Source of the DNA: Catenulispora pinistramenti
Lineage (GTDB): Bacteria > Actinomycetota > Actinomycetes > Streptomycetales > Catenulisporaceae
Direction of reading: 5' to 3'
Assembly (NCBI RefSeq): GCF_018274385.1
Contig: NZ_JAAFYZ010000026.1
Location: forward strand, 1 to 64,000
Length of the DNA stretch: 64,000 nucleotides
Made by a program: the position numbers and the translations under genes. Positions 1-64,000 of this stretch are shown piece after piece (positions within the stretch are counted from its first letter, which is position 1; each line of letters starts with the position of its first letter). A model generated the notes under the pieces. That model was not told the DNA's origin and ran no database searches. It saw only the letters and a list, made by a program, of their open reading frames with translations.

Positions 1-59
1 CCTCACCCCAGTCACCTCACCCCACCCACCAGCCAAAACACCCCCCACCGATATCGATT

Positions 60-88
60 TTCGACACACGCCATCGGGCGTGTACTAT
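60..88 (+). promoter_or_regulatory. Promoter of the tRNA-Arg gene
   Basis: A -35-like TTCGAC at 60-65 and a -10-like TACTAT at 83-88 are separated by 17 bp, with the tRNA 5' end 14 bp further on. The spacer itself holds a short inverted repeat (ACACGCC/GGGCGTGT). The spacing fits a housekeeping sigma promoter for a stable RNA; no transcript data are available here. Confidence 0.6.
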
Positions 89-102
89 CGACAACGTCGC
101 AA

Positions 103-175
103 GCGCGCGTAGCTCAACGGATAGAGCATCTGACTACGGATCAGAAGGTTAGGGGTTCGAATCCCTTCGTGCGCA
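103..175 (+). tRNA. tRNA-Arg (anticodon ACG)
   Basis: A complete cloverleaf can be folded. The 7-bp acceptor stem pairs GCGCGCG with CGTGCGC (one G-T pair). There is a D-arm, an anticodon stem TCTGA/TCAGA around loop CTACGGA with anticodon ACG, and a T-arm with TTCGAAT. The discriminator is A and CCA is not encoded. The ACG anticodon, read as ICG after deamination, decodes CGU/CGC/CGA arginine codons. tRNA genes are common integration targets, and relics of mobile DNA begin less than 150 bp downstream. Confidence 0.95.
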
Positions 176-205
176 CTCATGTTAGGCACATGAACCGCAG
201 GTCAA

Positions 206-238
206 AGCCCCTCCACCATCGCAAGTGGAGGGGCTTTT
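206..238 (+). terminator. Rho-independent terminator after tRNA-Arg
   Basis: An 11-bp stem (AGCCCCTCCAC at 206-216 with GTGGAGGGGCT at 225-235), an 8-nt loop and a following T run. It lies 30 bp beyond the tRNA 3' end and is the likely end of the tRNA transcript. Confidence 0.85.
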
Positions 239-249
239 GCGTGCCCTCT

Positions 250-298
250 CCCGATTCGCCGGGAGAAAAATGGGAGAAACGGATTGGATCCTGGTCCG
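250..298. repeat. 49-bp direct repeat, copy 1, with doubled GGGAGAAA
   Basis: This block matches 15262-15310 at 46 of 49 positions in the same orientation. It contains two GGGAGAAA motifs 10 bp apart, followed by a GGATTGGATCCTGGTCCG tail. Weaker similarity continues upstream towards the tRNA terminator. Both copies abut the 3' side of a decayed integrase-core transposase gene. It could be a shared transposon end, or arm/att-flanking sequence of an integrative element next to the tRNA. The tRNA 3' end itself is not repeated at the distant copy. Confidence 0.7.
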
Positions 299-313
299 CG
301 TGGGTGGTGCCGA

Positions 314-565
314 CTATTTCATCCACGCAGGTCCGGCGGCACGCTCGTACTCGTGCAGGATGCCGCCGAGTCGGTCGCCTCTTCGCACGTTCAGGTCGAT
401 AATGTCGGCGCTGCCGGTGATCGGTTCGGGCGCGGGTCGCAGTGGTGCGCTCTGGTCCAGCGCGCGGTGTGGCCGGTGAAGGTTGTCGTGGGTCTCGAAT
501 TCGCGCAGCGCGTACAGCAAGTGGGCCTGGTTCCAGATCAGCGTCCGGTCCAGCAGCTCACGCCG
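314..565 (-). pseudogene. C-terminal relic of integrase-core (rve/DDE) transposase
   Basis: About 83 codons on the minus strand read as the C-terminus of an actinobacterial integrase-core transposase: the ELLDRTLIWNQAHL stretch, the NLHRPHRAL motif and the typical end RRGDRLGGILHEYERAA. The same frame stays open up to about 886, but that upstream part is not recognisable and the catalytic D and D/E residues are missing, so the gene is truncated or frameshifted. The region 566-940 shows no other convincing gene. A related but differently truncated copy lies at about 15.4-16.0 kb in the same orientation. Confidence 0.75.
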
Positions 566-940
566 ACAGGTGCCCAGCCAACGTTCCGTGCCCAGGATCC
601 GGATCCGACGGCGGCAAACTGCCGCTGCTAGATCCGAACCGGATGGCGCAACGTCAAAATCTCCGCATCTTCCTCCCGACCGCTCATCGGAAGCAGACGC
701 AACACAGCAAACGTATTCGACACCGCCATATACGCGAACCGGAACAGCGCAACCAGCCATCATCGCCGGCCTACGCCGACGACGCGCTGGAAACCGCCCA
801 ACCACGCCACTGTGAGGTGACTGACCAAACCCTCCCCCACCTGCACGGACGATGTTCTCGGCACCTACAGGCCTGAAGTGCGTCATCGATCATCTCGCCG
901 AATATCGATTATCCTCGCCCATCATAGGTACACTGCCCTC

Positions 941-1636
941 ATGGGCCAGGTGAACACCAGGCGTGGCTCGACCCGCTCGCTGGAGGTCTACGAGGAGATC
1001 CGCTCGGACATCATGGCCACGCGGATCCCGCCGGGCGCCCGGCTCAAGGCCGGTCCGCTGTGCGAGCGGTTCGGCGTCAGCTTGTCCGTCGTGCGGGAGG
1101 CGCTGACGCGCCTGTCCGAGCAGCGCCTGGTCCGCTCCGAACCTCAGCTCGGTTTCTCCGTCCTGCCGCTGGACCGGGCCGGCCTCGAGGACCTGACCGG
1201 AGTCCGGGTCGAGATCGAGACCCTCGCCCTGCGGTGGGCCATCGGGCGCGCCGACCTGTCCTGGGAGACCTCGGTCGTGGCCGCCCTTCACCGGCTCGGC
1301 CGGACGCCGGTGAGCGAGCCCGGCGACCAGAACGGGATCTCCGAGGCCTGGTCGGATGCCCACTGCGCGTTCCACACCGCACTCGCGTCCGGCTGCGGAA
1401 GCCCCCTGCTGATGGAACTGCGCCGCGGGCCCTACGACTCCGCCGAGATCTACCGGCGGTGGGCCCGGCCGGGGGCGGTGCGGGAAGAACGCGACGTGCA
1501 CAAGGAGCACACCGACATCGCGGACGCGGCGATCGCCCGCGATGCCGGGCTCGCGACCAGCCTGCTGGAAGCCCACATCCGGCAGACCACGAAGACCTTG
1601 CTGACGAGCGATTTGATGAACTCCACACCGGACTAG
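941..1636 (+). CDS. GntR-family (FadR subfamily) transcriptional regulator
   Basis: A 231-aa protein. An N-terminal winged helix (about residues 14-75) carries the typical GntR pattern RIPPGARLKAGPLCERFGVS then VVREALTRLSEQRLV. It is followed by an all-helical FCD-type effector domain with HCAFHTAL and a late EHTDIADAAIARD segment that usually carries metal-binding His residues. The ATG at 941 was chosen because the upstream in-frame extension falls in relic DNA. It is the first of two regulators ahead of the aromatic catabolic operons, and its effector is probably an acidic pathway metabolite. Family assignment is secure; the target is inferred from position. Confidence 0.88.
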   Translation: MGQVNTRRGSTRSLEVYEEIRSDIMATRIPPGARLKAGPLCERFGVSLSVVREALTRLSEQRLVRSEPQLGFSVLPLDRAGLEDLTGVRVEIETLALRWAIGRADLSWETSVVAALHRLGRTPVSEPGDQNGISEAWSDAHCAFHTALASGCGSPLLMELRRGPYDSAEIYRRWARPGAVREERDVHKEHTDIADAAIARDAGLATSLLEAHIRQTTKTLLTSDLMNSTPD

Positions 1637-1734
1637 CCGGCGAGCGTCGCGGGCGCACGGAGCAAGGCATGTGCCGGCGTGCATGGTGGATGGCAGCCTG
1701 TGCCTGCCAGCGGGAGATCGGGAGGAGAGCGGAA

Positions 1735-2790
1735 ATGCTCGATCACGACAGCGCCGTCGCCCCATGGGAGACACCGGAAAGCTACTACGACGGGCCATTG
1801 CGCGCCTACGAGCGCTATCGCACCAAGGACCCCGTCCAGGCATCGAGCCTGTCGGCAGCCCTACTGTCCGCGAGTCGGCTGGTCGTGCGCGACCACGACC
1901 ACCGGTTCGAGGCCACCTGCCGCGCCGTCCAGGCCCGTTCCGCCTCACTGGTGTACCTCACCTACGGCACCGACGTCATCGTGGACCGGGTCCGTCCCGC
2001 CCACCACGACTATCTGGCGATCCTGCTCCCCCTGCACGGCGGGCTCCACCTCCGCCACCAAGGCCGCGAATTCGACGTCCGGGCCGGCGAAACGGCAGGC
2101 GTCACCTGCTCGCGCGACACCATGCACGCGGAGTTCGGCGCTCAGGCGTCGGTCCTCACGCTGCGCGTCGACGTGCACGCGACTGAGCTCGCGCTCGGGA
2201 ACCTGCTCCTGGAACCGCCGCCCACAGACCTCCGCATCCAGGCGGGCCCGGTCACCGGCCCGGCTCGCAGGTCGCTGACGGGGACAGCCGAACTGCTGGC
2301 GGCCAGCTATGACGGGAAGGATCCGGGGTCCCCGCTCCCGCCCGTGGTCATGCGCCGCATAGAGGAGCAGATCCTTTTCACCGTGCTGCTCTCCGTCAAC
2401 CACAACTACCGGGCTGCGCTGCTAGGAGAGGCGGCACGGCCGAATCGGCGCACCGTCCGCGAGGCGATCGACCTGGTCTGGGCCGAAGAGGAAGCCACCT
2501 GGACGATCCCCGAGCTCGCCGGTGCGGTGGGCGTTTCGGTCCGGGCGCTCGAGTTGGGCTTTCGAAAGGAACTGGGCAAGACCCCGCGGGAGTTCGTCCG
2601 GGAGCAGCGGCTGTTGCGCGCCCACGAGGAGTTGCTGCACGCCCATTCCGGCGACGGAACCACCGTCACCGGGGTCGCGGGCCGCTGGGGGTTCTGGCAC
2701 GCCGGCCGGTTCGCGACACGGTACGTCGAGCGGTTCGGTGTCCGTCCCGCCATGACCCTGCGATCCGGGGCCTCCACCGCGGTTCGCTGA
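1735..2790 (+). CDS. AraC-family transcriptional regulator
   Basis: A 351-aa protein. The N-terminal two thirds resemble the AraC-binding-like domain of AraC/XylS regulators (cupin-like, with LPLHGGLHLRHQGREFDVRAGE around residue 100). The C-terminal ~100 residues form the AraC DNA-binding domain: WTIPELAGAVGVSVRALELGFRK as the first helix-turn-helix and a second one ending in RFGVRPAMTLR. GGAGGAG lies ahead of the ATG at 1735. The 3' end overlaps a degenerate copy of the operon promoter motif (2781-2809). Related regulators of this architecture control aromatic catabolism, so it is a prime candidate activator of the twin promoters. Confidence 0.88.
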   Translation: MLDHDSAVAPWETPESYYDGPLRAYERYRTKDPVQASSLSAALLSASRLVVRDHDHRFEATCRAVQARSASLVYLTYGTDVIVDRVRPAHHDYLAILLPLHGGLHLRHQGREFDVRAGETAGVTCSRDTMHAEFGAQASVLTLRVDVHATELALGNLLLEPPPTDLRIQAGPVTGPARRSLTGTAELLAASYDGKDPGSPLPPVVMRRIEEQILFTVLLSVNHNYRAALLGEAARPNRRTVREAIDLVWAEEEATWTIPELAGAVGVSVRALELGFRKELGKTPREFVREQRLLRAHEELLHAHSGDGTTVTGVAGRWGFWHAGRFATRYVERFGVRPAMTLRSGASTAVR

Positions 2791-2816
2791 CGGCACCTCG
2801 CCTTCGGCCGGTCGCC

Positions 2817-2898
2817 GCGGTTCGCCAACTGGCACTCTTGCCTTCGGCCAGCGACTCGGCCGGACATGAAGCGGCTCGTAACGTCTTTTCCCAGGCAC
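2817..2898 (+). promoter_or_regulatory. Twin promoter element, copy 1 (O-demethylase operon)
   Basis: This 82-bp segment ends 29 bp before the ligM-like start codon. It matches the reverse complement of 13654-13736 at about 84%, with one 1-nt gap. Shared blocks include GCGGTTCGC, AACTGGCAC, CTTCGGCCAG, GACTCGG, GAAGCGGCTCGTA and CGTCT. The GGTTCGC-GGCAC-CTTCGGCC part also occurs upstream in degenerate form at 2781-2809, giving a tandem arrangement. It most likely contains promoter plus operator for a regulator common to both catabolic operons. Confidence 0.8.
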
Positions 2899-2927
2899 GG
2901 GCACACGCGGCGTGGAAGGGACGAGAC

Positions 2928-4286
2928 ATGGCTGTCGAAAGCCTCGAGGACAAGATCAACCAGGCCGGCGGGGCGCTCCGGATGCTGCGCAGCGCGCACG
3001 CCGGCGCCCACCCGTTCCCCATCCCACCGCAGTTCACGACGTGGCAGGACGAGCAGAAGTCCTGGCACGAGACCGCTGTGGTGTTCGAGATGCGCCACAT
3101 GACCGACGTCTACTTCGAAGGCCCCGACGTGCGCCGGCTGCTCAGCGACGTGGCAGTCAACAGCTTCGCCGCCTTCGGCCCGATGAAGGCCAAGCAGCTC
3201 GTCGTGGCCAACGACGCAGGCCAGTACGTCGGCGACGCGATCCTGTTCGGGCTCGGCGAGGAGAAGGTCACCCTCGTGGGCGGCCCCGCCGCCGCGAACT
3301 GGGTCTGCTTCCAGGCCGAGCGGGGCGGCTACGACGTCGCGATCACCCGTGACGAAAACGCTCTGGTCACCAAGGGGGAACGCCTCGTCTTCCGCTACCA
3401 GGTACAGGGCCCGCGCGCCCTCGACATCGTCACGGCCGCACACGGTGCTCCGCTTCCACGGATCAAGTTCTTCAACATCGGCGCCTTCGACATCGCCGGA
3501 ACCCCGGTCCACGCGCTCAACCACACCATGGTCGGCATCCCCGGGCAGGAGACGACCGGGCTGGAGATCTTCGGGCCCGTGGAGTCCGGGCCTCGGGTCC
3601 TGGAAGCGCTGCTGGCGGCCGGGGAGCAGTACGGGCTGCGGCAAGGCGGGGCGATCGCGTACTCCACCACGGCGCTGGAGTCAGGATGGCTCGGCCTCGT
3701 GGTGCCCGGCATCTACGCCGGCGGCGCCACCAAGGCATACCGCGAGTGGCTGCCCGCGAAGGGATTCGAGGCCGGCGTCTCCCTCGGCGGAAGCTTCGCC
3801 TCCGACGACATCGACGACTACGTTCCCACGCCCTACGACCTGGGCTACGCGAACATCGTCAAGTTCGACCACGACTTCATCGGCGCGGACGCGCTGCGCC
3901 GGATCAAGGCCGAACCCCATCGTCGCAAGGTCTGGCTGCGGTGGAACCGCGAAGACGTCACCCGGCTCCTCGGGGACACCTTGTACGCGCCCGAACAAGC
4001 GCGGCCCAGGTACCTGGAAATCCCGTACGCCGTCTACGCCACCTACCAATACGACGCGATCATGTACGCCGGCCGGGTGGTCGGCATCTCCAACCGCACC
4101 GGCTACACCGTCAACGTCGGCGCCTGGTCCTCCCTGTGCATGATCGACGAGGAACTGGCCGTCGACGGCACCGAGGTGACCGTGGTCTGGGGCGACCCCC
4201 AGGGCGCCCGCCTGCGTCCCGCCGTCGAATCGCCCCATGCCCTCAGGGAGATCCGGGCCGTCGTGAGCACCCGGCCACTCGTCTAG
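2928..4286 (+). CDS. Tetrahydrofolate-dependent aromatic O-demethylase, LigM/DesA-like (GcvT family)
   Basis: A 452-aa protein of the GcvT/aminomethyltransferase fold. Length and segments match vanillate/3-O-methylgallate demethylase LigM and syringate demethylase DesA: AANWVCFQAERGGYDV, FRYQVQGPRALDI, IKFFNIGAFDIAG, ALESGWLGL, KAYREWLPAKGFEA and IVKFDHDFIGADAL. Such enzymes move the methyl of an aryl methyl ether to tetrahydrofolate, giving a phenol and 5-methyl-THF, in the cytoplasm. The start is the ATG at 2928 because the upstream reading frame overlaps the promoter repeat. Genes for MetF-like and PurU proteins follow in the same operon and would recycle the cofactor. The exact methoxy-aromatic substrate is not deducible. 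Confidence 0.88.
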   Translation: MAVESLEDKINQAGGALRMLRSAHAGAHPFPIPPQFTTWQDEQKSWHETAVVFEMRHMTDVYFEGPDVRRLLSDVAVNSFAAFGPMKAKQLVVANDAGQYVGDAILFGLGEEKVTLVGGPAAANWVCFQAERGGYDVAITRDENALVTKGERLVFRYQVQGPRALDIVTAAHGAPLPRIKFFNIGAFDIAGTPVHALNHTMVGIPGQETTGLEIFGPVESGPRVLEALLAAGEQYGLRQGGAIAYSTTALESGWLGLVVPGIYAGGATKAYREWLPAKGFEAGVSLGGSFASDDIDDYVPTPYDLGYANIVKFDHDFIGADALRRIKAEPHRRKVWLRWNREDVTRLLGDTLYAPEQARPRYLEIPYAVYATYQYDAIMYAGRVVGISNRTGYTVNVGAWSSLCMIDEELAVDGTEVTVVWGDPQGARLRPAVESPHALREIRAVVSTRPLV

Positions 4287-4338
4287 TCGCTGCCCAGCCG
4301 CTGGGCGCTCGCCCGACGATCCGTGAAGGACCACGACC

Positions 4339-5208
4339 ATGTCCCTGACATCATCACAGAACCCGCTCACCGCCGACCGCCTCCTGGCGGACGCGACCAT
4401 CGAGGTCATCCCGCTCAAAGGCGCCGGGGACCAGATCCAGGCCACGCCCGCCGACGCCACGGTGGCCATCACCTGCTCGCCGAAGTTCGGCTTGGACCGC
4501 ACTGTCCAGTTCTGTGCCGTCGCCGCCGGCTCCGGCCGACGGGTGGTGCCGCACCTCGCCGCCCGCATGGTGCCCAGCCGCCGCGCGCTCACCGATTTCG
4601 TCAGCCAGATCCAGGACATCGGCATCACCGACTTGTACGTGATCGGCGGCGATGGCGAGCGGCCAGCCGGCCCTTATAGCGAGGCCGGCCAGGTCCTGCA
4701 GGACCTGCACGAGCACGGCCACACGCTGACGAGGCTGGGCGTCGGCTGCTACCCCGAGGGGCATCCGCTCATCGACGACGACCGGCTGTGGGCGGCCCTG
4801 GAACGCAAGCAACAGCTGGCCACCTACATGGTCAGCCAAATGTGCTTCGACGCCGTGGTCGTCCGTGACTGGCTCGCCCAAGCCCGACAGCGCGGCATCT
4901 CGCTCCCGCTGCGGGCAGGCGTCGCCGGGCCGGTGAAGATCGCCAAGCTGGCCGAGCTGTCGCTCAGGATCGGGGTCGGCCAGTCACTCCGCTACCTGCG
5001 CAAGCAGCACGGCATGGTCGGCAACGTCCTGCGCGGCCGCGCGTACGACCCGAGCCCGTTCGTCTCCGCGATCGCCGGGACGGCCGGAATCGAAGGGCTC
5101 CACGTCTTCAGCTTCAACCAGGTTCCCGAGTACGTCGCCTGGCGGGACGCCCGCCGAGACAGTGGCGACGGCCGCGCCGCGGTAGGTGCCACGCAGGTGC
5201 CGCAGTAG
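4339..5208 (+). CDS. Methylenetetrahydrofolate reductase-like protein (MetF family)
   Basis: A 289-aa TIM-barrel flavoprotein of the MTHFR family. Typical motifs include an N-terminal TCSPKFG (in place of FEFFPPK), VVPHLAARM near residue 75, VIGGDGERP, VGCYPEGHP and a Q-containing MVSQMCFD segment that binds flavin and folate. It lies 52 bp after the O-demethylase gene with GAAGGACC before its ATG. In SYK-6-type lignin pathways a metF partner oxidises 5-methyl-THF formed by LigM back to methylene-THF, and the same role is inferred here. It is diverged enough from housekeeping MetF to look dedicated to this operon. Confidence 0.85.
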   Translation: MSLTSSQNPLTADRLLADATIEVIPLKGAGDQIQATPADATVAITCSPKFGLDRTVQFCAVAAGSGRRVVPHLAARMVPSRRALTDFVSQIQDIGITDLYVIGGDGERPAGPYSEAGQVLQDLHEHGHTLTRLGVGCYPEGHPLIDDDRLWAALERKQQLATYMVSQMCFDAVVVRDWLAQARQRGISLPLRAGVAGPVKIAKLAELSLRIGVGQSLRYLRKQHGMVGNVLRGRAYDPSPFVSAIAGTAGIEGLHVFSFNQVPEYVAWRDARRDSGDGRAAVGATQVPQ

Positions 5209-5224
5209 GTAAGGAGACCAGCTC

Positions 5225-6079
5225 TTGAGCGACGTCATCATCACCCTGTCGTGCCCGGACCAGCCCGGGATCGTCCGCGCCGTCTCCGGATTCGTGGCCG
5301 ATCAGGGCTGCACCATCACCGAGAGCCATCAGTTCATCGACGGTGAGTCTTCGCGCCTGTACATGCGCCTGGCGTTCCAGGCCGTCCACGGCGCCACTCC
5401 CGGTATCGACCCGCTGAGCAGCGACTTCGCCGAGGTGGCGCAAGAGTTCCTGATGACCTGGAAGATCACCGACGCCACCCGGCGCGCCCGCCTGATCATC
5501 ATGGTGAGCAAGTTCGGCCACTGTCTCAACGACCTGCTCTACCGGGTCAAGGTCGGCCAGCTCAACGCCGAGATCGCAGCCGTGGTGTCCAATCATCGCG
5601 ACCTTGAGCAGCTGGCGACGGCCGCGGGCGTGCCGTTCGTGCACGTGCCGGTCACCGCGGCCACCAAGCCCGAAGCCGAGGCGGAACTGCTCCGGCTCGT
5701 GGACGCCCTCGATGTCGACCTGGTCGTCCTGGCCCGCTACATGCAGATCCTCTCGGCCGGCCTGTGCGCCAAGCTCGAGGGACGGGCCATCAACATCCAC
5801 CACTCGATGCTGCCCAGCTTCAAGGGCGCCAAGCCGTACCGGCAGGCCTATCAGCGGGGAGTGAAGCTGGTGGGCGCCACCGCCCACTACGTCACCTCCG
5901 ACCTCGACGAGGGGCCCATCATCGAGCAGGAGGTACAACGCGTCGACCACGCTATGGACGCCGCCGGTGTGACCGCGCTGGGCCGCGACACCGAATCGCT
6001 GGCCCTGGCCCGCGCCGTCCAGTGGCACCTGGAGAACCGGGTCATGCTCGACGGGCGCCGGACGGTCGTTTTCCGATGA
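5225..6079 (+). CDS. purU: Formyltetrahydrofolate deformylase
   Basis: A 284-aa protein. The N-terminal ACT domain begins IITLSCPDQPGIVRAVSGF. The C-terminal formyl-transferase-fold domain has the hydrolase signature INIHHSMLPSFKGAKPY and the later HYVTSDLDEGPII, which together supply the Asn, His and Asp catalytic triad. It hydrolyses 10-formyl-THF to formate and THF. The start is TTG at 5225 after AAGGAGA. It is 16 bp downstream of the metF-like gene. In context it would free THF and dispose of the aryl methyl carbon as formate. The intermediate FolD step is not encoded here and must come from elsewhere. Confidence 0.92.
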   Translation: MSDVIITLSCPDQPGIVRAVSGFVADQGCTITESHQFIDGESSRLYMRLAFQAVHGATPGIDPLSSDFAEVAQEFLMTWKITDATRRARLIIMVSKFGHCLNDLLYRVKVGQLNAEIAAVVSNHRDLEQLATAAGVPFVHVPVTAATKPEAEAELLRLVDALDVDLVVLARYMQILSAGLCAKLEGRAINIHHSMLPSFKGAKPYRQAYQRGVKLVGATAHYVTSDLDEGPIIEQEVQRVDHAMDAAGVTALGRDTESLALARAVQWHLENRVMLDGRRTVVFR

Positions 6080-6151
6080 GGCCGGGGCCGGCTGTGAATC
6101 CGCGGCTGACCGCGTCGGGCGGCGTGTCCCAGACCAGCTCGCAGAACTCGG

Positions 6152-7138
6152 TCACGACGCGCCACCGGTGCCCGTCCACGGGCGCGGCCGCCGATGCTGC
6201 CCCACCCGGGCCTTCGGCACAGCCACCGGCTCAGCGCCGGCGACGATCCGGTTCGACACCGCGCCGATCCCCTCGGCGACCAGCGTCACGACGTCACCCG
6301 GCCGCAACGGCGCGGGGATCTGCCTGCCGGTGTGGGCCCAGTGTTCGAGCAGACAGCCGGCGCCGCAGGTCCCTGAGGCGAGGACATCGCCGGGCAGCAG
6401 CTGGACGCCGCGCGAGGCGAACGCGACCAGTTCCTCGAACGACCACGCCATGTTGGCCGACGTGTCCCCGCCGCCCGGCAGCGGGACGCCGTTGAGCTCC
6501 GCGTGCATCTCCAGTGCCAGCCGGCCGTCGCGACGGTACGGCGCCAGCTCGTCGGCGGTGACGATCCACGGCCCGAGGGTGTTGGCGAAGTCCTTGCCCT
6601 TCACCGGCCCCAGGCCGACCGGCATCACCGGCGCCATCAGGTCGCGTGCCGACCAGTCGTTGAACAGCGTGTATCCGGCGATGTGCCCGGCCGCTTGCTC
6701 GGGACTCAGGTCCCGGCCGGGCTTGCCGATGACGGCGGCGAGTTCGAGTTCGAAGTCCAGCATCCGGCACCCCGGCGGCACCGCGACCGGTTCGTCCGGG
6801 CCGACCACCGCGTTGGTGTTGGAGAAGTAAAACAGCGGCTGGTCGTACCAGGCAGGGCTCGGCGCTTGCGCGCCGAGGAGCTTCAGGCTGCCTTCGAGGT
6901 GTTCTTCGAAGGTGAGGAAGTCCCGCAGCGTCCCGGGTTGTACCGGCGCGAGCAGCCGCACCTGAGACAGCGGGCGCGGCTCGCCCTCGCGGGCCTGTTC
7001 GACGAGCTCCGCGCGCCGCGCCGGCGCGGCGGCCAGCACCTCGAACTGAGAGGTACCCGCGACCAGCGGCTGAATCCGGCCACCCGTGACGACTCCCAGT
7101 CTGACCCCATCGGCGATCTCGATTCGCGCCAGCTTCAT
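6152..7138 (-). CDS. Fumarylacetoacetate hydrolase family protein (FAH fold), last gene of minus operon
   Basis: A 328-aa FAH-superfamily enzyme. Its C-terminal domain shows LDFELELAAVIGKPGRDL (metal-binding E-x-E), TLFNDWSARDLM, KGKDFANTLGPWIVT and LLPGDVLASGTCGAGC. It belongs to the longer FAH-like group seen with ring-cleavage pathways, where it hydrolyses C-C bonds in acyl-pyruvates or ring-fission products. The ATG at 7138 is preceded by GGGGAAGAG; in-frame GTG codons further up are less likely. The gene is 130 bp after the SDR gene and converges on purU with a 72-bp gap. Substrate unknown; this is the second FAH paralogue in the operon. Confidence 0.85.
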   Translation of the reverse strand: MKLARIEIADGVRLGVVTGGRIQPLVAGTSQFEVLAAAPARRAELVEQAREGEPRPLSQVRLLAPVQPGTLRDFLTFEEHLEGSLKLLGAQAPSPAWYDQPLFYFSNTNAVVGPDEPVAVPPGCRMLDFELELAAVIGKPGRDLSPEQAAGHIAGYTLFNDWSARDLMAPVMPVGLGPVKGKDFANTLGPWIVTADELAPYRRDGRLALEMHAELNGVPLPGGGDTSANMAWSFEELVAFASRGVQLLPGDVLASGTCGAGCLLEHWAHTGRQIPAPLRPGDVVTLVAEGIGAVSNRIVAGAEPVAVPKARVGQHRRPRPWTGTGGAS

Positions 7139-7268
7139 GCGCTCTTCCCCTTCGCTGTACTCGACGTCGATCCAGTACCGGAATTCGGAGGCGGCGATGC
7201 CGCCGAGCTGCTCCAGCCGGTGTGCGCGCACCGCGTCCAGTCCGACAGGCCCGCCGCCGGCCGGCGTG

Positions 7269-8000
7269 CTAGAGCAAGTGCGCTCCGGCGTCCACGACGA
7301 GGTTCTCGCCGGTGACGCCTGGACAGGTCAGCAGGAACAGCACCGCCGCGACTATGTCGCCGGGAGCGGGCAGCCGTTTGGCCGGCGTCCGCTGGCGCTG
7401 CGTTTCGAAGAACTCGGCCATGACCGGGTCGGCGTTGTCGATCGCCTCCGTCCCCGCGACCGAGCCGGGCGTGATGGCGTTCACCCGCACCGGAGCGAGC
7501 TCGACCGCGAGCGAGTTGACCAGGCCGATGACTGCGGAGTTGGCCATCGACATCGTCGTGGACCCCGGTGAGGGCCGCCACATGGACAGGCCGCTGAACA
7601 GCACGACGGAGCCGTCCGGGTCGAGCTTGGGCAGTGCGTGCGCGACGGCGTTCGCGTAGCCGACCGTCTTGATGAGCATCATGCGTGCGGCGGCATCCGC
7701 ACGGAAGTCGGCCACGGTGTTCTTGTCGCGTTCGATCGCGGTGATCACCAGATGGTCGACCACGTCGATGCCGGTGAACAAGCGGCGAAGGGCGGCGTCG
7801 TCCGACAGGTCGCAGGCCAGCCCGCGAGCCCGCGGGCCGAGTTCGGCGGCGCGGGCCTCGGCGGCGTGCGCGTCCCGCCCGGTGACCGTCACTCGCGCGC
7901 CTTGTCCTGCCGCGGCGCGGGCCAGTTCGAACCCCAGGCCGCGCGCTCCGCCGATGACGAGGAGGTGTGCGTCTTTCCTGAGCATCGCGTTCATCTTCAT
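7269..8000 (-). CDS. Short-chain dehydrogenase/reductase family protein with atypical active site
   Basis: A 243-aa classical-length SDR. It has an N-terminal nucleotide-binding GGARGLG, the CDLSD acidic loop near residue 64, and ELAPVRVNAITPGSVAGTE after the active-site region. The usual YxxxK is replaced: the aligned segment reads TTMSMANSAVIGL, so Tyr is Met150 and Lys is Asn154. GGAGAGG precedes the ATG at 8000. It lies between the FAD hydroxylase and the last FAH gene. Either it is a non-classical enzyme or binding protein, or it has lost oxidoreductase activity. The family assignment is firm, the activity is not. Confidence 0.85.
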   Translation of the reverse strand: MKMNAMLRKDAHLLVIGGARGLGFELARAAAGQGARVTVTGRDAHAAEARAAELGPRARGLACDLSDDAALRRLFTGIDVVDHLVITAIERDKNTVADFRADAAARMMLIKTVGYANAVAHALPKLDPDGSVVLFSGLSMWRPSPGSTTMSMANSAVIGLVNSLAVELAPVRVNAITPGSVAGTEAIDNADPVMAEFFETQRQRTPAKRLPAPGDIVAAVLFLLTCPGVTGENLVVDAGAHLL

Positions 8001-8015
8001 GCCAGTCCTCTCCTT

Positions 8016-9521
8016 CTATGACGCCGGCACAGCGGACGGCTGCAACGTGGTCTCAAGCGCGGCGACCAGGACGTCCAGTTCGGCTGAGTCGCCGACGGCC
8101 CCGAAGAGGTAGCGATCGGGCCTGATGATCACGGCCGCTGCTCCCAGACTCCTCACCCAGTCGCGTACTTCCCCGGAGAACTCCTGGAGGACCTGCGCGT
8201 CGAGCGACTCCAGCATCGCCTTCGTCCGGTCGGAGGTGCCGGACAGAACCACGGGATCCCCCACCACGGCGAAGCGGTAACCCACGACGTCGTCGAGGAG
8301 TCGGCCGCTCGCGGTTCTCGGCTGGGCGCTCAGCGTCCCGGCGAGTTCGTTCGTGTCGTCCCGGACGCCGGGGCCCAGACGCGGGCGCAACGCCTCCGCC
8401 CGCACCACGGGTGGCTCGTCCGCCGACGCCACCAGCGCCTCGATCTTGTTCGCCCACTCCGCGGCCAGCGTCGTGTACGCGCCCACATGCGGTCTGCGCT
8501 CGGTCTCGTAGGTGTCCAACAGCTCGATCGGCGAGTCGCCCCGAATCACGCGGCCGAGCTTCCAGGCCAGATTGGTGGCGTCCCGGATGCCGGAACACAT
8601 CCCCTGGCCCAGGTGGGGCGGCATGGTGTGGGCGGAGTCCCCGGCCAGGAGGAGCCGGCCGGCGCGCCACGGGGTGGCCGTGAGCGACCGCCACTCGTAG
8701 ACGTCGCAGCGCAGCATCCGGTACTCGTCCGGGCTGAACCACGGCGACAGTACTTCGTAGGCCTTCTCGGTGCGCTCGAAGGCCGCCGAATCGTCGTCAG
8801 GGCGAAGCATCAGCTCGAACCGCAGCCGCGGCGCGGCGATCGGCGCGAACGTCAACGGGTTGCGGATCGCGCCCTGGATGAAGGCATCGCGGCCGGCGAG
8901 CTCGTCCTTGGCGACGAAGGGAATGATGTCGATGATCAGCGAGCGGTGGGTGGCGTTGTGATCGATCTGCGTACTGCCCATGAGCTCGCGCACGCTGGAG
9001 TTGGCGCCGTCACACCCCACCACGAACGACGCCCTGATCTGGCGGTCCTGGGCGGTGGCGATCTCGCGGACGTTCACCAGCACGCTGTCGCCCGCGTCCT
9101 TCAGCGTCGTGACCTCCCAGCCGAAGTACGTGCCGGCGTTGGCGTAGTTGTGGGCGTAGCCGCGCAACACGGCCTCGAAGTCGGGCTGGTGGAACATGTA
9201 GTCCGACTGCCACCCCTGCTCGGTGCGGCCCCGGTGCCAGTCGAATTCCATCACCGTGCGCCACTGGGAGTCGTAGTGGCGGTACATGCCCACCAGCGAG
9301 AAATCCTTCTCGAGGTGCTGAAGGCCGAGTGTCTGGAACGCCCTCATCGTCTCGTCGTCGACGTGTGTCGCGCGCGGACGGGCCATCGGCATGCGGCCGC
9401 GGTCGATGACGGCGACTCGCAGACCTTCCAGCTCAAGGAGGCGCCCGAGCGCCAGACCTGTTGTCCCGCAACCGATCACGGCTACATCGACATCGACATC
9501 GCCGTTGACCCTGCTGTCCAT
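8016..9521 (-). CDS. FAD-dependent aromatic hydroxylase, MhpA-like (class A flavoprotein monooxygenase)
   Basis: A 501-aa protein with the three class A signatures: GCGTTG dinucleotide fold at residues 17-22, the DG motif in VVGCDGANS (171-172), and the GD motif in LLAGDSAHTMPPHLGQGM (294-295). The C-terminal thioredoxin-like domain seen in phenol and 3-hydroxyphenylpropionate hydroxylases is present in shortened form. Such enzymes ortho-hydroxylate a phenolic ring using NAD(P)H and O2. The ATG at 9521 follows GAGGAG at good spacing; a TTG at 9539 overlaps the upstream gene. It likely prepares the dihydroxylated ring for the extradiol dioxygenase encoded in the same operon. Confidence 0.9.
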   Translation of the reverse strand: MDSRVNGDVDVDVAVIGCGTTGLALGRLLELEGLRVAVIDRGRMPMARPRATHVDDETMRAFQTLGLQHLEKDFSLVGMYRHYDSQWRTVMEFDWHRGRTEQGWQSDYMFHQPDFEAVLRGYAHNYANAGTYFGWEVTTLKDAGDSVLVNVREIATAQDRQIRASFVVGCDGANSSVRELMGSTQIDHNATHRSLIIDIIPFVAKDELAGRDAFIQGAIRNPLTFAPIAAPRLRFELMLRPDDDSAAFERTEKAYEVLSPWFSPDEYRMLRCDVYEWRSLTATPWRAGRLLLAGDSAHTMPPHLGQGMCSGIRDATNLAWKLGRVIRGDSPIELLDTYETERRPHVGAYTTLAAEWANKIEALVASADEPPVVRAEALRPRLGPGVRDDTNELAGTLSAQPRTASGRLLDDVVGYRFAVVGDPVVLSGTSDRTKAMLESLDAQVLQEFSGEVRDWVRSLGAAAVIIRPDRYLFGAVGDSAELDVLVAALETTLQPSAVPAS

Positions 9522-9531
9522 ATCAAGCTCC

Positions 9532-9954
9532 TCAATCAAGGCTGATCGTGTCGGCGAACAGGCTGAAGGAGAGTCGGATGGTTCCTTCGTTCAGCTGCCA
9601 CCCGTGCACGGTGTTCGCGCGCAGGCCCGCGCGGTGGAAAGGTTCTGTATCGGAGATGGCCGTCGCGGCTTCCAGGGACGATGCCCTGATGATGGCGGTG
9701 CCGCTGCCGTCCCAGTCTTCGCCGGCGGCATTGGCGCCGGACAGGAACAAGACGCCGTTCTCCTCCTGCTCCTTGAGCCAGAGAATGTGTTCCCTGAGAT
9801 GGGATGCCAGGTACTCCATCGGCGAGTCCACGGGATGCACCATGTCCATGCGCATCATGTACAGCTGCACCTGACGCAGTCTTCGCAGGTGGTCTTCCAG
9901 GCTGAACGAATCCGCTGCGGGATCCGGCAGGTTCTCGTCTCCGGCGGTCGTCAT
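9532..9954 (-). CDS. YciI-like (dimeric alpha/beta barrel) protein
   Basis: A 140-aa protein. Its middle part resembles the YCII/muconolactone-isomerase-like fold: YLASHLREHILWLKEQEENG, then LFLSGAN and a DGSGTAIIRASSLEAATAI strand-helix unit. YciI-type proteins have a conserved His and Asp, and several take part in aromatic or halo-aromatic degradation as isomerases or lactone-handling enzymes. GAGGAG precedes the ATG at 9954, which lies 12 bp after the SMP-30 gene. A role on a ring-cleavage intermediate is inferred from context only. Confidence 0.7.
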   Translation of the reverse strand: MTTAGDENLPDPAADSFSLEDHLRRLRQVQLYMMRMDMVHPVDSPMEYLASHLREHILWLKEQEENGVLFLSGANAAGEDWDGSGTAIIRASSLEAATAISDTEPFHRAGLRANTVHGWQLNEGTIRLSFSLFADTISLD

Positions 9955-9966
9955 TTCCGATGCTCC

Positions 9967-10800
9967 TCAGGGGTTTGCGGCCGGTTCGTATATTTCGACA
10001 TGGGATTTCAGAGTCTTGTTGGCGACGGCCTCCAGGACCGAGCCGCCGCCGGTCTCGGCCACGGTCACGAACAGCCGTCCGTCAGGGCCCAGACAGCACG
10101 CGACCGGTTGGCCCTCTCCTGTGCTGATCTGGCGCAGCGGACCGGATCGGGCGATGAGGACGACCGCATGGGCGGTGAGCGTGCAGACCCAGACGCCGTC
10201 CGCCGCGGCGCAGATCCCGTCGGGTCGCGCTTCGGGATGCACGACCGCGGCGAGGTCGGCGAACAGCCTCCGGTCGGTGAGCTGTCCGTCCGCGGCGATG
10301 GTGAATGCGGTCAGGCGCTGGGCCCAGGTTTCCGCGACGACGAGGGTGGCGCCGTCGTCGATGATGGCCAGCCCGTTCGGGAACTCGAGGTCTTCGGCCG
10401 CCACCGTCGCCCGTCCGTCGGGCGTGACATGGATCAGTCGGCCTGGCCGCGGCTGTTCACCGAGGTGGGCGGCGTACCCGACATCGTCCACGTAGAGAGC
10501 GCCGTGGTGATCACCGACCATGTCTCCCAACGGTCCCGCGGCGACCGCGGACAAGTCCGCATACGCCCCGAAGCCGGTTCCGTCCCAGAGCCCGACTCGC
10601 CTTTCGCGCATGATCGCGCCGACCAAGCGGCCGTCGGGAAGGAACCACAAGCCATTCGACTGCGCGGCCAGCGGCGTGAACGCCCAGGCGCCGCCGCTGT
10701 CGGTCCAGATCCCGCCCTTCTGCGGATCCGAGACCCACAGCGCTCCCTCACTCCATCGCGGGCCTTCGCCCAACGTCATCCCATCGCTGTGTGGCCTCAT
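9967..10800 (-). CDS. SMP-30/gluconolactonase-family hydrolase
   Basis: A 277-aa six-bladed beta-propeller protein of the SMP-30/LRE family. It opens with LGEGPRWSEGALWVSD and carries the metal-site segments FPNGLAIIDDGATLVVAET and ARPDGICAAADGVWVCT. These enzymes are Ca/Zn-dependent lactonases. The ATG at 10800 lies 4 bp after the stop of the dioxygenase gene, so translation is probably coupled. In this operon it may open a lactone formed after ring cleavage. No signal peptide is visible, which fits a cytoplasmic role. Confidence 0.85.
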   Translation of the reverse strand: MRPHSDGMTLGEGPRWSEGALWVSDPQKGGIWTDSGGAWAFTPLAAQSNGLWFLPDGRLVGAIMRERRVGLWDGTGFGAYADLSAVAAGPLGDMVGDHHGALYVDDVGYAAHLGEQPRPGRLIHVTPDGRATVAAEDLEFPNGLAIIDDGATLVVAETWAQRLTAFTIAADGQLTDRRLFADLAAVVHPEARPDGICAAADGVWVCTLTAHAVVLIARSGPLRQISTGEGQPVACCLGPDGRLFVTVAETGGGSVLEAVANKTLKSHVEIYEPAANP

Positions 10801-10804
10801 GGCG

Positions 10805-11734
10805 TCAGCCGGTCGCGCTGTGGGCGCCGGTCATGTGCGCGGCGAGGTCCTCCGGGTTGACGAAGGACGGTGGAGGCGGCGGCCCCCAGCTCAACAGGGC
10901 CTTGTCGTCCTCCCAGACCCCGGGCGACCACAGCGAGTCGTCGATGATGCAGTCGAGGTCGGAGTAGTACTCGGAGAATGTTCCGGCCGGATCCCGGAGA
11001 TACCAGAAGAAGTTGGAGCCGATGAAGTGGCGTCCCAGCCCCCAGGCGTGGCGTTCGGGATGGTCCTGGAGCATCGCCATCGCGCCACGCCCGATCTCGT
11101 CGACGTCCTCGACCTGCCAGGAGGTGTGGTGCAGGTAGTTGACCGGCGCCCGCGTGACCAACACGTTGTGGTGGTCGGTCGAGCATCGCAGGAACGCCGC
11201 CGCGTCACGGACCTCGTCGGACACCTTCAGGCCGAAGCCGTCGGTGAAGAAGTGCCGGGAGGCGGCCTGGTCGGTGGACCCGATCACGACGTGGCCGAGC
11301 CTGCGGGGCCGCACCGCGCCTTCACGCAGGATCCCGGGCGCGCGGGCTTCCGGTCGCCTGACCAGTCCCGGCTGGTTGTAGCCTGCCTCCAGGGCCGGCC
11401 GCTGGATCAGCCGCCGGGTCACCTTGGCGGTGACCTGCACGCCGGTGACCGGCTCGACGGCCGTCACGACTTCGTCGGTCATCTGGGAGACAGCGAAGTC
11501 AAAGCGCCGCAGTCGGCCGGCGATCCGCCCGATGTCGTCGAAGTCGTCGACCCCTATCTCGATCCGCAGCAGCTGCCGGTGCGGCGCCGGCACCAGGCGG
11601 AGCTGCCGGCCGCCGTCGGTCGTCGACAGCCAGCCGTCGTCCTCGCCGGTCAGCCCGAAGTCCTCATAGTAGCCGCGGACAGCCTCGACCTCCGGTACGC
11701 CGACCGTCAGCGAGTTCAGGTTGTGAAGACCCAT
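10805..11734 (-). CDS. Extradiol ring-cleavage dioxygenase (VOC superfamily, type I)
   Basis: A 309-aa two-domain VOC protein like biphenyl-2,3-diol 1,2-dioxygenase. The Fe(II) ligands appear in place: His148 in RRLGHVVIGS, His202/203 in NYLHHTSWQVED and Glu255 in GTFSEYYSDLD. It would cleave a catecholic ring next to the two hydroxyls in the cytoplasm. GAGGAGG precedes the ATG at 11734; an in-frame codon 15 nt upstream is less favoured. It is 15 bp downstream of the first FAH gene. It is the ring-opening step of the operon; the natural catechol is unknown. Confidence 0.9.
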   Translation of the reverse strand: MGLHNLNSLTVGVPEVEAVRGYYEDFGLTGEDDGWLSTTDGGRQLRLVPAPHRQLLRIEIGVDDFDDIGRIAGRLRRFDFAVSQMTDEVVTAVEPVTGVQVTAKVTRRLIQRPALEAGYNQPGLVRRPEARAPGILREGAVRPRRLGHVVIGSTDQAASRHFFTDGFGLKVSDEVRDAAAFLRCSTDHHNVLVTRAPVNYLHHTSWQVEDVDEIGRGAMAMLQDHPERHAWGLGRHFIGSNFFWYLRDPAGTFSEYYSDLDCIIDDSLWSPGVWEDDKALLSWGPPPPPSFVNPEDLAAHMTGAHSATG

Positions 11735-11749
11735 GTGCCGCCTCCTCAT

Positions 11750-12634
11750 TCAGGGCTTTGAGATGGTCCGCGAGACGTGCGGCGGACCTTCGGCGAACGT
11801 GTTGCGAAGGCGGCCGACACCGGAGATCCAGGTCTCCAGGACATCCCCCGGTGCGAGATAGCGCTGCGGCGACCGGGCGTGGCCGACACCGGAAGGCGTG
11901 CCGGTGAACACGATGTCGCCTGGAGTCAGCGGAAGAATCGCCGACAGTCGTTCGATGAGCACGGCGACGGAGAAGATGAGCTGGCTCGTGCGGGCCCGCT
12001 GCACGACCTCGCCGTTGACACTGCAGCCGATCTCCAGGTCCTCGCGGTCGGCCAGCTCATCGGGCGTGACGATCTCCGGCCCGATCGGGGCGAACCCGGG
12101 AAAGGACTTGCCGATGCTGAACTGTGGCGGGGTGCCGACCAGCTGACGGGTCCGCTCGGACAGGTCCTGCCCGACCGTGACGCCCGCGACATGGTCCCAG
12201 GCCCGAACCGCCTGGACGGCGACGGCCCGCCGGCCGATGACGACGACCAACTCCGCCTCCCAGTCCACGGTCGCCGTCGGCAGCTTCACCTCGTCGCCGG
12301 GGCCGGCGAGGCAGGTCGGGAATTTGGTGAACACGGCCGGTTCCGGCGGTGGCGGCAGGCGGCTCTCGCCGACGTGGTCGGCGTAGTTCAACCCGATCGC
12401 GAACACCTGCGAGGGACGCGGCACCGGCGCTTTGAGCCGGCTCGGATCGAAGGGCTCGACCAGTGACCGGGCCTGCGCCGCCCGCAAGCGGTCGGCCCAG
12501 ACCACGAACTCGTCCCAGCGGGCGAACACGGCCTGCGGATCCGCGGCGAACCGGCCATCGCTGGCCTTCTCCACGTCGATGACGCCGTCGGGGTACTTGA
12601 GCACAAGCCGGCCATCAAGATTTGCGATACGCAT
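11750..12634 (-). CDS. Fumarylacetoacetate hydrolase family protein (FAH fold), second gene of minus operon
   Basis: A 294-aa FAH-family protein of the common actinobacterial type: AIGLNYADHVGE, VDWEAELVVVIG (metal-binding acidic residues), TVGQDLSERTRQ, GKSFPGFAPIGPEIVT and GDIVFTGTPSGVG. This group includes acylpyruvate hydrolases and 2-hydroxyhepta-2,4-diene-1,7-dioate isomerases. AGAGGAAG precedes the ATG at 12634. It lies between the PrdB-like and the dioxygenase genes and probably acts on the ring-fission product. It is clearly different in length and motifs from the FAH protein at the operon end. Confidence 0.88.
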   Translation of the reverse strand: MRIANLDGRLVLKYPDGVIDVEKASDGRFAADPQAVFARWDEFVVWADRLRAAQARSLVEPFDPSRLKAPVPRPSQVFAIGLNYADHVGESRLPPPPEPAVFTKFPTCLAGPGDEVKLPTATVDWEAELVVVIGRRAVAVQAVRAWDHVAGVTVGQDLSERTRQLVGTPPQFSIGKSFPGFAPIGPEIVTPDELADREDLEIGCSVNGEVVQRARTSQLIFSVAVLIERLSAILPLTPGDIVFTGTPSGVGHARSPQRYLAPGDVLETWISGVGRLRNTFAEGPPHVSRTISKP

Positions 12635-12673
12635 GCGGCGCACTTCCTCTTCTGTTCGACACGGTGCCGACGC

Positions 12674-13609
12674 TCAGCAGGCACACCGGACGGCGAACTC
12701 CCGCTCATTCCCGCCGCCCAGAACCTGCGTGTGGGCCGCCGCATTCGCCAGGACCGAACCGCGGATCGCGTTGTCGAGGCGGTAGACGTCCGCGACCAGG
12801 TCTTCCCAGTCCCGGCTGCCGTCCGCGTCCCACTGGAACGGCAGCCGCTTCAGCTCCCAGTCCGACTCGGCCTGCTCGGCAAATTCCAGCGCGGCCTTGA
12901 CGATCTCCCGCTGCTGCGTCTTCGCCCGCGGCCGACCGGCCGGACACCCCAGCGGGAAGTCCAGGAACGAGGCACGAGGCGGCTTCAGATAGGTGGCCTG
13001 CTTGTACAAGGTGGTGATGCTGGTGGTCGGGATCCCCCGATTCTCGATCGCCCGGGCCAGAACCCCGAAGGCCACATGGCACTGCGGACAGAACGGCACC
13101 ACCAGTACCAAGTCGACCCCCATGGCCTGGAACTCCTCGACCACCCGGGGAGCCACCTCGGTCGCCAGCTCGTCGAACTGGCTGATCGAGCCGACCATCG
13201 ACACCGCGTTCGCCGCGTACCGCCCGATGACGCCGTCCCGCTCCAGATCGAGCATCGTGTCCCTCGGGTAGGCCACGTTGGGGTCGGCTAGCGCGAAGGC
13301 CCGGATCGGCGTCATGTGCCCGAACAGCACGTCGTCCAGGTCGCGCTCCCTGGGCAGCAGCCGGTAGGAAAGGTCGCTGTGCTGCCGGAGCCGCGGCTGG
13401 TCCGGAAAGTAGGCACCGCAGGACACCAGCAGCCCGACCGTGGCCTCCCGCAACGGGACCCGCATCGGCGTCAGCGCGGGCGGATCGAAGTCGGGCAGCG
13501 GTTCGGGCTCGATGCCCAGCACGTTCCTGAGCAGCTTGTCCGGATCGAACACCGGGAAACCGGGATCCACCGGCGCGGAAGTCGTCTGAATGAGGTCGGT
13601 CACGGTCAT
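12674..13609 (-). CDS. PrdB/GrdB-like reductase component with Cys in place of selenocysteine
   Basis: A 311-aa protein resembling the selenoprotein B subunit of D-proline (PrdB) and glycine/betaine reductases. The matching block runs from ATVGLLVSCGAYF (about 56) through SISQFDELATEVAPRVVEEF to LVVPFCPQCHVAFGVLARAI and GIPTTSI. In PrdB the active-site motif is U-x-x-C; here it is Cys174-x-x-Cys177. The stop is an ordinary codon and no in-frame UGA is read through. It is the first gene of the ring-cleavage operon, 45 bp after the promoter repeat. Stickland reductases are anaerobic, whereas this operon contains O2-using enzymes, so a different substrate is likely. Function unknown. Confidence 0.75.
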   Translation of the reverse strand: MTVTDLIQTTSAPVDPGFPVFDPDKLLRNVLGIEPEPLPDFDPPALTPMRVPLREATVGLLVSCGAYFPDQPRLRQHSDLSYRLLPRERDLDDVLFGHMTPIRAFALADPNVAYPRDTMLDLERDGVIGRYAANAVSMVGSISQFDELATEVAPRVVEEFQAMGVDLVLVVPFCPQCHVAFGVLARAIENRGIPTTSITTLYKQATYLKPPRASFLDFPLGCPAGRPRAKTQQREIVKAALEFAEQAESDWELKRLPFQWDADGSRDWEDLVADVYRLDNAIRGSVLANAAAHTQVLGGGNEREFAVRCAC

Positions 13610-13653
13610 CACCTCAGAAGGAAGCGGCTGAGTACGTTCCGGGAGGGCAGGAG

Positions 13654-13736
13654 GTGCCCGGGAAACAGACGCTACGAGCCGCTTCGCGTCCCACCGAGTC
13701 ACTGGCCGAAGACGGGGGTGCCAGTTAGCGAACCGC
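13654..13736 (-). promoter_or_regulatory. Twin promoter element, copy 2 (ring-cleavage operon)
   Basis: The minus-strand sequence of this 83-bp segment is about 84% identical to the plus-strand copy at 2817-2898, starting at the same GCGGTTCGC and ending at the same GGCAC. It lies 44 bp upstream of the PrdB-like start codon at 13609. Conservation of non-coding sequence at the same distance from two operons supports common control by the GntR or AraC regulator. Confidence 0.8.
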
Positions 13737-13994
13737 AGGCCCTGACCTGTGTCTCGCCCTGCCCTCGGGGGAGGACGAGTGGGCGGGACCGGCAGTCGCT
13801 CCGGGCTCAGGCGGCGGTTGGCCAGGGGCCGTACTCGCAGTGCTCAACGCGGCCGGCCGGCCCCGGAACACGGAACCGGCCATCGGGCTCTACAAGACCG
13901 AGCAACAACCGCCGCTGCGCGGTGGGATCGGCCACGATCACCTTCTCGCGTCGCTCGGCACCTTCCCCGCCCGGGAATGATCGAGCGGTGGCTG

Positions 13995-14117
13995 AAGGCC
14001 GGCGTGGTCGAACAGCACATCACCAGGCGCAGCCAGGCAGTCGTAGAAGTCTGTGCGGAGCCCGGACAACACGCCCAGGGCCTCGACGCGGGCGGCAGGA
14101 ACCTCGAAAACGGTGAC
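13995..14117 (-). pseudogene. N-terminal relic of an IS701-type transposase
   Basis: About 40 minus-strand codons read VFEVPAARVEALGVL then GLRTDFYDCLAAPGDVLFD, which resembles the start of actinobacterial IS701-family transposases. The frame then leaves the family. Below it, from about 13965 to a TGA at 13806, another minus-strand stretch (VIVADPTAQRRLLLGLVEPDG) looks protein-like but I cannot place it. An 8-bp perfect inverted repeat (GTGTGTTC/GAACACAC at 14136-14157) lies just upstream. The whole 13737-14238 gap appears to be decayed mobile DNA. Confidence 0.5.
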
Positions 14118-14238
14118 GGCGGTCTCCTTGTGGGCGTGTGTTCTTGGTCGAACACACAGCATCACCTGGAGACCGCTTCCTCATCAGGGCAGTGAGAAAC
14201 CCCGACACGGGGCGATCATGCCGGGTTGACCGAAAAGC

Positions 14239-14805
14239 TTAAGTCTGGCGCCACTGCTGGTCATTGTTGCCGTTGCAGTCCCACTGGATCGCGGGCGTGC
14301 CTTCGGCGGGATTGTCGCCATCTATTCCGAGGCACTTTTGGTAGTTGGCGTTGTAGTTTTGAATATTGCCGCCATTCGGAAAATGAATCCATCTCCAATT
14401 CTGGTCGGGACCGTTCCAGCAGTCCCACTGGATTATGGCCGCGCCGTTCGCGGTGCTCTCGTTGAGGACTCCAAGGCACTTGTTGGAGTTCTGGTTGACG
14501 AACTCGCAACCACCACTGTTCGGTTGGCAGAACATCTGCCAGGCTTGGTCGGGTTGGCCGTCGCACGGCCACTGGACCGCCTCCGCGCCGTTGGCCTTGC
14601 TCTCGTTGAGGATTCCGAGGCACTCGTTCCAGCCGTTCCTGATCTCATACCCGTAAGGGTTACCGCCGAACGCGGCCAGGTGAGGACTGGACTTGGTCGT
14701 CGCGGAGGCTGGGGAGGTCGTCATAGTCCCAATGCCGAGGGCGAACAGCACGGCCGCGAGGGCGGCCACCAGTCGGTTTGTCTTCTTCAAGGAAAGCCTC
14801 TTCAT
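14239..14805 (-). CDS. Secreted ricin-type beta-trefoil lectin
   Basis: A 188-aa protein. The signal peptide has KKTNR then a hydrophobic ALAAVLFALGIG stretch and a likely cut after SPASA. The mature part is a single beta-trefoil carbohydrate-binding domain with three QxW-type repeats (DQAWQ, DQNWR, DQQWR) and repeated KCLGVLNES/KCLGIDGD elements. There is no catalytic domain. It is probably exported by Sec as a stand-alone sugar-binding protein. It sits alone between two transposase relics and its GC content is locally lower than the neighbours, which is consistent with recent acquisition. Confidence 0.9.
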   Translation of the reverse strand: MKRLSLKKTNRLVAALAAVLFALGIGTMTTSPASATTKSSPHLAAFGGNPYGYEIRNGWNECLGILNESKANGAEAVQWPCDGQPDQAWQMFCQPNSGGCEFVNQNSNKCLGVLNESTANGAAIIQWDCWNGPDQNWRWIHFPNGGNIQNYNANYQKCLGIDGDNPAEGTPAIQWDCNGNNDQQWRQT

Positions 14806-14945
14806 GGTCGTTTCGAAGCGCCGTCAGGTTTGTTCTCGCGCTTAGCCAGGTCAGGGCTGTTACTCACCCACAGCGCTATACCGGAGCAGTGTGCTGATTG
14901 TTGGCATACGCGCGTGCGCAGTGACTGGCGTCGGCGCTGGCGAGC

Positions 14946-15010
14946 CTAGCCGGGCTCAACGGTGCTCCAGAGAGCCTGCGACTTACCGTTGAGCTTGACG
15001 AGCGAACCTG
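14946..15010 (-). pseudogene. Possible C-terminal relic of a bulb-type lectin gene
   Basis: The minus-strand end GSLVKLNGKSQALWSTVEPG followed by a stop resembles the last strand of bulb-type mannose-binding lectin domains (N-L-V-x-Y-x-x-G-x-x-x-W-x-T). Nothing upstream in frame supports an intact gene. The rest of 14806-15261 holds no gene that I can support. Confidence 0.3.
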
Positions 15011-15261
15011 CCTGGTAGGTCAACGGTCCGTGCTGAAAGCGGCATTGAGACTGGTGTCGGCGTATTCGTTGCAGTGCAGAGCGAAGTACGGCTGAACGTG
15101 CAAAGTGAGGGCCGCATCGCACTGGTGCGCTGACTGCATGAGCTTCGGCTCGAAGACACCAGCATTCGAGCACGGCCAACGATCTCCCGGCATGAAATGA
15201 CACGATGCGGCAGAGTCCGGGAACGGTCCGGGAGCAAGTGGGGGCCTTCTGCCTGCCCACT

Positions 15262-15310
15262 CCCGGTTCGCTGGGAGAAAAACGGGAGAAACGGATTGGA
15301 TCCTGGTCCG
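15262..15310. repeat. 49-bp direct repeat, copy 2, with doubled GGGAGAAA
   Basis: This block matches 250-298 at 46 of 49 positions in the same orientation, including both GGGAGAAA units. It lies just beyond the C-terminal end of the decayed transposase at 15370-15965, as copy 1 does for its own transposase relic. The two copies bracket 15 kb that holds the complete catabolic island. Confidence 0.7.
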
Positions 15311-15369
15311 GCTTCGCCCAAGGGCACCCTGTCCTGGTCGTCAATGCTGCCACTGGCCCTGGTCTGGGC

Positions 15370-15965
15370 TTTCATGCTGCGGGTTGGTACTCGTTGATGG
15401 GACCGGCCGGCGTTGTAGTCGTTGAGGGACTCGGTCAGAACCCGACGTAGGTGGCGTTTTCCAAGGATGCGGATCCGGTCGCAGCACTCACGACGGATGG
15501 AACCGATCGGACGCTCCGCATAGGCGTTCATGCGCGGCGCCTGCGGTGCGGTGAGCAAGATCTCGACGCCGATCGAGGCGAACGCCGCGTCGAAGGACTC
15601 GGCGAACTTCGCGTCCCGGTCGCGGATCAGCCGGTTGAAGCGGTGGCTGGCCTGCTCCAGATCGAAGGTCAGTTCTCGGGCGAGTTGCCTGGCCCGGGCA
15701 CCGGCCGGATGATCGGTGACACCCCACAGACAGGCCCGGCGACTGCCGATCTCGATGACGACTGCCGCGTACAGCCGTTTCAACATGACGGTGTCGGCAT
15801 GCAGGAAGTCGATCGCCAGGATCGTCTCGGCCCTGGGAGCGCAGGAACGTACGCCAGCTGTCATCGCGCCGGGACCGCGGCGGGATCGGACGTGCGGGCA
15901 GGATCTTACGGCTGGTGGAGGCGGCCACACGATGCCCAAGCCGGCGCAACTCGCCTTGGACGAGA
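15370..15965 (-). pseudogene. Frameshifted integrase-core (rve/DDE) transposase
   Basis: The catalytic core is recognisable on the minus strand: ILAIDFLHADTVMLKRLY (first Asp), RDRDAKFAESFDAAF (second Asp) and MNAYAERPIGSIRRE (Glu), then LNDYNAGRSHQRVPT. The preceding N-terminal part (LRRLGHRVAASTSRKIL, RRDDSWRTFLRSQ) is in another frame, and the first helix-turn-helix is missing. The C-terminus differs from the family norm. This is a dead element, related to the relic at 314-565. Confidence 0.8.
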
Positions 15966-16024
15966 GGTGATGCATGCTTTCTACGTGGGCTTTCTCAGAG
16001 GGCGAACCCTGATAACGGAGGAGT

Positions 16025-17044
16025 TCAGCTCACGACGTTGGTCGTCCAGTTCGCCGGGTCTGTCCCGAGCGAGGTGATCCGGTCCAGCAGTCCCTTCGCC
16101 CCGCCGATCGAGGCCAGGGGATCCGAGCCGTGCTGGTCGTCCTGGACGCAGATGTGCAGGCCGTCAGAGTCCTCGCAGGTGCCGCCCTTCGGCTCGGCGC
16201 TGACGATGTGCGGGTTCGTCGCGGTCACCGACTTGCCCCCCGAGGCCGTGATGCTGAAGGAGGGGCTGGGATCGCCGGGCTTGTGGTAAGCCAGCACCAC
16301 GTTGAACCCGTCCACCCCGATCGCCGCCGGGTCGTCCAGTTCGGCCGTCTCAAGGGTGAAGCCCTTGGGCAGGCCCTCGATGTGGATCGGCAGCGGCACC
16401 GCGGTGCCGTCGGCGGCCGCCGAGTCGGCGACCTTCAGCAGCGTCGCCTCCTGGTCGCCGGCGATAGTGCCGCTGAGCCTGAGCCAGGACCCGGACGCGG
16501 TCTGCCAGTCCACAGACAGCGCGGCCGGAACGACGTACGGGTTCGTCACCAGATAAGCCCGCTGGCTTCCGGCCACGGTCACCGGCTTCCTCGTCGTGCC
16601 GGCCGGCTCATACGGTTCCGTCGCCGAGGAGGTCAGCACCAGCGCTGGCGCAGTGGTCGAGGTGTTCGAATACGACTGGCTTGTCTGCGCGGTGACGCCG
16701 TTGCCGTAGTCCCCGCTGTCGTGGGCCGTTGCCTGGAAGCCGGCCGGCAGCCAGCCGAACCGGGCTCCCTTGGTGAGCGGATCGGTGCCGGTGAAGCCGT
16801 GCCCGGCCGCCGCGCTCGCGGCCGCGGTGCCCGCCCCGGCCGGCGACGTGCCGCCGAGCCCGTTCACCACCAGCGCACAGGCCGCCACCACCGCGACGCC
16901 GCCGCCGATCGGCGCCAACCGTGAGGCCAGCACGCGGCGCCGGCCGTCCTCGCGGGCCCGGCCGAGGTCGAAGGTGCTCACGGGGGCATCGGCGTACTCG
17001 GCCGCCACGTGGTCTTCCAGCACGGTCTTCAAGTCATGGGTCAT
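16025..17044 (-). CDS. Membrane-anchored putative anti-sigma partner
   Basis: A 339-aa protein. A short cytoplasmic N-terminus (EDHVAAEYADAPVSTFDLGRA) is followed by one membrane segment (APIGGGVAVVAACALVVNGL, about 45-64) and a long extracellular part with no recognised domain. Its ATG overlaps the stop of the sigma factor gene (ATGA), so the two are translationally coupled. The topology and coupling fit a regulator of that sigma factor, but no zinc-binding anti-sigma motif is visible. A functionally parallel pair lies at 41072-43161. Confidence 0.65.
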   Translation of the reverse strand: MTHDLKTVLEDHVAAEYADAPVSTFDLGRAREDGRRRVLASRLAPIGGGVAVVAACALVVNGLGGTSPAGAGTAAASAAAGHGFTGTDPLTKGARFGWLPAGFQATAHDSGDYGNGVTAQTSQSYSNTSTTAPALVLTSSATEPYEPAGTTRKPVTVAGSQRAYLVTNPYVVPAALSVDWQTASGSWLRLSGTIAGDQEATLLKVADSAAADGTAVPLPIHIEGLPKGFTLETAELDDPAAIGVDGFNVVLAYHKPGDPSPSFSITASGGKSVTATNPHIVSAEPKGGTCEDSDGLHICVQDDQHGSDPLASIGGAKGLLDRITSLGTDPANWTTNVVS

Positions 17045-17577
17045 CGGGTTACCTCCATATCAGGGATCAGATTCGGATCGAGAAGGTTGCGCAGGTTGGC
17101 CAGGGCACGCACAGACTGACTCTTCACGGTGCCCGCCGAGCAGCCCATCGCCTCGGCGGTCTGCTCGACCGACAGGTCGCAGTAGAAGCGCAGCACCACG
17201 GTCACGCGCTGCCGCAGCGACAACTGGGCCAGCGCCGTCTTCACCACCAGCCCCAGCTCCAGGTCGACGGTCGCGGCCGGATCCGGCTCCGGATCGGCGG
17301 CGCTCCCGCCCCCGAATCGGTACAGCATCGTCCACTTCGCCCACCCGGACCGTTGTTCGGCCAGGAAGGTGTTGACCAATATCCGGCGAGCGTAGCCGTC
17401 GACATTGTCGAACCGGCGGGCCCGGTGCCACTGCGTGTAGAGCTTGGTGACCGCGCTCTGCATCAGGTCGTCAGCGCGGTGCCAGTCTCCACACAGCAGG
17501 AAGGCGACCCGCCGCAGCCAGCCTTGGCGCGCGCTGACATATTCGGTGAACTCGGCGTCGCGGTCGTGCTTCGCCAT
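17041..17577 (-). CDS. SigE-family ECF RNA polymerase sigma factor
   Basis: A 178-aa sigma factor of the actinobacterial SigE subgroup. Region 2 contains FTEYVSARQGWLRRVAFLLCGD and ADDLMQSAVTKLYTQW. Region 4 contains LSLRQRVTVVLRFYCDLSVEQ and AMGCSAGTVKSQSVRAL. The ATG at 17577 follows GAGGGGAAG. A GACAAC element 60 bp upstream (17637-17642, minus strand) resembles the -35 of ECF promoters, so autoregulation is possible. It is co-transcribed with the membrane protein gene it overlaps. Confidence 0.9.
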   Translation of the reverse strand: MAKHDRDAEFTEYVSARQGWLRRVAFLLCGDWHRADDLMQSAVTKLYTQWHRARRFDNVDGYARRILVNTFLAEQRSGWAKWTMLYRFGGGSAADPEPDPAATVDLELGLVVKTALAQLSLRQRVTVVLRFYCDLSVEQTAEAMGCSAGTVKSQSVRALANLRNLLDPNLIPDMEVTR

Positions 17578-17999
17578 AGGCTTCCCCTCTTGGTCGGTGT
17601 CCGGACTCCCACCTAATGCATCCGGACCCCCATTGGGTTGTCGGTAGCTCAGCATCTCTCCGGGCAGTTTCGTCGGTCCTGACTGGACCAGTGAGTCGTC
17701 GGTGTATGAAATGCAGCGATGCCCAGCGGCCAGGGCCGCAGGCTGGCTTCATCACCGGCCCGGATCCAGGCTCGGAGTTCGTCCATGCCATGACCTGCTC
17801 GGACTGGCGCCGACCACAACTCGCCGCGTCGACGATCTCGACGAGTTGGCCGAGGCCACCAGTACCGTCGCACGGACCTATCGCGCACAGTCCGCCGCCG
17901 CCCAGGAGATCCGTCAGCTCGTCGGCGGCGCACGTGAGCTCGACCTACTCGCGGTGCGCGGGCTCGGGTTGCTCGGGCTCAAGGACTCCCTGCTACGTG

Positions 18000-18360
18000 C
18001 AGGAGTCTGAGCCCGCTCGGCGCCACTTGCGATACGGGTTCTCATCATCGATGCCGACAGCGGCGCCGCCGCACGCCGGGCCGCTGAAGTCGGCGAGAAC
18101 GCCGCTGGGTTCGCGGTCAGCGTCCGCCTGGCTGAACACAAGCTCGCAGAGCTCGCGGCGATGCCTGGCCTCGTCCTCACCGCATACCGCTACTCGGCCC
18201 TGCCGACCTGACGCGTCATCGCCCTCGACGAAACCATGTTCGTGAGCACCTCTGATGAGGAGCGGGAAGGGCACGCCTCACCGATTTACCACGTAGACGT
18301 GGCGACCGGCGGTGTTCTGTATCGAGGTTTCCGACGCATGTTTAATTTGAGGATCTCTGC
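18000..18360 (+). pseudogene. Relic of an unrecognised regulator-like gene
   Basis: The plus strand has an interrupted frame. VLIIDADSGAAARRAAEVGENAAGFAV continues to LTAYRYSALPT and a stop, then resumes as RVIALDETMFVSTSDEERE and GGVLYRGFRRMFNL before a second stop. The codon pattern looks protein-coding and the second part resembles the C-termini of some actinobacterial DNA-binding proteins, but I cannot assign the family. The flanks (17578-17999 and 18361-18494) hold no gene I can support. Confidence 0.35.
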
Positions 18361-18494
18361 TTCCCGCGCGCGGGGATGGTCCCTTCCACGTGGGCATGGA
18401 GGTGGTGGTCGCGAAGCACTCCCCGCACATGCGCAGGGTCCCACACAGCTGGCGCTGCTTACGAGCCGACACGACGCCGATCACGCGCGGACGA

Positions 18495-20276
18495 TCATTG
18501 AGGCTGTGCGTAAATCCAGAGTCTTTTGCCACCGCTGATCGCCAGCAGGGCATTGCCACGGCTCAGTACGGCATCGAGTGCCGGCCCGGGATGCTTGGCA
18601 TCGCGGTGTGCGTCGAGTTTCGCCACCAAGTGGCGGTTCGCTACCTGCCACAGGTGCACCGTGCCTGAACCGGCGCTGGTGACAATTGTCTGGCGGTCAG
18701 GACTCAGCCGCGCTGAACATAGATCCTTGATCTGGGCAGTGAGCGGCTCGGGTCGACCTCCGGTACGTATCGCGGCGAGGTACTGGCGACCGCTGTGCCG
18801 ACGGGCGAAGACCACCTCTCCGCCCGGACCGTAGGCGAAGCATGACAGGTCAGCATCCTCAAAGCGGACGTTCCGTAGCCGGTTGCCGGTGACTGGATCC
18901 CAGGTGAACAGGCTCTTCCCTCCGGTCGCGCCCAGTACGGTGCCATCCGGCGAGAAGGACACCGCCTGCACCTCACCTGAATGCTCGGTCAGGACCCTGA
19001 CCAGGGCTCCGGTCTGGGTGTTCCACAGCGCCACCCTGCCATCCAACCCGCCGCTGGCCAGGAGTCTTCCGTCAGGACTGAATGCAAGCGCCGTGACAGC
19101 GAGAGCGTGGCCGTTCAGCTCGCGGTGCCTGGAGTTCGCCGGATTCCACAGCCGGACTGTCGCGTCCTCGCCTCCCGTGGCGAGGCGAGAACCGTCCCAC
19201 TTGTACGCTACGCAGCGAACCTCACCTCGGTGTCCCGGCAGCGTTCGGACGAGAATTCCCTTCGCCGGATCCCACAATCGGACCATGCCGTCGGTGCCCG
19301 CTGCGGCAAGGAACCTGGCACTGGGCGAGAACGCCAGCGCGAGCACGCTTCCCTTGTACCCCTTGATCGTCCGGAGCAGCCGTGTCGGCATTGAGGCAGG
19401 TGCGATCACCGCCGGTGCATCGAATACCTTCTTCGGTCGCGCCGGCGGTTGTTGCGGGGCCGCGAGTATCGAGATGGCCTGCGCCGCGGAGGGGCGCTCA
19501 GCCGGGTCCTTCACCAGCAGCGCCATGATCAGCTCAGCCAACGTGCCAGGAGGCTCCGGCGGCGACGGTTCGTCGACAAGCACCGCGGACATCGAGGCGG
19601 CCGGATTGTCCCGCCGGAACGGTGAACGGCCGGTGACCATGTGGTAGAGCGTGACACCGAGCGAGAACAGGTCACTCGAAGGTTCTTCCTGCGTGCCGCG
19701 CATCCGCTCGGGAGCCATGTACTCAAGCGAGCCGATGAACTTTCCGGTGCTGGTCATCGCTGTGTCACCGGAGCGCCGGGCGATCCCGAAGTCTGTCAGT
19801 AGCACCCTGCCGTCCTCGGTCAGCAGGACATTTCCCGGCTTCACATCACGATGCACGATCCCGACCTTGTGCGCCGCATTCAGCGCGTCGAGCAGTGCCC
19901 GCGCCACTCGCGTGGTCGCCTCGGCAGATACCGAGCCGTGCTGAGCCAGCAGGTCCGCGACAGACATGCCGTGGATCAGCCGCATGACGATCCAGGGCCG
20001 AGCGTCCTCGATCAGCACGTCGTAGACCGCCACGACATTCGGATGGTCGCGCAACTGCGCCGCGTTCCGCGCCTCACGTTGCGCCCTTGCCAGCAGCTCA
20101 TCGCGCTCAGCGGCCGGAATACCGGTATCCAGTTGGACTTCCTTGATCGCCACGTGCACGTCCAACGCCTTATCACGCGCCCGCCAAACGCGCCCCATAC
20201 CGCCAGAACCCAGCATGCTCAGCAGTTGGTAACGCCCAGCGATGACCTGTCCCGCTTCGGACATGCGACCCGCCAC
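18495..20276 (-). CDS. Serine/threonine protein kinase with C-terminal WD40 propeller
   Basis: A 593-aa protein. The Hanks-type kinase domain (about 15-275) has the glycine loop LGSGGMGRVW, ATP-binding Lys45 in VAIKEV, HRDVKPGN with catalytic Asp144, and DFGIAR with Asp162. About seven WD40 repeats follow from residue 310 (for example LAFSPDGRLLASGGLDGRVALW). No membrane segment is seen, unlike PASTA kinases, so it is probably cytoplasmic and the propeller acts as a sensor or scaffold. The start is GTG at 20276 close to AGGAGG; the ATG at 20264 is the alternative. No clear partner or substrate gene is adjacent. Confidence 0.9.
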   Translation of the reverse strand: MAGRMSEAGQVIAGRYQLLSMLGSGGMGRVWRARDKALDVHVAIKEVQLDTGIPAAERDELLARAQREARNAAQLRDHPNVVAVYDVLIEDARPWIVMRLIHGMSVADLLAQHGSVSAEATTRVARALLDALNAAHKVGIVHRDVKPGNVLLTEDGRVLLTDFGIARRSGDTAMTSTGKFIGSLEYMAPERMRGTQEEPSSDLFSLGVTLYHMVTGRSPFRRDNPAASMSAVLVDEPSPPEPPGTLAELIMALLVKDPAERPSAAQAISILAAPQQPPARPKKVFDAPAVIAPASMPTRLLRTIKGYKGSVLALAFSPSARFLAAAGTDGMVRLWDPAKGILVRTLPGHRGEVRCVAYKWDGSRLATGGEDATVRLWNPANSRHRELNGHALAVTALAFSPDGRLLASGGLDGRVALWNTQTGALVRVLTEHSGEVQAVSFSPDGTVLGATGGKSLFTWDPVTGNRLRNVRFEDADLSCFAYGPGGEVVFARRHSGRQYLAAIRTGGRPEPLTAQIKDLCSARLSPDRQTIVTSAGSGTVHLWQVANRHLVAKLDAHRDAKHPGPALDAVLSRGNALLAISGGKRLWIYAQPQ

Positions 20277-20458
20277 CCCCTCCTGAATCAGGATATCGAG
20301 AAGGCGATCCGCAGCGGCCAGCGGGAAAGCGTGATCACTGCGTCCTCAACCGGTCCGATACCTGCCCTCGGGCAACGCTCGGGTTCTAGGGCGGCCTTAC
20401 GCTACCGGGCCGACCACCCGGCATGACAAACCTAGCCAGATCGCAACCGCCGATCGGG

Positions 20459-20496
20459 CCTAATCGGTTGAGACACGCCTAATCGGTTGAGACACA
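20459..20496. repeat. Two tandem 19-bp repeats at a gene-truncation point
   Basis: CCTAATCGGTTGAGACAC plus one base occurs twice, head to tail (20459-20477 and 20478-20496). The repeats form the 3' end of the truncated frame next door. They may be remnants of a transposon end or target-site duplications at the breakpoint. Confidence 0.6.
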
Positions 20497-20942
20497 CTGA
20501 CAAGCCGAAGCTCGCCGCAGCGATCGCAGGGTGCCCGCTTGTCTTCGACGGCCTGCCGCAGGCCGACGCGCTGGGCCTCGTCCATGGCGTCGTCGGGGAC
20601 ATCGGCGGGCCGCTGACGCAGCTCTGGGGCCCGCTCGGCGGTGTAGTCGCGGACGGCGGCGGCGTCCAGCCACAGGGCGAGCCGCGCCGGGACCGGCGGG
20701 GGATCCGGCAGGTCGACCCGAGTCAGGGTGAGCCAGGACCCGATGTCGGCGGCCGCGGTACTGCCGCCGGCGAAGGTGCGCAGCCCCGGGAAATCGCCGG
20801 GCAAATCGTCGAACCACAGGATCCGGCGCGCGGCGTCAAGGGTCCGCATAGGCCTGGTGCGCAGCTCGCTCGACTCGGCGAGGAACGCGAACAGGCGCTG
20901 GGCGTGCTTCGCTGTCGCGGCGTCTGAGTGTCCGTAGTCCAC
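20460..20942 (-). pseudogene. N-terminal fragment of a large helicase-like/AAA protein
   Basis: A 160-aa frame begins MDYGHSDAATAKHAQRLFAF, then RTLDAARRILWFDDLP and LTLTRVDLPDPPPVPARLALWL. This resembles the opening of very large actinobacterial AAA/helicase proteins, but no Walker motifs follow. The frame runs into the tandem 19-bp repeats and stops, so the gene was cut after about 145 codons. Assignment to the helicase group is tentative; truncation is more certain. Confidence 0.45.
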
Positions 20943-21082
20943 TGGTCAATTAAGCCAGGCGCGGGGCGCTGATGTCGCCGGGCCTCTCAATCGGACTGGC
21001 GTTCTAACACGCGATCACCTCACCCGCATCCCGTGGCGCTGTCCCAGGACCGGTCCTCGGACCGTTCTGCTCTACTGCGGCC

Positions 21083-21682
21083 ATGGCAAAACTCGCGTGG
21101 GCATGGAAGCCCGCCACAGCGGCCCTCCTCGCCGCGGCCGCACTCAGCACCGTGGCCGGCTGCTCCAGCGGCTCGGAAGCCAGCGTCCCGGCTGGGGACA
21201 CCAAGCCTGGCACCGCGCTGCCGTTCGGCACCATGGCCACGGTCCGTATCAGTCAGGACAAGGGTGCCGCCGCCGAGGGGATCACCGTCCTGGACGTCAG
21301 CAAAGCGAACATGTCGGACTTCCAGCAGCTGCAGCATCCGGAGGAGGTGGCCGGCAAGACCGCCTACTACGTGCACTATCGGATTACCAAGACCGATGCC
21401 ACCGCCACCACCGGCATCCAAGCTCAGGACCTGATTCTGGGCAGTGATCCGGACCACCTGCTCGGCGGGATGAACGTGCTCAACTTCAATCCTTTCGACG
21501 ACACGCCGAACTTCCCCTGCGAGCCTGCGCTGACCGAGCATCTGAACAACCAGCCGGCCGGGTCGACACTGGACGGCTGCGCGATCTTCCTGCAGGATGC
21601 CGGCGACACCTCGGCGGTTAAGGCAATGTGGGTAGGCCAGTCCGTGCAGAACTACGAGAAGAAGCCGATTGTCTGGCAATAG
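21083..21682 (+). CDS. Putative secreted lipoprotein
   Basis: A 199-aa protein. The N-terminus WAWKPATAALLAAAALS leads to the lipobox TVAGC, with Cys27 as the lipidation site. The mature part has a short beta-rich domain including VRISQDKGAAAEGITVLDVS and two later Cys residues (FPCEP and DGCAIF) that may pair. It resembles the many DUF4352-like extracytoplasmic lipoproteins of actinobacteria, but I cannot confirm the domain. No operon partner is evident. Confidence 0.75.
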   Translation: MAKLAWAWKPATAALLAAAALSTVAGCSSGSEASVPAGDTKPGTALPFGTMATVRISQDKGAAAEGITVLDVSKANMSDFQQLQHPEEVAGKTAYYVHYRITKTDATATTGIQAQDLILGSDPDHLLGGMNVLNFNPFDDTPNFPCEPALTEHLNNQPAGSTLDGCAIFLQDAGDTSAVKAMWVGQSVQNYEKKPIVWQ

Positions 21683-22012
21683 GCCGTGGACAACGTTGCT
21701 CCCAGTTTCCCTGTTGTTCGCCAGGCGCTTGTGCCAGCCACCTCGTGCCGCGATACGAGCATCTCCGTCTACTGCGAACCTGTGGGTCGACTAGGCTGTT
21801 CGGTGCGCCGACCTGGTGCGGTCCCGCGTCGGCGTTTACTACGTGCTGTGGCGGACATTAGCGGCCGGGCACAGCGCCATCCGAATGCGAGGAAGCATGA
21901 ACATGTCCCCCCGCGAAGCCGACGAGTTCCGCGTGTGCGTTGTCGCCGGTTCTGTCGCCGGGCGCCGGGTCCGCGGCATGGGCCAGACTGCCCACGCGGC
22001 AGCCGGGGTCTG

Positions 22013-22804
22013 ATGGCGGTCGGCGTGGAGGCGGATGCGGCGCGGGCCGCCGTGATAGTCGTCGGCGGCCATGAGGCCGGCGCCGGCGTGGCTGTGGATC
22101 CGTTGGCCGAGCACGGGCCGCTGCTGCGCGCGTCGTCGGCGCGGAGGGCGCTGGACGCGACCGTACGTCAGGCTCTTGACAGCACCGATCTACCGGTGTG
22201 TGTGGTGCCGATGACGCTGGGGCGCGATCCCCTGCTGGTCGCCGACACCGCTCGCACGCTCACGTCGCTGACCGGCGGCGCGGCGGCCGGCCGGGTGGTG
22301 CTGGCCGAGCCGTTCGGCAACGCGCCCCTGCTGGCCGGATGGCTCCGGGTGGCGGTGGCCGGCGCCGCGAGAGAGCACGGCGGGACGGACCTGGCGGTGC
22401 TGTTGACCGCGAACGCCGCCAACCGCTACGACGACGCCGAGCTGTTCCGGATCGCCCATCTGGTCAAGGTCCAAGAGGACGTTCCTTGGGTGGAAGTCGC
22501 TTTCCGCGGCGGCGATCCCGACCCCGCCGAGGGTGTCAAGCGCTGCGGGCAGCTGGGCGCACGCCGGGTCGCGGTGATCCCTGCGGGCTTCGGACCCGCG
22601 ACCGACGGCCCGATGCCTGGAGTCATCGACGGCGAACCGTTGCTGGCGCCCTCGGCGATCTCCGGCGTGCTCGCGACGCGTATCGCCGGGGCGATGCTCA
22701 AGCTCAGCCAGGGCGACGACGGGATCGCCGCCGGATTGGATGCCGACCACGGTCACGGGCACGGCGGTAAACGCTGGCAGGGTCCGGACTCCAGCGCCGG
22801 CTGA
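22013..22804 (+). CDS. CbiX/SirB-like chelatase family protein
   Basis: A 263-aa protein with two chelatase-like halves. The first begins AAVIVVGGHEAGAG, where the His may be the metal-site residue, followed by VCVVPMTLGRDPLLVADTA. The second has LAVLLTANAANRYDDAELFRIAHLV and RRVAVIPAGFG. The C-terminus is His-rich (DADHGHGHGG), as in several metal chelatases. The ATG at 22013 overlaps the stop of a 65-codon frame (21816-22013) that I cannot support as a gene. A metal-insertion or metal-handling role is inferred. The gap 21683-22012 has no other feature. Confidence 0.7.
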   Translation: MAVGVEADAARAAVIVVGGHEAGAGVAVDPLAEHGPLLRASSARRALDATVRQALDSTDLPVCVVPMTLGRDPLLVADTARTLTSLTGGAAAGRVVLAEPFGNAPLLAGWLRVAVAGAAREHGGTDLAVLLTANAANRYDDAELFRIAHLVKVQEDVPWVEVAFRGGDPDPAEGVKRCGQLGARRVAVIPAGFGPATDGPMPGVIDGEPLLAPSAISGVLATRIAGAMLKLSQGDDGIAAGLDADHGHGHGGKRWQGPDSSAG

Positions 22805-22849
22805 GCGGCGTTCAGACAGCTCCCGCGCGAGCCTTTTTCGCCGGTTCGC

Positions 22850-22978
22850 CGGTCCGGCCGGTTCGGCAGTCCGGCCGGTTCGGCAGTCCGGCCGGTTCGG
22901 CAGTCCGGCCAGTCCGGCAGTCCGGCCAGTCCGGCCAGTCCGCCAGCCCGGCCAGTCCGCCAAGCCGCCCGCAGTCAG
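22850..22978. repeat. GC-rich tandem repeat array
   Basis: A 17-bp unit (AGTCCGGCCGGTTCGGC) recurs about three times, then decays into 9-bp AGTCCGGCC units and CCAGTCCGCC variants. The array is non-coding, about 430-550 bp upstream of the trehalose gene. It probably arose by slippage. Confidence 0.8.
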
Positions 22979-22994
22979 CGCCGGTCCCCGGTCG

Positions 22995-23189
22995 TCAGCG
23001 CCAGCGCCAGTCGCCGGATCGCCTGTCGTTGCCGAAGGCAAGGTTGCGGCCATCTGCGCAGTTTCCATTCCCCGGAGGGTGCGGCGTGCTGCCGGGGGAT
23101 GCGGATTCGGCGGGTGGCGCGCTCGATGACGGCAACACGTACGCCTTCGTGTCGTCCAAGAGGTCAGCGGTGAAAAATTCGCATGCCAT
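22995..23189 (-). CDS. Possible 64-aa small protein
   Basis: The frame starts at ATG 23189 with GGAGG 5 bp upstream, a better ribosome site than most genes here. The protein begins MACEFFTADLLDDTKAYVLP, then a Ser/Pro/Ala-rich middle and a basic, Trp-containing end (RRSGDWRWR). The N-terminal codons are AT-richer than the surroundings. No homologue comes to mind and no modifying enzymes are adjacent, so a peptide precursor role is only a guess. The rest of 22805-23404 holds just the tandem repeat array. Confidence 0.35.
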   Translation of the reverse strand: MACEFFTADLLDDTKAYVLPSSSAPPAESASPGSTPHPPGNGNCADGRNLAFGNDRRSGDWRWR

Positions 23190-23404
23190 GATGCCTCCAG
23201 CACGATCTGGACGGCGTGAAGGACGCACCCGTGGAAGCAGTTACGCTCGATACCGCGCAGGGCCGTCGTCGCGTGCGCGCCGTGCGGCGTCAGGTCCTGT
23301 GACCCATGACATCGACCGGTGAGCGCACCCGTTCCTGCGGGCGCTGGGTGCGGCGCCGGGAGAACCGAGCGCCGTACACCCGTGATCGAACTCTTTGAGG
23401 AGGA

Positions 23405-25951
23405 GTGTTGACTGCTGAGGCCCTGCCGGCGGAGCTGCGGCGGGCGATCGTCCAGATCGCCCGGACCCCGCGGCTCCTGGTCGCCTGCGACTATGACGGC
23501 ACGCTGGCCCCGATCACGCTGAACCCGGACGAAGCCAGGCCGCTGCCGGAGTCGGTGGGTGCGCTCAGGTCGCTCGCGGCCCTGCACGAGACGACCACGG
23601 TGGTCATCTCGGGCCGGGCGCTGCGCGACCTCGCCACGCTGTCCCGGCTGCCCGCCGAGGTGAACCTCGTCGGCAGCCACGGCTCCGAGTTCGACATCGG
23701 CTTCGTCCACGAGCTCGCCCCGGAGGCCCGGGCGCTGCACCGGCAGCTCGGCGCCGAGCTGGAGCGGCTGGTCATCGACGTGCCGGGGGTGAATCTGGAG
23801 GTCAAGCCGGCGAGCATCGCGGTGCACGTCCGCCAGGCCGACTACGAGGCCGGCCGCAAGGTGCTCGCCAGCGTGCACGCCGGGCCGGCCACCTGGCCGG
23901 GCGTCTCGACGACCGTCGGCAAGGAGGTCATCGAGCTCTCGGTGGTCGAGACCGACAAGGGCCACGCGCTGGACGTGCTGCGCCACCAGGTCGGCGCCAC
24001 CGCGGCGATCTTCCTCGGCGACGACGTCACCGACGAGAAGGCGTTCGCCCGGCTGTCCGGTCCGGACGTCGGCGTGAAGGTGGGCCCCGGGGACACACTC
24101 GCGGCCTACCGCCTATCGGAGACAGCGGACGTCCCGGTGGTGCTCGCGTTCCTGCTGGAGGAGCGCCGGAACTGGCTCTACGGCCAGTCCTCCCACCCGA
24201 TCGAGCGGCACTCCCTGCTGGCCAACGAGCGCTCGGTCGCCCTGGTGACACCGGACGCCAAGCTGACCTGGATGTGCCACCCCGGCGCGGACGCCCCCGC
24301 GGTGTTCGCCGACCTGCTCGGCGGGGCCGGCGCCGGCCACTTCGCCATCGGCCCCCGGCACAACGGCCTGCCGCTGGGCCAGCGCTACCTGCCCAGGACC
24401 ATGACGGTGGAGACCCGTTGGTCGCGGCTGCTGGTCACGGACTACCTCGAGCTCGACACCCCGCCGCACCGCACGGACCTGGTCCGGGTGGTGGCCGGCG
24501 ACACCGAGGCCTCGGTGACCTTCGCGCCGCGTCCGGAGTTCGGCGGTGTCCCGGTGCGCTTGGCGGTGGAGGCCGACGGCCTCCAGGTGCACGGGACCTC
24601 CGAGCCGTTCGTGCTGCGCGCGCCGGGCGTCCAGTGGACCATCACCTCCGACGGGCTGCACGAGACGGCGTCCGCGGTGATCCGGCCGTCGGCGGGGAAC
24701 CCGATCGTGTTCGAGCTGCGCTGCGGGACGGCCGAACTGGACGAGCACGAGACGCCCGAGGCGGAACGACGGGCGCGCGCGGGCCGGTACTGGAGCGAGT
24801 GGGCGGCGACGCTGAAGCTGCCCGGCGTGCTGCCCGAGCTGGTGCTCCGGTCGGCGCTGACGCTGCGCGGGCTGGTCAACACCGACACCGGCGGCGTGCT
24901 GGCGGCGGCGACGACGTCGCTGCCGGAGGAAATCGGCGGGGTCCGCAACTGGGACTACCGCTACTGCTGGATCCGCGACGCGGCGATGACGGTGCGGGAG
25001 CTGGTGCACCTGGGCTCGGTCGAGGAGGCGGAGGGCTACCTCACCTGGCTGCACGGCGTGCTCGGCACGCTCGCCGGGCCGGAGTGGCTGCACCCGCTGT
25101 ACACCTTGTCGGGCAGCGTGATCGGCGCCGAGGCCACGATCGAGTCGCTGCCCGGCTACGCCGGTTCGCGGCCGGTCCGGGTCGGCAACCTGGCCAACCA
25201 CCAGGTCCAGCTGGATGTCTTCGGCCCGGTGGTGGAGCTGGTCAGCACGCTGGCCGAGGTGCGCGGCGAGCTGCGCGACGAGGACTGGCGGATGGTGCAG
25301 GCGATGGCCGAGGCGGTCTCGCAGCGCTGGGACGAGGCCGACCACGGGATCTGGGAGGAGCGGCACGTGCCGCGCCACCGGGTCTACTCGCGGGTGATGT
25401 GCTGGGTAACCATGGACCGGGGCGTCAAGCTCGGCGAGCGGTTCGGCCGCGAGATGCCGCCGCAGTGGTCGGTCCTGCGCGACACGATCCGCGCGGACGT
25501 CCTCGACCACGGCTGGAACGACGAGGTCCAGGCGTTCACCACCGCCTACGACGGCACGGACCTGGACGCGGCGTCGCTGTTCGTGGGCCTGTCCGGCCTG
25601 ATCGACCCGGCCGACGAGCGCTTCCAGCAGACGGTGACGGCGATAGAGGCGGAGCTCCGCAGCGGGTCCACGGTGTACCGGTACCGGCGCGACGACGGCC
25701 TGCCCGGCGGCGAGGGCGGCTTCCACATCTGCGCGGCGTGGCTGATCGAGGCTTATCTGCTGGCCGGGCGGCGAGACGAGGCGGAGGAGTTGTTCGCGCA
25801 GATCGTCGACGCGACGGGCCCGACCGGCCTCCTGCCGGAGCAGTACGACCCGGTCGCCGAGCGCTCGCTGGGCAACTATCCGCAGGCCTACTCGCACATC
25901 GGGCTGATCCGGTGCGCGAATCTGCTGGCCGAGTATCAGGGAGCTGTCTGA
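23405..25951 (+). CDS. Trehalose-6-phosphate phosphatase fused to a GH15 trehalase-type hydrolase
   Basis: An 848-aa fusion. Residues 1-250 are an OtsB-type HAD phosphatase: CDYDGTLAP with Asp29/Asp31, VVISGR, GSHGSE, and GDDVTDE (205-211). Residues 255-848 are a GH15 glucoamylase/trehalase: GVRNWDYRYCWIRDAAMT, YTLSGSV, DHGIWEERH with the likely acid Glu, DRGVKLGERFG and LLPEQYDP with the likely base Glu. The first half would make trehalose from trehalose-6-phosphate and the second could split trehalose or a similar alpha-glucoside to glucose. The start is GTG at 23405 or TTG at 23408 after GAGGAG. No trehalose-phosphate synthase gene is in the window. Confidence 0.9.
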   Translation: MLTAEALPAELRRAIVQIARTPRLLVACDYDGTLAPITLNPDEARPLPESVGALRSLAALHETTTVVISGRALRDLATLSRLPAEVNLVGSHGSEFDIGFVHELAPEARALHRQLGAELERLVIDVPGVNLEVKPASIAVHVRQADYEAGRKVLASVHAGPATWPGVSTTVGKEVIELSVVETDKGHALDVLRHQVGATAAIFLGDDVTDEKAFARLSGPDVGVKVGPGDTLAAYRLSETADVPVVLAFLLEERRNWLYGQSSHPIERHSLLANERSVALVTPDAKLTWMCHPGADAPAVFADLLGGAGAGHFAIGPRHNGLPLGQRYLPRTMTVETRWSRLLVTDYLELDTPPHRTDLVRVVAGDTEASVTFAPRPEFGGVPVRLAVEADGLQVHGTSEPFVLRAPGVQWTITSDGLHETASAVIRPSAGNPIVFELRCGTAELDEHETPEAERRARAGRYWSEWAATLKLPGVLPELVLRSALTLRGLVNTDTGGVLAAATTSLPEEIGGVRNWDYRYCWIRDAAMTVRELVHLGSVEEAEGYLTWLHGVLGTLAGPEWLHPLYTLSGSVIGAEATIESLPGYAGSRPVRVGNLANHQVQLDVFGPVVELVSTLAEVRGELRDEDWRMVQAMAEAVSQRWDEADHGIWEERHVPRHRVYSRVMCWVTMDRGVKLGERFGREMPPQWSVLRDTIRADVLDHGWNDEVQAFTTAYDGTDLDAASLFVGLSGLIDPADERFQQTVTAIEAELRSGSTVYRYRRDDGLPGGEGGFHICAAWLIEAYLLAGRRDEAEELFAQIVDATGPTGLLPEQYDPVAERSLGNYPQAYSHIGLIRCANLLAEYQGAV

Positions 25952-26070
25952 GGTTGCCGGTACCGGCAAGCTGTCTGAGCTTGCCGGTGCCGGCACCGTG
26001 CCGAAATCGGCGAATGTTCACTCTGACCGGCTGATTCGGCGATCGGGTCAGCCGGCTCGGTGGTACTCGT

Positions 26071-26114
26071 GAAGGGCGGATCCGCCGGTCTTGTCGGCGG
26101 CGGATCCGCCCTTC
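26071..26114. terminator. Bidirectional terminator hairpin
   Basis: A 17-bp perfect stem (26071-26087 with 26098-26114) with a 10-nt loop lies between the convergent trehalose-fusion and sedolisin genes. Just upstream, a ~27-bp element containing CTGTCTGAG and TTGCCGGT is repeated twice (about 25943-26000). Confidence 0.8.
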
Positions 26115-26135
26115 GATCGCCGATGATCTCGGCGC

Positions 26136-28199
26136 TTACTCGAACGACTCCAGGTACCGGCCGTTCGGGCTCCCGACACCGGTCGCGTTGTCGTACCCCT
26201 TCGTCGCGTGCAGGTCGACGCCTTCGCCGAACAGCCGCAGCGACGGGTCCGCGGCGGTGCCGCGCACCACCGCCAGCGGCGAGTTCGTGCGCGGGTGGTC
26301 GGTCACGTCGGTGAACAGGCCGAAGGCCGCGCGCAGGTAGATCTCCGGGTTCGCGAAACCGATCGGCGCGCGCTGGGCCTGCTGCGCGTCGGCCTGGATG
26401 CCGACGAACGTCGGGGCCGCCAGGCTGGTGCCGCCGATGCGGGACTCGGCGTAGCCGGTGGAGCCGTCCGGCAGCTGCTGGGTGTAGCCCTGCAGGAAGC
26501 CGGTGCTCGGGTCGCCGTAGGCCGCGACGTCCGGGACCACGCGCTTGGGCGAGGTCGGTGTGCCGTTCAGCAGCGTGCTGGACAGTGAGGCCGGGACCGT
26601 CCAGCTCTGGTACCACGGCTGCGCGAACACGTCGCTGGTACCGCCGCCACCGCCGTAGAGGTACGACGCGGGCGTCCAGGCCGAACCGCCGGTCGCCAGC
26701 GACGAGGCCGAGGACTGCCACGAGGTCTGGAACTGCATCCGCTGGTCCGCACCGATCGCGATGCTGGTCCCGCCGACCGAGGTCACCCACGAGGAGGAGG
26801 TCGGGTACTCGGCCTGCGCCCGGGAGGATCCGGCGCCGGAGCCGCAGCTGCTGGCCGGGTTGTCATCGCTGCAGTCGCCGGCCGAGAAGTAGAAGCCGAT
26901 GCCCTCCGCGGCGCCCTTCTGGAAGGTCTGCTCGTAGACGTTGATCAGCGACGGGTCCATGTCGACCGGGTTGCCCGACGGGTCCAGGAAGTGCATGAGC
27001 TCGCCCCACGAGTTGGACACCATGTCCGCCAGGTGGTGGTCGACGACCAGCTGCAGCGAGTCCAGCAGGCCGCCGTTGGCCGCGACACCCCCGCCGGCCG
27101 TGTCGAAGCAGGAGTTCGCGCCGATGTAGAGCACCTTCGCGTCCGGCGCCATGCCGTGCACCGACTCGACGTCCAGCGCCTCCTCGCCGGCCCAGCCGTC
27201 GGGGCCGCCGCACGCGGCGGTGTCGGTCCACTGGCCCGGCGTGACGATCTCCGAGTACTGCCCCGCCCGGAACGGCTTGTCGCCGTGCCGTGCCGCGTAC
27301 TCGTCGGCGTCGGCCTTCATGCTCGGCAGGCCGTAGGCGTCCAGGACCGCGACGGTGACGCCCTTACCGGTCAGACCGCTGCTGGTGACGCCGTAGGCGC
27401 CGCGCACCTGGTTCGGCGTGTAGCCGCAGACCGCCCATGGCACGGACTGTCCGTTCAACGACGGCAGGTTCGTCGCGAGCTTCTGCCCCTGGTAGTCCGA
27501 GCAGGGCAGGGTACCCAAGTAGGGGACCCCGCCGGGGGACACCGAAACGGTCTTCTTGTCGCTCGCGTCGGTGCCGTCGGAGTTGTTCGGCTTGTCGGCC
27601 GTCCGGTCCTGCGACAGCCCGATGATGCCGATGATCGCGGACCGCACATCGGCCGGGACGCTGACGTCGCGCGAGGGGGCGCGCAGCGTGCCGTCGGACG
27701 TGGCGTACTCGTGGAACGAGGTGTTCAGGGCAGCCGCGACAGCCGCGGTGCTGCCCTGCACGGCTATGTAGTCCTCGGTCTGCCCGGTGACGGTCAGCCC
27801 GGCCCCGCTCAGCCACGTCTTGACCGCCGCGACCTGCTCGGCACTGGCGCCGAACCGCGCCTGGATCTGCTCCGGCGTCAGGAAGTGCCGGTACGCCGCG
27901 CTCTTGGGATCGGCGACCGACCGCGCGTAAGCGGCCAGAGCCTGCGGATCCCGCCCGGCCAGGTACACCCGCACCGCCAGCGGCGCCGCGGCCGGCGCCG
28001 AGCCGCGGTCGGCGCCGGCCGATGCCCACGTCGGCTTCGAACCGGCCAGCACATCGGAGGTGGCGGCGTGCGCGGCCCCGGCGCCCATCAGGAACATCGA
28101 GCCGGCCGCCAGCGTGCCGGCCACCGAGACGACGGCGGCGACACGCCCGCCCTTGTGCGGTCCCTTGAGCCCAGAGGACGCGTTTGTGGGGTTTGCCAC
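26136..28199 (-). CDS. Secreted sedolisin (S53, kumamolisin-like) serine-carboxyl peptidase
   Basis: A 687-aa preproprotein. A signal segment (GGRVAAVVSVAGTLAAGSMF) precedes a pro-kumamolisin activation domain (about 60-200, with RHFLTPEQIQARFG). The catalytic domain has Glu and Asp in GWAGEEALDVESVHGMAP, the oxyanion Asp in FSAGDCSDD, and the nucleophile Ser in IGGTSLAAPTF. The end GYDNATGVGSPNG matches the Ca-binding C-terminus of the family. Such enzymes digest proteins outside the cell at acid pH. The GTG at 28199 follows GAAGGAAG. A second sedolisin lies at 46283-47716. Confidence 0.93.
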   Translation of the reverse strand: MANPTNASSGLKGPHKGGRVAAVVSVAGTLAAGSMFLMGAGAAHAATSDVLAGSKPTWASAGADRGSAPAAAPLAVRVYLAGRDPQALAAYARSVADPKSAAYRHFLTPEQIQARFGASAEQVAAVKTWLSGAGLTVTGQTEDYIAVQGSTAAVAAALNTSFHEYATSDGTLRAPSRDVSVPADVRSAIIGIIGLSQDRTADKPNNSDGTDASDKKTVSVSPGGVPYLGTLPCSDYQGQKLATNLPSLNGQSVPWAVCGYTPNQVRGAYGVTSSGLTGKGVTVAVLDAYGLPSMKADADEYAARHGDKPFRAGQYSEIVTPGQWTDTAACGGPDGWAGEEALDVESVHGMAPDAKVLYIGANSCFDTAGGGVAANGGLLDSLQLVVDHHLADMVSNSWGELMHFLDPSGNPVDMDPSLINVYEQTFQKGAAEGIGFYFSAGDCSDDNPASSCGSGAGSSRAQAEYPTSSSWVTSVGGTSIAIGADQRMQFQTSWQSSASSLATGGSAWTPASYLYGGGGGTSDVFAQPWYQSWTVPASLSSTLLNGTPTSPKRVVPDVAAYGDPSTGFLQGYTQQLPDGSTGYAESRIGGTSLAAPTFVGIQADAQQAQRAPIGFANPEIYLRAAFGLFTDVTDHPRTNSPLAVVRGTAADPSLRLFGEGVDLHATKGYDNATGVGSPNGRYLESFE

Positions 28200-28360
28200 G
28201 TTGAGCTTCCTTCGTCGAAGCGGCACCCGCGGGTGCCGACGGTGGCGGCGCCCACGGTGTGCACAGCGGTGGATCATCCCGCTGCGTCGCTGATTCTGAC
28301 GATGAACAGTGCATTGCGACAGAGCTCGGAGATCACGGAATGGCAAACAACGGCAGGGCG

Positions 28361-30676
28361 CTACCGAAAGCTTGTCTCCGAAGCTTCCAACGCGGTCTCC
28401 AGCCGTAGCGCCAGAGCTGTGTCGCGGGCTCGTCCGGCATTGTGGACGGCGATCTCCAAAGCGCGGCGTTGCCCGACCACGACGATGGTCTTCTTCGCGC
28501 GGGTGACCATGGTGTACAGCAGGTTCCGGTGCAGCATGAGGGCGCCCGCCTCGGTGACCAGCGGGGCGACGACGTACGGGTACTCGCTGCCCTGGGATCG
28601 GTGGATGCTGATGGCGTAGGAGTGCAGCAGCTGGTCGAGCTCGTCGAAGTCGTACACGGCGATGTCGCCGTCGTCGGTGTGCAGGGTCACCAGGCGGCCC
28701 TGCGGGTCGATGCCGCGGATCACGGCGACCGTGCCGTTGAAGACACCGGCGCTGCCCTTGTCAGGGTTGTTCCTGATCGGCATCACGCGGTCGCCGACGC
28801 GGAACACCGACGTCCCGGACCAGTACTCGGCCTTGTCCTCGGCCGCCGGGTTGAGCCGCTCCTGGATGGCCCGGCCCAGCGCCACGGTCCCGCAGTATCC
28901 GCGCCTGGTCGGCGCCAGCACCTGGACGTCGGCCGCGGGGACGCCCTGTTTGGCGGGGATCTTGGCGCAGGCCAGCTCCACCACCTGTGCGGCGACCTCG
29001 GCCGGGTCGTCGCAGTCCACGAACCAGAAGTCGTGGCTGTGCAGGTCCCGGTCCTCGGGCATCCGGCCGCGCCGGATCTGGTGGGCGTTGGCGGTGATGG
29101 TCGAGCCGGTCTCCTGGCGGAAGACGTGGGTCAGCTCGGTGCGGGCCACGCCGGGTACGGCCAGGATGTCCCGCAACACCGCGCCCGGGCCGACCGACGG
29201 GAGCTGGTCGACGTCGCCGACCAGCAGCAGATGCGTGCCGGGCACAGTGAGCTTGACCAGCCTGCGGGCCAGGAACACATCCAGCATCGAGGCCTCGTCC
29301 ACGACGATCAGGTCGGCCATCATCGGCCCGTCGTCGAACAGTGCGTCGGGATCGGCCTCGGGCAGGTCGGCGACCAGGCGGTGCACGGTCATCGCGCGCA
29401 TCCCGGTCAGCTCCGCCAGCCGCCGCGCGGCTTTGCCGGTCGGCGCGGCGAGCGTCACCCTGCCGCCGCCGGAGCGCACGGCGGCGGCGATGGCCTTCAC
29501 GGTGTGGCTCTTGCCGCAGCCCGGCCCGCCGGTGAGCACCGAGACCGTGGACGTCAGCGCCATCGCCACCGCGGCGCGCTGGTCGGCGTGCAGGTCGTCG
29601 GCGCGCTGGTCTGCGTGCGAGTCGGCGTGCGGGTCGGCGGCGTGCAGGTTGGCGGCGTGCGGGTCAGCGCCGCCCGATGCTTCGGCCCGCTTGCGTACCG
29701 CCGGGGGCAGGTCGGAGTCGGCCGCGAGGAGTCGGGCGAGGAAGGACGCCAGCGAGCGTTCGGTGGAATGCAGCGTCCGGGAGAAGACCACAGGCTCGTC
29801 GGAGTCCGGCTCGCGCGGATCAGGTTCGATGACGACGGCTCTGGCGGCGACCAATGTCTCCAACGCGGAGGCGAGCAGGTCGTGCTCCTGCCCGACCAGG
29901 CGACGGGCCGCGAGCAGAAGCCGGGCCCGCAGGACATAACAGTGGCCCTCACCGCGGGCGGCCTCCAACCGGTCCAGCAGCGCGGCCCGCAAACGCTGTG
30001 GGCTCTCCGCCGGGATCCCGGACGCGAGCGCGATCTTGTCGGCCGCGGCGAAGCCGATCCCGCGGACCTTCTCGATCAGCCGATACGGGTCGGTCCGGAC
30101 GACGGCGAGCGACTCGGCCCCGAACTCGATGTAGACCTTCGTGGCCAACAGCGGCGAGATCCCGAATCCCTGCAGGACGACCATGAGGTCGCGGACCACC
30201 TTCTGCCCGATCCACGAGGCGGCGATCTTGTCGCGGCGGCCCGCGCCGATCCCGTGCACCTCCAGCAGCCGGTTCGGATCGGCGTCGATGACCTTCAACG
30301 TCTCCTCGCCGAACTGCTCGACGATCGCGGCGGCCAGCTTCGGCCCGATCCCCCGGATCAGTCCGGAGCCCAGGTACATGCGGATGCCCCGCACGTGCGA
30401 GGGCAACACACACTCGCAGGACGCCGCCACGAACTGGTCGCCGTAGCGATGGTGCCGGACCCAGCGACCGGACAGCTGGACCACCGAACCGGGCTGCACC
30501 CCGGCCAAGGCGGCACCCGCCGCTGTGAACTCGCCGACCTCCTCGGAGACGACCCGGGCGACGGTGTACTCGTCGGGGCGCACGTGGATCAGATGCTCGA
30601 CCGCGCACTCGAACTGGATCAGCTGCTCGGTCGGAGTCAGCTGTGTAGTCAGAGTCTCCTGCTCGGTCGGTTCCAT
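28361..30676 (-). CDS. recD2: RecD2-type ATP-dependent DNA helicase
   Basis: A 771-aa helicase. The N-terminal region has helix-hairpin-helix units (IRGIGPKLAAAIVEQFG, VHGIGAGRRDKI, VRGIGFAAADKIA), and the SF1 motor follows with Walker A LTGGPGCGKSH (383-391), VVDEASMLD, LVGDVDQLPSVG, VFRQ and the late SIHRSQGSEYP. It unwinds DNA 5' to 3' independently of RecBC. A low-complexity insertion rich in HAD/HAA repeats (about 338-366) sits just before Walker A. The ATG at 30676 was chosen. It is divergent from the SNF2 gene with a 163-bp shared promoter gap. Confidence 0.93.
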   Translation of the reverse strand: MEPTEQETLTTQLTPTEQLIQFECAVEHLIHVRPDEYTVARVVSEEVGEFTAAGAALAGVQPGSVVQLSGRWVRHHRYGDQFVAASCECVLPSHVRGIRMYLGSGLIRGIGPKLAAAIVEQFGEETLKVIDADPNRLLEVHGIGAGRRDKIAASWIGQKVVRDLMVVLQGFGISPLLATKVYIEFGAESLAVVRTDPYRLIEKVRGIGFAAADKIALASGIPAESPQRLRAALLDRLEAARGEGHCYVLRARLLLAARRLVGQEHDLLASALETLVAARAVVIEPDPREPDSDEPVVFSRTLHSTERSLASFLARLLAADSDLPPAVRKRAEASGGADPHAANLHAADPHADSHADQRADDLHADQRAAVAMALTSTVSVLTGGPGCGKSHTVKAIAAAVRSGGGRVTLAAPTGKAARRLAELTGMRAMTVHRLVADLPEADPDALFDDGPMMADLIVVDEASMLDVFLARRLVKLTVPGTHLLLVGDVDQLPSVGPGAVLRDILAVPGVARTELTHVFRQETGSTITANAHQIRRGRMPEDRDLHSHDFWFVDCDDPAEVAAQVVELACAKIPAKQGVPAADVQVLAPTRRGYCGTVALGRAIQERLNPAAEDKAEYWSGTSVFRVGDRVMPIRNNPDKGSAGVFNGTVAVIRGIDPQGRLVTLHTDDGDIAVYDFDELDQLLHSYAISIHRSQGSEYPYVVAPLVTEAGALMLHRNLLYTMVTRAKKTIVVVGQRRALEIAVHNAGRARDTALALRLETALEASETSFR

Positions 30677-30839
30677 CCGTCTGCCGCCCTCTCGGCCTGC
30701 CTCGACAGGCCATGCGCGAGGTCGGCACAACCTGATTGCGGAGTGTAGCCGGGTAAGGGCCGGTACCGAATCCAGGCCAAGAGATAATGCTGACTGGCGT
30801 CGGAACAGCCGGATCGAGAGTCGTGCGGCGAGAGGAATA

Positions 30840-33746
30840 ATGGTGGCCAGGCGTGTGGTGATCGTCGACGACGATGCCGAGCCGGCGGCGGCGCAGCGGC
30901 ACGTCTCCGTCGATGCGGCGCGGGCTCTGGCATCCCGTCCTGCCGTGTTTCTTCCCGCCGACCCGCCGCGGGACAGCCGGGTGGCCTTCGTCGGCGAGGA
31001 CGGCGGCGGCGAGGTGACGGTCGCGGAGTTCGTGACGACGACGAAGTCCGGTGCCCCGCGCAAGCGTCCCAAGGTCGTGCTGCGCTCGTCGCCGGCGCTG
31101 GTGCTGCCGGTCCAGACCGCGGTCCCGGTCCTGGCCCAGGCGCGCAAGCTGGCGTTGGACGATCCGTCGGCGGCGGCCGATCCGGCGTCCGTGTTCTGGG
31201 GCACCGCCGCGGTGCTCGCGTTGGGGCTGGTCGCCCGTGGCCGTCTGCTGCCGGGGGTCTCGCCGTCGGGGTACGACGCCTGGCGGATCGGGCCGTTCGA
31301 CGGTGAGGACGTCCAACGGGTCCGGGACCTGGCCGCGCTCATGCCGCCGGCGGCTCGGGCCGTCCCGGTTCCCGGAGCCGTCGAGGGCACGGTCTTGCTG
31401 CCTGAGAGCGAGCCGTTGCTTCGGACGTTCCTGGACGCCGTCGCCGATGTGCTGCCGCGGACGCCGGGTGCGGCGCGGATGGTGGGCGGTGGCGGCGCCT
31501 TCGCGGCCGCCGGCGCCGAGTCGGTGCCGCAGCTGCGGAGCTGGGCGGGCGAGGTCGCAGCGGGGATCGACGCCGGTGCCCGGGTGTCGCTGCGCCTTGA
31601 GATGCCCCACGATTCCGAAGGCGGGTTCCTGGCGGTCACGCAGCTGCACAGCCTGGCCGATCCCACGGCGGTGCGGGACGTGGAGGCGGCGTGGCCCTCG
31701 CTGCTCACCGGCCCGGACCGGCAGGCCGGGGCCCGAACGCAGATCGAGGTGCTGCTGACGTTGCGCCGGGCGGCGCGGGTGTGGCCCCCGTTGGCGCGGC
31801 TGCTGGCCACCGCGGTGCCGGCGGTCCTGGAGCTTTCCGACGACGAGGTCTTCGACCTGCTCGGGGATGCCGCGCCGCGGTTGTCGGCGGCCGGCGTCGA
31901 CGTCCACCTGCCCAAGGAACTGGCCAGGAGCCTGACGGCGCGGGCGGTGCTGGACACGCCGAAGCGGCCCGGGTCGGATCTGCGCTCGTACTTCGACGCC
32001 GGTTCGCTGCTGGCCTTCCGCTGGGAGCTCGCCCTGGGCGGGCAAGCGCTGACCGCCGCGGAGATGGACCGGATCGCCGAGGCGGCCCGGCCGTTGGTGC
32101 GGCTGCGCGATCAGTGGGTGGTGGTCGATGAGGCGTTGACCCGCAAGGCCCGGCAGCGTGAGCTGGCGCCGGTCGGCGCGATCGACGCGCTCGGGATCGC
32201 GCTGACCGGGACGGCCGAAGCGGACGGCCAGACCGTGCCGGTCCAGCTGAACGGCTGGCTGGCCGACCTCAAGGCCCGGATCGCCGAACCCGACCGCGGG
32301 CACGGTGAGATCGGGCAGCCGGCGGCGTTGCGGGCGACCCTGCGCGACTACCAACTGCGCGGCCTGGACTGGCTGGACCGGATGACCACGCTCGGCCTGG
32401 GCGGTTGCCTGGCCGACGACATGGGCCTGGGCAAGACGATCACCTTGATCGCGCTGCACCTGCGGCGACAGCAGGATCCTGCGACCGCGCGGCCGACCCT
32501 GGTGGTCTGCCCGACGTCGTTGTTGGGCAACTGGGAGCGGGAGATCGAGCGTTTCGCCCCGGGTACCCCGGTTCGCCGCTTCCACGGCGCAGACCGCGAC
32601 GTCGAAGCGGTGCGGGACGGGGAATTCGTCCTGACCACCTACGGCACCGCGCGGATCGACGCCGAACGGCTCGACGGCGTGGGCTGGGGCCTGCTCGCCG
32701 CCGACGAGGCGCAGCATGTGAAGAACCCTTATTCGCACACGGCCAAAGCCTTGCGCACCATCGGTTCCCAGGCTCGGATCGCCCTGACCGGCACCCCGGT
32801 GGAGAACAATTTGTCGGAGCTGTGGGCCCTGCTGGACTGGACCACCCCGGGCCTGCTCGGCCCGTTGCGGACGTTCCGCTCCCGCTACGCCAAGGCGGTC
32901 GAGGCCGACCACGACCCGCAGACCACCGCGCGCCTGGCCACGCTGGTGAAGCCGTTTCTGCTGCGCCGGCGCAAGTCCGATCCGGGTATCGCCCCGGAGC
33001 TGCCGCCCAAGACCGAAACCGACCACCCGGTGGCGCTGACCCGCGAGCAGACGGTGCTCTATGAGGCGTTCGTGCGCGAGATGATGGACCAGATCGCGGG
33101 CAGTTCCGGCATCGACCGGCGAGGCCTGATCCTCAAGCTGTTGACGGCACTCAAACAGATCTGCAACCACCCGGCGCAGTATTTGAAGGAAGCCCCGGGC
33201 AAGACGGCGTTGCCGGGCCGCTCCGGCAAGCTGGAGCTGTTGGACGAGCTGGTCGAGACGATCGTCGCCGAAGACGGTGCGGTGCTGGTGTTCTCGCAGT
33301 ATGTGGCGATGAACCGGCTGATCGAGCGGCACCTGAACGACCGTGGGATCGCCAATCAGTTCCTCCACGGCCAGACGCCCGTTCGCACCCGGGAGGATAT
33401 GGTGCGCCGCTTCCAGGACGGCGAAGTCCCCGTCTTCCTGCTGTCGCTGAAGGCCGCCGGCGTCGGGCTCAACCTCACCCGAGCCGGACACGTGATCCAT
33501 TACGACCGGTGGTGGAACCCCGCGGTGGAGGAACAGGCCACCGACCGCGCGTACCGCATCGGCCAGACCCAGCCGGTCCAGGTGCACCGCCTGATCGCCG
33601 AGGGCACCGTGGAGGACCGGATCGCCACGGCCCTGAAAGAGAAACGCGACCTGGCCGAAGCCGTGCTCACCGGTGGCGAGGCGGCGTTCACCGAACTGAC
33701 CGACGCCGAACTCGCCGACCTGGTCACGCTCACGAGAGGGCGATAA
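30840..33746 (+). CDS. SNF2-family DEAD/H-box helicase (bacterial Swi2/Snf2)
   Basis: A 968-aa protein. An N-terminal ~450-residue region includes a bacterial SNF2 helicase-associated domain. The ATPase follows: LRDYQLRGLDWLDRM, LADDMGLGKTIT (Walker A), LLAADEAQHVKNP (DEAQ box), ALTGTPVENNLSELW, then the helicase C half with LVFSQYVAMN, LSLKAAGVGLNLTRA and RAYRIGQTQPV. It probably translocates on double-stranded DNA and remodels protein-DNA complexes. Its stop overlaps the next gene's start (TAATG). Bacterial SNF2 proteins are often encoded with SWIM proteins, as here; the biological role is poorly known. Confidence 0.93.
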   Translation: MVARRVVIVDDDAEPAAAQRHVSVDAARALASRPAVFLPADPPRDSRVAFVGEDGGGEVTVAEFVTTTKSGAPRKRPKVVLRSSPALVLPVQTAVPVLAQARKLALDDPSAAADPASVFWGTAAVLALGLVARGRLLPGVSPSGYDAWRIGPFDGEDVQRVRDLAALMPPAARAVPVPGAVEGTVLLPESEPLLRTFLDAVADVLPRTPGAARMVGGGGAFAAAGAESVPQLRSWAGEVAAGIDAGARVSLRLEMPHDSEGGFLAVTQLHSLADPTAVRDVEAAWPSLLTGPDRQAGARTQIEVLLTLRRAARVWPPLARLLATAVPAVLELSDDEVFDLLGDAAPRLSAAGVDVHLPKELARSLTARAVLDTPKRPGSDLRSYFDAGSLLAFRWELALGGQALTAAEMDRIAEAARPLVRLRDQWVVVDEALTRKARQRELAPVGAIDALGIALTGTAEADGQTVPVQLNGWLADLKARIAEPDRGHGEIGQPAALRATLRDYQLRGLDWLDRMTTLGLGGCLADDMGLGKTITLIALHLRRQQDPATARPTLVVCPTSLLGNWEREIERFAPGTPVRRFHGADRDVEAVRDGEFVLTTYGTARIDAERLDGVGWGLLAADEAQHVKNPYSHTAKALRTIGSQARIALTGTPVENNLSELWALLDWTTPGLLGPLRTFRSRYAKAVEADHDPQTTARLATLVKPFLLRRRKSDPGIAPELPPKTETDHPVALTREQTVLYEAFVREMMDQIAGSSGIDRRGLILKLLTALKQICNHPAQYLKEAPGKTALPGRSGKLELLDELVETIVAEDGAVLVFSQYVAMNRLIERHLNDRGIANQFLHGQTPVRTREDMVRRFQDGEVPVFLLSLKAAGVGLNLTRAGHVIHYDRWWNPAVEEQATDRAYRIGQTQPVQVHRLIAEGTVEDRIATALKEKRDLAEAVLTGGEAAFTELTDAELADLVTLTRGR

Positions 33747-35173
33747 TGGCGCCGCGCAAGAAGGCAGCCGGCCCCGATGACGGGCGCACACGGTCTTTCC
33801 CGGCCTTCCCTCCGGCGGTCGGCTCTCGTTCCGCGTTCGCCGGTTCATGGTGGGGACAAGCCTGGGTGGACGCGCTGGAGACGACGTCCATGGACGCCGC
33901 ACGCCTGACCCGCGGCCGCACCTACGCCCGGCGGGGCGCGGTCGAGGACATCACCGTCACCCCCGGCCTGGCCACGGCGAAAGTGCAGGGCAGCCGGCCA
34001 CGTCCCTACACCTCGACGGTAGAGGTGAAACAGCTCAGCGACGCGGACTGGGATCGTCTCCTGACCGCTGTCGCCGCACGGGCCGCGCACATCGCCGCGC
34101 TGCTCGACAAGGACATGCCGCCGGAACTGCTCGACGACGCGAAGGCCGCCGGAGTCCGGCTGCTGCCCGCCGCCGGCGACCTCTCACCCGAGTGTTCGTG
34201 CCCTGACTGGGGCTGGCCGTGCAAGCACGCGTCCGCGCTGTGCTACCAGATCGCCCGGTTGCTGGACACCGATCCGTTCGTCCTGCTGCTGTTGCGCGGA
34301 CGCGGCGAGCAGGAGCTGATGGAGGAGTTGCGGACCCGCAACGCCGCAGTCGCCGCAGTCACCGCAGCAGCAGCAACAACGGCTACCGCTACCGCCCACG
34401 ACAGCGGCTCCGGCCGGCTCGGCACGGAAACCCCGAGCGCGGTGGGGGTCAGCGCCGTCGAGGCTTTCAGCGCGGCACCGAGCGGCACCGCCGCACTGCT
34501 CGCGAGCATCACCGCGTTCGAAATCCCCGCCGCCTCCGGCGTTCCCGGACAGCCTCCCGTGCTGGCCGCGGCGACCGGCGAAGCCGTCGGCACCATCGAC
34601 GCCATCGCCCTGGAACGCCTCGTCGCCGACACGGCCGGCCGGGCCCACACCCTCCTTACCTTGTACAGCGGGCTCGACGAGCCCGCCGCGACACCGCTGA
34701 TTCCCCAGCTGACCACCTGGCAAGACGCCGTGCGCATGGCAGCGGACGAGGACGAGGCAGTCTCCGAAGAGGTCTTCGAACGTGTCCTCTTCGCCTACGA
34801 TCTCGGCGACGTCCAGATGGCCATGTCGATCCTCGCCTGGCGCCAAGGCGGTACCGCCGGGCTTTCCACCCTGGAGACCCCCTGGGCGCCGACCGCGGCC
34901 GACAAGGCCCGCGCCCGCCAATCACTTGATGACTGGACCGCCGACGGCGACCCGCCCACACTGCGCCTCTGGCGCAACCGCTGGACCGCCGAAGCCGAGG
35001 GGGTCCAGGTCCGCCTCGGGACCGACCATCGCTGGTATCCGTACCGCCGCGACCCCGAGGACGGTACTTGGTGGCCGCACGGCGTCCCCGAACACGACCC
35101 GGCATCCGCCCTGGCCACACTGCTCACCGACGCTGATAGAGCAACCGGACATCTAGGCCGAATTCGGCCTTGA
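33746..35173 (+). CDS. SWIM zinc-finger protein
   Basis: A 475-aa protein. The N-terminal part WWGQAWVDALETTSMDAARL and GRTYARRGAVEDITVTPG is typical of SWIM proteins paired with SNF2 helicases. The zinc finger CSCPDWGWPCKHASALCY lies near residue 153 and has the CxC...CxH ligands. The middle is an Ala/Thr-rich linker, and the C-terminal half is unassigned. The one-base overlap with the SNF2 gene indicates coupled translation, and the finger probably helps bring the helicase to DNA or to a partner. Confidence 0.9.
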   Translation: MAPRKKAAGPDDGRTRSFPAFPPAVGSRSAFAGSWWGQAWVDALETTSMDAARLTRGRTYARRGAVEDITVTPGLATAKVQGSRPRPYTSTVEVKQLSDADWDRLLTAVAARAAHIAALLDKDMPPELLDDAKAAGVRLLPAAGDLSPECSCPDWGWPCKHASALCYQIARLLDTDPFVLLLLRGRGEQELMEELRTRNAAVAAVTAAAATTATATAHDSGSGRLGTETPSAVGVSAVEAFSAAPSGTAALLASITAFEIPAASGVPGQPPVLAAATGEAVGTIDAIALERLVADTAGRAHTLLTLYSGLDEPAATPLIPQLTTWQDAVRMAADEDEAVSEEVFERVLFAYDLGDVQMAMSILAWRQGGTAGLSTLETPWAPTAADKARARQSLDDWTADGDPPTLRLWRNRWTAEAEGVQVRLGTDHRWYPYRRDPEDGTWWPHGVPEHDPASALATLLTDADRATGHLGRIRP

Positions 35174-35217
35174 CGCGGCGTCAGGTGCTCCTTACCGTGT
35201 GCCCTGAGATACGGATC

Positions 35218-35229
35218 TGAATCGATTCA
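35218..35229. promoter_or_regulatory. LacI-type operator upstream of the GH78 gene
   Basis: TGAATCGATTCA is a perfect 12-bp palindrome with the central CG typical of LacI-family operators. It lies 76 bp upstream of the rhamnosidase start codon. A related but longer site precedes the GH172 gene at 40803-40820. No LacI-family gene is in the window. Confidence 0.7.
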
Positions 35230-35305
35230 ATCCCTTGCGTCCCGCGCGACGGCAACTCGTCACGGCACTGCTTTGCGTATCCAGTTCCGAGGATGGTGCA
35301 TCCGC

Positions 35306-38199
35306 ATGTTGAATCGTCGCCGGTCTCATGTGGCAGGCCGAGGGAGAGCGATTCTTTCCGGGCGCGTACGCCGCCTTCGGCGATCGGGTGTGCCGCTCAC
35401 AGCCGTACTCGCACTGGCCCTCGCCCCCGCGGCCGGGCTACCGGCGGTCTCGGCAGCCTCGGCGACTGCGGCTGCTTCCGCGGCGGCCGAGATCTCGGCG
35501 GGCGGGCTGCGAGCTGACGACACGACGAACCCCCTTGGCGTGGACGACCCGCACCCGAGCCTGAGCTGGAAGCTGGCCTCGCAGGTCAACGGGGAGTATC
35601 AGAGCTCGTATCAGATCGTGGTCGCCGAAGGCGAGAGCGACGTGAGTGCGGGGGTCGGCACCGTATGGGACAGCGGCGAGGTCTCCTCGGGCGACTCCGT
35701 GGGCATCACGTACGACGGGCCGCCTCTGGAGACAGCGCAGACTTACTACTGGGCCGTGCGGGTTTGGGACGGACATGGCACGGCCTCGGGCTGGAGTGCG
35801 CCGGCTCAGTGGGAGATGGGGCTGCTCAACTCGGGCGATTGGCAGGGCGCGCAATGGATCAGCCCGAACTCCACCGCTGCCGCCTCGCCGTTGCTGCGCA
35901 AGGATTTCACGGTGACGAAGCCGGTCGCCAGGGCCCGTGCCTACGTCTTCGGCCTCGGCTTCTACGAACTGCACCTCAACGGCGCCAAGGTAGGCAACCG
36001 AGTGCTGACGCCGGCGAGCACTCCCTACGTGCAGCGTGATCTCTACGCCACCTACGACCTCACCACCGACCTCCAGCAGGGCGGTAACACGGTGGGACTG
36101 TGGCTCGGCAACGGCTATGACGCGGACTTCAGCCAGTACGGCTTCCGGTGGCTCGGGCCGAAGCAGGCGATCATGCTCCTCGACGTCACCTTCGCCGACG
36201 GCACGCACCAGAGCGTGACGACCGACGACAGCTGGACGTGGTCGCCGAGCCCGATCACCGCCGACGACATCTACAACGGAGAGTCCTACGACGCACGGCT
36301 CGCCCAGCCCGGATGGGACGCGGCCGGATTCAACGCCGGGGCATGGCAGCCGGTCCAGACCGTCGCGGCCCCGGCCGGTTCGCTGCAGGCCGACGCGATG
36401 CCGCCGATCACGGTCGCGCAGACCCTGAACGCGGTCAGGCTCACCGAGCCGGAACCCGGTGTATACGTGTACGACTTCGGCCAGGACATCGCGGGCTGGG
36501 AAGTGTTGGAGACCCAAGGCCCGGCAGGCTCGACAGTGAAGATGCAGACCGCGGAGGACTTGCTCGGCAACGGAACGATCGACACGACCACCAACCGGAA
36601 CGCACAGTCCACGGACACTTACACACTCGCGGGTACGGGGTCGGTGCAGACCTACGAGCCGCGCTTCACCTATCACGGCTTCCGCTACCTGGAAGTCACC
36701 GGCGATCCGCAAACCCCGACGCTGAACAGCGTCCAGGCCCGCGTCGTCCACGCGGACCTGTCCGCCACGGGCACGTTCAGCTCGTCCGACCCGATGCTGA
36801 ACCAGATCTGGCAGAACAACCAGTGGACCATGCTGAACAACCAGATGAGCACCCCCACCGACAATCCGGTCCGCGACGAGCGCACACCCCCGGGCATGGA
36901 CGTCCAGGCTTACCACGACGCGTCGGCCTCCGAGTTCGACATGGACACCTTCTACGCCAACTACCTGCGGGACATGCCGCCGGGCACGGCACTGCCGTCC
37001 GACTCCGGCAACGCTCAGCAGCCTGATATGGGCGGGGACCAGGTGACCCTGGCCTGGACCCTCTACCAACAGTACGGCGACCTGGCCGCCCTCGTCGCGA
37101 CGTACCCGCTGATGAAACAGTTCGTCGACACGAACGCCGCCAACGTCCCGGGCCACATCTGGTCCACCGGCTTCGGCGACTGGTGCCCGCCGGACCACAG
37201 CTCGAACGCCAACGGCGGCATGGGGAACCCGAGTGCCGGCGCCTGCACGAGCGAAGTGCCGATCGTCAACACGGCGCTGTCCTATCTGCAGGCGGCGGAT
37301 GTCGCCAAGGCCGCGGCAGCGCTGGGCCAGACCGGCGACGCGGCGCACTACAGCCAACTGGCCGACGACATCGAGAACGCCTTCAACTCGGCGTTCCTCA
37401 GCCCCGACCACGCCAGCTACGGCGACGGCCGCGAGACGACCAGCATCCTGCCGCTCGCCTTCGGCATGGTGCCGGCCGCCGACGTCCCAGCGGTCGGCGC
37501 GGGGCTCGTCGACACGATCGTCACCGGCAATGCCGGCCACCTGGACACCGGGATCTTCGGCACCCGCTATCTCATGGACGCGCTGGCGGACATCGGCCGT
37601 ACCGACCTCGCGATGACGGTGCTGGATCAGACCACGTATCCCGGCTATGGCTTCGAGATCCGTCAGGGCGCGACGACAGACTGGGAGGAGTGGACGTACG
37701 CCTCAGCCCGGCTACCGGAGCAGTGCTGGAATCCGCCACCGGTACAGAGACCACGTACACGGTCGGCTCCGGCACCTGGCGGTTCACCGGCTCGCTCACC
37801 CCCGCTTCCAGCACGTCGCTGCCCGGTACCTGGAGCCAGTGCGCAACTGAGACGGGCACGTGTTCGTTCGCGGGTGCCGGCACGGTGGCGTTCGGCGCAC
37901 AGGGCAAGGACAACTATGCGACCGTGACCGGCGGCACGGCCTGCTCCAACACAGTGTTCGGAGACCCGGACGAGGGCGTATCCAAGGCCTGCTACGCCGA
38001 GGCGCCACCGCCTGTGGCCACGACTTGGACTCCGTGCTCTGTTGAAACGGTCAGTTGCGTCGTCAACGGCACCCGTGAGGTCGCGTTCGGGGCCGACGGC
38101 CGATACGCGTACGGCACGGTGACCGGCACCACCGCGTGCGACGACGCGGTGTTCTCAGACCCGGATCCCGGGCAGGTCAAGGCCTGCTACGTCCAATGA
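35306..38199 (+). pseudogene. GH78 alpha-L-rhamnosidase broken by an internal deletion/frameshift
   Basis: After a signal region (LTAVLALALAPAAGLPAV), the frame encodes an N-terminal Ig-like domain with LSWKL, a Bac_rhamnosid_N domain (LRKDFTVTKPVARARAYVFG) and much of the catalytic barrel (NPVRDERTPPGMDVQAY, QGATTDWEEWTYAS). At about 37705 the frame breaks. Family sequence resumes one frame over with SPATGAVLESATGTETTY, the usual extreme end of GH78 proteins, so the last part of the barrel and the following beta-domain are missing. Two ~57-aa Cys-containing repeats (GTWSQCATETGTCSF, TTWTPCSVETVSCVV) then finish the protein at 38199. The enzyme is probably inactive. It is likely under the upstream LacI-type operator. 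Confidence 0.8.
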
Positions 38200-38222
38200 C
38201 GACGATAGGTGACTGGTGATGC

Positions 38223-38258
38223 GGTTCTGGCAGGACCTTCGCCGATCCTGCCAGAACC
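38223..38258. terminator. Bidirectional terminator hairpin
   Basis: A 13-bp stem (GGTTCTGGCAGGA with TCCTGCCAGAACC) around a 10-nt loop lies between the convergent GH78 and GH172 genes. Confidence 0.8.
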
Positions 38259-38274
38259 GAAGGGGCCGCTACGG

Positions 38275-40743
38275 TCAGCAGCTACTCAGCACCGTGTACG
38301 AGGCAGCGGTCCATGGCCTGACCGGGGTGAGTACCACGGTGATCGTCGTGTGTCCGGCTGTGACCGACGCCGGCAGTAGGTAGGTGTCGTCCAGCCATCG
38401 GTGGTACGGGTTGGCCAGAGGTTCCAGCCAGTCCGGCAGCGGTTGGCCGTCCACGGTGACGTGGGCCTGTTGGTAGCCGTTCAGTTGGTCGCTGGTGCGG
38501 ATGATGGTCGCGCCGCGGTTGGCTGGGTTCAGGGTCAGGTGCAGGGTTTGGGGTGTGGTTGACGTCAGTACGTCGGCGGTGACGGGGGTCTGGGGGCCGT
38601 CGGTGCCTTCGTAGGTGTCGGTGAGGGGGGTGCCGCCGGTGGTCGCTATCTGGTCGGTCTGGTGGTTCTGCGGCTGGGCTGTTCCGTACCAGTAGGCGGT
38701 TGAGGAGTAGTCGGCGGCCACGTCGTTGGCGGGGCCGTGCTGGATTCCGAAGGTGAGGGCGGAGCCGGAGGGGACCGCGTCGTCGAGCATCAGGCGGTAG
38801 GCGCCGGTGCAGTCGGTCGAGGCCGCGCAGCCGGTGGCCGCGATCAGGTGCGCCGGGTCTCCGGTGAAGGGGTTGGTGTCGGGGCCGCGGTTGAAGTACC
38901 AGCCGCTTTGGAAGAAGTCCTCGGTGCCGGTGCCGATCATCTGGGGCGTGTGGGCGCCGTCGACGTAGACGCGCTCGTTGCCTTCGAGGTAGGAGCGGTT
39001 GATCGGGCCCTGCATGGAGACGGTGACGCCGACGAACTTGCTGGTGCCGGACGCTTGCAGATACGTCCAGTCCTGGTTCGCGGTGGTCGGACCGGAGTGG
39101 GATTGGGTACGGAAGTAGCCGATGGTCCCGGTCGCGAGGGCGGCGCCGACCGCGGCCGATTGTCCGGCGGTGACGGTGCCGCTGCCGGTCACGGTCAGTC
39201 CGGAGCCGTTGTAGAGCTCGACTGTGGCGTTGGCCAGGTACGGCATGGGCCACCACGAGGTGAACGTGGAGGTCTGGGGGTTGATTCCGCTCATCAGGGA
39301 GTTGACCGGTGCGACGGCGAGTCCGGAACCGAAGAACTCACCGATCGGGGAGTCCACGGTGCGCGTGCCGTCGAAGGTGATGCGCACCCGCAATCCCTGG
39401 AGGATTTGCTGTGCCCGCGTCAGCGCCTCCTGCTGTGTGGCATCGAGCGGGTCGCTGTAGGTACTGGTCCCTTGCCAGGTCTGGCCGACGATCCCGTAGT
39501 GGTGGGCGGACTCGCTGGCGGCGTTGCCGACGTCGACGGTGTCGGTGCGGGACAAGCTGCCTGCGACGTGGCTGTCTACCCAATAGGTGTACTCGTTGTA
39601 GTCCTCGGAGGAGGACACGAAGGTGTTCTTCACGGTGATGGACGACTTGCCGGCCGTGGCGCTTGCCGGCAGTTCCACCGATTCTTCAGCCCACCCGCCG
39701 AACGAAGCGGGCGTCGAGGGTCCCCACTGCGCGACTTGTTGCCCGTCCACCGACACCGTTGCGGCCTGGTCGGGCGGAACCGGATCGTAGCGCCGGGTCA
39801 GCCGGACCCCGTTGTTGTCCGGGTCGATGGCGACCGTGAAAGTGCTCGACCCGTTCGGGCCGAACGCGCGCCCGTCGTCGGTCACCGATGTCGGCGTCAC
39901 CATCTTCGCCTGTGGCAGCACCAGGCTCAGCGCGGTCAGCTGGCCGGGGCCGTACGTGTCCGATATGGCGGTGGAGGCGCCCGGGGCGAGGTCCAGCGTC
40001 TGGCTCTGCGTGCTGGTATCGGCCATCGGCGGCTTGGGGTCGGCGGTGCCGGCGGCCTTCAGCTTGGCGATGACGTCGTTGGCCGGATCGGCCGGGTTGA
40101 ACGTCGCGACCCCGTCGGCGTCCGCGAACGTCCGGTAGGTGACGTGCTCATACTGCGGGTTGTTCTGGGTCGTCACGGTCATCGACTGCCGGAACGGCAT
40201 CGGCACCTCGATGTAGACGCCGCCGGAGCTCTGATCCGCGTTGGCCACCAGCGGGTAGACGAACGGGGCGCCGAGCTTGCCGTCGACGACGTCCTGCAGG
40301 GGCGCGTCGAGAACCGTTTGACCGTCGAGAGTGATGGTGATGTTCCCGGTGCCGGTGACATCGCCTTCAGCGCTGGTGAACCACATGGCGTCGATCTCAC
40401 CGGGTCCGGAGTGCTCGGCGATGACGCACGCCCCGCTGCTGGTGGTGCGAAGGCAGGGGTATTTCCAGTCGCTGTTCTGCTGTTGCCGGTCGAAACTGGA
40501 GAACTGTTTGGTCTGCACGCCCACCGGGAGGGTGTCCATCGCGTCGAGGTGGCGCAAAGTGTCCCAGCCGACCGGCCCCTTCGCGGTGAAGGCGGTGGAA
40601 GCGGTGGAAGCGGTGTCGGCGTGCGCCGGCGCGGTCGGCTGGGCCGCGAGGATTCCAGTGGCGGCCAGGGCGATCGCGATGAGGGCCTTGATGGTTCTGC
40701 TTATTCGGGCTTCGGGATGGTGCGGAATCGGTGTGCGCATCAT
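38275..40743 (-). CDS. Secreted GH172 (DUF2961) family glycoside hydrolase
   Basis: An 822-aa protein. The signal peptide (TIKALIAIALAATGILAAQP, likely cut after AHA) precedes a DUF2961 jelly-roll module. Family marks include DTLRHLDAMDTLP, QFSSFDRQQQNSDW, IAEHSGPGEIDAMWFT, EVPMPFRQSMTV and GTGTEDFFQSGWYFN. GH172 members act on D-arabinofuranosides or difructose anhydrides, so an extracellular furanosidase is likely; substrate unconfirmed. The C-terminal ~150 residues form an extra beta-domain. The start is ATG 40743 or 40740. An 18-bp LacI-type palindrome lies 60 bp upstream. Confidence 0.88.
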   Translation of the reverse strand: MMRTPIPHHPEARISRTIKALIAIALAATGILAAQPTAPAHADTASTASTAFTAKGPVGWDTLRHLDAMDTLPVGVQTKQFSSFDRQQQNSDWKYPCLRTTSSGACVIAEHSGPGEIDAMWFTSAEGDVTGTGNITITLDGQTVLDAPLQDVVDGKLGAPFVYPLVANADQSSGGVYIEVPMPFRQSMTVTTQNNPQYEHVTYRTFADADGVATFNPADPANDVIAKLKAAGTADPKPPMADTSTQSQTLDLAPGASTAISDTYGPGQLTALSLVLPQAKMVTPTSVTDDGRAFGPNGSSTFTVAIDPDNNGVRLTRRYDPVPPDQAATVSVDGQQVAQWGPSTPASFGGWAEESVELPASATAGKSSITVKNTFVSSSEDYNEYTYWVDSHVAGSLSRTDTVDVGNAASESAHHYGIVGQTWQGTSTYSDPLDATQQEALTRAQQILQGLRVRITFDGTRTVDSPIGEFFGSGLAVAPVNSLMSGINPQTSTFTSWWPMPYLANATVELYNGSGLTVTGSGTVTAGQSAAVGAALATGTIGYFRTQSHSGPTTANQDWTYLQASGTSKFVGVTVSMQGPINRSYLEGNERVYVDGAHTPQMIGTGTEDFFQSGWYFNRGPDTNPFTGDPAHLIAATGCAASTDCTGAYRLMLDDAVPSGSALTFGIQHGPANDVAADYSSTAYWYGTAQPQNHQTDQIATTGGTPLTDTYEGTDGPQTPVTADVLTSTTPQTLHLTLNPANRGATIIRTSDQLNGYQQAHVTVDGQPLPDWLEPLANPYHRWLDDTYLLPASVTAGHTTITVVLTPVRPWTAASYTVLSSC

Positions 40744-40802
40744 GCTCTCCAGAGAAGAGGACCGAGAGCGGTCTGGTTCTGAGAAACACTGAGAAACAGG
40801 CG

Positions 40803-40820
40803 CGTGAAATCGATTTCACG
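40803..40820. promoter_or_regulatory. LacI-type operator upstream of the GH172 gene
   Basis: CGTGAAATCGATTTCACG is a perfect 18-bp palindrome with central CG, 60 bp upstream of the GH172 start. It shares the TGAA...ATCGAT...TTCA core with the site at 35218-35229 but has one more base in each half. In the rest of 40744-41071, a GTGACAAC element near 41005-41012 could be the -35 of an ECF promoter for the sigma gene at 41072. Confidence 0.75.
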
Positions 40821-41071
40821 AAAGATCGGTGGCGACTGTAGGACTGGGCCTTTCAGGCTGTCAACGCGCCACTTGCACACTCCGATCACGGCGAGCGCCG
40901 TGTCGCAGAACTCGATGAACGTGGCACCCCGGCCACGGAGCGGCCAAGTGAGGCGGTGGCCGACCGGAGGGGCGGAACACGTGTCACCGAATTCTCGTCG
41001 GGGGTGACAACCTCTGCGGGCGTCGCCCACGTATAGCGAGTCGATACTGATGAGCCGGGGGAGGGAGATCG

Positions 41072-41620
41072 ATGCGCAGACCTGACGACAGCGAGTTCAC
41101 CGCGCTGGTCGCGGCGAGATCGCTGGCGCTGCGGCGGATGGCGTATCTGATGTGCGGGGACTGGGATCAGGCGGAGGACCTGGTACAGGTCGCCTTCATC
41201 AAGCTGCACTCCGCCTGGGGACGGGTCCGGAGCGACCAAGGCGTCGACGCGTACCTGCGCACCACGTTGCTGCGTGCGTGCATCGACGAACGGCGGCGCG
41301 CGCACTGGCGTCGGGAGCGACCGTCGTCCGATGCCATGCCCGACATCGCCGCGCTCCACGACAGCGGGGAGACCAGGGTGTCCGAGCGTGAAGTCGTGGT
41401 GGCGGCGCTGCATCGGCTGGCGCCCGGGCAGCGTGCCGTCCTGATTCTGCGGTTCTTCGACGACCAGGACGTCGAGGCCACGGCCAGGCTGCTCGGCATC
41501 TCCACGGGCACCGTCAAGAGCCAGACCGCGCGCGGGCTGGCGGCGATGCGCTCGATCCTGCCCGACCCCGCTCGCGCCGGGGGCGAGGAACTCCTCACGA
41601 CGAAGAAGGAGCGGTCATGA
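41072..41620 (+). CDS. SigE-family ECF RNA polymerase sigma factor
   Basis: A 182-aa sigma factor. Region 2 includes FTALVAARSLALRRMAYLMCGD and AEDLVQVAFIKLHSAW. Region 4 includes LAPGQRAVLILRFFDDQDVEATA and LLGISTGTVKSQTARGL. GGGGGAGGGAG precedes the ATG at 41072. It overlaps the following membrane-protein gene by 4 bp. It is a paralogue of the sigma factor at 17041-17577, and both sit in the same two-gene layout. Confidence 0.92.
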   Translation: MRRPDDSEFTALVAARSLALRRMAYLMCGDWDQAEDLVQVAFIKLHSAWGRVRSDQGVDAYLRTTLLRACIDERRRAHWRRERPSSDAMPDIAALHDSGETRVSEREVVVAALHRLAPGQRAVLILRFFDDQDVEATARLLGISTGTVKSQTARGLAAMRSILPDPARAGGEELLTTKKERS

Positions 41621-43161
41621 CTGAAGACAGCCAGTGGATGCGTGACGTGTTCGACACGACGCGGGCCGAGCAGGAGCCGATCTGGCTCGCCGACGCGCAG
41701 GCGATGATCGCCGGTGGCGACCGCCGGCGCCGGCTGCGGACCGTCGGGGCCGGGAGCGGATCGCTCGCGGTGGTCGCGGTGGCGGCGACGATCGCGGTGA
41801 GCGCCGCGGCACCGGGCGGCGGCGGGCGGACGACCACCGCGCCACCGACCGCATCGCCGACCCGGTCGGGCACATCGATCCTCGACCGGGTCGACTTCAT
41901 GCCGGTGGAGTACAAAGACCTCAGTCGTGCCAGCGGCGGCGTGCCGAAGTACATCGCCGTGCCCGAACCGGCGGTGTCGGACATGGCGGCCTTGCTGTCC
42001 GGACTGGATCCGACGTCCTCCCACATCGTCCCGACCCCCAACCAGGGCGTCCCGGCCAAGCCGGTGCCGTTCGGCGACCCGGGCGGCGACAATATCGCCG
42101 ATCTCCAGGTCAACTCCGTCTGGACCCCGAACGGCAAGCCCGCGGCGCAGAGCGACTTGAAGCTCCCGGACTCGCCGAACGGCAAGCCCGTGACGCAGGG
42201 CGATCTGAAGTTCCCGGACTCGCCGAACGGCAACCTGCTCACGCGGTTCCTGGCCGGCGACGACCCGAAGTTCCAGCCGGCGATGCCCGGCTGCGGCGCC
42301 GCGGGCGATCTGGGCGAGTCCTGGTCGACGCTCGACCCGGACACCTCCAGCCCCGACGCCGCGGACCAGGTGGCATGGAGCGCGTGCGACCACCGCCAAC
42401 TCGCGGACGGATCGGTCCTGGCCAGCTCGACGAAGTCGTTCGGCCGGCTCACCGCGGTCTTCGTGAGCCGGCAGTTCCCCGGCGGCACCGGAGCGGTCGA
42501 GACACTGTGGCTGAACTACTCGATCGCGCAGGTCCCGAAAGGCATAGCGCCGAACCCGGACACCGTGCTCTCGCCGTCGCCGCTCACCCTGCAGAAGCTG
42601 ACGGCCGTGCTGTCCGGGAGCGGGATCGCCCCCGGCCTGAAGGCGGCGGCAACCGTCACGGTGCCGCCGACGTTCCTGCAGGCGGCGGACTTCGGCGCGG
42701 GATGGAAGGTCGCCTCGACGGGCGCGCCCAGCCGGCCCTCCAACTCGGTGACCGACGCCTGCGCGACCGAACAGTCGGATCTGATCGGCCCGACCGTGCC
42801 GGATTACACGTTCTCCGGCCCGACGCCCAGCGGGTTGAACGCACGCGCGGACGTCCTGCGGCTGACAGTGAAGTCCGGAGACGGCGCCCAGAAGCTCTCC
42901 AGCCTGCGCAGCCAGGCCGAGACCGGGTGCGCGGGCGCGACCGTGACACCGCTGCCGAGCGGGATCGGGGACGGCGGCTTCGTCGAGAACCTCCCCGGGC
43001 TGCCTTCCCAGCCCTGGAACGTGTTCGTGAGGTTCGGCGACGTCCTCATCCAGGTCACCGTCAACAGCCCGGAGAACTCGCCCGCCTTCACGTCCGCCGA
43101 CCAGGAATGGCTCACCGGCCTGGCCGCGAAGGCCGCGACGCGGTTCGCCGCGAAGGGCTGA
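41617..43161 (+). CDS. Membrane-anchored putative anti-sigma partner with internal repeats
   Basis: A 514-aa protein. A basic cytoplasmic segment (GGDRRRRLRTVG) precedes one membrane helix (SLAVVAVAATIAVSAAAPG, about 45-63) and a long outer part. A 48-bp unit is repeated in tandem at 42127-42222 with the start of a third copy, encoding SPNGKPxxQxDLKxPD. The outer part ends in a repeated PknH-like layout (CATEQSDLIGPTVPD, GCAGATVTPLP). Coupled overlap with the sigma gene suggests control of that factor from outside the cell. No classical anti-sigma motif is seen. Confidence 0.65.
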   Translation: MTEDSQWMRDVFDTTRAEQEPIWLADAQAMIAGGDRRRRLRTVGAGSGSLAVVAVAATIAVSAAAPGGGGRTTTAPPTASPTRSGTSILDRVDFMPVEYKDLSRASGGVPKYIAVPEPAVSDMAALLSGLDPTSSHIVPTPNQGVPAKPVPFGDPGGDNIADLQVNSVWTPNGKPAAQSDLKLPDSPNGKPVTQGDLKFPDSPNGNLLTRFLAGDDPKFQPAMPGCGAAGDLGESWSTLDPDTSSPDAADQVAWSACDHRQLADGSVLASSTKSFGRLTAVFVSRQFPGGTGAVETLWLNYSIAQVPKGIAPNPDTVLSPSPLTLQKLTAVLSGSGIAPGLKAAATVTVPPTFLQAADFGAGWKVASTGAPSRPSNSVTDACATEQSDLIGPTVPDYTFSGPTPSGLNARADVLRLTVKSGDGAQKLSSLRSQAETGCAGATVTPLPSGIGDGGFVENLPGLPSQPWNVFVRFGDVLIQVTVNSPENSPAFTSADQEWLTGLAAKAATRFAAKG

Positions 43162-43192
43162 GTGGGCGAGCACCAAGGCGATCCGCGGCGAA

Positions 43193-43228
43193 GAGCCCGG
43201 CTTACTCCCCCGGGAGTAAGCCGGGCTC
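43193..43228. terminator. Bidirectional terminator with 17-bp stem
   Basis: GAGCCCGGCTTACTCCC pairs perfectly with GGGAGTAAGCCGGGCTC across a 2-nt centre. It lies between the convergent anti-sigma-like and cell-wall-binding genes. Confidence 0.85.
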
Positions 43229-43253
43229 CGTCATTTCAGTCCTCTGTGATGAC

Positions 43254-45275
43254 TCAGCCCTTTGCGACGTTCGGCGTCGCCAGGTGCTGGGCCGCGGAGT
43301 TGCCGGCGCCCACCGAAGAACCGGCGGAGGTGGCGATGTCCGCCGCCAGCTGCTGGTCCACGCGCAGCGGGAGGGCGTTGGTGCCGCCGTAGATGAAGCC
43401 CCAGTTCGAGGCGCCGCGGTTGGCGTCGATCAGGGCGTTGTCAGCGGCGCTGAGGCCGGTCGCCGGGTTCACCAGCAGCAGCGGACCCTGGCGGAAGCCC
43501 ATCATGGCGCCGCCGGACAGGGAGTCCGGCCAGTTGGCGCCGGTGGCGATGCCGATCTGGCCGAAGGCGCCGAAGATCTCGTGCGCCACCAGGTACGACG
43601 TCTGGTACCGGTCGGAACCGACCAGGGCGTCGTAGCCGTGCCACTTGGCCGCCTTCAGGGCCGTGTTCGCCGCGCCGCCGACGGCGGCGACGTAGTGCAG
43701 CTGGCCGCTGTTCGCCTTGGCCTGCAGGTAGGCGTCGGTCGAGGCCGGCATGGCGTTGCCGTTGGTCAGGACCACGACCATGCCGGAGTAGGAACCGGCC
43801 GCCGCGCCCGCGGACAGCGCGTCCGGGTAGTTGGCGCCGGTGGCGACCAGGACGTCCGAGGCGTTGGGGTCGACCGCGTTGGCGATCTTGACCGCGGTGT
43901 CGTAGCGGTCCTGGCCCGCGATCCGGTCGACGGTGTAGCCCAGCTTGGCCAGCGCGCTCTGGACGGCCGGCGAGACCGCCGCGGTGCCGCCGAGGATGTA
44001 GACCGTGCCGGAGGTCGGCAGGACGCGCCGGATCTCGCCCAGCGTCTCGGCGTTCAGCGTCTTGCTGTCGGTGAGCAGCAGCGGGCCGCTCTTGTGGGCG
44101 GCCAGCGCGGCGCCGCCGAGGGCGTCGGCGAACACGTCCGAACGGCTCAGCACGACCGACTTCGCCTGCGCGCGCTGGTCGCTCTGGGCCGCGCCGTTGG
44201 TGCGCCAGGACTGCCGCGAGGCCAGGACCGCGGTGTCGACGCGGTCGGAGCCGGCGATCCGGTAGACGCGCCCCGGGTTGTCGGTGCGCACGGCCAGGCC
44301 GCCGCTCAGCGCGGAGACGCTCTTCTCCAGCTGCGGCGCGGGCGCCGCGGCGGCCAGGGCCTGCGAGACGTCCACCTGGTAGGTGCCGTTGGCGCTGGAA
44401 CCGGCCGGGACCGCCCGGTTGGCGAACTCGAAGGCGACGGTCTGGTCGGCGGTGCTCTGGTTGTCGGCCTCGAAGATCGGCGTGGCGTGGTCGCCGGTCA
44501 TCCAGGTGATCTGCTTCGGCGCGGACCAGGCGTTGTTCTGCAGGGACGTCGCGAACAGCTGGGCGTCGCCGTTGGCGTCGGTCCGGACGAAGACCACTGT
44601 CTTGCCGTCCGCCGAGATCGTCGGCTGCGAACCGCCCTTGGCGGCGACGTCCGGGGCGACGACCGTGGTGAAGGTCGGCTCGCCGTTCGTGCCGTAGGAC
44701 ACCAGGCCGATGCCGGAGGTCGCCGCGCCGCCGGCCTGGCCGTTGGTCTGCACCACGACGCTGCCGGCCTGGTCGCTGGCCACGTCCGGGTTGCTCAAGC
44801 CCAGCCCGGCCGGCGCGACCGGCGCCGAGACCAGGTCGAAGGTCGGACGCTGGGAGCCGAGCGAGCCGCCGTTGGCCAGCGCGCCGACCACCTTGGCGGT
44901 GGCGCCGGTGCCCTCGGTCCAGTACACGGCCTCGCTGCTGACGTCCCAGACGGTGTGCGAGGGCGCGACGCCCTGCGCGACCTTGATGATGTGGGTGCCG
45001 TCGTAGTCGGCGGTGTAGATCGCGTTGTCGCCGCCGATGTACGCGAACCGGCCGCCCTGGCCGGCCCAGGACACGTCGTGGGCGCCGGCCGGAAGAGCGA
45101 CCGTCCCCCCGCCCACGACGTTGATCGTCCCGCCGGCGGTGATCGTCACCGGGTTCGTCCCGGCGCCACCGAAGGTGGTCGCGTGCGCCGCGCCACCGGC
45201 GACGAGGACGGAACCGATGGAGGAAGCGAAGAGCGCGGCGACCGCGACAGGCTTCCTACTGAACTTGCTGGACAA
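43254..45275 (-). CDS. Secreted protein with TolB-like propeller and three cell-wall-binding repeats (CWB2)
   Basis: A 673-aa protein. The signal peptide is VAVAALFASSIGSVLVAGGAAHA. Residues 40-320 form a TolB/WD40-like propeller (FAYIGGDNAIYTADYDGTHI). Three CWB2 units follow, each with the family opening: YRIAGSDRVDTAVLAS, DRIAGQDRYDTAVKIAN and ALVGSDRYQTSYLVAH, and GANYPDALSAG-type motifs. CWB2 triplets attach proteins to anionic polymers of Gram-positive walls. The start is TTG at 45275 after GGGAGGG, because the upstream frame contains no signal. No catalytic domain is recognised. The gap 45276-45594 holds only an AT-richer stretch near 45500. Confidence 0.85.
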   Translation of the reverse strand: MSSKFSRKPVAVAALFASSIGSVLVAGGAAHATTFGGAGTNPVTITAGGTINVVGGGTVALPAGAHDVSWAGQGGRFAYIGGDNAIYTADYDGTHIIKVAQGVAPSHTVWDVSSEAVYWTEGTGATAKVVGALANGGSLGSQRPTFDLVSAPVAPAGLGLSNPDVASDQAGSVVVQTNGQAGGAATSGIGLVSYGTNGEPTFTTVVAPDVAAKGGSQPTISADGKTVVFVRTDANGDAQLFATSLQNNAWSAPKQITWMTGDHATPIFEADNQSTADQTVAFEFANRAVPAGSSANGTYQVDVSQALAAAAPAPQLEKSVSALSGGLAVRTDNPGRVYRIAGSDRVDTAVLASRQSWRTNGAAQSDQRAQAKSVVLSRSDVFADALGGAALAAHKSGPLLLTDSKTLNAETLGEIRRVLPTSGTVYILGGTAAVSPAVQSALAKLGYTVDRIAGQDRYDTAVKIANAVDPNASDVLVATGANYPDALSAGAAAGSYSGMVVVLTNGNAMPASTDAYLQAKANSGQLHYVAAVGGAANTALKAAKWHGYDALVGSDRYQTSYLVAHEIFGAFGQIGIATGANWPDSLSGGAMMGFRQGPLLLVNPATGLSAADNALIDANRGASNWGFIYGGTNALPLRVDQQLAADIATSAGSSVGAGNSAAQHLATPNVAKG

Positions 45276-45639
45276 ATGACCCTCCCGGAAATGGATGTCG
45301 ACACTGCGTTCGACACCAGAGAGCCGCAGAATACAACCACGGCGGGCGCGCTCCGCACCCGGTTTCACCGCACGTACACACTTCCCTTTCCAGCCGGTCG
45401 GCGACGGATACGCGGCAGGCGCTCCGATGCGAGGCAGGCTGCCTATATCGGGGTGGAAGGACCTGGTCAGATGATGTGGGCCAGAATGCCTTGGCTTACA
45501 ACAGGGTCACAAAGCCTTAATATCGGCGGCCCTCGGGTCAGAAAGCTCGGCTTCTGAATCCCTTCACGCTGGATTTGTTGCGCACGCTTCCGCCATGTAC
45601 TGCTACTGTCGCGTACCGTCACGCAGATGGGGGTGCGGT

Positions 45640-46176
45640 GTGCAACGTACCGGGTTGCTCCGACGGCGGTGCGAACACGGCCGCTGGCGACTGGAACCGA
45701 CGACGGGTATCGGTTTCCAGGAAGCCGTCGAAGATATGCGCAGCCGACGTAAATCCCGCGCAACAGGATCCGCCGGTCGAGTCCGCCCCAACGGCGCAGT
45801 GGTCTTATACGTGCCTAGCCGGTATCAGAGCGCCACATTCCACGGCCGCCTCCAGCACAGGGCTGACGGAGGACTGGAATTCACCGGCGTCATGAAGGAA
45901 ACCCTCTCAGCCGTGCTGATGCCGCTGATATACGGCTTCGTGACGCTGCTGATGCTCGCGCTGATCGTGCTCGGGGCGCTGACCGATGTGTGGCCGCCGT
46001 TGGTGATCGGGGTCGTCGCGGCACCGATTATGGGGACATTGACCGTCAAGTTTCACCGTAACCGGGGCCGGGACTACGCCATGCACTCCCGCCGGTTGTA
46101 TGGGAATCTGGCCGGGCTGCTGGCGCCGCTGAATCCGCAACCGCTCGGCTCCGCTACCCCGGAGCTTGGCCGATAG
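45640..46176 (+). CDS. Small membrane protein of unknown function
   Basis: A 178-aa protein when started at GTG 45640, which follows GGGGG; an upstream ATG at 45595 coincides with a promoter-like -35/-10 pair (TTGTTG, 17 bp, TACTGC at 45575-45603). The first ~90 residues are cytoplasmic (VRPNGAVVLYVPSRYQSATFH). Two hydrophobic segments follow (MPLIYGFVTLLMLALIVLGAL and PPLVIGVVAAPIMGTLTV), then a basic tail. I do not recognise a family. Confidence 0.6.
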   Translation: MQRTGLLRRRCEHGRWRLEPTTGIGFQEAVEDMRSRRKSRATGSAGRVRPNGAVVLYVPSRYQSATFHGRLQHRADGGLEFTGVMKETLSAVLMPLIYGFVTLLMLALIVLGALTDVWPPLVIGVVAAPIMGTLTVKFHRNRGRDYAMHSRRLYGNLAGLLAPLNPQPLGSATPELGR

Positions 46177-46220
46177 ACCGTGACCGATGGACCGTGACCG
46201 ACAGACCACCCGAGCAGCGA

Positions 46221-46259
46221 GCTACCGGCACGGCGCGTCTGCGACGCCGTGCCGGTAGC
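46221..46259. terminator. Bidirectional terminator hairpin
   Basis: GCTACCGGCACGGCG pairs with CGCCGTGCCGGTAGC (15 bp) around a 9-nt loop, between the membrane-protein gene and the convergent sedolisin gene. Confidence 0.8.
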
Positions 46260-46282
46260 GGTTGCCCGACCCTCGTGGTCTG

Positions 46283-47716
46283 TCAGAAAGCGCCCAGACC
46301 GTCGGGCACGCCGACCCCGGTCGGGCCGTTCCAGCCCGGACCGGCCACGCACAGCACGGTCGGCAGGTTCGCCTTCGTGCAGTCGGCGGCGCCGTTGGGC
46401 ATGTTCGTGCCCGTAGTCACGTTCTCGATCGAGCCGTTGCCGGCCGCGGAGGCGGCGTAGAGCGTGTTCGGACCGTCGACGCCGGCGGTGCCGGCGCGGA
46501 CGTAGAGGCCGGCCAGGTACGGGGAGGCCGCGCTGGTGCCCATGGCGACACCCCAGCCGCCGGCGCCGCCGGTGGCCGGCTGGTAGGTGTCGTAGATGGA
46601 GACGTTGGTGGCGACCGCCGACGCGTCGGTGCTGGCGCGGTGGCCACCGCAGTACGCTGCGACGCTGGCGGGCTGGCCGACAGCCGGGGGGATGTAGTCG
46701 GAGCAGCTGCTGGCGGCCGACCAGTACAGGTTGCCTTCGCCGTTGCCGTCGTCCCACACCGACTTGTTGAAGGTGTTGCCGCCGTCGGTCGAGGTGATCT
46801 GGACGCCGCCGGCCGAGGTCACCCACGGCACTTCCTGCGGCCAGACCTGGTTCATGGTGCCCTGCTGCACCCCGTGGTCGCCGGCCGCGGCGACGATGGC
46901 CACGCCCGGGTGGTGCAGCCGCTGCGCCTGAGTGCCCGTGGCGATGCCCGGCTGGATGCCGTTGGCGATGTCGTAGCTGATCGACACGGCGTTCGCGCCC
47001 AGCCCGATCGCGGTGTCCACGCCGTCGTCCATGGCGTCGGCGGTCACCGCCGGAAGGTAGGCGTACTGCGGGATGACCAGCAGCGGCGACAGCTCCACGA
47101 CCCGGATCTGGCACTCCGGGCAGGACGCCGAGACCATCTCGACGTCCAGCGCCGACTCCATGGCCAGGAACTCGTCGGCCTGGTTGAGGATGGGCAGCCC
47201 CAGCGGTGCCGGCGGCGCGCCGCCGTCCTTGCCGACGATCTTCAGGCAGCCGCTGGCCTCGGTGCAGGCCGGCAGGCCGTACTGGCTGCGGTAGGTGGCG
47301 AGGTCGGAGGCCAGCGTCGGGGTCGCGCCGAACGCGAGGATCCCGACCGTGCCGGCCTTCCCCGGGGTGTCCGGGAGGTGGAACGCCCGGGCGAAGTCCG
47401 CCGGCCCCAGCCCGACCGGCCCGGACACCGCCAGCGGCTTGGTCGCGTCCGACGCGGACGCGACCAGCGACATGTCGCAGTCGGCCGGAAGGTACTTGCC
47501 GGCGGCGTTCCCGCTGCCGCCCGCACACAGGCTGATCGCGTGGTGCGTCTTCGCCAGGCTCCCGTCAAGCGCCGCCTGGTGGACCACCGCCGGGTTGTCC
47601 AGACCGGGCACCGACGGCGCTGCCTGGGCGACGCCCACGGGCAACACCTCGACAGCCGCGGCCAGCGTCGTCGCCGCGACCGCCACCCCCAGCATCGCTC
47701 TCGCAATACTTCTCAT
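46283..47716 (-). CDS. Secreted sedolisin-like (S53) peptidase without long pro-domain
   Basis: A 477-aa protein. The signal peptide includes ARAMLGVAVAATTLAAAVEVL. Catalytic landmarks are FLAMESALDVEMV (Glu and Asp), VAAAGDHGVQQ (oxyanion Asp) and AMGTSAASPYLAG (Ser). The end GPGWNGPTGVGVPDG matches the family's Ca-site. The ~150-residue pro-kumamolisin domain present in the 26136 enzyme is reduced here. The ATG at 47716 follows GAGGGG. It may be an exported peptidase with a different activation route. The gap to the next gene (47717-47951) has no visible feature. Confidence 0.85.
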   Translation of the reverse strand: MRSIARAMLGVAVAATTLAAAVEVLPVGVAQAAPSVPGLDNPAVVHQAALDGSLAKTHHAISLCAGGSGNAAGKYLPADCDMSLVASASDATKPLAVSGPVGLGPADFARAFHLPDTPGKAGTVGILAFGATPTLASDLATYRSQYGLPACTEASGCLKIVGKDGGAPPAPLGLPILNQADEFLAMESALDVEMVSASCPECQIRVVELSPLLVIPQYAYLPAVTADAMDDGVDTAIGLGANAVSISYDIANGIQPGIATGTQAQRLHHPGVAIVAAAGDHGVQQGTMNQVWPQEVPWVTSAGGVQITSTDGGNTFNKSVWDDGNGEGNLYWSAASSCSDYIPPAVGQPASVAAYCGGHRASTDASAVATNVSIYDTYQPATGGAGGWGVAMGTSAASPYLAGLYVRAGTAGVDGPNTLYAASAAGNGSIENVTTGTNMPNGAADCTKANLPTVLCVAGPGWNGPTGVGVPDGLGAF

Positions 47717-47951
47717 AAGCCCCTCATCGCTCCCTTGGATTGAATCCGGCCGAAAGCCAGGCGTGTCGGCGAGCCTAGAGAGCGGCGCTCGGGAACGGTC
47801 CTGGAAGCTTCCAGGGGTTGCGTCGATATCAGAGGTCTACTGAAAGATCCGCGCAGGTATGAACACGAATATCAGTGGGCCCGAGGCAACGCCCACGATC
47901 TGCGCTGTGGGCAGGCGGATCTGTTACGACGAGATCATGTGAACTGGCGTG

Positions 47952-49124
47952 TCACGCCTCGATGAACCGCTCGTGGACCCGTTCCCAGGAGGTCATCGCC
48001 GATTTGTCGCCGCCGAGTGCCGAAAGCAGGCGGGGGAAGTAGGCCGCGAGGCATTCCTCGTAGTTCCGGCGGCCTTCGATGAGGTCATCGGCTGCTTCCA
48101 ACAGCTCGGGGATGGTCTCCTCGATCCGCTTCCGGGTCATCGATGCCTCGCGCACGCCGCTGCCGTCGCTGTCCTCCGTCCGATGGGGGGCGCCGCCGAA
48201 GGACGGGAAGCGCGCGGTATCCGGCAGAAGCGAGTGGAAGGGCACCCCGTTGTGGAAGTACTCGAACCACGCCCCGCCGGAGAGCGCCAGCCAGGGCGTG
48301 CCGACCGCGAGCGCGGCGAAGGAGAATCCCGAGTGCGGTGAGAACAGCAGCGCGGCGCGTTGGATCAGCGCCAACTGCACCAGCAACGGGAGGTCGTAGC
48401 CGTCGACCGCATCGACCTCGGCCATCAATCCGGCTGCGTCCCCGTGCGGCATCGCGCTGGAGCGGCGCCCGTGTGCCCCGGCGGTTTTGCCGATCAGGAC
48501 GAAAGTGGCGTCCGGCCATGCCGCGCGCAGCTCACGGAGCATCAGGAGCCAGGATCCGGTGGACGGGTAGCCGGCTCGTTCCCCACCCCCGCTGGGCAGC
48601 ACGGCAAGCACCGGACCGGAGCCCAAGTGCGGCGCGAGGATGCGCTCGGCCTCCTGCCGTGCCTGTGCCGGAAGAGCCAGCCGCAGGTGCTGCTCAGTTC
48701 GGAGGGGAAGACCGGGGGCGTTGCCGGGCACCGTGAAGTGCGCGGCCGCGGCGTCGGACAATCGGGCCAGGCGGGGGAACTTGGCGCGCTCGGCCGGGTC
48801 ATCGCGCCGGTAGCAGCGAAACGTCCACTCGAAATCGCGTGGCACCTTCGCGTAGGGGTCGTCCGGGAACCCCGCCTCGATCGGGTCGAACCGCACTGGG
48901 TACACGGCGTCAAGGAAGTCGCAGCACTCAGCCAGCTCCAGCGGGGAGCGATAGGGCAGGGCGAGGGAGACGGCAAGGCCCGGATTGGTGGCGGCGTAGG
49001 CGCCGGCAATCTGCAAGCCCTCGATCACATGGCCGACAGGCGGGTAGGTCGACCAGTCCACCAGAAGCCGTCCGGAGGCGGTGGAGGCGGTGGAGGCGCG
49101 CGAAGTCGTGACAGGGTAAGGCAT
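47952..49124 (-). CDS. GT9-like (heptosyltransferase-fold) glycosyltransferase
   Basis: A 390-aa protein. The C-terminal domain resembles the nucleotide-sugar-binding half of GT9 enzymes: VLAVLPSGGGERAGYP, ELRAAWPDATFVLIGKTAG, and LALIQRAALLFSPHSGFSFAALAVGTPWLAL (split motif). The N-terminal half has LLVDWSTYPPVGHVIEGLQIAG. Gram-positive bacteria lack LPS, so it more likely modifies a natural product, cell-wall polymer or protein. GGAGAGA precedes the ATG at 49124. It lies downstream of the NB-ARC gene on the same strand with a ~200-bp gap. Confidence 0.65.
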   Translation of the reverse strand: MPYPVTTSRASTASTASGRLLVDWSTYPPVGHVIEGLQIAGAYAATNPGLAVSLALPYRSPLELAECCDFLDAVYPVRFDPIEAGFPDDPYAKVPRDFEWTFRCYRRDDPAERAKFPRLARLSDAAAAHFTVPGNAPGLPLRTEQHLRLALPAQARQEAERILAPHLGSGPVLAVLPSGGGERAGYPSTGSWLLMLRELRAAWPDATFVLIGKTAGAHGRRSSAMPHGDAAGLMAEVDAVDGYDLPLLVQLALIQRAALLFSPHSGFSFAALAVGTPWLALSGGAWFEYFHNGVPFHSLLPDTARFPSFGGAPHRTEDSDGSGVREASMTRKRIEETIPELLEAADDLIEGRRNYEECLAAYFPRLLSALGGDKSAMTSWERVHERFIEA

Positions 49125-49324
49125 CGGGATCTCTCCAGGAAGAAGCGCCCGCGTCAGCGCAACGAGGCGCGGCGGTTCGGCTCGATATCAGGGCTTGTTC
49201 TGATACGTCGGGCAGCAGCCGGTGAGGGGCCGCATCCATGGGAGGTCACTTCACAGCGGGGACGCTACCAACAGGCGCGCCTCCCCCGCCTCGTATTTTC
49301 CGCGGGCCTGGGCAGCGCAGCGTC

Positions 49325-51700
49325 TCAGTCCACGTACCACAGCCCCGACGTCTCGAGTCGGCCGAGGTAGCGCGCGGCCTCCTCCTTGGGCAGGTCGTCG
49401 AAGACCGCCAGCGCCTCACGATGCCTGGCCCGGGCCTGCTCTGTCAGGCCACTGATCTTCAGGCTCAGGGCCAGGCCGTTGAGGCAGTCGGCCCAGACGT
49501 ACCGGTCACCGACCTCGGCGGCGACGGCGATGGCCTCCTCGAAGGATTCGATGGCGTCCTGCGTCCGCCTGGTCCGCAGGTACCTGTCGCCGACGTTGCG
49601 CAGCCCGAGGGCCAGGGCCCGCAGATCGTCCGTCTTGCGGGCCCGCTCCACGAAGAGCAGCAAGTACTCCTGGGCCTCGTCGTGCCGGCCCAGACGTCCC
49701 AGACAGATCGAGGCGATGGTGAGGATGCTGCTCGGGACCCGCTCGCCGGCTTCCTCGATCGTCCGGATCGCTTCCCGCGCCAGTTCGATCCCGGTGCCGG
49801 GATCGCCGGTATTGGCGTGGGCGTTGGCCAGCGAGCCCAGGATGCGACCAGTGCGGAGCGCGTCCCCGGCGGCGCGGCGGGCCTCCAGTACGCGGTTCAT
49901 TGGACCGATGGCCTCGGTGACGCGGCCCTGGGCGCTGAGCGCGAAGGCCAGCCAGCGGACGACGTCCGTCTCGCCGTCGGGGTCGTCGTCTTCGCGGGCG
50001 TACGGGAGCGCCGTGGACATGAGGCGTTCCAGCTCGCGGTAGTTCTGTGCGAGCTCTTCGAAGTAGCCCATCGCGATGGGCAGCCGCCACGCCAGCGACG
50101 GGAAACCCGCCTCCCCGGCCACCGCCACGGCCCGCATGAGGTTCGCACGCTCCCGGCCGTACCAGGCCACCGCCTCGGCGGTGGTGTCGGCCTGCGGAGC
50201 GGATCTGCCGACCAGCGCGGGGTCGATCGGCGGCATGCTGCGGTCCGGGCTGATGGCCAACGCGGTCAGCGTCACGACCGCGACGTGCCAGCTGAGCGCG
50301 GTCCGAACGGCGGCCCGGCGCTCGTCTTCGGTCATCTCCGCTTCGGCGCGTTCGGCCGCGTAGGCGCGGATCAGGTCGTGCATCTCGTACCGGCCCGCGA
50401 TCCGTTCCTGGACCAGGTTCTCGTCCAGCAGCAGTTCCAGGACCCGCTCGGCCTCGGCCGGGGTCAGCCCGGCCGGCGCCGCGACCGAGGCGGCCGTGAC
50501 GTCCAGCCCCGGATGGATGCCGAGCAGCCGGAAGACATGTTTGGCCCGGTCTGGGAGATCCCGATAGGAGAGGTCGAAGGCTGCGCCGCCAATGTCGGAA
50601 CTGGTGGCCTCGTCTCGCTCCAGACGCTCCGCGAGGTCGGCCAGCCGCCAGACCGGCCGGGACCGGAGCCTGGTCGCGGCGATCGAGACGGCCAGCGGCA
50701 GCAGCCCGCACCGGCGCACGATCCGCCGCGCCGCCTCGGGTTCGGCGCCGACCCGTTGCGGACCGGCGATCTTGGCCAGCAGGGCCAGCGCCTCATCCTC
50801 GCTGAAGACGCCGAGCCGGTGCCAGACCGCGTCGTCGAGCCCGGCCAGGCCGCGCCGGCTGGTGATCAGCACCAGGCAGGACGACGAGGCCGGAATCAGG
50901 CTGCGGACTTGGTCCTCGCCCGCGGCGTTGTCCAGGAGCACCAGGGCGTCCTTGCCGCGGATCCGGTCCCGGAACAGGGCGGAGCGCTCCTCGACGTCGT
51001 CGGGGATCTGCTCGGCCGGCACCCGCAACTGCCGCAGGAACGAGTCCAGGACGGCCGCGGGCTCGGCCGGCGGCCGGTCCGGATCGAAGCCGCGCAGGTT
51101 CGCGTACATCTGCACGTCGCCGAACCAGCCGGCCCGGACCAGCCGGTGCGCGGCGTGCACGGCCAACTGAGTCTTGCCCACCCCGGCCATTCCCTCGATG
51201 GCGGTCACCACGACCGTGGCCGCCCGGCCCTCCCCGGCCCGCCGGGTCGCGGCCGTCACCAGCTGCCGGAGCTCGGACTCCCGGCCGGTGAACGTCGCCA
51301 GATCGGCGGGCAGCTGTCGGAACACACCCGGCGGGCCGCCGAGCCTGGCCTCCCGCTGGATCCGTACGTAGGCCGCACGCCAGCGGTCGGCCACCGACTC
51401 ACTCTTGATCAGGATCCTGACGATCGCGACTACCAGGTCGAGGTCCAGGCGGCGCCGATGGGGCTGGAACAGGTCACCGACCGTGGTGTGCGGGACCACT
51501 CGCGGCGGACGCAGCAACGGTCCGACGCTGCGGGCCAGGGTTCGGTAGGACAGGTCGCCGGACTGCCGGCGCAGCCGGTCCAGGAGTCGGATGTATTCGG
51601 GGAGGTCGCCGGCGACGGCCGGATCCGGGATGTCCCTGCCCTGGATGTCGTCGCCATTGATGTCGTCGCCCTCGATGTCCCTGCCCTCGATGTCGTTCAC
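49325..51700 (-). CDS. STAND ATPase: XRE-like HTH, NB-ARC and TPR repeats
   Basis: A 791-aa protein. The N-terminus has five acidic DIxGxD-type repeats, then an XRE-like helix-turn-helix (LRRQSGDLSYRTLARSVG, residues ~45-115). The NB-ARC domain has the P-loop IEGMAGVGKTQLAVHAA, RDRIRGKDALVLLDNA (Walker B) and CGLLPLAVSIAATRL (GLPL). Tetratricopeptide repeats fill the last ~300 residues. This is the AfsR-like layout without an OmpR-type domain. GTG 51700 follows GGGGAGA. Such proteins are signal-triggered oligomeric switches regulating secondary metabolism or defence; the trigger is not deducible. Confidence 0.87.
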   Translation of the reverse strand: MNDIEGRDIEGDDINGDDIQGRDIPDPAVAGDLPEYIRLLDRLRRQSGDLSYRTLARSVGPLLRPPRVVPHTTVGDLFQPHRRRLDLDLVVAIVRILIKSESVADRWRAAYVRIQREARLGGPPGVFRQLPADLATFTGRESELRQLVTAATRRAGEGRAATVVVTAIEGMAGVGKTQLAVHAAHRLVRAGWFGDVQMYANLRGFDPDRPPAEPAAVLDSFLRQLRVPAEQIPDDVEERSALFRDRIRGKDALVLLDNAAGEDQVRSLIPASSSCLVLITSRRGLAGLDDAVWHRLGVFSEDEALALLAKIAGPQRVGAEPEAARRIVRRCGLLPLAVSIAATRLRSRPVWRLADLAERLERDEATSSDIGGAAFDLSYRDLPDRAKHVFRLLGIHPGLDVTAASVAAPAGLTPAEAERVLELLLDENLVQERIAGRYEMHDLIRAYAAERAEAEMTEDERRAAVRTALSWHVAVVTLTALAISPDRSMPPIDPALVGRSAPQADTTAEAVAWYGRERANLMRAVAVAGEAGFPSLAWRLPIAMGYFEELAQNYRELERLMSTALPYAREDDDPDGETDVVRWLAFALSAQGRVTEAIGPMNRVLEARRAAGDALRTGRILGSLANAHANTGDPGTGIELAREAIRTIEEAGERVPSSILTIASICLGRLGRHDEAQEYLLLFVERARKTDDLRALALGLRNVGDRYLRTRRTQDAIESFEEAIAVAAEVGDRYVWADCLNGLALSLKISGLTEQARARHREALAVFDDLPKEEAARYLGRLETSGLWYVD

Positions 51701-51746
51701 TGGTCTCCCCACGAGTAGCCAAGAACGTGGCCGCGGCCATCGCCGG

Positions 51747-52784
51747 TCAGCTCTGAGCGTAAGCCCCGGATACGACAGCCGCGGCGACGCCGGCCCAGAA
51801 GGCCGGGTCGATGCGCTCCACGGTCGGATCGATCCTGTTGACCGACGCCATCAGCCGCTCAGCGGCGGCCGGCCCGGCGTCCACGGTGCTGCCGGCGACG
51901 ACGCGGTCGAACGCTTCCAGCAGGTCGGCGAAGGCGGATGGCATGCCGGAGACCCGCAGCGCGGCCGACGTGATCCCGTCCACGAAGTAGACCCAGCCGC
52001 TGTCGCAATCGATGCAGAAGCGGCCCGTCCGGTCCCGCGGGCCGCCGGTGCCGATGGTCAGCAGGCGGTGGCCGTCGACGATCCGCGGGCCGTCCTGGTC
52101 CGGCTCGGCGCCGTCGAAGAGCAGGGTGTGCGCGGGCATGCCCTTCGTGGCCAGCGCGTCGCGGTACATCATGACGCGCACCGGCGCCACGTACCCGTTC
52201 GCGTAGACGTGACGGCGCGGGGCCGCTTCGGCGGCGGCGGCGATCGTCCGGAGCTCCGCCAGGATCAGGGTATTGATGTCGAGGTCGAGCGGGTCTGCCT
52301 CGGGCACCCCGAGCCTGGTGTGGTCGAGCTGGTAGGCGAAGGCGTAGCACTCGCTCAACGTGGCGAAAGCCCAATGCCGACGCCGGTCGGGCTCAGCCCA
52401 GGAACGCAACGCGAGATTCAGGATCGAGGCCGCGGTGAACAGCAGGCCCGGCACGATCTCGCCGGGCTCTTCCTCCTCCTCGCCCTCCGGCCCGAGCAAC
52501 GCTTCGAGGCGTTCCCGCATCACGGCCACACCGGCCGAGTCGATCGCGGCCGCGGTGGCGCAGTCCGCGAGAAGGGCTGACGCGTCCGAGACGAGCAGCG
52601 CGTAGCCCGGTGCGTAGTCGTCGAAATACGCGTCGGCTCCCGGCAGGTCGGCGACCACCGCGACCCGCCGCGCCGCCTGGGTCGCGACCGCTGCGCACTG
52701 GTGCGGGGAGAGTGCGGAGAGCAACGCGGTGACGCGGTCGTCGTCGAACATGGCCATGCCCTTCATATGGATACGTCGGACCAT
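51747..52784 (-). CDS. SUKH-like domain protein
   Basis: A 345-aa cytoplasmic protein. The C-terminal part (about 215-310) resembles SUKH-4-type immunity domains: LLTIGTGGPRDRTGRFCID, SGWVYFVDG and SAFADLLEAFDRVV. The N-terminal ~200 residues are helical, with an acidic run (EGEEEEEPGE, about 99-108) and no family I recognise. Several ATGs compete for the start (52784, 52766, 52757, 52751). It lies upstream of the NB-ARC gene in the same direction with a 46-bp gap. No toxin gene is adjacent, so an immunity role is not supported by context. Confidence 0.55.
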   Translation of the reverse strand: MVRRIHMKGMAMFDDDRVTALLSALSPHQCAAVATQAARRVAVVADLPGADAYFDDYAPGYALLVSDASALLADCATAAAIDSAGVAVMRERLEALLGPEGEEEEEPGEIVPGLLFTAASILNLALRSWAEPDRRRHWAFATLSECYAFAYQLDHTRLGVPEADPLDLDINTLILAELRTIAAAAEAAPRRHVYANGYVAPVRVMMYRDALATKGMPAHTLLFDGAEPDQDGPRIVDGHRLLTIGTGGPRDRTGRFCIDCDSGWVYFVDGITSAALRVSGMPSAFADLLEAFDRVVAGSTVDAGPAAAERLMASVNRIDPTVERIDPAFWAGVAAAVVSGAYAQS

Positions 52785-52820
52785 TTAACAGCGCCGGAGA
52801 GGCGGGGATAGCCGCGCATC

Positions 52821-52848
52821 AATACTCGAAGATAAATGCTCGAATATA
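52821..52848. repeat. Tandem 14-bp AT-rich repeats upstream of the SUKH-like gene
   Basis: AATACTCGAAGATA is followed immediately by AATGCTCGAATATA (12 of 14 identical), 37 bp upstream of the outermost start codon. The doubled CTCGAA core in an AT-rich patch suggests an operator. The remaining gap (52849-53272) has no other feature I can support. Confidence 0.5.
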
Positions 52849-53272
52849 TCTCGGGATGATCGCTTACGCCGCCTCACTGTTGCGATGGACAACATAAGCA
52901 CTACCAAGATCGACCAATATCGCACACAGACGGACCCGGGCGAGCGCCGCTCCCGGCGCCGGCACCCCGCCCGAGCCGAAACCCGGCGTTCATGAACGAC
53001 TCGGCCCACCGCAAGACCTGGAGAATCACCACCGAGGTCAGGTTGGTCGCGGTGACGCGGCCAGCACACTCGGTGGACCGCCGTAACCCGCGTGTCCCAA
53101 TCGTTACCGCCTATCCCGGGATTTCCACTGGCGCTCACCGTCCCGTGGGAAATAGTTTTTCATTCCTCCAAAAGAGCCGCTTGCCGCCTGGATCGCCGCG
53201 CCAGCCCCGCAGATCCGAGACCGCACCTACGCCCGACGGTGTGCGCATTCGGCACCATGAAGGAATCCAACG

Positions 53273-54358
53273 ATGAAAAAACTGATCATGCGCGCCATGG
53301 CGGCCGGCACAGTGGCGGCCCTCACCCTGGGGGCGTGCAGCTCCAACTCGTCCGACGGTTCGGCGAAGGGGCGCAAGCCCTATGTCGGCGTGATACTCCC
53401 CGACACCACGTCCTCCGCACGCTGGCAGACCCAGGACCAGCCCGCGCTCGCGGCGGCCTTCCAGGCCAAGGGCGTGAAGTATGACATCCAGAATGCTTTG
53501 GGCGATAAGGCCAAATTCCAGGCGATCGCCGACCAGATGCTCAAAGAGGGCGTCAACGTGCTGGTCATCGTCGACCTGGACGCGGCCTCGGGCTCCGCGG
53601 TCCTGGCCCAGGCCCGGCAGCAGGGAGTGGCGACCATCGACTACGACCGGCTCACACTGGGCGGCGGGGCCGACTACTACGTCAGCTTCGACAACGTGGA
53701 CGTCGGCGAGCTCCAGGGGCAGGGCCTGGTGCAGTGTCTGCAAGGAGTGCAGAAGCCGGTGATCGCCGAGGTGAACGGCGCGCCGACGGACAACAACGCG
53801 ACGCTGTTCGCGCAGGGCTACAACTCGGTGCTCAGCCAGCGCTACACCGACGGCACCTTCATCAAGGGCCCGAACCAGTCCGTCCCCGGGTGGGACAACG
53901 CCACCGCCGGCAAGGACTTCGAGCAGATGCTCGCCGCGGCGCCGAACATCGGCGGGGTGCTGGCTGCCAACGACGGCATGGCCCAGTCGGTCATCGCGGT
54001 CCTGAAGCAGCACCGCCTCAACGGCAAGGTCCCGGTCACCGGCCAGGACGCGACCATCGCCGGGCTGCAGTCGATCCTGGTCGGCGACCAGTGCATGACC
54101 GTGTTCAAGGACTCCGTGAAGGAGGCACAGGCCGGCGCCGAGCTGGCCATCGACCTGGCCACCGGCGCGCCGCCGACCTCGGCCGTGGCGATGGTCGCCG
54201 ACACCGTCACCGGCAAGCTGGTCAAGTCCGTGCTGCTGACCCCGGAGGCCATCGTCAAGGCGAACGTGGGCGACGTCATCGCCGCCGGCGGAGCCACCAA
54301 GGCCCAGGTGTGCACCCCGCAGTACGCCGCGGCCTGCGCGGCGGACGGGATCAAGTGA
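53273..54358 (+). CDS. Sugar ABC transporter substrate-binding lipoprotein (RbsB/XylF type)
   Basis: A 361-aa protein. The lipobox LTLGAC gives lipidated Cys22. The mature domain is a periplasmic-binding-protein fold of the ribose/xylose class: YVGVILPDTTSSARWQTQD, DQMLKEGVNVLVIVDLD, VSFDNVDVGELQGQGL, VLAANDGMAQSVIAVLK and VTGQDATIAGLQSILVGDQ. It would bind a monosaccharide outside the cell and deliver it to an ABC permease. No permease or ATPase gene follows, so it is an orphan. AGGAATCC precedes the ATG. Confidence 0.9.
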   Translation: MKKLIMRAMAAGTVAALTLGACSSNSSDGSAKGRKPYVGVILPDTTSSARWQTQDQPALAAAFQAKGVKYDIQNALGDKAKFQAIADQMLKEGVNVLVIVDLDAASGSAVLAQARQQGVATIDYDRLTLGGGADYYVSFDNVDVGELQGQGLVQCLQGVQKPVIAEVNGAPTDNNATLFAQGYNSVLSQRYTDGTFIKGPNQSVPGWDNATAGKDFEQMLAAAPNIGGVLAANDGMAQSVIAVLKQHRLNGKVPVTGQDATIAGLQSILVGDQCMTVFKDSVKEAQAGAELAIDLATGAPPTSAVAMVADTVTGKLVKSVLLTPEAIVKANVGDVIAAGGATKAQVCTPQYAAACAADGIK

Positions 54359-54435
54359 GGCGGCCATAGTGCCGGACCGGCCGCGACGCGCAGCTGTCTG
54401 GCCGCGCACCGCGGCCGGCACCGCGTGCATCCGAA

Positions 54436-54660
54436 TCAGGGTACGGATTCAAACCTCAGAACGCCGCCAACCCGTTCGCCCGTCCCCAACCCGGTCGGCC
54501 CGTCATACCCGGCCACCGCGTTGCACTGGTAGTCGCCGCCGCAGTCCATGCCGCCGGTGGCGTCGTTGTAGCCGGGCGCCGCGACCGCCGGAGCGGCCAG
54601 GCCGAGGACCGCGGTCGCACCCGCGGCCAACGCTGTCAGGATTCTTATTCGGGCTTTCAT
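54436..54660 (-). pseudogene. 74-aa relic: signal peptide joined to the C-terminus of a secreted peptidase
   Basis: The frame has an intact signal peptide (RILTALAAGATAVLGLAAP, cut after AVA). The next residues, GGDYQCNAVAGYDGPTGLGTG, match the very last motif of secreted S53/S8-type peptidases, also seen at the end of the sedolisin at 46283. The pro-domain and catalytic core between these two ends are missing. It is either a large in-frame deletion that still leaves an exportable mini-protein, or a small secreted peptide resembling it by chance. Confidence 0.6.
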
Positions 54661-54692
54661 CGTTCTCTGTGGTCCCCTTGTGCCCTCGCCGG

Positions 54693-56945
54693 TCAGCCGA
54701 CCGTGTACGGATTGGCGACGGTCTGGGTGATCGTGCCGCCGATCGCGTCGGTGGCGGTGACGCGCACCGTGACCGACGTGCCGGGAGCCGGGTTGCGCCA
54801 CAGCGCGGCGTAGTGGCCGTCGGCGCCGAGCGTCGGCACGTCCTGCCAGGTGGTGCCGCCGTCGAAGGACACTGACGCCTGCGCCGAGGTGATCGGGGCG
54901 TGCGAGCCGTACCCGCCGAAGGAGTGGTGGCCGATGTCCAGCACCAGCGACTGCACGGGGCTCAGCGCGACGTTGGTCTGCGACAGCGCGCCGTACTGGT
55001 AGCCGATGGTCAGGATCGGCATGATCTGGCACGGCGCCGACTGCTGCCCGGCCGCGATGGCCGCCGGGCAGTAGTTCCCATCCGGGAGTGCGGTGAAAGG
55101 ATCGGTCTGCCCGGTGTACTGGAACGTCACGTCGGTGTGGGTGTTCGTGGACTGCTTCTCCCCCGCCGGGTGGTCGGTGTCCAGGACCGCGCGCACCGTC
55201 GCCGGGCCGGTGCCGATGTTCGACACGATGACAGTCGGCGACCCGACAATCGGCGGCGGCGGCAGTTTTTGGCCGTTCCAGTAGACGGCCGCGGTGTCGG
55301 CGCCGTCGTAGTCGGCGCCGACCGTGTCGGGGTTGCTGTCACCGGCGTCATCGAACTCCAGGTCCATGTTCCCGGCGCCGACGCAGGCCTGGCAGTCCAT
55401 CCAGGCCGCGGCCTCGGGATATCGGCCGAAGGCGGGAGCCGAGGGTGCCTGGCCCCAGGTGCGCTCCGAGGTCTGACCGGCGTGGAAGATCCTTGCGCCG
55501 ACCGTCAGGCTCGGTCCCTGCGGCTTACCGGGCCCACTCGGCCACGGACCCCAGACCGTCGTGCTCCAGGGCCCGGGGGTGAAGTACGACGTCGACTTCG
55601 ACGGCATCAGCTCGCCGGCCCGGAACCTGACCCCGATGCCCGTGACTATCGGCGTGGCGCCGACCGAACGCGCGAGGCCTGCCAGAGCCGGATCGGAGTC
55701 GACGTCCTCGGTCTCGGCCGCCAGGTCGCCGCTGGCCAGGTGGTGGGTCTGGTTCGCTTCGATGCGGTCCGATTCGAAATCGGTGAAGTACTGGTACTGA
55801 TACGTGCCCTCGCTCGCGGTGGTCGGACCCGACAAGCTCTGGAACATGTCCGTCAGGAACTCGCCGACCTTCGCCGCCGGCGCCGGGGACATCGTGATCG
55901 GCACCGCACCTTCGATGCCGAACATCCCGGCGGCGACCGCAGGGCCCGCGATCGGCGTCCGGACCATCTGCTGCACCGACTCCTGCAGGGTCGCGGGCCG
56001 CGGCGTGGTCACCGAGACCGGCGCGGTCGCGGTCCGCGCGTCCAGCGTCAGCGCCGGGACGTCGCCGGCGGCCGGCACCGCGAAGTCGTTGACCGCGACC
56101 ATCGCACCCGCGCTGGGCATGCCCTGGGAGTCGAAGGAGTAGTCGTTCAGGTAGGCTGCGTAGTTCCCGGCCGGGAGCGCGACCCGGGCGACGCCGTTGT
56201 CGATCGGCTCGAACAGTGTCATCTTCCGCGAGTCGTCGGTGTTGACCAGGTTGAAGAAACCGTCGAGCGGTGCACCGTCCATGCCGATCGCGTTGATCTG
56301 CAGGATCCGCATCGGGTAGTCCGGCGTGACCGGCGTCCCGGCGCCGACCACTCGCATCGAGGACAGGCCCTCCAGCCCGCCGCTGCCGACAGTCCGGCCC
56401 GCGGCCTTGTCCGCGGCGATCCGCTGCCGCAACGCGGCGGCGAACGCGGCCCCGGAGGCCGGGGTCAGGTAACCGGTGGCGGTCTGCCCGGAGACGGCGG
56501 TCAGGGTGACTCCGGCCGGCGCGCTCGGCGTGGCCCCGGCGCCGAACGTGAGCGATACCGGGATCCGGCCGTCCGCGGTGCTCTGCGCGGTCCGCGCGAG
56601 CTGTGTGACGTCGAACAGGGACATGTCCAGCGCCCGGCCGGCGAACGGCGCCGCCTCGGCCGGGATCAGGTAGCTGTCACCGCTGGTGTCACGGTAGGTG
56701 CTGAAGGCCGGGCTCGGCCCGCCCGGCAGCACCTGTTCCCCGGCCGCGGACAGGACGACGGTGTCGCCGGTGGGCAGAACGACACGGCTGTCGGCGCTCT
56801 CGGCGGCGCCAGCACTCGATGCCGGCGAGGTCCCCTTCGACAGAGCACTGACAGCGCTCGCGTCCGGAACGATGAAGGCCGCGACGGCTGCCGCCGCCGC
56901 GCACAGGGCCGCTGCGCGAGCGGCCCCGGTTCTGTGATTTCGCAC
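54693..56945 (-). CDS. Secreted protein with peptidase-type propeptide but no catalytic domain
   Basis: A 750-aa protein. The signal peptide lies in ARAAALCAAAAAVAAFIVPD. The next ~80 residues follow the propeptide pattern of large secreted S8 peptidases (RVVLPTGDTVVL, then YLIPAEAAPFAGR and LFDVTQLAR). The expected Asp, His and GTSMA Ser blocks do not appear. Instead there are beta-rich regions, one with a paired-Cys DCQACVGAGNMD motif, and an ending with SVSFDGGTTWQDV and Ig-like strands. GTG 56945 is the start. It may be a non-catalytic paralogue acting as an adhesin or inhibitor. Family assignment is partial. Confidence 0.6.
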   Translation of the reverse strand: MRNHRTGAARAAALCAAAAAVAAFIVPDASAVSALSKGTSPASSAGAAESADSRVVLPTGDTVVLSAAGEQVLPGGPSPAFSTYRDTSGDSYLIPAEAAPFAGRALDMSLFDVTQLARTAQSTADGRIPVSLTFGAGATPSAPAGVTLTAVSGQTATGYLTPASGAAFAAALRQRIAADKAAGRTVGSGGLEGLSSMRVVGAGTPVTPDYPMRILQINAIGMDGAPLDGFFNLVNTDDSRKMTLFEPIDNGVARVALPAGNYAAYLNDYSFDSQGMPSAGAMVAVNDFAVPAAGDVPALTLDARTATAPVSVTTPRPATLQESVQQMVRTPIAGPAVAAGMFGIEGAVPITMSPAPAAKVGEFLTDMFQSLSGPTTASEGTYQYQYFTDFESDRIEANQTHHLASGDLAAETEDVDSDPALAGLARSVGATPIVTGIGVRFRAGELMPSKSTSYFTPGPWSTTVWGPWPSGPGKPQGPSLTVGARIFHAGQTSERTWGQAPSAPAFGRYPEAAAWMDCQACVGAGNMDLEFDDAGDSNPDTVGADYDGADTAAVYWNGQKLPPPPIVGSPTVIVSNIGTGPATVRAVLDTDHPAGEKQSTNTHTDVTFQYTGQTDPFTALPDGNYCPAAIAAGQQSAPCQIMPILTIGYQYGALSQTNVALSPVQSLVLDIGHHSFGGYGSHAPITSAQASVSFDGGTTWQDVPTLGADGHYAALWRNPAPGTSVTVRVTATDAIGGTITQTVANPYTVG

Positions 56946-57080
56946 CCTGTTTTCCCTCCGTGGCCGGTGTTCGGACGCACCCAATCAACCGAAGGAAGCC
57001 GCGGGCTGTCAGCACTTTGAGATGATGAGAAACCGCCAGGAACGTGGTGAAACCTCGGGACGGTCCAAGGCGTGCAGAAG

Positions 57081-57117
57081 AGGGTGTGCACTCCCGGATT
57101 CCGGGAGTGCACACCCT
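57081..57117. terminator. 17-bp hairpin after the lectin-like gene
   Basis: AGGGTGTGCACTCCCGG pairs perfectly with CCGGGAGTGCACACCCT around ATT. It lies 35 bp after the stop of the minus-strand gene at 57152-58906 and upstream of the 56945 start. There is no T run, so termination would rely on the stem or on processing. Confidence 0.6.
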
Positions 57118-57151
57118 GCCGAACGCTGACGAGAAAGGATGCCCTGATGCC

Positions 57152-58906
57152 CTACTTCGTGTTCAACGCCGTGTCGTCGAGGACGAAGCTGGTGGTCCCG
57201 CCGTTCTTGTCGGTCTCGGTGCCGGTGAAGCGCAGCGTCACGCTCTGCCCCGCGTAGGCCGAGACATCGTCGCTGTGCTGCGTGTAGCCGCTTCCGTTGT
57301 CCAGGTTGCTGTAGCCGGCCAGCGTCGCGAGCACCGTGCCCGAGGCGTTGAGCAGCTGCACGGTGAACGTGTCCGGCTTGGCGGTCGACGTGTTCTCCGT
57401 CGAGTCGACGTGCAGCCAGTAGGACACGGTCGCGGTGCAGCCGGACGGGATGGTCACCGGCTGCGAGACGGTGTCGGTGTCGGCGCTGCCGTTACCGTTG
57501 AACCACGCCTCCCAGGAGCCGGAATGCGGGGGTTCGCCGCTGGTGCTGTTGGTGATCGGGTTGAATCCGAGGGTTGACTTACCGGTCCAACCGCTGCCGG
57601 TGCCGCTCTCGAAGCCCGGGTTGACCAGCAGTTGGGCCGCGGTACAGCCGCCGGTGGAAGTCGGGGTCACGGTCAGCGTGTAGGTGGCGGTGTGGGTACC
57701 GGACGCGGCCGTGCCGGTGACGGTGACGGTGTAGGTACCGGCGGCGGTCGAGGAACTGGTGGCGACGCTCAGGGTGGAGGTGCCGCCGGCGGTGACCGAG
57801 GCCGGGGTGAAGGTGGTCGTGGAACCGGCCGGGCCGCCGGTGGCGCTGAGGGCGACGGACTCGGCGCTGCCGGCCGTGACCGAGGTGGAGATGGTCGTCG
57901 TCGCGGTGCCGCCGGCGGTGACGGAGGCCGACGCCGGGCCGGCCGAGACCGCGAAGTCGTTCGCCGTCGTCGAGGCCGGGACGAACGTCCAGGTCTTCGT
58001 ACTGCTGGAACTGCTGCCCGCCTTGACCTTGCCCGAGGAGTCGTTGATGTACTTCTTGCCGGACTGGATGTCGGTGAAGGTCAGGTCGGTGTTGTACGAC
58101 CACTGTTGGCTCGGCCCCGCGGTGCATTTCTGCATCGAGATCTGCGAGGTCGAGTAGTCCGCGCAGAGCTTGTTGATCTGCAGGAACGTGCCGTCGAACG
58201 TGAAGCGCTGGCTGGCCGCCGTACTGTCGCAGGCCGCTGTCACGAGCAGTGCGCCGGCCGTCGAGCTGTCGTTCGGATCGGTCATGCACTTGCCGGTCGA
58301 GACGTTCTTGTACTGCCCGACGGTGATCGTCGGCTTCGCGCCGCCGTAACACGCGCCGGTGCCGGTGTTGAAGATCGGCTCGGAGGTCACCGACTCGTTC
58401 GACGGCGGGTTGACGATCACCGACTCCATGGTCGGCGTGCCGTCGTTGTTGTAGTTGGTCAGCGCGTCCTCGCACTCGATCGCGGCGAACGCGCTGCCGC
58501 CCTGCCCGCCCAGCCACAGGTCGAGGTGCCGCAGACCGGGACCGCCGTTGGGGCCGTGGCCGGTCCAGTCCGAGGTGCACTCCCCGCAGCTGTCCTCCAT
58601 GATGAAGTACTTGCCGACCCGCGGGACGTAGACGATCGTTCCCGGCGGCTGCTCGCTGGAGTCGGTGGCGAAGGTGATCGGGTCGGAGTAGGTGCCGGTC
58701 CCGCCGGCGGTCTGGTGGATCCGCGGGTAGGAGATCACGCCGCCCGGCGGCGTGTTGTCCCACCAGCCGTAGAAGGTGAGGAAGGTCTGCTCGGTGGTGC
58801 CCGATCCGGCCGCCTGGGCCGGGGCGGCTACCAGGCCGAGGGCCGCGCCGATGCCCAGACAGAGGGCTGCGAGCGCCGTGGCCAGGCGCCGCATGGAAGT
58901 CTTCAT
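57152..58906 (-). CDS. Secreted multidomain carbohydrate-binding protein
   Basis: A 584-aa protein. The signal peptide is RLATALAALCLGIGAALGL. Residues 35-165 look like a double-psi beta-barrel or similar fold (FLTFYGWWDN, YFIMEDSCGECTSDW). A ricin-type domain follows (KNVSTGKCMTDPND, SQQWSYN). Then comes an Ig-like repeat region rich in Thr/Ser/Ala (VTVTGTAASGTHTATYTLTV), and a C-terminal CBM-like jelly roll (LLVNPGFESGTGSGWTG, WFNGNGSADTDTV). No catalytic residues are clear. It probably binds extracellular polysaccharides. Upstream, an imperfect GTTAG...CTAAC palindrome (59113-59131) may be an operator. Confidence 0.75.
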   Translation of the reverse strand: MKTSMRRLATALAALCLGIGAALGLVAAPAQAAGSGTTEQTFLTFYGWWDNTPPGGVISYPRIHQTAGGTGTYSDPITFATDSSEQPPGTIVYVPRVGKYFIMEDSCGECTSDWTGHGPNGGPGLRHLDLWLGGQGGSAFAAIECEDALTNYNNDGTPTMESVIVNPPSNESVTSEPIFNTGTGACYGGAKPTITVGQYKNVSTGKCMTDPNDSSTAGALLVTAACDSTAASQRFTFDGTFLQINKLCADYSTSQISMQKCTAGPSQQWSYNTDLTFTDIQSGKKYINDSSGKVKAGSSSSSTKTWTFVPASTTANDFAVSAGPASASVTAGGTATTTISTSVTAGSAESVALSATGGPAGSTTTFTPASVTAGGTSTLSVATSSSTAAGTYTVTVTGTAASGTHTATYTLTVTPTSTGGCTAAQLLVNPGFESGTGSGWTGKSTLGFNPITNSTSGEPPHSGSWEAWFNGNGSADTDTVSQPVTIPSGCTATVSYWLHVDSTENTSTAKPDTFTVQLLNASGTVLATLAGYSNLDNGSGYTQHSDDVSAYAGQSVTLRFTGTETDKNGGTTSFVLDDTALNTK

Positions 58907-59112
58907 TGCCGGTTCCCCTTTCGACTGAAGGGCTGCGGGTGCGCCGGGGCCGCGGTCCGGCCGGCTCCGGCCGGGGGTGCTGGTACTGCACGTACTTGCT
59001 GTTAGTGCTGCGCGTACTGGTGCTGCGCGTGCTGGCGTGCGCCGAAGCGGGCGCCGCCCCGATTGCCGTTGTGGGGTGGGCGGCGCGGCCGCGGTACCGG
59101 GGTGCCCTTTTC

Positions 59113-59131
59113 GTTAGTAACGTTTCCTAAC
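59113..59131. promoter_or_regulatory. Imperfect palindrome GTTAG...CTAAC
   Basis: GTTAGTAACGTTTCCTAAC has 7 of 9 half-site matches. It resembles TTAGGAAA-type operators found before secreted carbohydrate-active genes in streptomycetes. It lies 207 bp upstream of the lectin-like gene at 58906. The intergenic stretch 58907-59250 otherwise shows only short CTGCGCGT/GTACTG repeats (about 58979-59040). Confidence 0.4.
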
Positions 59132-59250
59132 TTGATTCAGGAGAGTAGGCAGCATCGGCGGGAGCGTCAAGAGACGTGGCGTGGGAAGCAAAAGCTCGCG
59201 CGCCGGCCCCGGGGCGCGGCCGACTGAGACTCCGAGAACGGCGCCGCCTG

Positions 59251-60261
59251 TCAGCCGGCGCAGTCCGGCGCCTGAACCCCGCGCGCGAGGCTGATGTAGT
59301 GGTCTGCGACCCACCACAACCGGTCCTGGTAGTAGATCTGGAACCAGCCGGTGGAGTTCTCGTGCCCGGTGTCCAAGCGTTCGTGCGTCAGTCGGCCCTG
59401 GGTGGTGTGGCACACCACCTCGACGACGTCACCGTCGTGCCGGGGACCCTCGGATCCGTTGAGGGCGAAGGGGGTCGGGAACACCAGGACGCCGATCGAG
59501 CCGCCGTGTCCGTTGTTCGCATCCTGATTCCAGGTGCGCACTATCTTGCCGGAGAGCGTTCTGGGCGGCGCGTTGGTGACCAGGACGGCGGTCACCGGGC
59601 TCTGCATCGGTTTCATCGCTTGGGTCTGCTGCTGCCGCGGTGGCTGGGAATGCGATCGGCCGATGACGGCGAACGCGCCGACCGGGATGACGACGGCCGC
59701 GGTTCCCACGATCGACGCCAGCACCAGAAGCGAGCGACGGCGGCGGCGCGGCGCGGGCACCGGCATGGGCCGTACCTCGACCGCGGGCTGATGCTGAGCT
59801 ACCAGACCGGATTCCGTCCTGGGCTCCAGTTCCGCGGCCGACGGCAACAGCACCGGCACCGCCGAGACCGCCGACACCGCCGAGACCTCCGAGACCTCCG
59901 AAGCCTGTTCCCGGACTGCCGGCAGGGTCGAGGACTCCCCGCGCGCCCTGGCCTGCCATTCCTCCTGCGCGGCTTGCCAGCGCGGCTGGAACGGAGCCGG
60001 ATCCACGTCCAGCGCGCACAACAGGCCTTCGTAGTACGACCAGCCCGGCAGGCTCTGGTCCTTGGCCGCCGGGTCGGGTGTGAGGATCCGGGACAACGTC
60101 GCCTTCGCCAGGGTCCCCCGACCGGCGCGGATGTTGCGGCTGTCCAGGCGGGTGAAGGACGGGGATCCGGCGCTTTGGTGCGCGGTACGGATCTCCACCG
60201 TCAACGACCTGGTCAGCGGTGGTACGGCAGCATCAAGATCCTTCAAAGCGCGCGCGGCCAT
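59251..60261 (-). CDS. Membrane-anchored helix-turn-helix-like protein with outer C-terminal domain
   Basis: A 336-aa protein. The first ~105 residues resemble an XRE-type DNA-binding region (LTRSLTVEIRTAHQ, RGTLAKATLSRILTPD). A linker with repeated VSAV units follows. Then a membrane segment (SLLVLASIVGTAAVVIPVGAF) after a run of five arginines, and an outer domain with paired Cys (VEVVCHTTQG, VQAPDC) and an SH3-like pattern (STGWFQIYYQDRLWWVAD). It may sense an external cue. The gap 60262-60607 holds the terminator and heptamer tract. Confidence 0.6.
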   Translation of the reverse strand: MAARALKDLDAAVPPLTRSLTVEIRTAHQSAGSPSFTRLDSRNIRAGRGTLAKATLSRILTPDPAAKDQSLPGWSYYEGLLCALDVDPAPFQPRWQAAQEEWQARARGESSTLPAVREQASEVSEVSAVSAVSAVPVLLPSAAELEPRTESGLVAQHQPAVEVRPMPVPAPRRRRRSLLVLASIVGTAAVVIPVGAFAVIGRSHSQPPRQQQTQAMKPMQSPVTAVLVTNAPPRTLSGKIVRTWNQDANNGHGGSIGVLVFPTPFALNGSEGPRHDGDVVEVVCHTTQGRLTHERLDTGHENSTGWFQIYYQDRLWWVADHYISLARGVQAPDCAG

Positions 60262-60480
60262 GTCATCCCATCCCGTATCAAACAGTGCGCGTCAGCAACC
60301 CCCGCGCCAACATACCCGAAGCGTTTCACGCATACGGCCGGAATCAGGGAATCCGGGACGCCGGGTATTGGCAATTTGCGTAACAATAGGTTGGGCTGGC
60401 GGGGGCAATACCTGGCCGGGCGTCCGGTTTGGGAACTCTTCGGGCAGCCGGGGTGAACGGACTGTCCGGCGGCATGGGTG

Positions 60481-60512
60481 AGCCCCCGATGCCGCGTTCG
60501 GCATCGGGGGCT
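60481..60512. terminator. Terminator hairpin downstream of the peptidoglycan-binding gene
   Basis: AGCCCCCGATGCC pairs with GGCATCGGGGGCT (13 bp) around a 6-nt loop. It lies just beyond the heptamer tract that follows the stop of the gene at 60608. Confidence 0.8.
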
Positions 60513-60515
60513 TTC

Positions 60516-60606
60516 GGGCTACGGGCTACGGGCTACGGGCTAAGCGCTAAGCGCTAAGCGCTAAGCGCTAAGCGCTAAGCGCTAAGCGCTAAGCGCTAAG
60601 CGCTAC
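60516..60606. repeat. Heptanucleotide tandem repeat tract
   Basis: About four GGGCTAC units (or one-base variants) are followed by about nine GCGCTAA units, all 7 bp. The tract starts only 2 bp after the stop of the peptidoglycan-binding gene on the minus strand and lies between that stop and the terminator, so it is transcribed as 3' UTR. AGCGCT inside the unit is self-complementary, so the RNA or single strands could fold. Confidence 0.95.
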
Positions 60607-60607
60607 G

Positions 60608-61390
60608 TCACCAGTCGCGCGCCGGGGCCGCGACGGTCGCGACGTGGCCGCGGTAGAAGTCCTTGCCCCAGCCGTAGTGGGACCCGGCCCACGGCGAGGT
60701 CCAGATCGCCTTCTCGGTCACCAGCGGCGTGTCGGACGCCCGCAGGTCGGCGGTGATGTGGCCGTAGTCGCCCGGGCCGCCGTTCAGGTTCGCGGCCACG
60801 TAGTGCGCGGCCACCACCAGGTTCGGGTACGCGCCCAGACCGGCGCCGCCCCCCGAGCCCAGCCCGTTGTTCAACGGGTTGTCGCGGTCGAACCAGTTCG
60901 AGGGCGGCTCCTCGCTGGCCATCCACTGCACCATCGTGGTGATGTTGTTCGAGCTCTGCGGCCAGCCGCCGTCGGCCAGGACCAGCCGGGCGAAGTCGTA
61001 GTTGGTCGAGCGGCCGTTGGACGGCGGGGGCGGGGTGCTGCCGCCCTCCAGCGACGCCTTGGTCGCCGGGCCGACGATGCCGTCCACCGACAGGCCGTGG
61101 GCGGACTGGTAGTTCTTGACCGCGGTCAGCGTCGCCGGGCCGAAGTCGCCGTCCACGGCTATCCGGGCGCCGTTCTTGTTCAGCAGCTCCTGAAGCTCGG
61201 TGACACAACCGCTCTTCTGGCCGTCGGAGATGTCGGCTGGGCACTGCGAGGAGGTGAGCTTGATCGGGGCTGGCGCGCTCGCGGCGGTGGCGGCGTTCGC
61301 GGTGCCGGCGGTGAACGCGACTCCGGCGATCGCCGCGGCGGAGGCGGCGACGGCCAGACCGATGCGGGGCATGCGGCTGCGCAGTTTCAT
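60608..61390 (-). CDS. Secreted peptidoglycan-binding protein with unassigned C-terminal domain
   Basis: A 260-aa protein. The signal peptide (IGLAVAASAAAIAGVAFTAG) is followed by a PG_binding_1 domain with GCVTELQELLNKNG and IAVDGDFGPATLTAVKNYQ and GLSVDGIVGPATKASL. After a Pro-rich linker, the C-terminal ~125 residues (NNITTMVQWMASEEP, YGHITADLRASDTPLVTEKAIW) resemble lysozyme-like or phage-like domains only loosely. ATG 61390 follows GAAAGG. It is a close N-terminal paralogue of the neighbouring NlpC/P60 protein, so the pair arose by duplication with swapping of the catalytic part. Confidence 0.75.
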   Translation of the reverse strand: MKLRSRMPRIGLAVAASAAAIAGVAFTAGTANAATAASAPAPIKLTSSQCPADISDGQKSGCVTELQELLNKNGARIAVDGDFGPATLTAVKNYQSAHGLSVDGIVGPATKASLEGGSTPPPPSNGRSTNYDFARLVLADGGWPQSSNNITTMVQWMASEEPPSNWFDRDNPLNNGLGSGGGAGLGAYPNLVVAAHYVAANLNGGPGDYGHITADLRASDTPLVTEKAIWTSPWAGSHYGWGKDFYRGHVATVAAPARDW

Positions 61391-61507
61391 GGCAGGGCCT
61401 TTCATTGGATGAAGTGCTGGGGAGCGGATCCACGAGACCGGATCCGAGAGACGGGTCTACGCGACCGGACCTAAGAGACCGGATCTAAGAGAGCTGATGC
61501 GCCCACA

Positions 61508-62362
61508 TCAGAAGCGGTAGTACCCGATGAGGCGGCCGCCGGTGGAGACCGAGTCGGTCTCGACGTAGGTGCCGGTGTCCAGGGCGTCGATCATCTTGCC
61601 GCCGCCGATGTAGATGCCGACGTGCTCGGGGCTGCCGGCGTTGCTGCCGAAGAAGACCAGGTCGCCGGCGGCCGGGCTGGAGACCCGGTGGGTCTTGGCG
61701 ATCTGCCCCGAGGTGCCGTCCGGGCCGAAGACGTCACGGCCGTAGGCCAGCGAGTAGACCCAGCGCACGAAGCCCGAGCAGTCGACCGAGATCTGGCCGT
61801 TGTGACCGAGGGTGTGGTGAGCGGTGGCGTTGTAGCAGGCCTGGTCCCCGCCGTCGGCGGCGCAGTCCGCCGGGCTCGGGCCGGGGCTGGCGGTGTGGCC
61901 GCCGTCCCAGCCGTACGGCACCCGGCCGCCGCCCCAGCCCCGCTCGGCCTTCCCGGACTCGATGGCCCGCGCGAAGTCGACGACCTTCGACTGCCCGCCG
62001 CCGGTCGGCGGCGGCGGGGTACTGGTGCCGTCCAGCGCGGCCTTGGTGTCCGGGCCGACGATGCCGTCCACCGACAGGCCGTGGCCGGACTGGTAGCTCT
62101 TGACCGCCGCCAGCGTCGCGGGGCCGAAGTCGCCGTCCACGGCGATGTGCGCGCCGTTCTTGTTCAGCAGCTCCTGCAGCTCGGTCACACAGCCGCTGTG
62201 CTGTCCCGAGGAGATGTCGGCCGGGCACTGTGCGGATGTGAGCTTGATCGGCGCCGGCGCACTGGCGGCGTTCGCGGTGCCGGCGGCCAGACCGACGCCG
62301 GTGAGCGCCACGGCTGTCGCGGCGACGATTTCCAGACGGGCTATTCGGCTGCGCAGCTTCAT
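61508..62362 (-). CDS. Secreted NlpC/P60 endopeptidase with peptidoglycan-binding domain
   Basis: A 284-aa protein. After the signal peptide (VAATAVALTGVGLAAG), a PG_binding_1 domain nearly identical in layout to its neighbour's is followed by a Pro linker and an NlpC/P60 domain: Cys in VDCSGFVRWVYSLAYG, His in PEHVGIYIGGGKMID, plus AAGDLVFFGS. It would cleave stem peptides of peptidoglycan. GGAGGG precedes the ATG at 62362. The C-terminal residues GGRLIGYYRF end the domain normally. Confidence 0.9.
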   Translation of the reverse strand: MKLRSRIARLEIVAATAVALTGVGLAAGTANAASAPAPIKLTSAQCPADISSGQHSGCVTELQELLNKNGAHIAVDGDFGPATLAAVKSYQSGHGLSVDGIVGPDTKAALDGTSTPPPPTGGGQSKVVDFARAIESGKAERGWGGGRVPYGWDGGHTASPGPSPADCAADGGDQACYNATAHHTLGHNGQISVDCSGFVRWVYSLAYGRDVFGPDGTSGQIAKTHRVSSPAAGDLVFFGSNAGSPEHVGIYIGGGKMIDALDTGTYVETDSVSTGGRLIGYYRF

Positions 62363-62589
62363 AGCGGGACCCTCCGTGAATTGACAGTGGTTCCGGACAT
62401 GGACAACCCCTGCCGGTAGAAGTCCGGCCTTACTACGGGGTTGAGGTGAACCGGGCCAAATCATCACGGGGGAGCCGAGCTTCGCACAACGGTTTGGGCA
62501 GGCCGGAGCCGGACTCGGAACGTTCCACTGTTCCGAGCTGGTGCGAGGGACGGGTTGGCTGTTTCGGCGTCACGCGCTCACGCGCGGGT

Positions 62590-62835
62590 TACCAGTTAGA
62601 TGCTGAGGACCACGGCCTGAACGAGGTCCTGGCGCGCGACCTCCCGAACGCCGCCGGGGTGGTGCCCTCATGTCAGCAAGGCGCGGGCTTCGCGGCCGAG
62701 CTGATCGACCGCGCCCACGCCGACGGCCGACTCCGCGCCGATTTCACGATGGCCGATCTCGCCACGCTGACCCGCGCGATGGCGCGGGTGATCCGATACG
62801 CCAGCTACCCCAGCTATCCCAGCTACCCCAGAGCT
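62590..62835 (+). pseudogene. Relic of a TetR-type regulator C-terminus
   Basis: The plus-strand frame has LIDRAHADGRLRADFTMADLA then LTRAMARVI, which matches the ligand-binding domain of TetR regulators. No helix-turn-helix precedes it and the frame runs into a short AGCTACCCC repeat (about 62802-62835). The rest of 62363-62833 has no other gene. Confidence 0.5.
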
Positions 62836-64000
62836 ACGCCAGCAGCTTGCTCGCGTACCAGTCACTGGCGTTCGCGACACCGGGCAGCACATAGAAGTAC
62901 CCGCCCCCGAACGGCTGCACATAGTCGATCAGCGGCTCGCCGACCAACCGCTTCTGCACCGTCTCGAACTGCCGCTCCAGGTCCTGGTTGTACGCCAGGA
63001 AGATGTGCCCGGCCTGGATGTCGCCGTTCTGGTCGAGCCCGAGATCGTAGTTGTACGACCGGCGGATCAGGCGCTGGTCCGAGGTCTGCGCCGTCCGCGG
63101 GTTGGCCAGGCGGATGTGCGACGTGAGGGGGATGACGTTGCCCTGCGGGTCGGCGGCGAAGTTCGGGTTGTCGTTCTCGTTGTTGCCGTCCAGCGGGGCT
63201 CCGGAGTCGCGGCGGCGGCCGAACATGTTCTCCTGCTCGCTGATGGAGACCCGGTCCCAGAACTCGACCAGCATGCGGATCAGCCGGATCACCTGGTAGG
63301 TGCCGCCCTGCGCCCAGGCCGGTTCACCGGCGGCGGACCAGACCAGGTCGGAGGCCAGGCCGCCGGTGGGGTTGGCGGTGCCGTCCTTGAAGCCGAGCAG
63401 GTTGCGCGGGGTGCCGGAGGGCCGGGGCGGGGAGTTGTAGCCCTCGATCTTCCAGCGCGGCTGCATCGCGCCGCGGGTGTGCTTGGCGAGGTCGCGGATG
63501 GCGTGGTGGATGGTGTCCGGGTGGTTGGCGCACAGCTGCAGCGACAGGTCGCCGTGCATCCAGGCCGCCTCGGGCGAGTCGTTCGGGAAGATGGTCATCG
63601 GCTTGAGCTTGGCCGGCTTGTGCGCGGTCAGGCCGAAGCGGTCGTCGAACAGGCTCGCACCGACGCCCAGGGTCACGGTCAGACCGTCGGCCGGCACGTC
63701 CGGGCCGAGCACGTCGCTGTCCGCGGGCGGCTGGCCCACGCCGAGGTCCGCCGGGGCACCGCCGGAGGTCAGGTAGCGGGCCCGCTCGGTGAGCGTCTTC
63801 ATCAGTGCTATGAGATCCGCCTTGGACGCGCCGGTGACGTCGAAGGCCGCCAGGCAGGAGAAGGGCTGCTTCCCGCCCGGCGCCGGGGTGAGGATCCCGG
63901 CCTGGTGCGCGCCGTGGAACGGATAGGAGTCGGCGGTCGTGACGTGCCCGGAGTCCGAGGCGTCGGCGTCGGCGTGGGCGCCGCCGATCAGGACGCCGCC
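62834..64000 (-). CDS. efeB: Dyp-type peroxidase / deferrochelatase EfeB (5' end beyond the window)
   Basis: At least 388 residues are visible; the N-terminus and probable Tat signal are outside the window. Family marks are FPFHGAHQAGI (read upstream of 63800), the GFKDGTANP motif with catalytic Asp, GDLSLQLCANHPDTIHHAI, FDVTGASKADLIALM and the C-terminal RRSYNYDLGLDQNGD region. It is an exported haem peroxidase; in EfeUOB systems it supports iron uptake by oxidising Fe(II) or releasing iron from haem. The EfeO and EfeU genes would lie to the right, beyond 64000. Confidence 0.92.
   Translation of the reverse strand, partial: GGVLIGGAHADADASDSGHVTTADSYPFHGAHQAGILTPAPGGKQPFSCLAAFDVTGASKADLIALMKTLTERARYLTSGGAPADLGVGQPPADSDVLGPDVPADGLTVTLGVGASLFDDRFGLTAHKPAKLKPMTIFPNDSPEAAWMHGDLSLQLCANHPDTIHHAIRDLAKHTRGAMQPRWKIEGYNSPPRPSGTPRNLLGFKDGTANPTGGLASDLVWSAAGEPAWAQGGTYQVIRLIRMLVEFWDRVSISEQENMFGRRRDSGAPLDGNNENDNPNFAADPQGNVIPLTSHIRLANPRTAQTSDQRLIRRSYNYDLGLDQNGDIQAGHIFLAYNQDLERQFETVQKRLVGEPLIDYVQPFGGGYFYVLPGVANASDWYASKLLA

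Follow-up and report, generated by a model that had tools for sequence, protein, structure and literature searches.

Two facing operons of Catenulispora pinistramenti, one predicted to demethylate plant-type aromatic compounds and the other to hydroxylate and cleave the ring, are preceded by copies of the same promoter element, which we call P1 and P2. Both lie in the window, by which we mean the whole 64,000-nucleotide stretch of DNA analyzed. Sites of the same constant geometry precede operons of this pathway in four genomes of soil bacteria, and in each they are linked to an araC gene. We consider it very probable that P1 and P2 are shared activator promoters dependent on this AraC-family protein, and that the original operator lay across the araC stop codon and was later copied to the ring-cleavage operon.

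A matching pair of elements ahead of two operons

Using blastn, we found that positions 2817-2898 (plus strand) and 13654-13736 (minus strand) align over 83 columns with 84.3% identity and one gap, in agreement with the approximately 84% and single gap claimed in an earlier, sequence-only reading of this DNA. Local alignment of 2814-2898 (plus) with 13653-13736 (minus) gave a score of 100, while 500 pairs of dinucleotide shuffles of the same two segments had a mean score of 17 and a maximum of 27. The top score of the P1 element against tiles covering the remainder of the window was 35. The pair forms the longest inverted repeat within the first 20 kb, and P2 was the sole second copy of P1 in the 11.46-Mb host genome at E ≤ 0.001. 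The distances given in the earlier reading were both correct: 29 bp separate 2898 from the ATG of the ligM-like gene at 2928, and 44 bp separate 13654 from the ATG at 13609 of the first gene of the ring-cleavage operon.

The genes of the locus are listed in Table 1. Judged from their sequences, the plus-strand genes specify a probable aromatic demethylation route with C1-folate recycling, and the minus-strand operon a probable ring hydroxylation and cleavage route. Against the NCBIfam equivalogs, the demethylase scored 429.5 bits for LigM (cut-off, 580) and 454 bits for DesA (cut-off, 800); because it falls below both cut-offs, we leave its substrate unnamed. The AraC protein scored 66 bits for HTH_18 (cut-off, 33.6) and 67 bits for AraC_binding_2 (cut-off, 27), which places it in the AraC/XylS family, defined by a C-terminal double-HTH domain.

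Table 1. Genes and predicted promoter features of the locus (positions in the window)
Feature	Position	Strand	Basis or remark
GntR/FCD-family regulator	941..1636	+	Pfam; by tblastn only in two Catenulispora clusters
AraC-family regulator (AraC_binding_2 + HTH_18), proposed activator of P1 and P2	1735..2790	+	Pfam; orthologues
Third copy at araC stop codon, probably decayed	2776..2810	+	TTCG at 2783 and 2803
Putative promoter P1, ligM-like/metF/purU operon	2821..2884	+	Motif comparison; spacing shared by 11/11 sites
P1 half-site 1, TTCGCCAACTGGC	2821-2833	+	
P1 half-site 2, TTCGGCCAGCGACTCGG	2843-2859	+	
P1 predicted −10, TAACGT	2879-2884	+	Conservation
GcvT-fold tetrahydrofolate-dependent O-demethylase, LigM/DesA kind	2928..4286	+	Below both equivalog cut-offs
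MetF-like methylene-tetrahydrofolate reductase	4339..5208	+	Profile search
PurU, formyltetrahydrofolate deformylase	5225..6079	+	Above TIGR00655 cut-off
Second fumarylacetoacetate-hydrolase family protein	6152..7138	−	Profile search
Short-chain dehydrogenase (SDR)	7269..8000	−	Pfam
MhpA-type FAD aromatic hydroxylase	8016..9539	−	Above NF004829 cut-off
YCII-domain protein	9532..9954	−	Pfam
SMP-30/gluconolactonase-like protein	9967..10800	−	Pfam
Candidate VOC-fold (extradiol-type) ring-cleavage dioxygenase	10805..11749	−	Profile search
Fumarylacetoacetate-hydrolase family protein	11750..12643	−	Profile search
PrdB/GrdB-like protein of unknown role, ring-cleavage operon gene 1	12674..13609	−	Below cut-offs
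Putative promoter P2, ring-cleavage operon	13669..13732	−	Motif comparison
P2 half-site 1, TTCGCTAACTGGC	13732-13720	−	
P2 half-site 2, TTCGGCCAGTGACTCGG	13710-13694	−	
P2 predicted −10, TAGCGT	13674-13669	−	Conservation

Anatomy of the element

The core of the element consists of two half-sites, TTCG-N6-GRC and TTCG-N6-GNCTCGG, exactly 22 bp apart, followed exactly 19 bp further on by a −10 hexamer of the form TANNNT. All 11 sites had the same TTCG-to-TTCG distance of 22 bp. Counting from where the second TTCG starts, in every intact copy CTCGG ends 17 bp on and TANNNT begins 36 bp on; the 19-bp interval between CTCGG and TANNNT was found in all sites, and half-site 2 occupies the position of the −35 element. 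From the −10 to the start codon, the distance ranges from 37 to 124 nt.

Comparison between genera gave 77 to 80% identity for the half-sites and the −10 but only 36 to 38% for the two intervening stretches. The proposal of a shared promoter of about 82 bp therefore stands as far as the similarity of P1 and P2 is concerned but not as a functional extent, since only the half-sites and the −10 are kept between genera. The similarity of P1 and P2 beyond these parts probably reflects recent copying.

By its layout, the element is a predicted AraC/XylS-type class II activator promoter with a putative site overlapping the −35 region. As in other sites of this class, the half-sites form a direct repeat with a period of about two helical turns, and the nearer one lies over the −35 region at a fixed distance from the −10, the latter recognized by conservation. 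The −10 and the presumptive transcription start sites (~2891 and ~13662) are predicted from conservation only. A search of positions 600-3000 for a good σ70 promoter found none, and activation seems likelier than repression because there is no good −35. Because half-sites 1 and 2 resemble each other only in TTCG and in parts of the second box, binding by two different proteins is conceivable.

Conservation of the element in other genera

We sought relatives of the system by a scan of 84,980 species, which returned three close ones, in Catenulispora pinisilvae, Streptomyces NRRL F-5126, and Kribbella ALI-6-A. The full system was found in only four genomes, including that of the window. Searches for further GrdB-like, LigM, and AraC orthologues yielded almost none that were new in 392 genomes of the order, 395 of the class, and 396 of the phylum, and likewise in 38 genomes of the genus Kribbella, so the cluster appears to be rare and patchy.

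A check set in advance was whether orthologous operons lack the element; it was present before the corresponding operons. By blastn it precedes ligM and grdB in C. pinisilvae and Streptomyces, and also a second grdB-like gene that C. pinisilvae carries on another contig. Composite sites number two in the window's genome and three each in C. pinisilvae, Streptomyces NRRL F-5126, and Kribbella ALI-6-A. They always lie ahead of operons of the demethylation and ring-cleavage pathway, even where those operons are split or rearranged: in Streptomyces the order is metF-purU-araC ahead of ligM, and in Kribbella all cluster genes are on one strand. The earlier claim that a single regulator drives both demethylation and ring cleavage is strongly supported by the presence of the element before the corresponding operons in all four genomes.

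We then trained a matrix on the five Catenulispora sites alone and scanned it over the Streptomyces and Kribbella loci, a leave-one-genus-out design. The ligM (39.6), grdB (41.8), and metF (28.8) promoters ranked first in Streptomyces. Three operon promoters of Kribbella scored 49.0, 35.4, and 27.0; the three are those of ligM, of YCII-metF-purU, and of an operon of histidinol-dehydrogenase-like, SDR, MhpA, SGL, and araC genes. All other positions in the two loci scored 7.8 or less, except a fourth, weaker Kribbella site (16.5) ahead of a gene for an MFS transporter. The extra Streptomyces and Kribbella sites go beyond what the earlier reading had noted.

Specificity of the pattern

We wrote the element as a composite pattern, TTCGYNNANNGRC-N9-TTCGSYNNRYGNCTCGG-N19-TANNNT. 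It had 11 exact matches in five genomes (~48 Mb), each of them ahead of an operon of this cluster, while the reversed pattern had none in the same genomes. Because the pattern was written from the cluster sites, its exact matches there arise by construction and are no test of it; independent tests of it are the lack of matches elsewhere, the scan that left out one genus, and a match at a paralogous metF. No match beyond P1 and P2 was found in the window's genome at three mismatches, and no other composite match was found in 391 genomes of the phylum at two mismatches. The half-site pair alone, TTCGSYNANNGNC-N9-TTCGSYC, matched three times in C. pinisilvae and not at all in eight Catenulispora genomes lacking the cluster. 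As in a shared-operator regulon, the site thus precedes several operons, is kept between genera, and is absent where the pathway is absent.

At three mismatches, Streptomyces had one match outside the cluster, about 120 bp upstream of a second, paralogous metF whose neighbors include an AraC homologue and two further ligM paralogues. In Rhodococcus opacus, plasmid pR1CP1 carries a metF-ligM-purU operon in which metF is preceded by a degenerate but equally spaced site, TTCGCCTATTGAC-N9-TTCGCC...TACGTT; the plasmid encodes an intact AraC homologue elsewhere. Another Streptomyces locus, with a LigM of 54% identity, has no such site and was rejected as a member of the system.

History of the site

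The sequence-only reading had also noted a third, partial copy over the araC stop codon. This was borne out: the segment at ~2776-2810, which takes in the araC TGA at 2788-2790, scored 41 against P1, compared with a maximum of 28 in 2,000 shuffles. Its TTCG motifs are 20 bp apart, as opposed to 22 bp in all intact copies, and the intact P1 site follows 38 bp after it. In Streptomyces and Kribbella the araC stop codon lies within the first half-site itself (TTCGC-TGA and TTCGC-TAA, respectively). Given this position of the operator in the other two genera, the 20-bp spacing, and the intact site 38 bp on, the likeliest identity of the third copy is the original operator, which would have decayed after a tandem duplication. 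C. pinisilvae has a comparable decayed copy at its own araC stop.

Just upstream of the C. pinisilvae grdB site is a match to the last ~55 bp of the araC coding sequence (score, 57; shuffle maximum, 29). This relic suggests that the ring-cleavage promoter of C. pinisilvae was copied from the araC-ligM junction together with a piece of araC. No such relic was detectable at the window's P2, at the second C. pinisilvae grdB copy, or in Streptomyces.

The likely regulator and alternative explanations

Either the GntR or the AraC protein had been put forward as the common regulator, and the choice can be narrowed to AraC. araC adjoins ligM and the site in four of four genomes. In contrast, tblastn did not find gntR in the Streptomyces and Kribbella loci, which keep the site at the same spacing. 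Repression from both elements by the GntR/FCD protein, acting by itself or jointly with AraC, is for this reason unlikely, even though gntR sits just upstream of araC and is 89% conserved in C. pinisilvae. The direct-repeat form of the element does not match the short palindromes usually read by GntR/FCD proteins, and a separate conserved stretch ahead of gntR, AATATCGATTAT, is a better candidate for GntR's own site. The adjacency of araC, the lack of gntR in two loci, the AraC/XylS geometry, and this separate stretch together favor AraC as the likely regulator of P1 and P2. The DNA-binding domain of AraC is 95, 81, 67, and 62% identical in four relatives, compared with 86, 77, 43, and 33% for the sensor domain (in Kribbella, 67% versus 43%; in Rhodococcus, 62% versus 33%), a pattern that would follow from a conserved operator and a possibly changing ligand.

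That P1 and P2 are alike merely because a promoter fragment was recently duplicated, with no shared regulation, is a considerably weaker proposition still. Duplication did occur, as the araC relic at the C. pinisilvae grdB promoter attests, and the Catenulispora copies are alike in the variable stretches as well (61 to 74%, versus the 36 to 38% between genera). Across genera, however, nothing but the half-sites and the −10 has been kept, always with the same spacing, and more copies precede differently arranged operons in Streptomyces and Kribbella, which argues for selection rather than descent alone. The nearness of the element to the start codons might also suggest a role in RNA, as a leader, riboswitch, or attenuator. 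We rejected this as the least credible explanation, since an Rfam search of positions 600-14300 gave no match and the conserved core lies upstream of the predicted −10; the stretch from there to the start codon, moreover, is of variable length.

Discussion

We infer that the AraC protein binds and activates P1 and P2 in response to an aromatic inducer. An aromatic substrate or product would bind the AraC sensor domain, and an AraC dimer would then occupy the two direct-repeat half-sites, 22 bp (about two helical turns) apart. With the nearer half-site overlapping a poor −35 and followed by the fixed −10 hexamer, the dimer would recruit RNA polymerase by class II activation. The O-demethylation/C1-folate operon and the ring-hydroxylation/cleavage operon would thereby be switched on together. 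The original site would have been the one across the araC stop codon, at the araC-ligM junction, and would later have been copied to the ring-cleavage operon.

XylS/Pm and CphR/PcphA2A1 of Rhodococcus YH-5B use box-N6-box direct repeats from about −70 to −32 (PMC5481539, PMC6205950). Like them, the system described here combines an AraC-family regulator with box A-N6-box B half-sites, whose first box has 4 bp and which are also predicted to lie at about −70 to −32, the nearer one next to or over the −35, in aromatic catabolism. It differs in its boxes, TTCG and GRC(TCGG) rather than TGCA and GGNTA, in its 22-bp period, in having several operons of one pathway that carry the site, and in an operator that spans the stop codon of the regulator gene in Streptomyces and Kribbella. 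In Sphingobium SYK-6, DesR, a MarR-type repressor, acts at inverted repeats, with similar sites before ligM and desB (PMC6888825). One regulator for O-demethylase and ring-cleavage genes is likewise proposed here, but it is of the AraC type with direct repeats, in actinomycetes, and with another set of ring-cleavage genes. As in the LigM/DesA C1-folate sets, a GcvT-fold demethylase accompanies MetF and PurU (and also FolD in Kribbella), which would carry the methyl group to formate, although the window's demethylase is under both curated cut-offs.

Our literature search found no paper on this system, a small, clean case of a well-known type of gene regulation. On a broader view we are evenly divided: it may represent an undescribed actinobacterial family of AraC-type regulators of tetrahydrofolate-dependent O-demethylation, in which the operator would have originated over the 3′ end of the regulator gene and reached other operons of the pathway when the araC tail was copied along with the promoter, as in the 55-bp relic before C. 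pinisilvae grdB, with traces in the promoters of the Streptomyces paralogous metF and the pR1CP1 metF.

For aromatic O-demethylation in actinomycetes, the analysis proposes a concrete, testable operator together with a regulator; DesR, the studied case that we found, is a repressor from a proteobacterium. Genome searches with the pattern are specific enough to reveal further members of the pathway, having led to the paralogous demethylation cluster of Streptomyces and to a likely transporter site in Kribbella. The araC relic before the second operon preserves a legible record of how an operon came under an existing regulator.

Related loci and flanks of the catabolic cluster

The PrdB/GrdB-like protein, which carries a CPQC motif and is 90-93% conserved in Catenulispora pinisilvae and Streptomyces, has relatives that are subunits of anaerobic D-proline/glycine reductases. 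C. pinisilvae has a second grdB copy on another contig (C361), with its own predicted AraC-type operator-promoter element and an mhpA-like gene that was not found in that genome's main cluster. The operon is therefore split in C. pinisilvae, the promoter having been carried along with the second grdB copy.

Element-like sites also accompany other demethylation genes. The second Streptomyces NRRL F-5126 cluster contains two ligM paralogues, an AraC homologue (33%), purU, and metF, the last preceded by an element with three mismatches. On Rhodococcus opacus 1CP plasmid pR1CP1, a degenerate element with exact spacing (L019, position 10863) lies ahead of metF-ligM-purU-folP. Upstream of gntR, the stretch CGATCAT...GAATATCGATTAT (875-930) is kept in both Catenulispora and is a candidate GntR site.

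Features of the cluster and related loci
Feature	Location	Strand	Remark
PrdB/GrdB-like protein	12674-13609	minus	first gene of aerobic-looking ring-cleavage operon
ORF, likely secreted protein	14239-14805	minus
Second grdB copy, own element, mhpA-like gene	L012 (C. pinisilvae), 978-3646
Second tetrahydrofolate-type demethylation cluster	L039 (Streptomyces NRRL F-5126), 6775-14019

The likely secreted protein, whose ORF contains three 60-bp repeats spaced 144 bp apart (14281-14628), probably adopts a ricin-type lectin fold.

Two 78-bp stretches, 90% identical to each other, flank the catabolic cluster, one per side (221-298 and 15234-15310), within ORFs resembling truncated transposase/integrase fragments. 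Together with the cluster's patchy distribution, this flanking pair suggests that the cluster was acquired horizontally.

Follow-up and report, generated by a model that had tools for sequence, protein, structure and literature searches.

Organization of the locus

The window analysed here is a stretch of 64,000 nucleotides from the soil actinomycete Catenulispora pinistramenti (assembly GCF_018274385.1, contig NZ_JAAFYZ010000026.1, positions 1-64,000; genome label G000). It contains eight closely spaced genes on the minus strand, running from position 13609 down to 6152 with gaps of at most 37 bases and one overlap. The gene for a PrdB-like protein stands first and is followed by those for FAH1, the VOC dioxygenase, the SMP-30 lactonase, the YCII protein, the FAD monooxygenase (FMO), the SDR and FAH2. 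The features are as follows.

12674..13609, minus strand: PrdB/GrdB-superfamily protein of 311 aa with Cys174-Pro-Gln-Cys177 and a C-terminal Cys309-Ala-Cys311
13079..13090, minus strand: codons of C174-P-Q-C177, the Sec-equivalent site (position computed from the start at 13609)
12677..12685, minus strand: codons for the C-terminal C-A-C; the TGA stop comes next
11750..12643, minus strand: FAH-fold hydrolase/hydratase (FAH1); closest solved structure 6v77, 'putative HpcE'
10805..11749, minus strand: VOC extradiol ring-cleavage dioxygenase (HpaD/C23O-like)
9967..10800, minus strand: SMP-30/gluconolactonase-like lactonase
9532..9954, minus strand: YCII-related protein
8016..9539, minus strand: FAD aromatic monooxygenase, above the cut-off of the MhpA-type subfamily NF004829 (425 versus 390)
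7269..8000, minus strand: short-chain dehydrogenase (SDR)
6152..7231, minus strand: second FAH-fold protein (FAH2)
5225..6079, plus strand: formyltetrahydrofolate deformylase PurU (TIGR00655, 323 versus 286)
4339..5208, plus strand: divergent MTHFR-like protein, probably for C1 processing
2928..4286, plus strand: homologue of LigM/DesA-type tetrahydrofolate-dependent aryl O-demethylases (E=4.5e-112 to the solved LigM 5x1i)
1735..2790, plus strand: AraC-type regulator (type named by eye), conserved with the cluster, 71% to its counterpart in L005
878..1636, plus strand: GntR-type regulator (type named by eye), 41% to a regulator encoded next to the PrdB-like gene in Saccharopolyspora soli

The coordinates 12674-13609 given for the PrdB-like gene in the first-pass annotation proved correct. 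The coding strand is the minus strand, the plus-strand reading being broken by a stop, and the start at 13609 agrees with the N-termini of relatives. The VOC protein matched homoprotocatechuate 2,3-dioxygenase and catechol 2,3-dioxygenase; together with the score of the FMO over the MhpA-type cut-off, this indicates that the pathway most likely uses O2. The earlier proposal that the gene leads an operon with O2-using enzymes was thus borne out, since it heads eight minus-strand genes that include the FAD monooxygenase and the VOC extradiol dioxygenase. On the plus strand, the product of 2928-4286 scored under the equivalog cut-offs of both DesA (454 versus 800 bits) and LigM (429.5 versus 580 bits). 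The MTHFR-like and PurU genes fit a role in methyl disposal, and a pairing of LigM with S6MTHFR has been described (PMC12585457).

Relationship of the window protein to PrdB and GrdB

The PrdB model TIGR04483 matched residues 43-262 of the window protein with 109.8 bits (E=1.4e-31), against a cut-off of 300. All GrdB models scored below their cut-offs (29.1 versus 602 bits for TIGR01917), and the Pfam family GRDB (PF07355) reached 21.8 against a gathering score of 22. Because the scores remained under every curated cut-off, the protein was regarded as a superfamily relative and not as an equivalog hit. The homology to PrdB and GrdB postulated in the first-pass annotation is therefore upheld by the significant PrdB match, whereas membership at the level of the curated families is not.

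An alignment of 33 rows (A3) revealed nine invariant columns, among them C174, C177, D109, P115, and R212. The column of C174 is occupied by TGA in all 11 actinobacterial selenoprotein rows and in three of four annotated PrdBs; the fourth, the PrdB of Enterococcus gilvus, is encoded beside PrdA and has Cys (TGT) at this position. C174, in the context F173-C174-P-Q-C177-H, thus stands at the Sec position of the U-x-x-C motif and C177 is the invariant second Cys, so that CxxC replaces UxxC exactly, as had been read from the window alone. The Sec/Cys-x-x-Cys redox site is present in the window protein at the superfamily-homologous position. Of the partner subunits, stated in the first-pass annotation to be missing, PrdA was not found: TIGR04480 gave no match in G000 or in the genomes of four relatives, with a positive-control plasmid scoring 976 bits. 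An AlphaFold model generated from seven sequences had a pLDDT of 40.7. Searches of solved structures with the single sequence and with the 33-row profile revealed no solved relative, and the only hits (designed repeats and glutaredoxin fragments) were taken as spurious.

PrdB and GrdB had been described in the first-pass annotation as known from anaerobic Stickland fermentation, but PrdB-like proteins occur well beyond such fermenters. At E<=1e-8, TIGR04483 matched 78 of 396 Actinomycetota genomes, none of them over the cut-off, and in 83 of the 91 PrdB-like places listed for Actinomycetota an in-frame stop, nearly always a single TGA, was present (hand count). According to two surveys, PrdB belongs to the selenoprotein families that are most abundant in the surface ocean (PMC1088965, PMC2398784), ranking third in the Sargasso Sea with 42 genes (PMC1088965) and being represented in the GOS data by 235 Sec and 110 Cys homologues (PMC2398784). 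Given these 110 homologues, Cys at the Sec position is by itself no novelty; the novelty lies in the particular clade. No relatives were found when viral_contigs was scanned with a selenoprotein-type relative as query.

Several unusual arrangements were observed among these proteins. On two alphaproteobacterial plasmids (L065 and L066; Haematobacter and Roseomonas) the PrdB-like proteins have Cys at the Sec position, without the CxC tail and without LigM, and on the Roseomonas plasmid the gene adjoins selO. At L027 and L035, TGA occupies both motif positions (U-P-I-U), a possible double-Sec site. At L052 (8055-10155), a 47% FAH1 homologue comes directly after a Sec-type gene, just as FAH1 comes after the PrdB-like gene in the window, and another Sec-type gene, at L107 (5726-10434), stands beside genes resembling GcvH and lipoamide dehydrogenase (by eye).

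A distinct clade with four invariant cysteines

A maximum-likelihood tree was calculated from 33 rows and 224 columns; the columns of the C-terminal tail did not reach the filling limit and were excluded. On one side of a branch with a support of 100/100 stood the window protein together with ten further proteins. The four PrdBs were separate from this clade and grouped with PrdA-PrdB fusions at 100/99. Among clade members, identity to the window protein goes down to 38-45%. Judged by its sequence, the window protein belongs to a distinct, apparently undescribed clade of the PrdB/GrdB superfamily. The clade is marked by an active-site Cys even where Sec machinery exists, by a C-terminal C-x-C and by linkage to a LigM/DesA-type O-demethylase.

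The C-x-C was located at the very C-terminus of all 14 intact clade members (as RCAC, RCNC, SCAC, SCGC or ACGC) and of none of 30 other family proteins, which were extracted from TIGR04483-match loci in Actinomycetota. Exactly four cysteines (174, 177, 309, and 311) are invariant in the 14 intact members, in which 61 alignment columns are invariant, including those of the non-Cys superfamily-site residues H98, D109, and R212. A TGA follows directly after the C-x-C in 13 of the 14. Its reading as a Sec codon (C-x-C-U) was rejected: the frame beyond is not conserved and no SelA was found in G000, and the terminal TGA was therefore read as a stop.

The clade is rare. It occurred in 2 of 60 near relatives and in 2 of 394 genomes of the class, both counts including the window's own genome. 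Among 390 genomes of the family of G773, 13 had hits, seven of the CxC type (G773, G775, G918, G927, G998, G1098, and G914) and six that were fusions or Sec types; in the family of G774, 2 of 401 genomes matched. SelA scored over its cut-off in 8 of the 12 genomes carrying clade members, the others being G000, G403 (of the same genus as G000 and including two Catenulispora pinisilvae contigs), G774, and G998. The SelB matches in G000 were all below cut-off, and the best one, immediately preceded on its contig by a further elongation-factor-like match, is for this reason probably EF-Tu. The idea that Cys is a mere consequence of lost Sec machinery was rejected on the basis of the eight SelA-positive genomes. 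Cys is a fixed choice of the clade, used even where Sec could be made.

The fusions mentioned above join PrdA-like and PrdB-like parts in one chain of about 650-700 aa with CxxC and no in-frame TGA (L103 9377-11395, L104 7991-10102, L105 9824-11902, and L106 8558-10522, in the genomes G994, G1158, G1156, and G820, respectively). The L103 fusion scored 464 bits with TIGR04480 and 231 bits with TIGR04483. The T-C pair of PrdA, which we take to be the pyruvoyl site, aligns with C-C in these proteins. They may represent a one-chain, selenium-free D-proline-reductase-like enzyme in actinomycetes.

Gene neighbourhoods of clade members

Flanks of up to about 10 kb per side were compared for 15 clade loci (the window, L003-L007, L054, L095-L098, L099a, L099b, L101, and L102), omitting L002 (a 4.6-kb contig) and L041 (a relic). 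The comparison set of 26 other family loci consisted of 19 of the 91 TIGR04483 places, chosen by span of contig sequence, two plasmid loci and five loci from the family of G773; one of these loci, L059, spans only 4.6 kb. A LigM homologue (E<=1e-6, within about 10 kb) was present at 11 of 15 clade loci versus 0 of 26 others (Fisher 4e-7, for loci that are not independent). Several of the 15 are closely related to one another, a single LigM counts for both L099a and L099b, and the genomes behind the linkage argument are few and in part related. Moreover, FAH1 was found near the gene at 7/15 clade loci versus 1/26 others, the VOC dioxygenase at 6/15 versus 0/26 and PurU at 6/15 versus 0/26. Most PrdB-like family loci examined have no PrdA gene nearby.

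The operon synteny was kept in Streptomyces NRRL F-5126, Amycolatopsis saalfeldensis and G927. Nocardia alni retains the PrdB-like gene, the FMO, part of the SDR, the AraC-like gene, LigM, MTHFR and PurU, and Saccharopolyspora soli retains the PrdB-like gene and LigM. The main C. pinisilvae locus has no FMO in place, and the second PrdB-like copy of this species is paired with an FMO. Four of the 15 clade loci have no LigM nearby, which speaks against the reading preferred below. Two of them carry broken genes (frame-shifted in L098, with stops in L102) and two unbroken ones; of the latter, the L096 gene has lost three residues ahead of the motif, and L054, from another family of the same class, is the only LigM-less clade locus with a sound-looking gene. 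A decayed second copy was detected in the window's own genome (L041 1501-2110, G000:C79), where a frame-broken C-terminal part of the PrdB-like gene directly precedes a truncated FMO. In S. soli, a PrdB-like paralogue (L099 4719-8086) has nitrile hydratase alpha/beta genes and a GMC oxidoreductase gene nearby, unusual company for this family.

Thioredoxin and thioredoxin reductase genes were found in clusters of relatives. In L097 (G918), three contiguous genes encode a thioredoxin reductase (TrxR; 388 bits versus a cut-off of 343), a thioredoxin-fold protein containing a CTVC motif, and the PrdB-like protein; they are adjoined by a glutathione-independent formaldehyde dehydrogenase (752 versus 637); FolD, a pterin-binding enzyme, MTHFR, PurU, LigM and FAH lie further along. 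A TrxR is located between the AraC-like gene and LigM in L095, a TrxR and a thioredoxin-like gene occur in the L101 cluster, and L007 has a 35-residue TrxR-like remnant exactly between the PrdB-like gene and LigM. G927, G918, and G1098 each encode other TrxRs besides the one in the cluster, and the thioredoxin-like proteins of the clusters are divergent (54-56 bits versus a cut-off of 97). Against the preferred reading, neither thioredoxin nor TrxR was matched in the window's own cluster, and TrxR was not found in 11 of the 15 clade loci. G000 has a single TrxR over the cut-off, on which the window protein would rely.

Proposed function of the window protein

In PrdB and GrdB, the first residue of the U-x-x-C site is the nucleophile and the second Cys the resolving thiol; in the clostridial systems a pyruvoyl partner activates the amine leaving group and shuttle proteins bring the electrons. 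We propose, with a probability of about 0.5, that the window protein is a selenium-free, thioredoxin-linked dithiol reductase of an undescribed clade that works with a LigM/DesA-type O-demethylase in an aerobic methoxyaromatic pathway. The case rests on the CxC tail, on the LigM/DesA-type demethylase and C1 genes on the other strand and on TrxR in related clusters.

By analogy with Sec in PrdB and GrdB, the Cys174 thiolate would attack a pathway intermediate at the carbon adjacent to a carbonyl (or to a phenol in its keto form) and displace a leaving group there. Cys177 would resolve the thioether, giving a Cys174-Cys177 disulfide, which the C-terminal Cys309-x-Cys311 would take over and hand on to thioredoxin, thioredoxin reductase and finally NADPH. 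As no PrdA was found and the C-terminal CxC is invariant, the latter is the natural candidate for a shuttle and, together with thioredoxin, would take the place of the clostridial partner subunits. These steps, like the function of the tail and the type of bond that is broken, are our inference. One report describes the nucleophile/resolving-thiol model for GrdB and names thioredoxin as the reductant in glycine reductase (PMC13188914), and a GrdB-like fluoroacetate reductase, proposed in another report (PMC10838667), is a precedent for another alpha leaving group, although it comes with a GrdE-like subunit. With aryl-oxide, halide or similar leaving groups, a pyruvoyl partner would probably be dispensable, and the presence of a LigM-type neighbour hints at a methoxylated substrate. 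The reduction may precede demethylation, follow it or take place once the ring has been opened. All this points to a pathway that otherwise uses O2 but includes a reductive step fed by thioredoxin, in line with the unusual thiol chemistry at which the first-pass annotation had hinted.

The protein might instead act after ring opening, removing an alpha substituent reductively from the oxo-acid made by the extradiol dioxygenase, before FAH1. The position of FAH1 immediately downstream of the PrdB-like gene and the 47% FAH1 homologue directly after the Sec-type gene in L052 are consistent with this. We consider it unlikely, since among the 15 clade loci linkage to LigM is commoner than linkage to the dioxygenase (11 versus 6), L007 keeps only LigM beside the PrdB-like gene, and L006 keeps LigM and FMO without dioxygenase or FAH genes. 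Nearly the same small chance is given to a general thiol redox helper that reduces quinones, peroxides or disulfides and protects the pathway without being one of its enzymes. The CxxC, the CxC and the TrxR/Trx neighbours would suit a thiol-disulfide exchanger, but the 61 invariant columns, with H98, D109, and R212 among them, point to a substrate site, and the loci tested are linked to one type of pathway.

A further and rather improbable view is that the four cysteines bind a metal such as Zn, with the protein either accepting methyl from the LigM-type transferase on a thiolate or acting as an accessory to that enzyme. The number and spacing of the invariant cysteines (CxxC and CxC) and the frequent LigM neighbourhood are compatible with such a site; however, the first two stand at the superfamily's redox site, Sec-x-x-Cys, the TrxR neighbours favour redox use, and LigM of SYK-6 transfers the methyl group straight to THF (PMC12585457). 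It is hardly credible, despite the TIGR04483 match (E=1.4e-31), that the window protein serves in a Stickland-type system as a genuine subunit of D-proline or glycine reductase, because its score is little over a third of the cut-off, it falls outside the PrdB clade and PrdA was not found in G000 or four relatives' genomes with a working control.

Comparison with known systems and significance

The reductase proposed here shares with PrdB (TIGR04483) the homology over residues 43-262, the UxxC/CxxC site, the H98, D109, and R212 columns and, presumably, the alpha-carbon reductive chemistry. It differs in its score (109.8 versus 300 bits), its separate clade, the lack of PrdA, the aromatic operon and a length greater by about 70 residues, with the C-terminal CxC. 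GrdB, GrdF and GrdH (PF07355, TIGR01917/01918) and FarB, the GrdB-like fluoroacetate reductase, have the same active-site region, whereas the window protein is selenium-free, shorter and below all GrdB cut-offs. Like the clade, the PrdB-like selenoproteins of aerobic marine and soil bacteria mostly have no PrdA gene nearby; they differ by their in-frame stop (83/91), by the lack of the CxC tail and, at the 26 non-CxC loci, by the lack of a LigM neighbour. The LigE/F/G beta-etherases provide a precedent for thiol-based reductive cleavage next to lignin-type aromatics, but these sphingomonad etherases, like TeCHQ dehalogenase, use glutathione. LigM/DesA plus LigE/F/G systems share with the window a LigM-type gene with MTHFR-like and PurU genes; the neighbours here are instead the PrdB-like protein and, in relatives, thioredoxin reductase.

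The open-licence literature searched on PrdB/GrdB with aerobic, aromatic or O-demethylase systems, on actinobacterial thiol-based ether cleavage, on PrdA-PrdB fusions and on LigM contained nothing recognised as describing the clade, and reactions of the superfamily were found assigned only for amino-acid-type substrates and fluoroacetate. The clade thus offers a handle on PrdB-like function: a Cys protein without Sec or a known pyruvoyl partner, in a defined pathway and with a nominated electron donor. In a more specific form, which is a doubtful prospect, it would be a glutathione- and selenium-free reductive C-X lyase of aerobic actinomycetes, breaking either an aryl C-Cl bond or an alpha-aryloxy C-O bond of the beta-ether type in a methoxylated aromatic, and electrons would pass from NADPH via TrxR and thioredoxin to its own CxC tail. 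One polypeptide would then do what LigE/F/G or TeCHQ dehalogenase do with glutathione. If such a C-O or C-Cl bond is cleaved, actinomycetes would gain a mycothiol- and glutathione-independent route into methoxylated aromatics.
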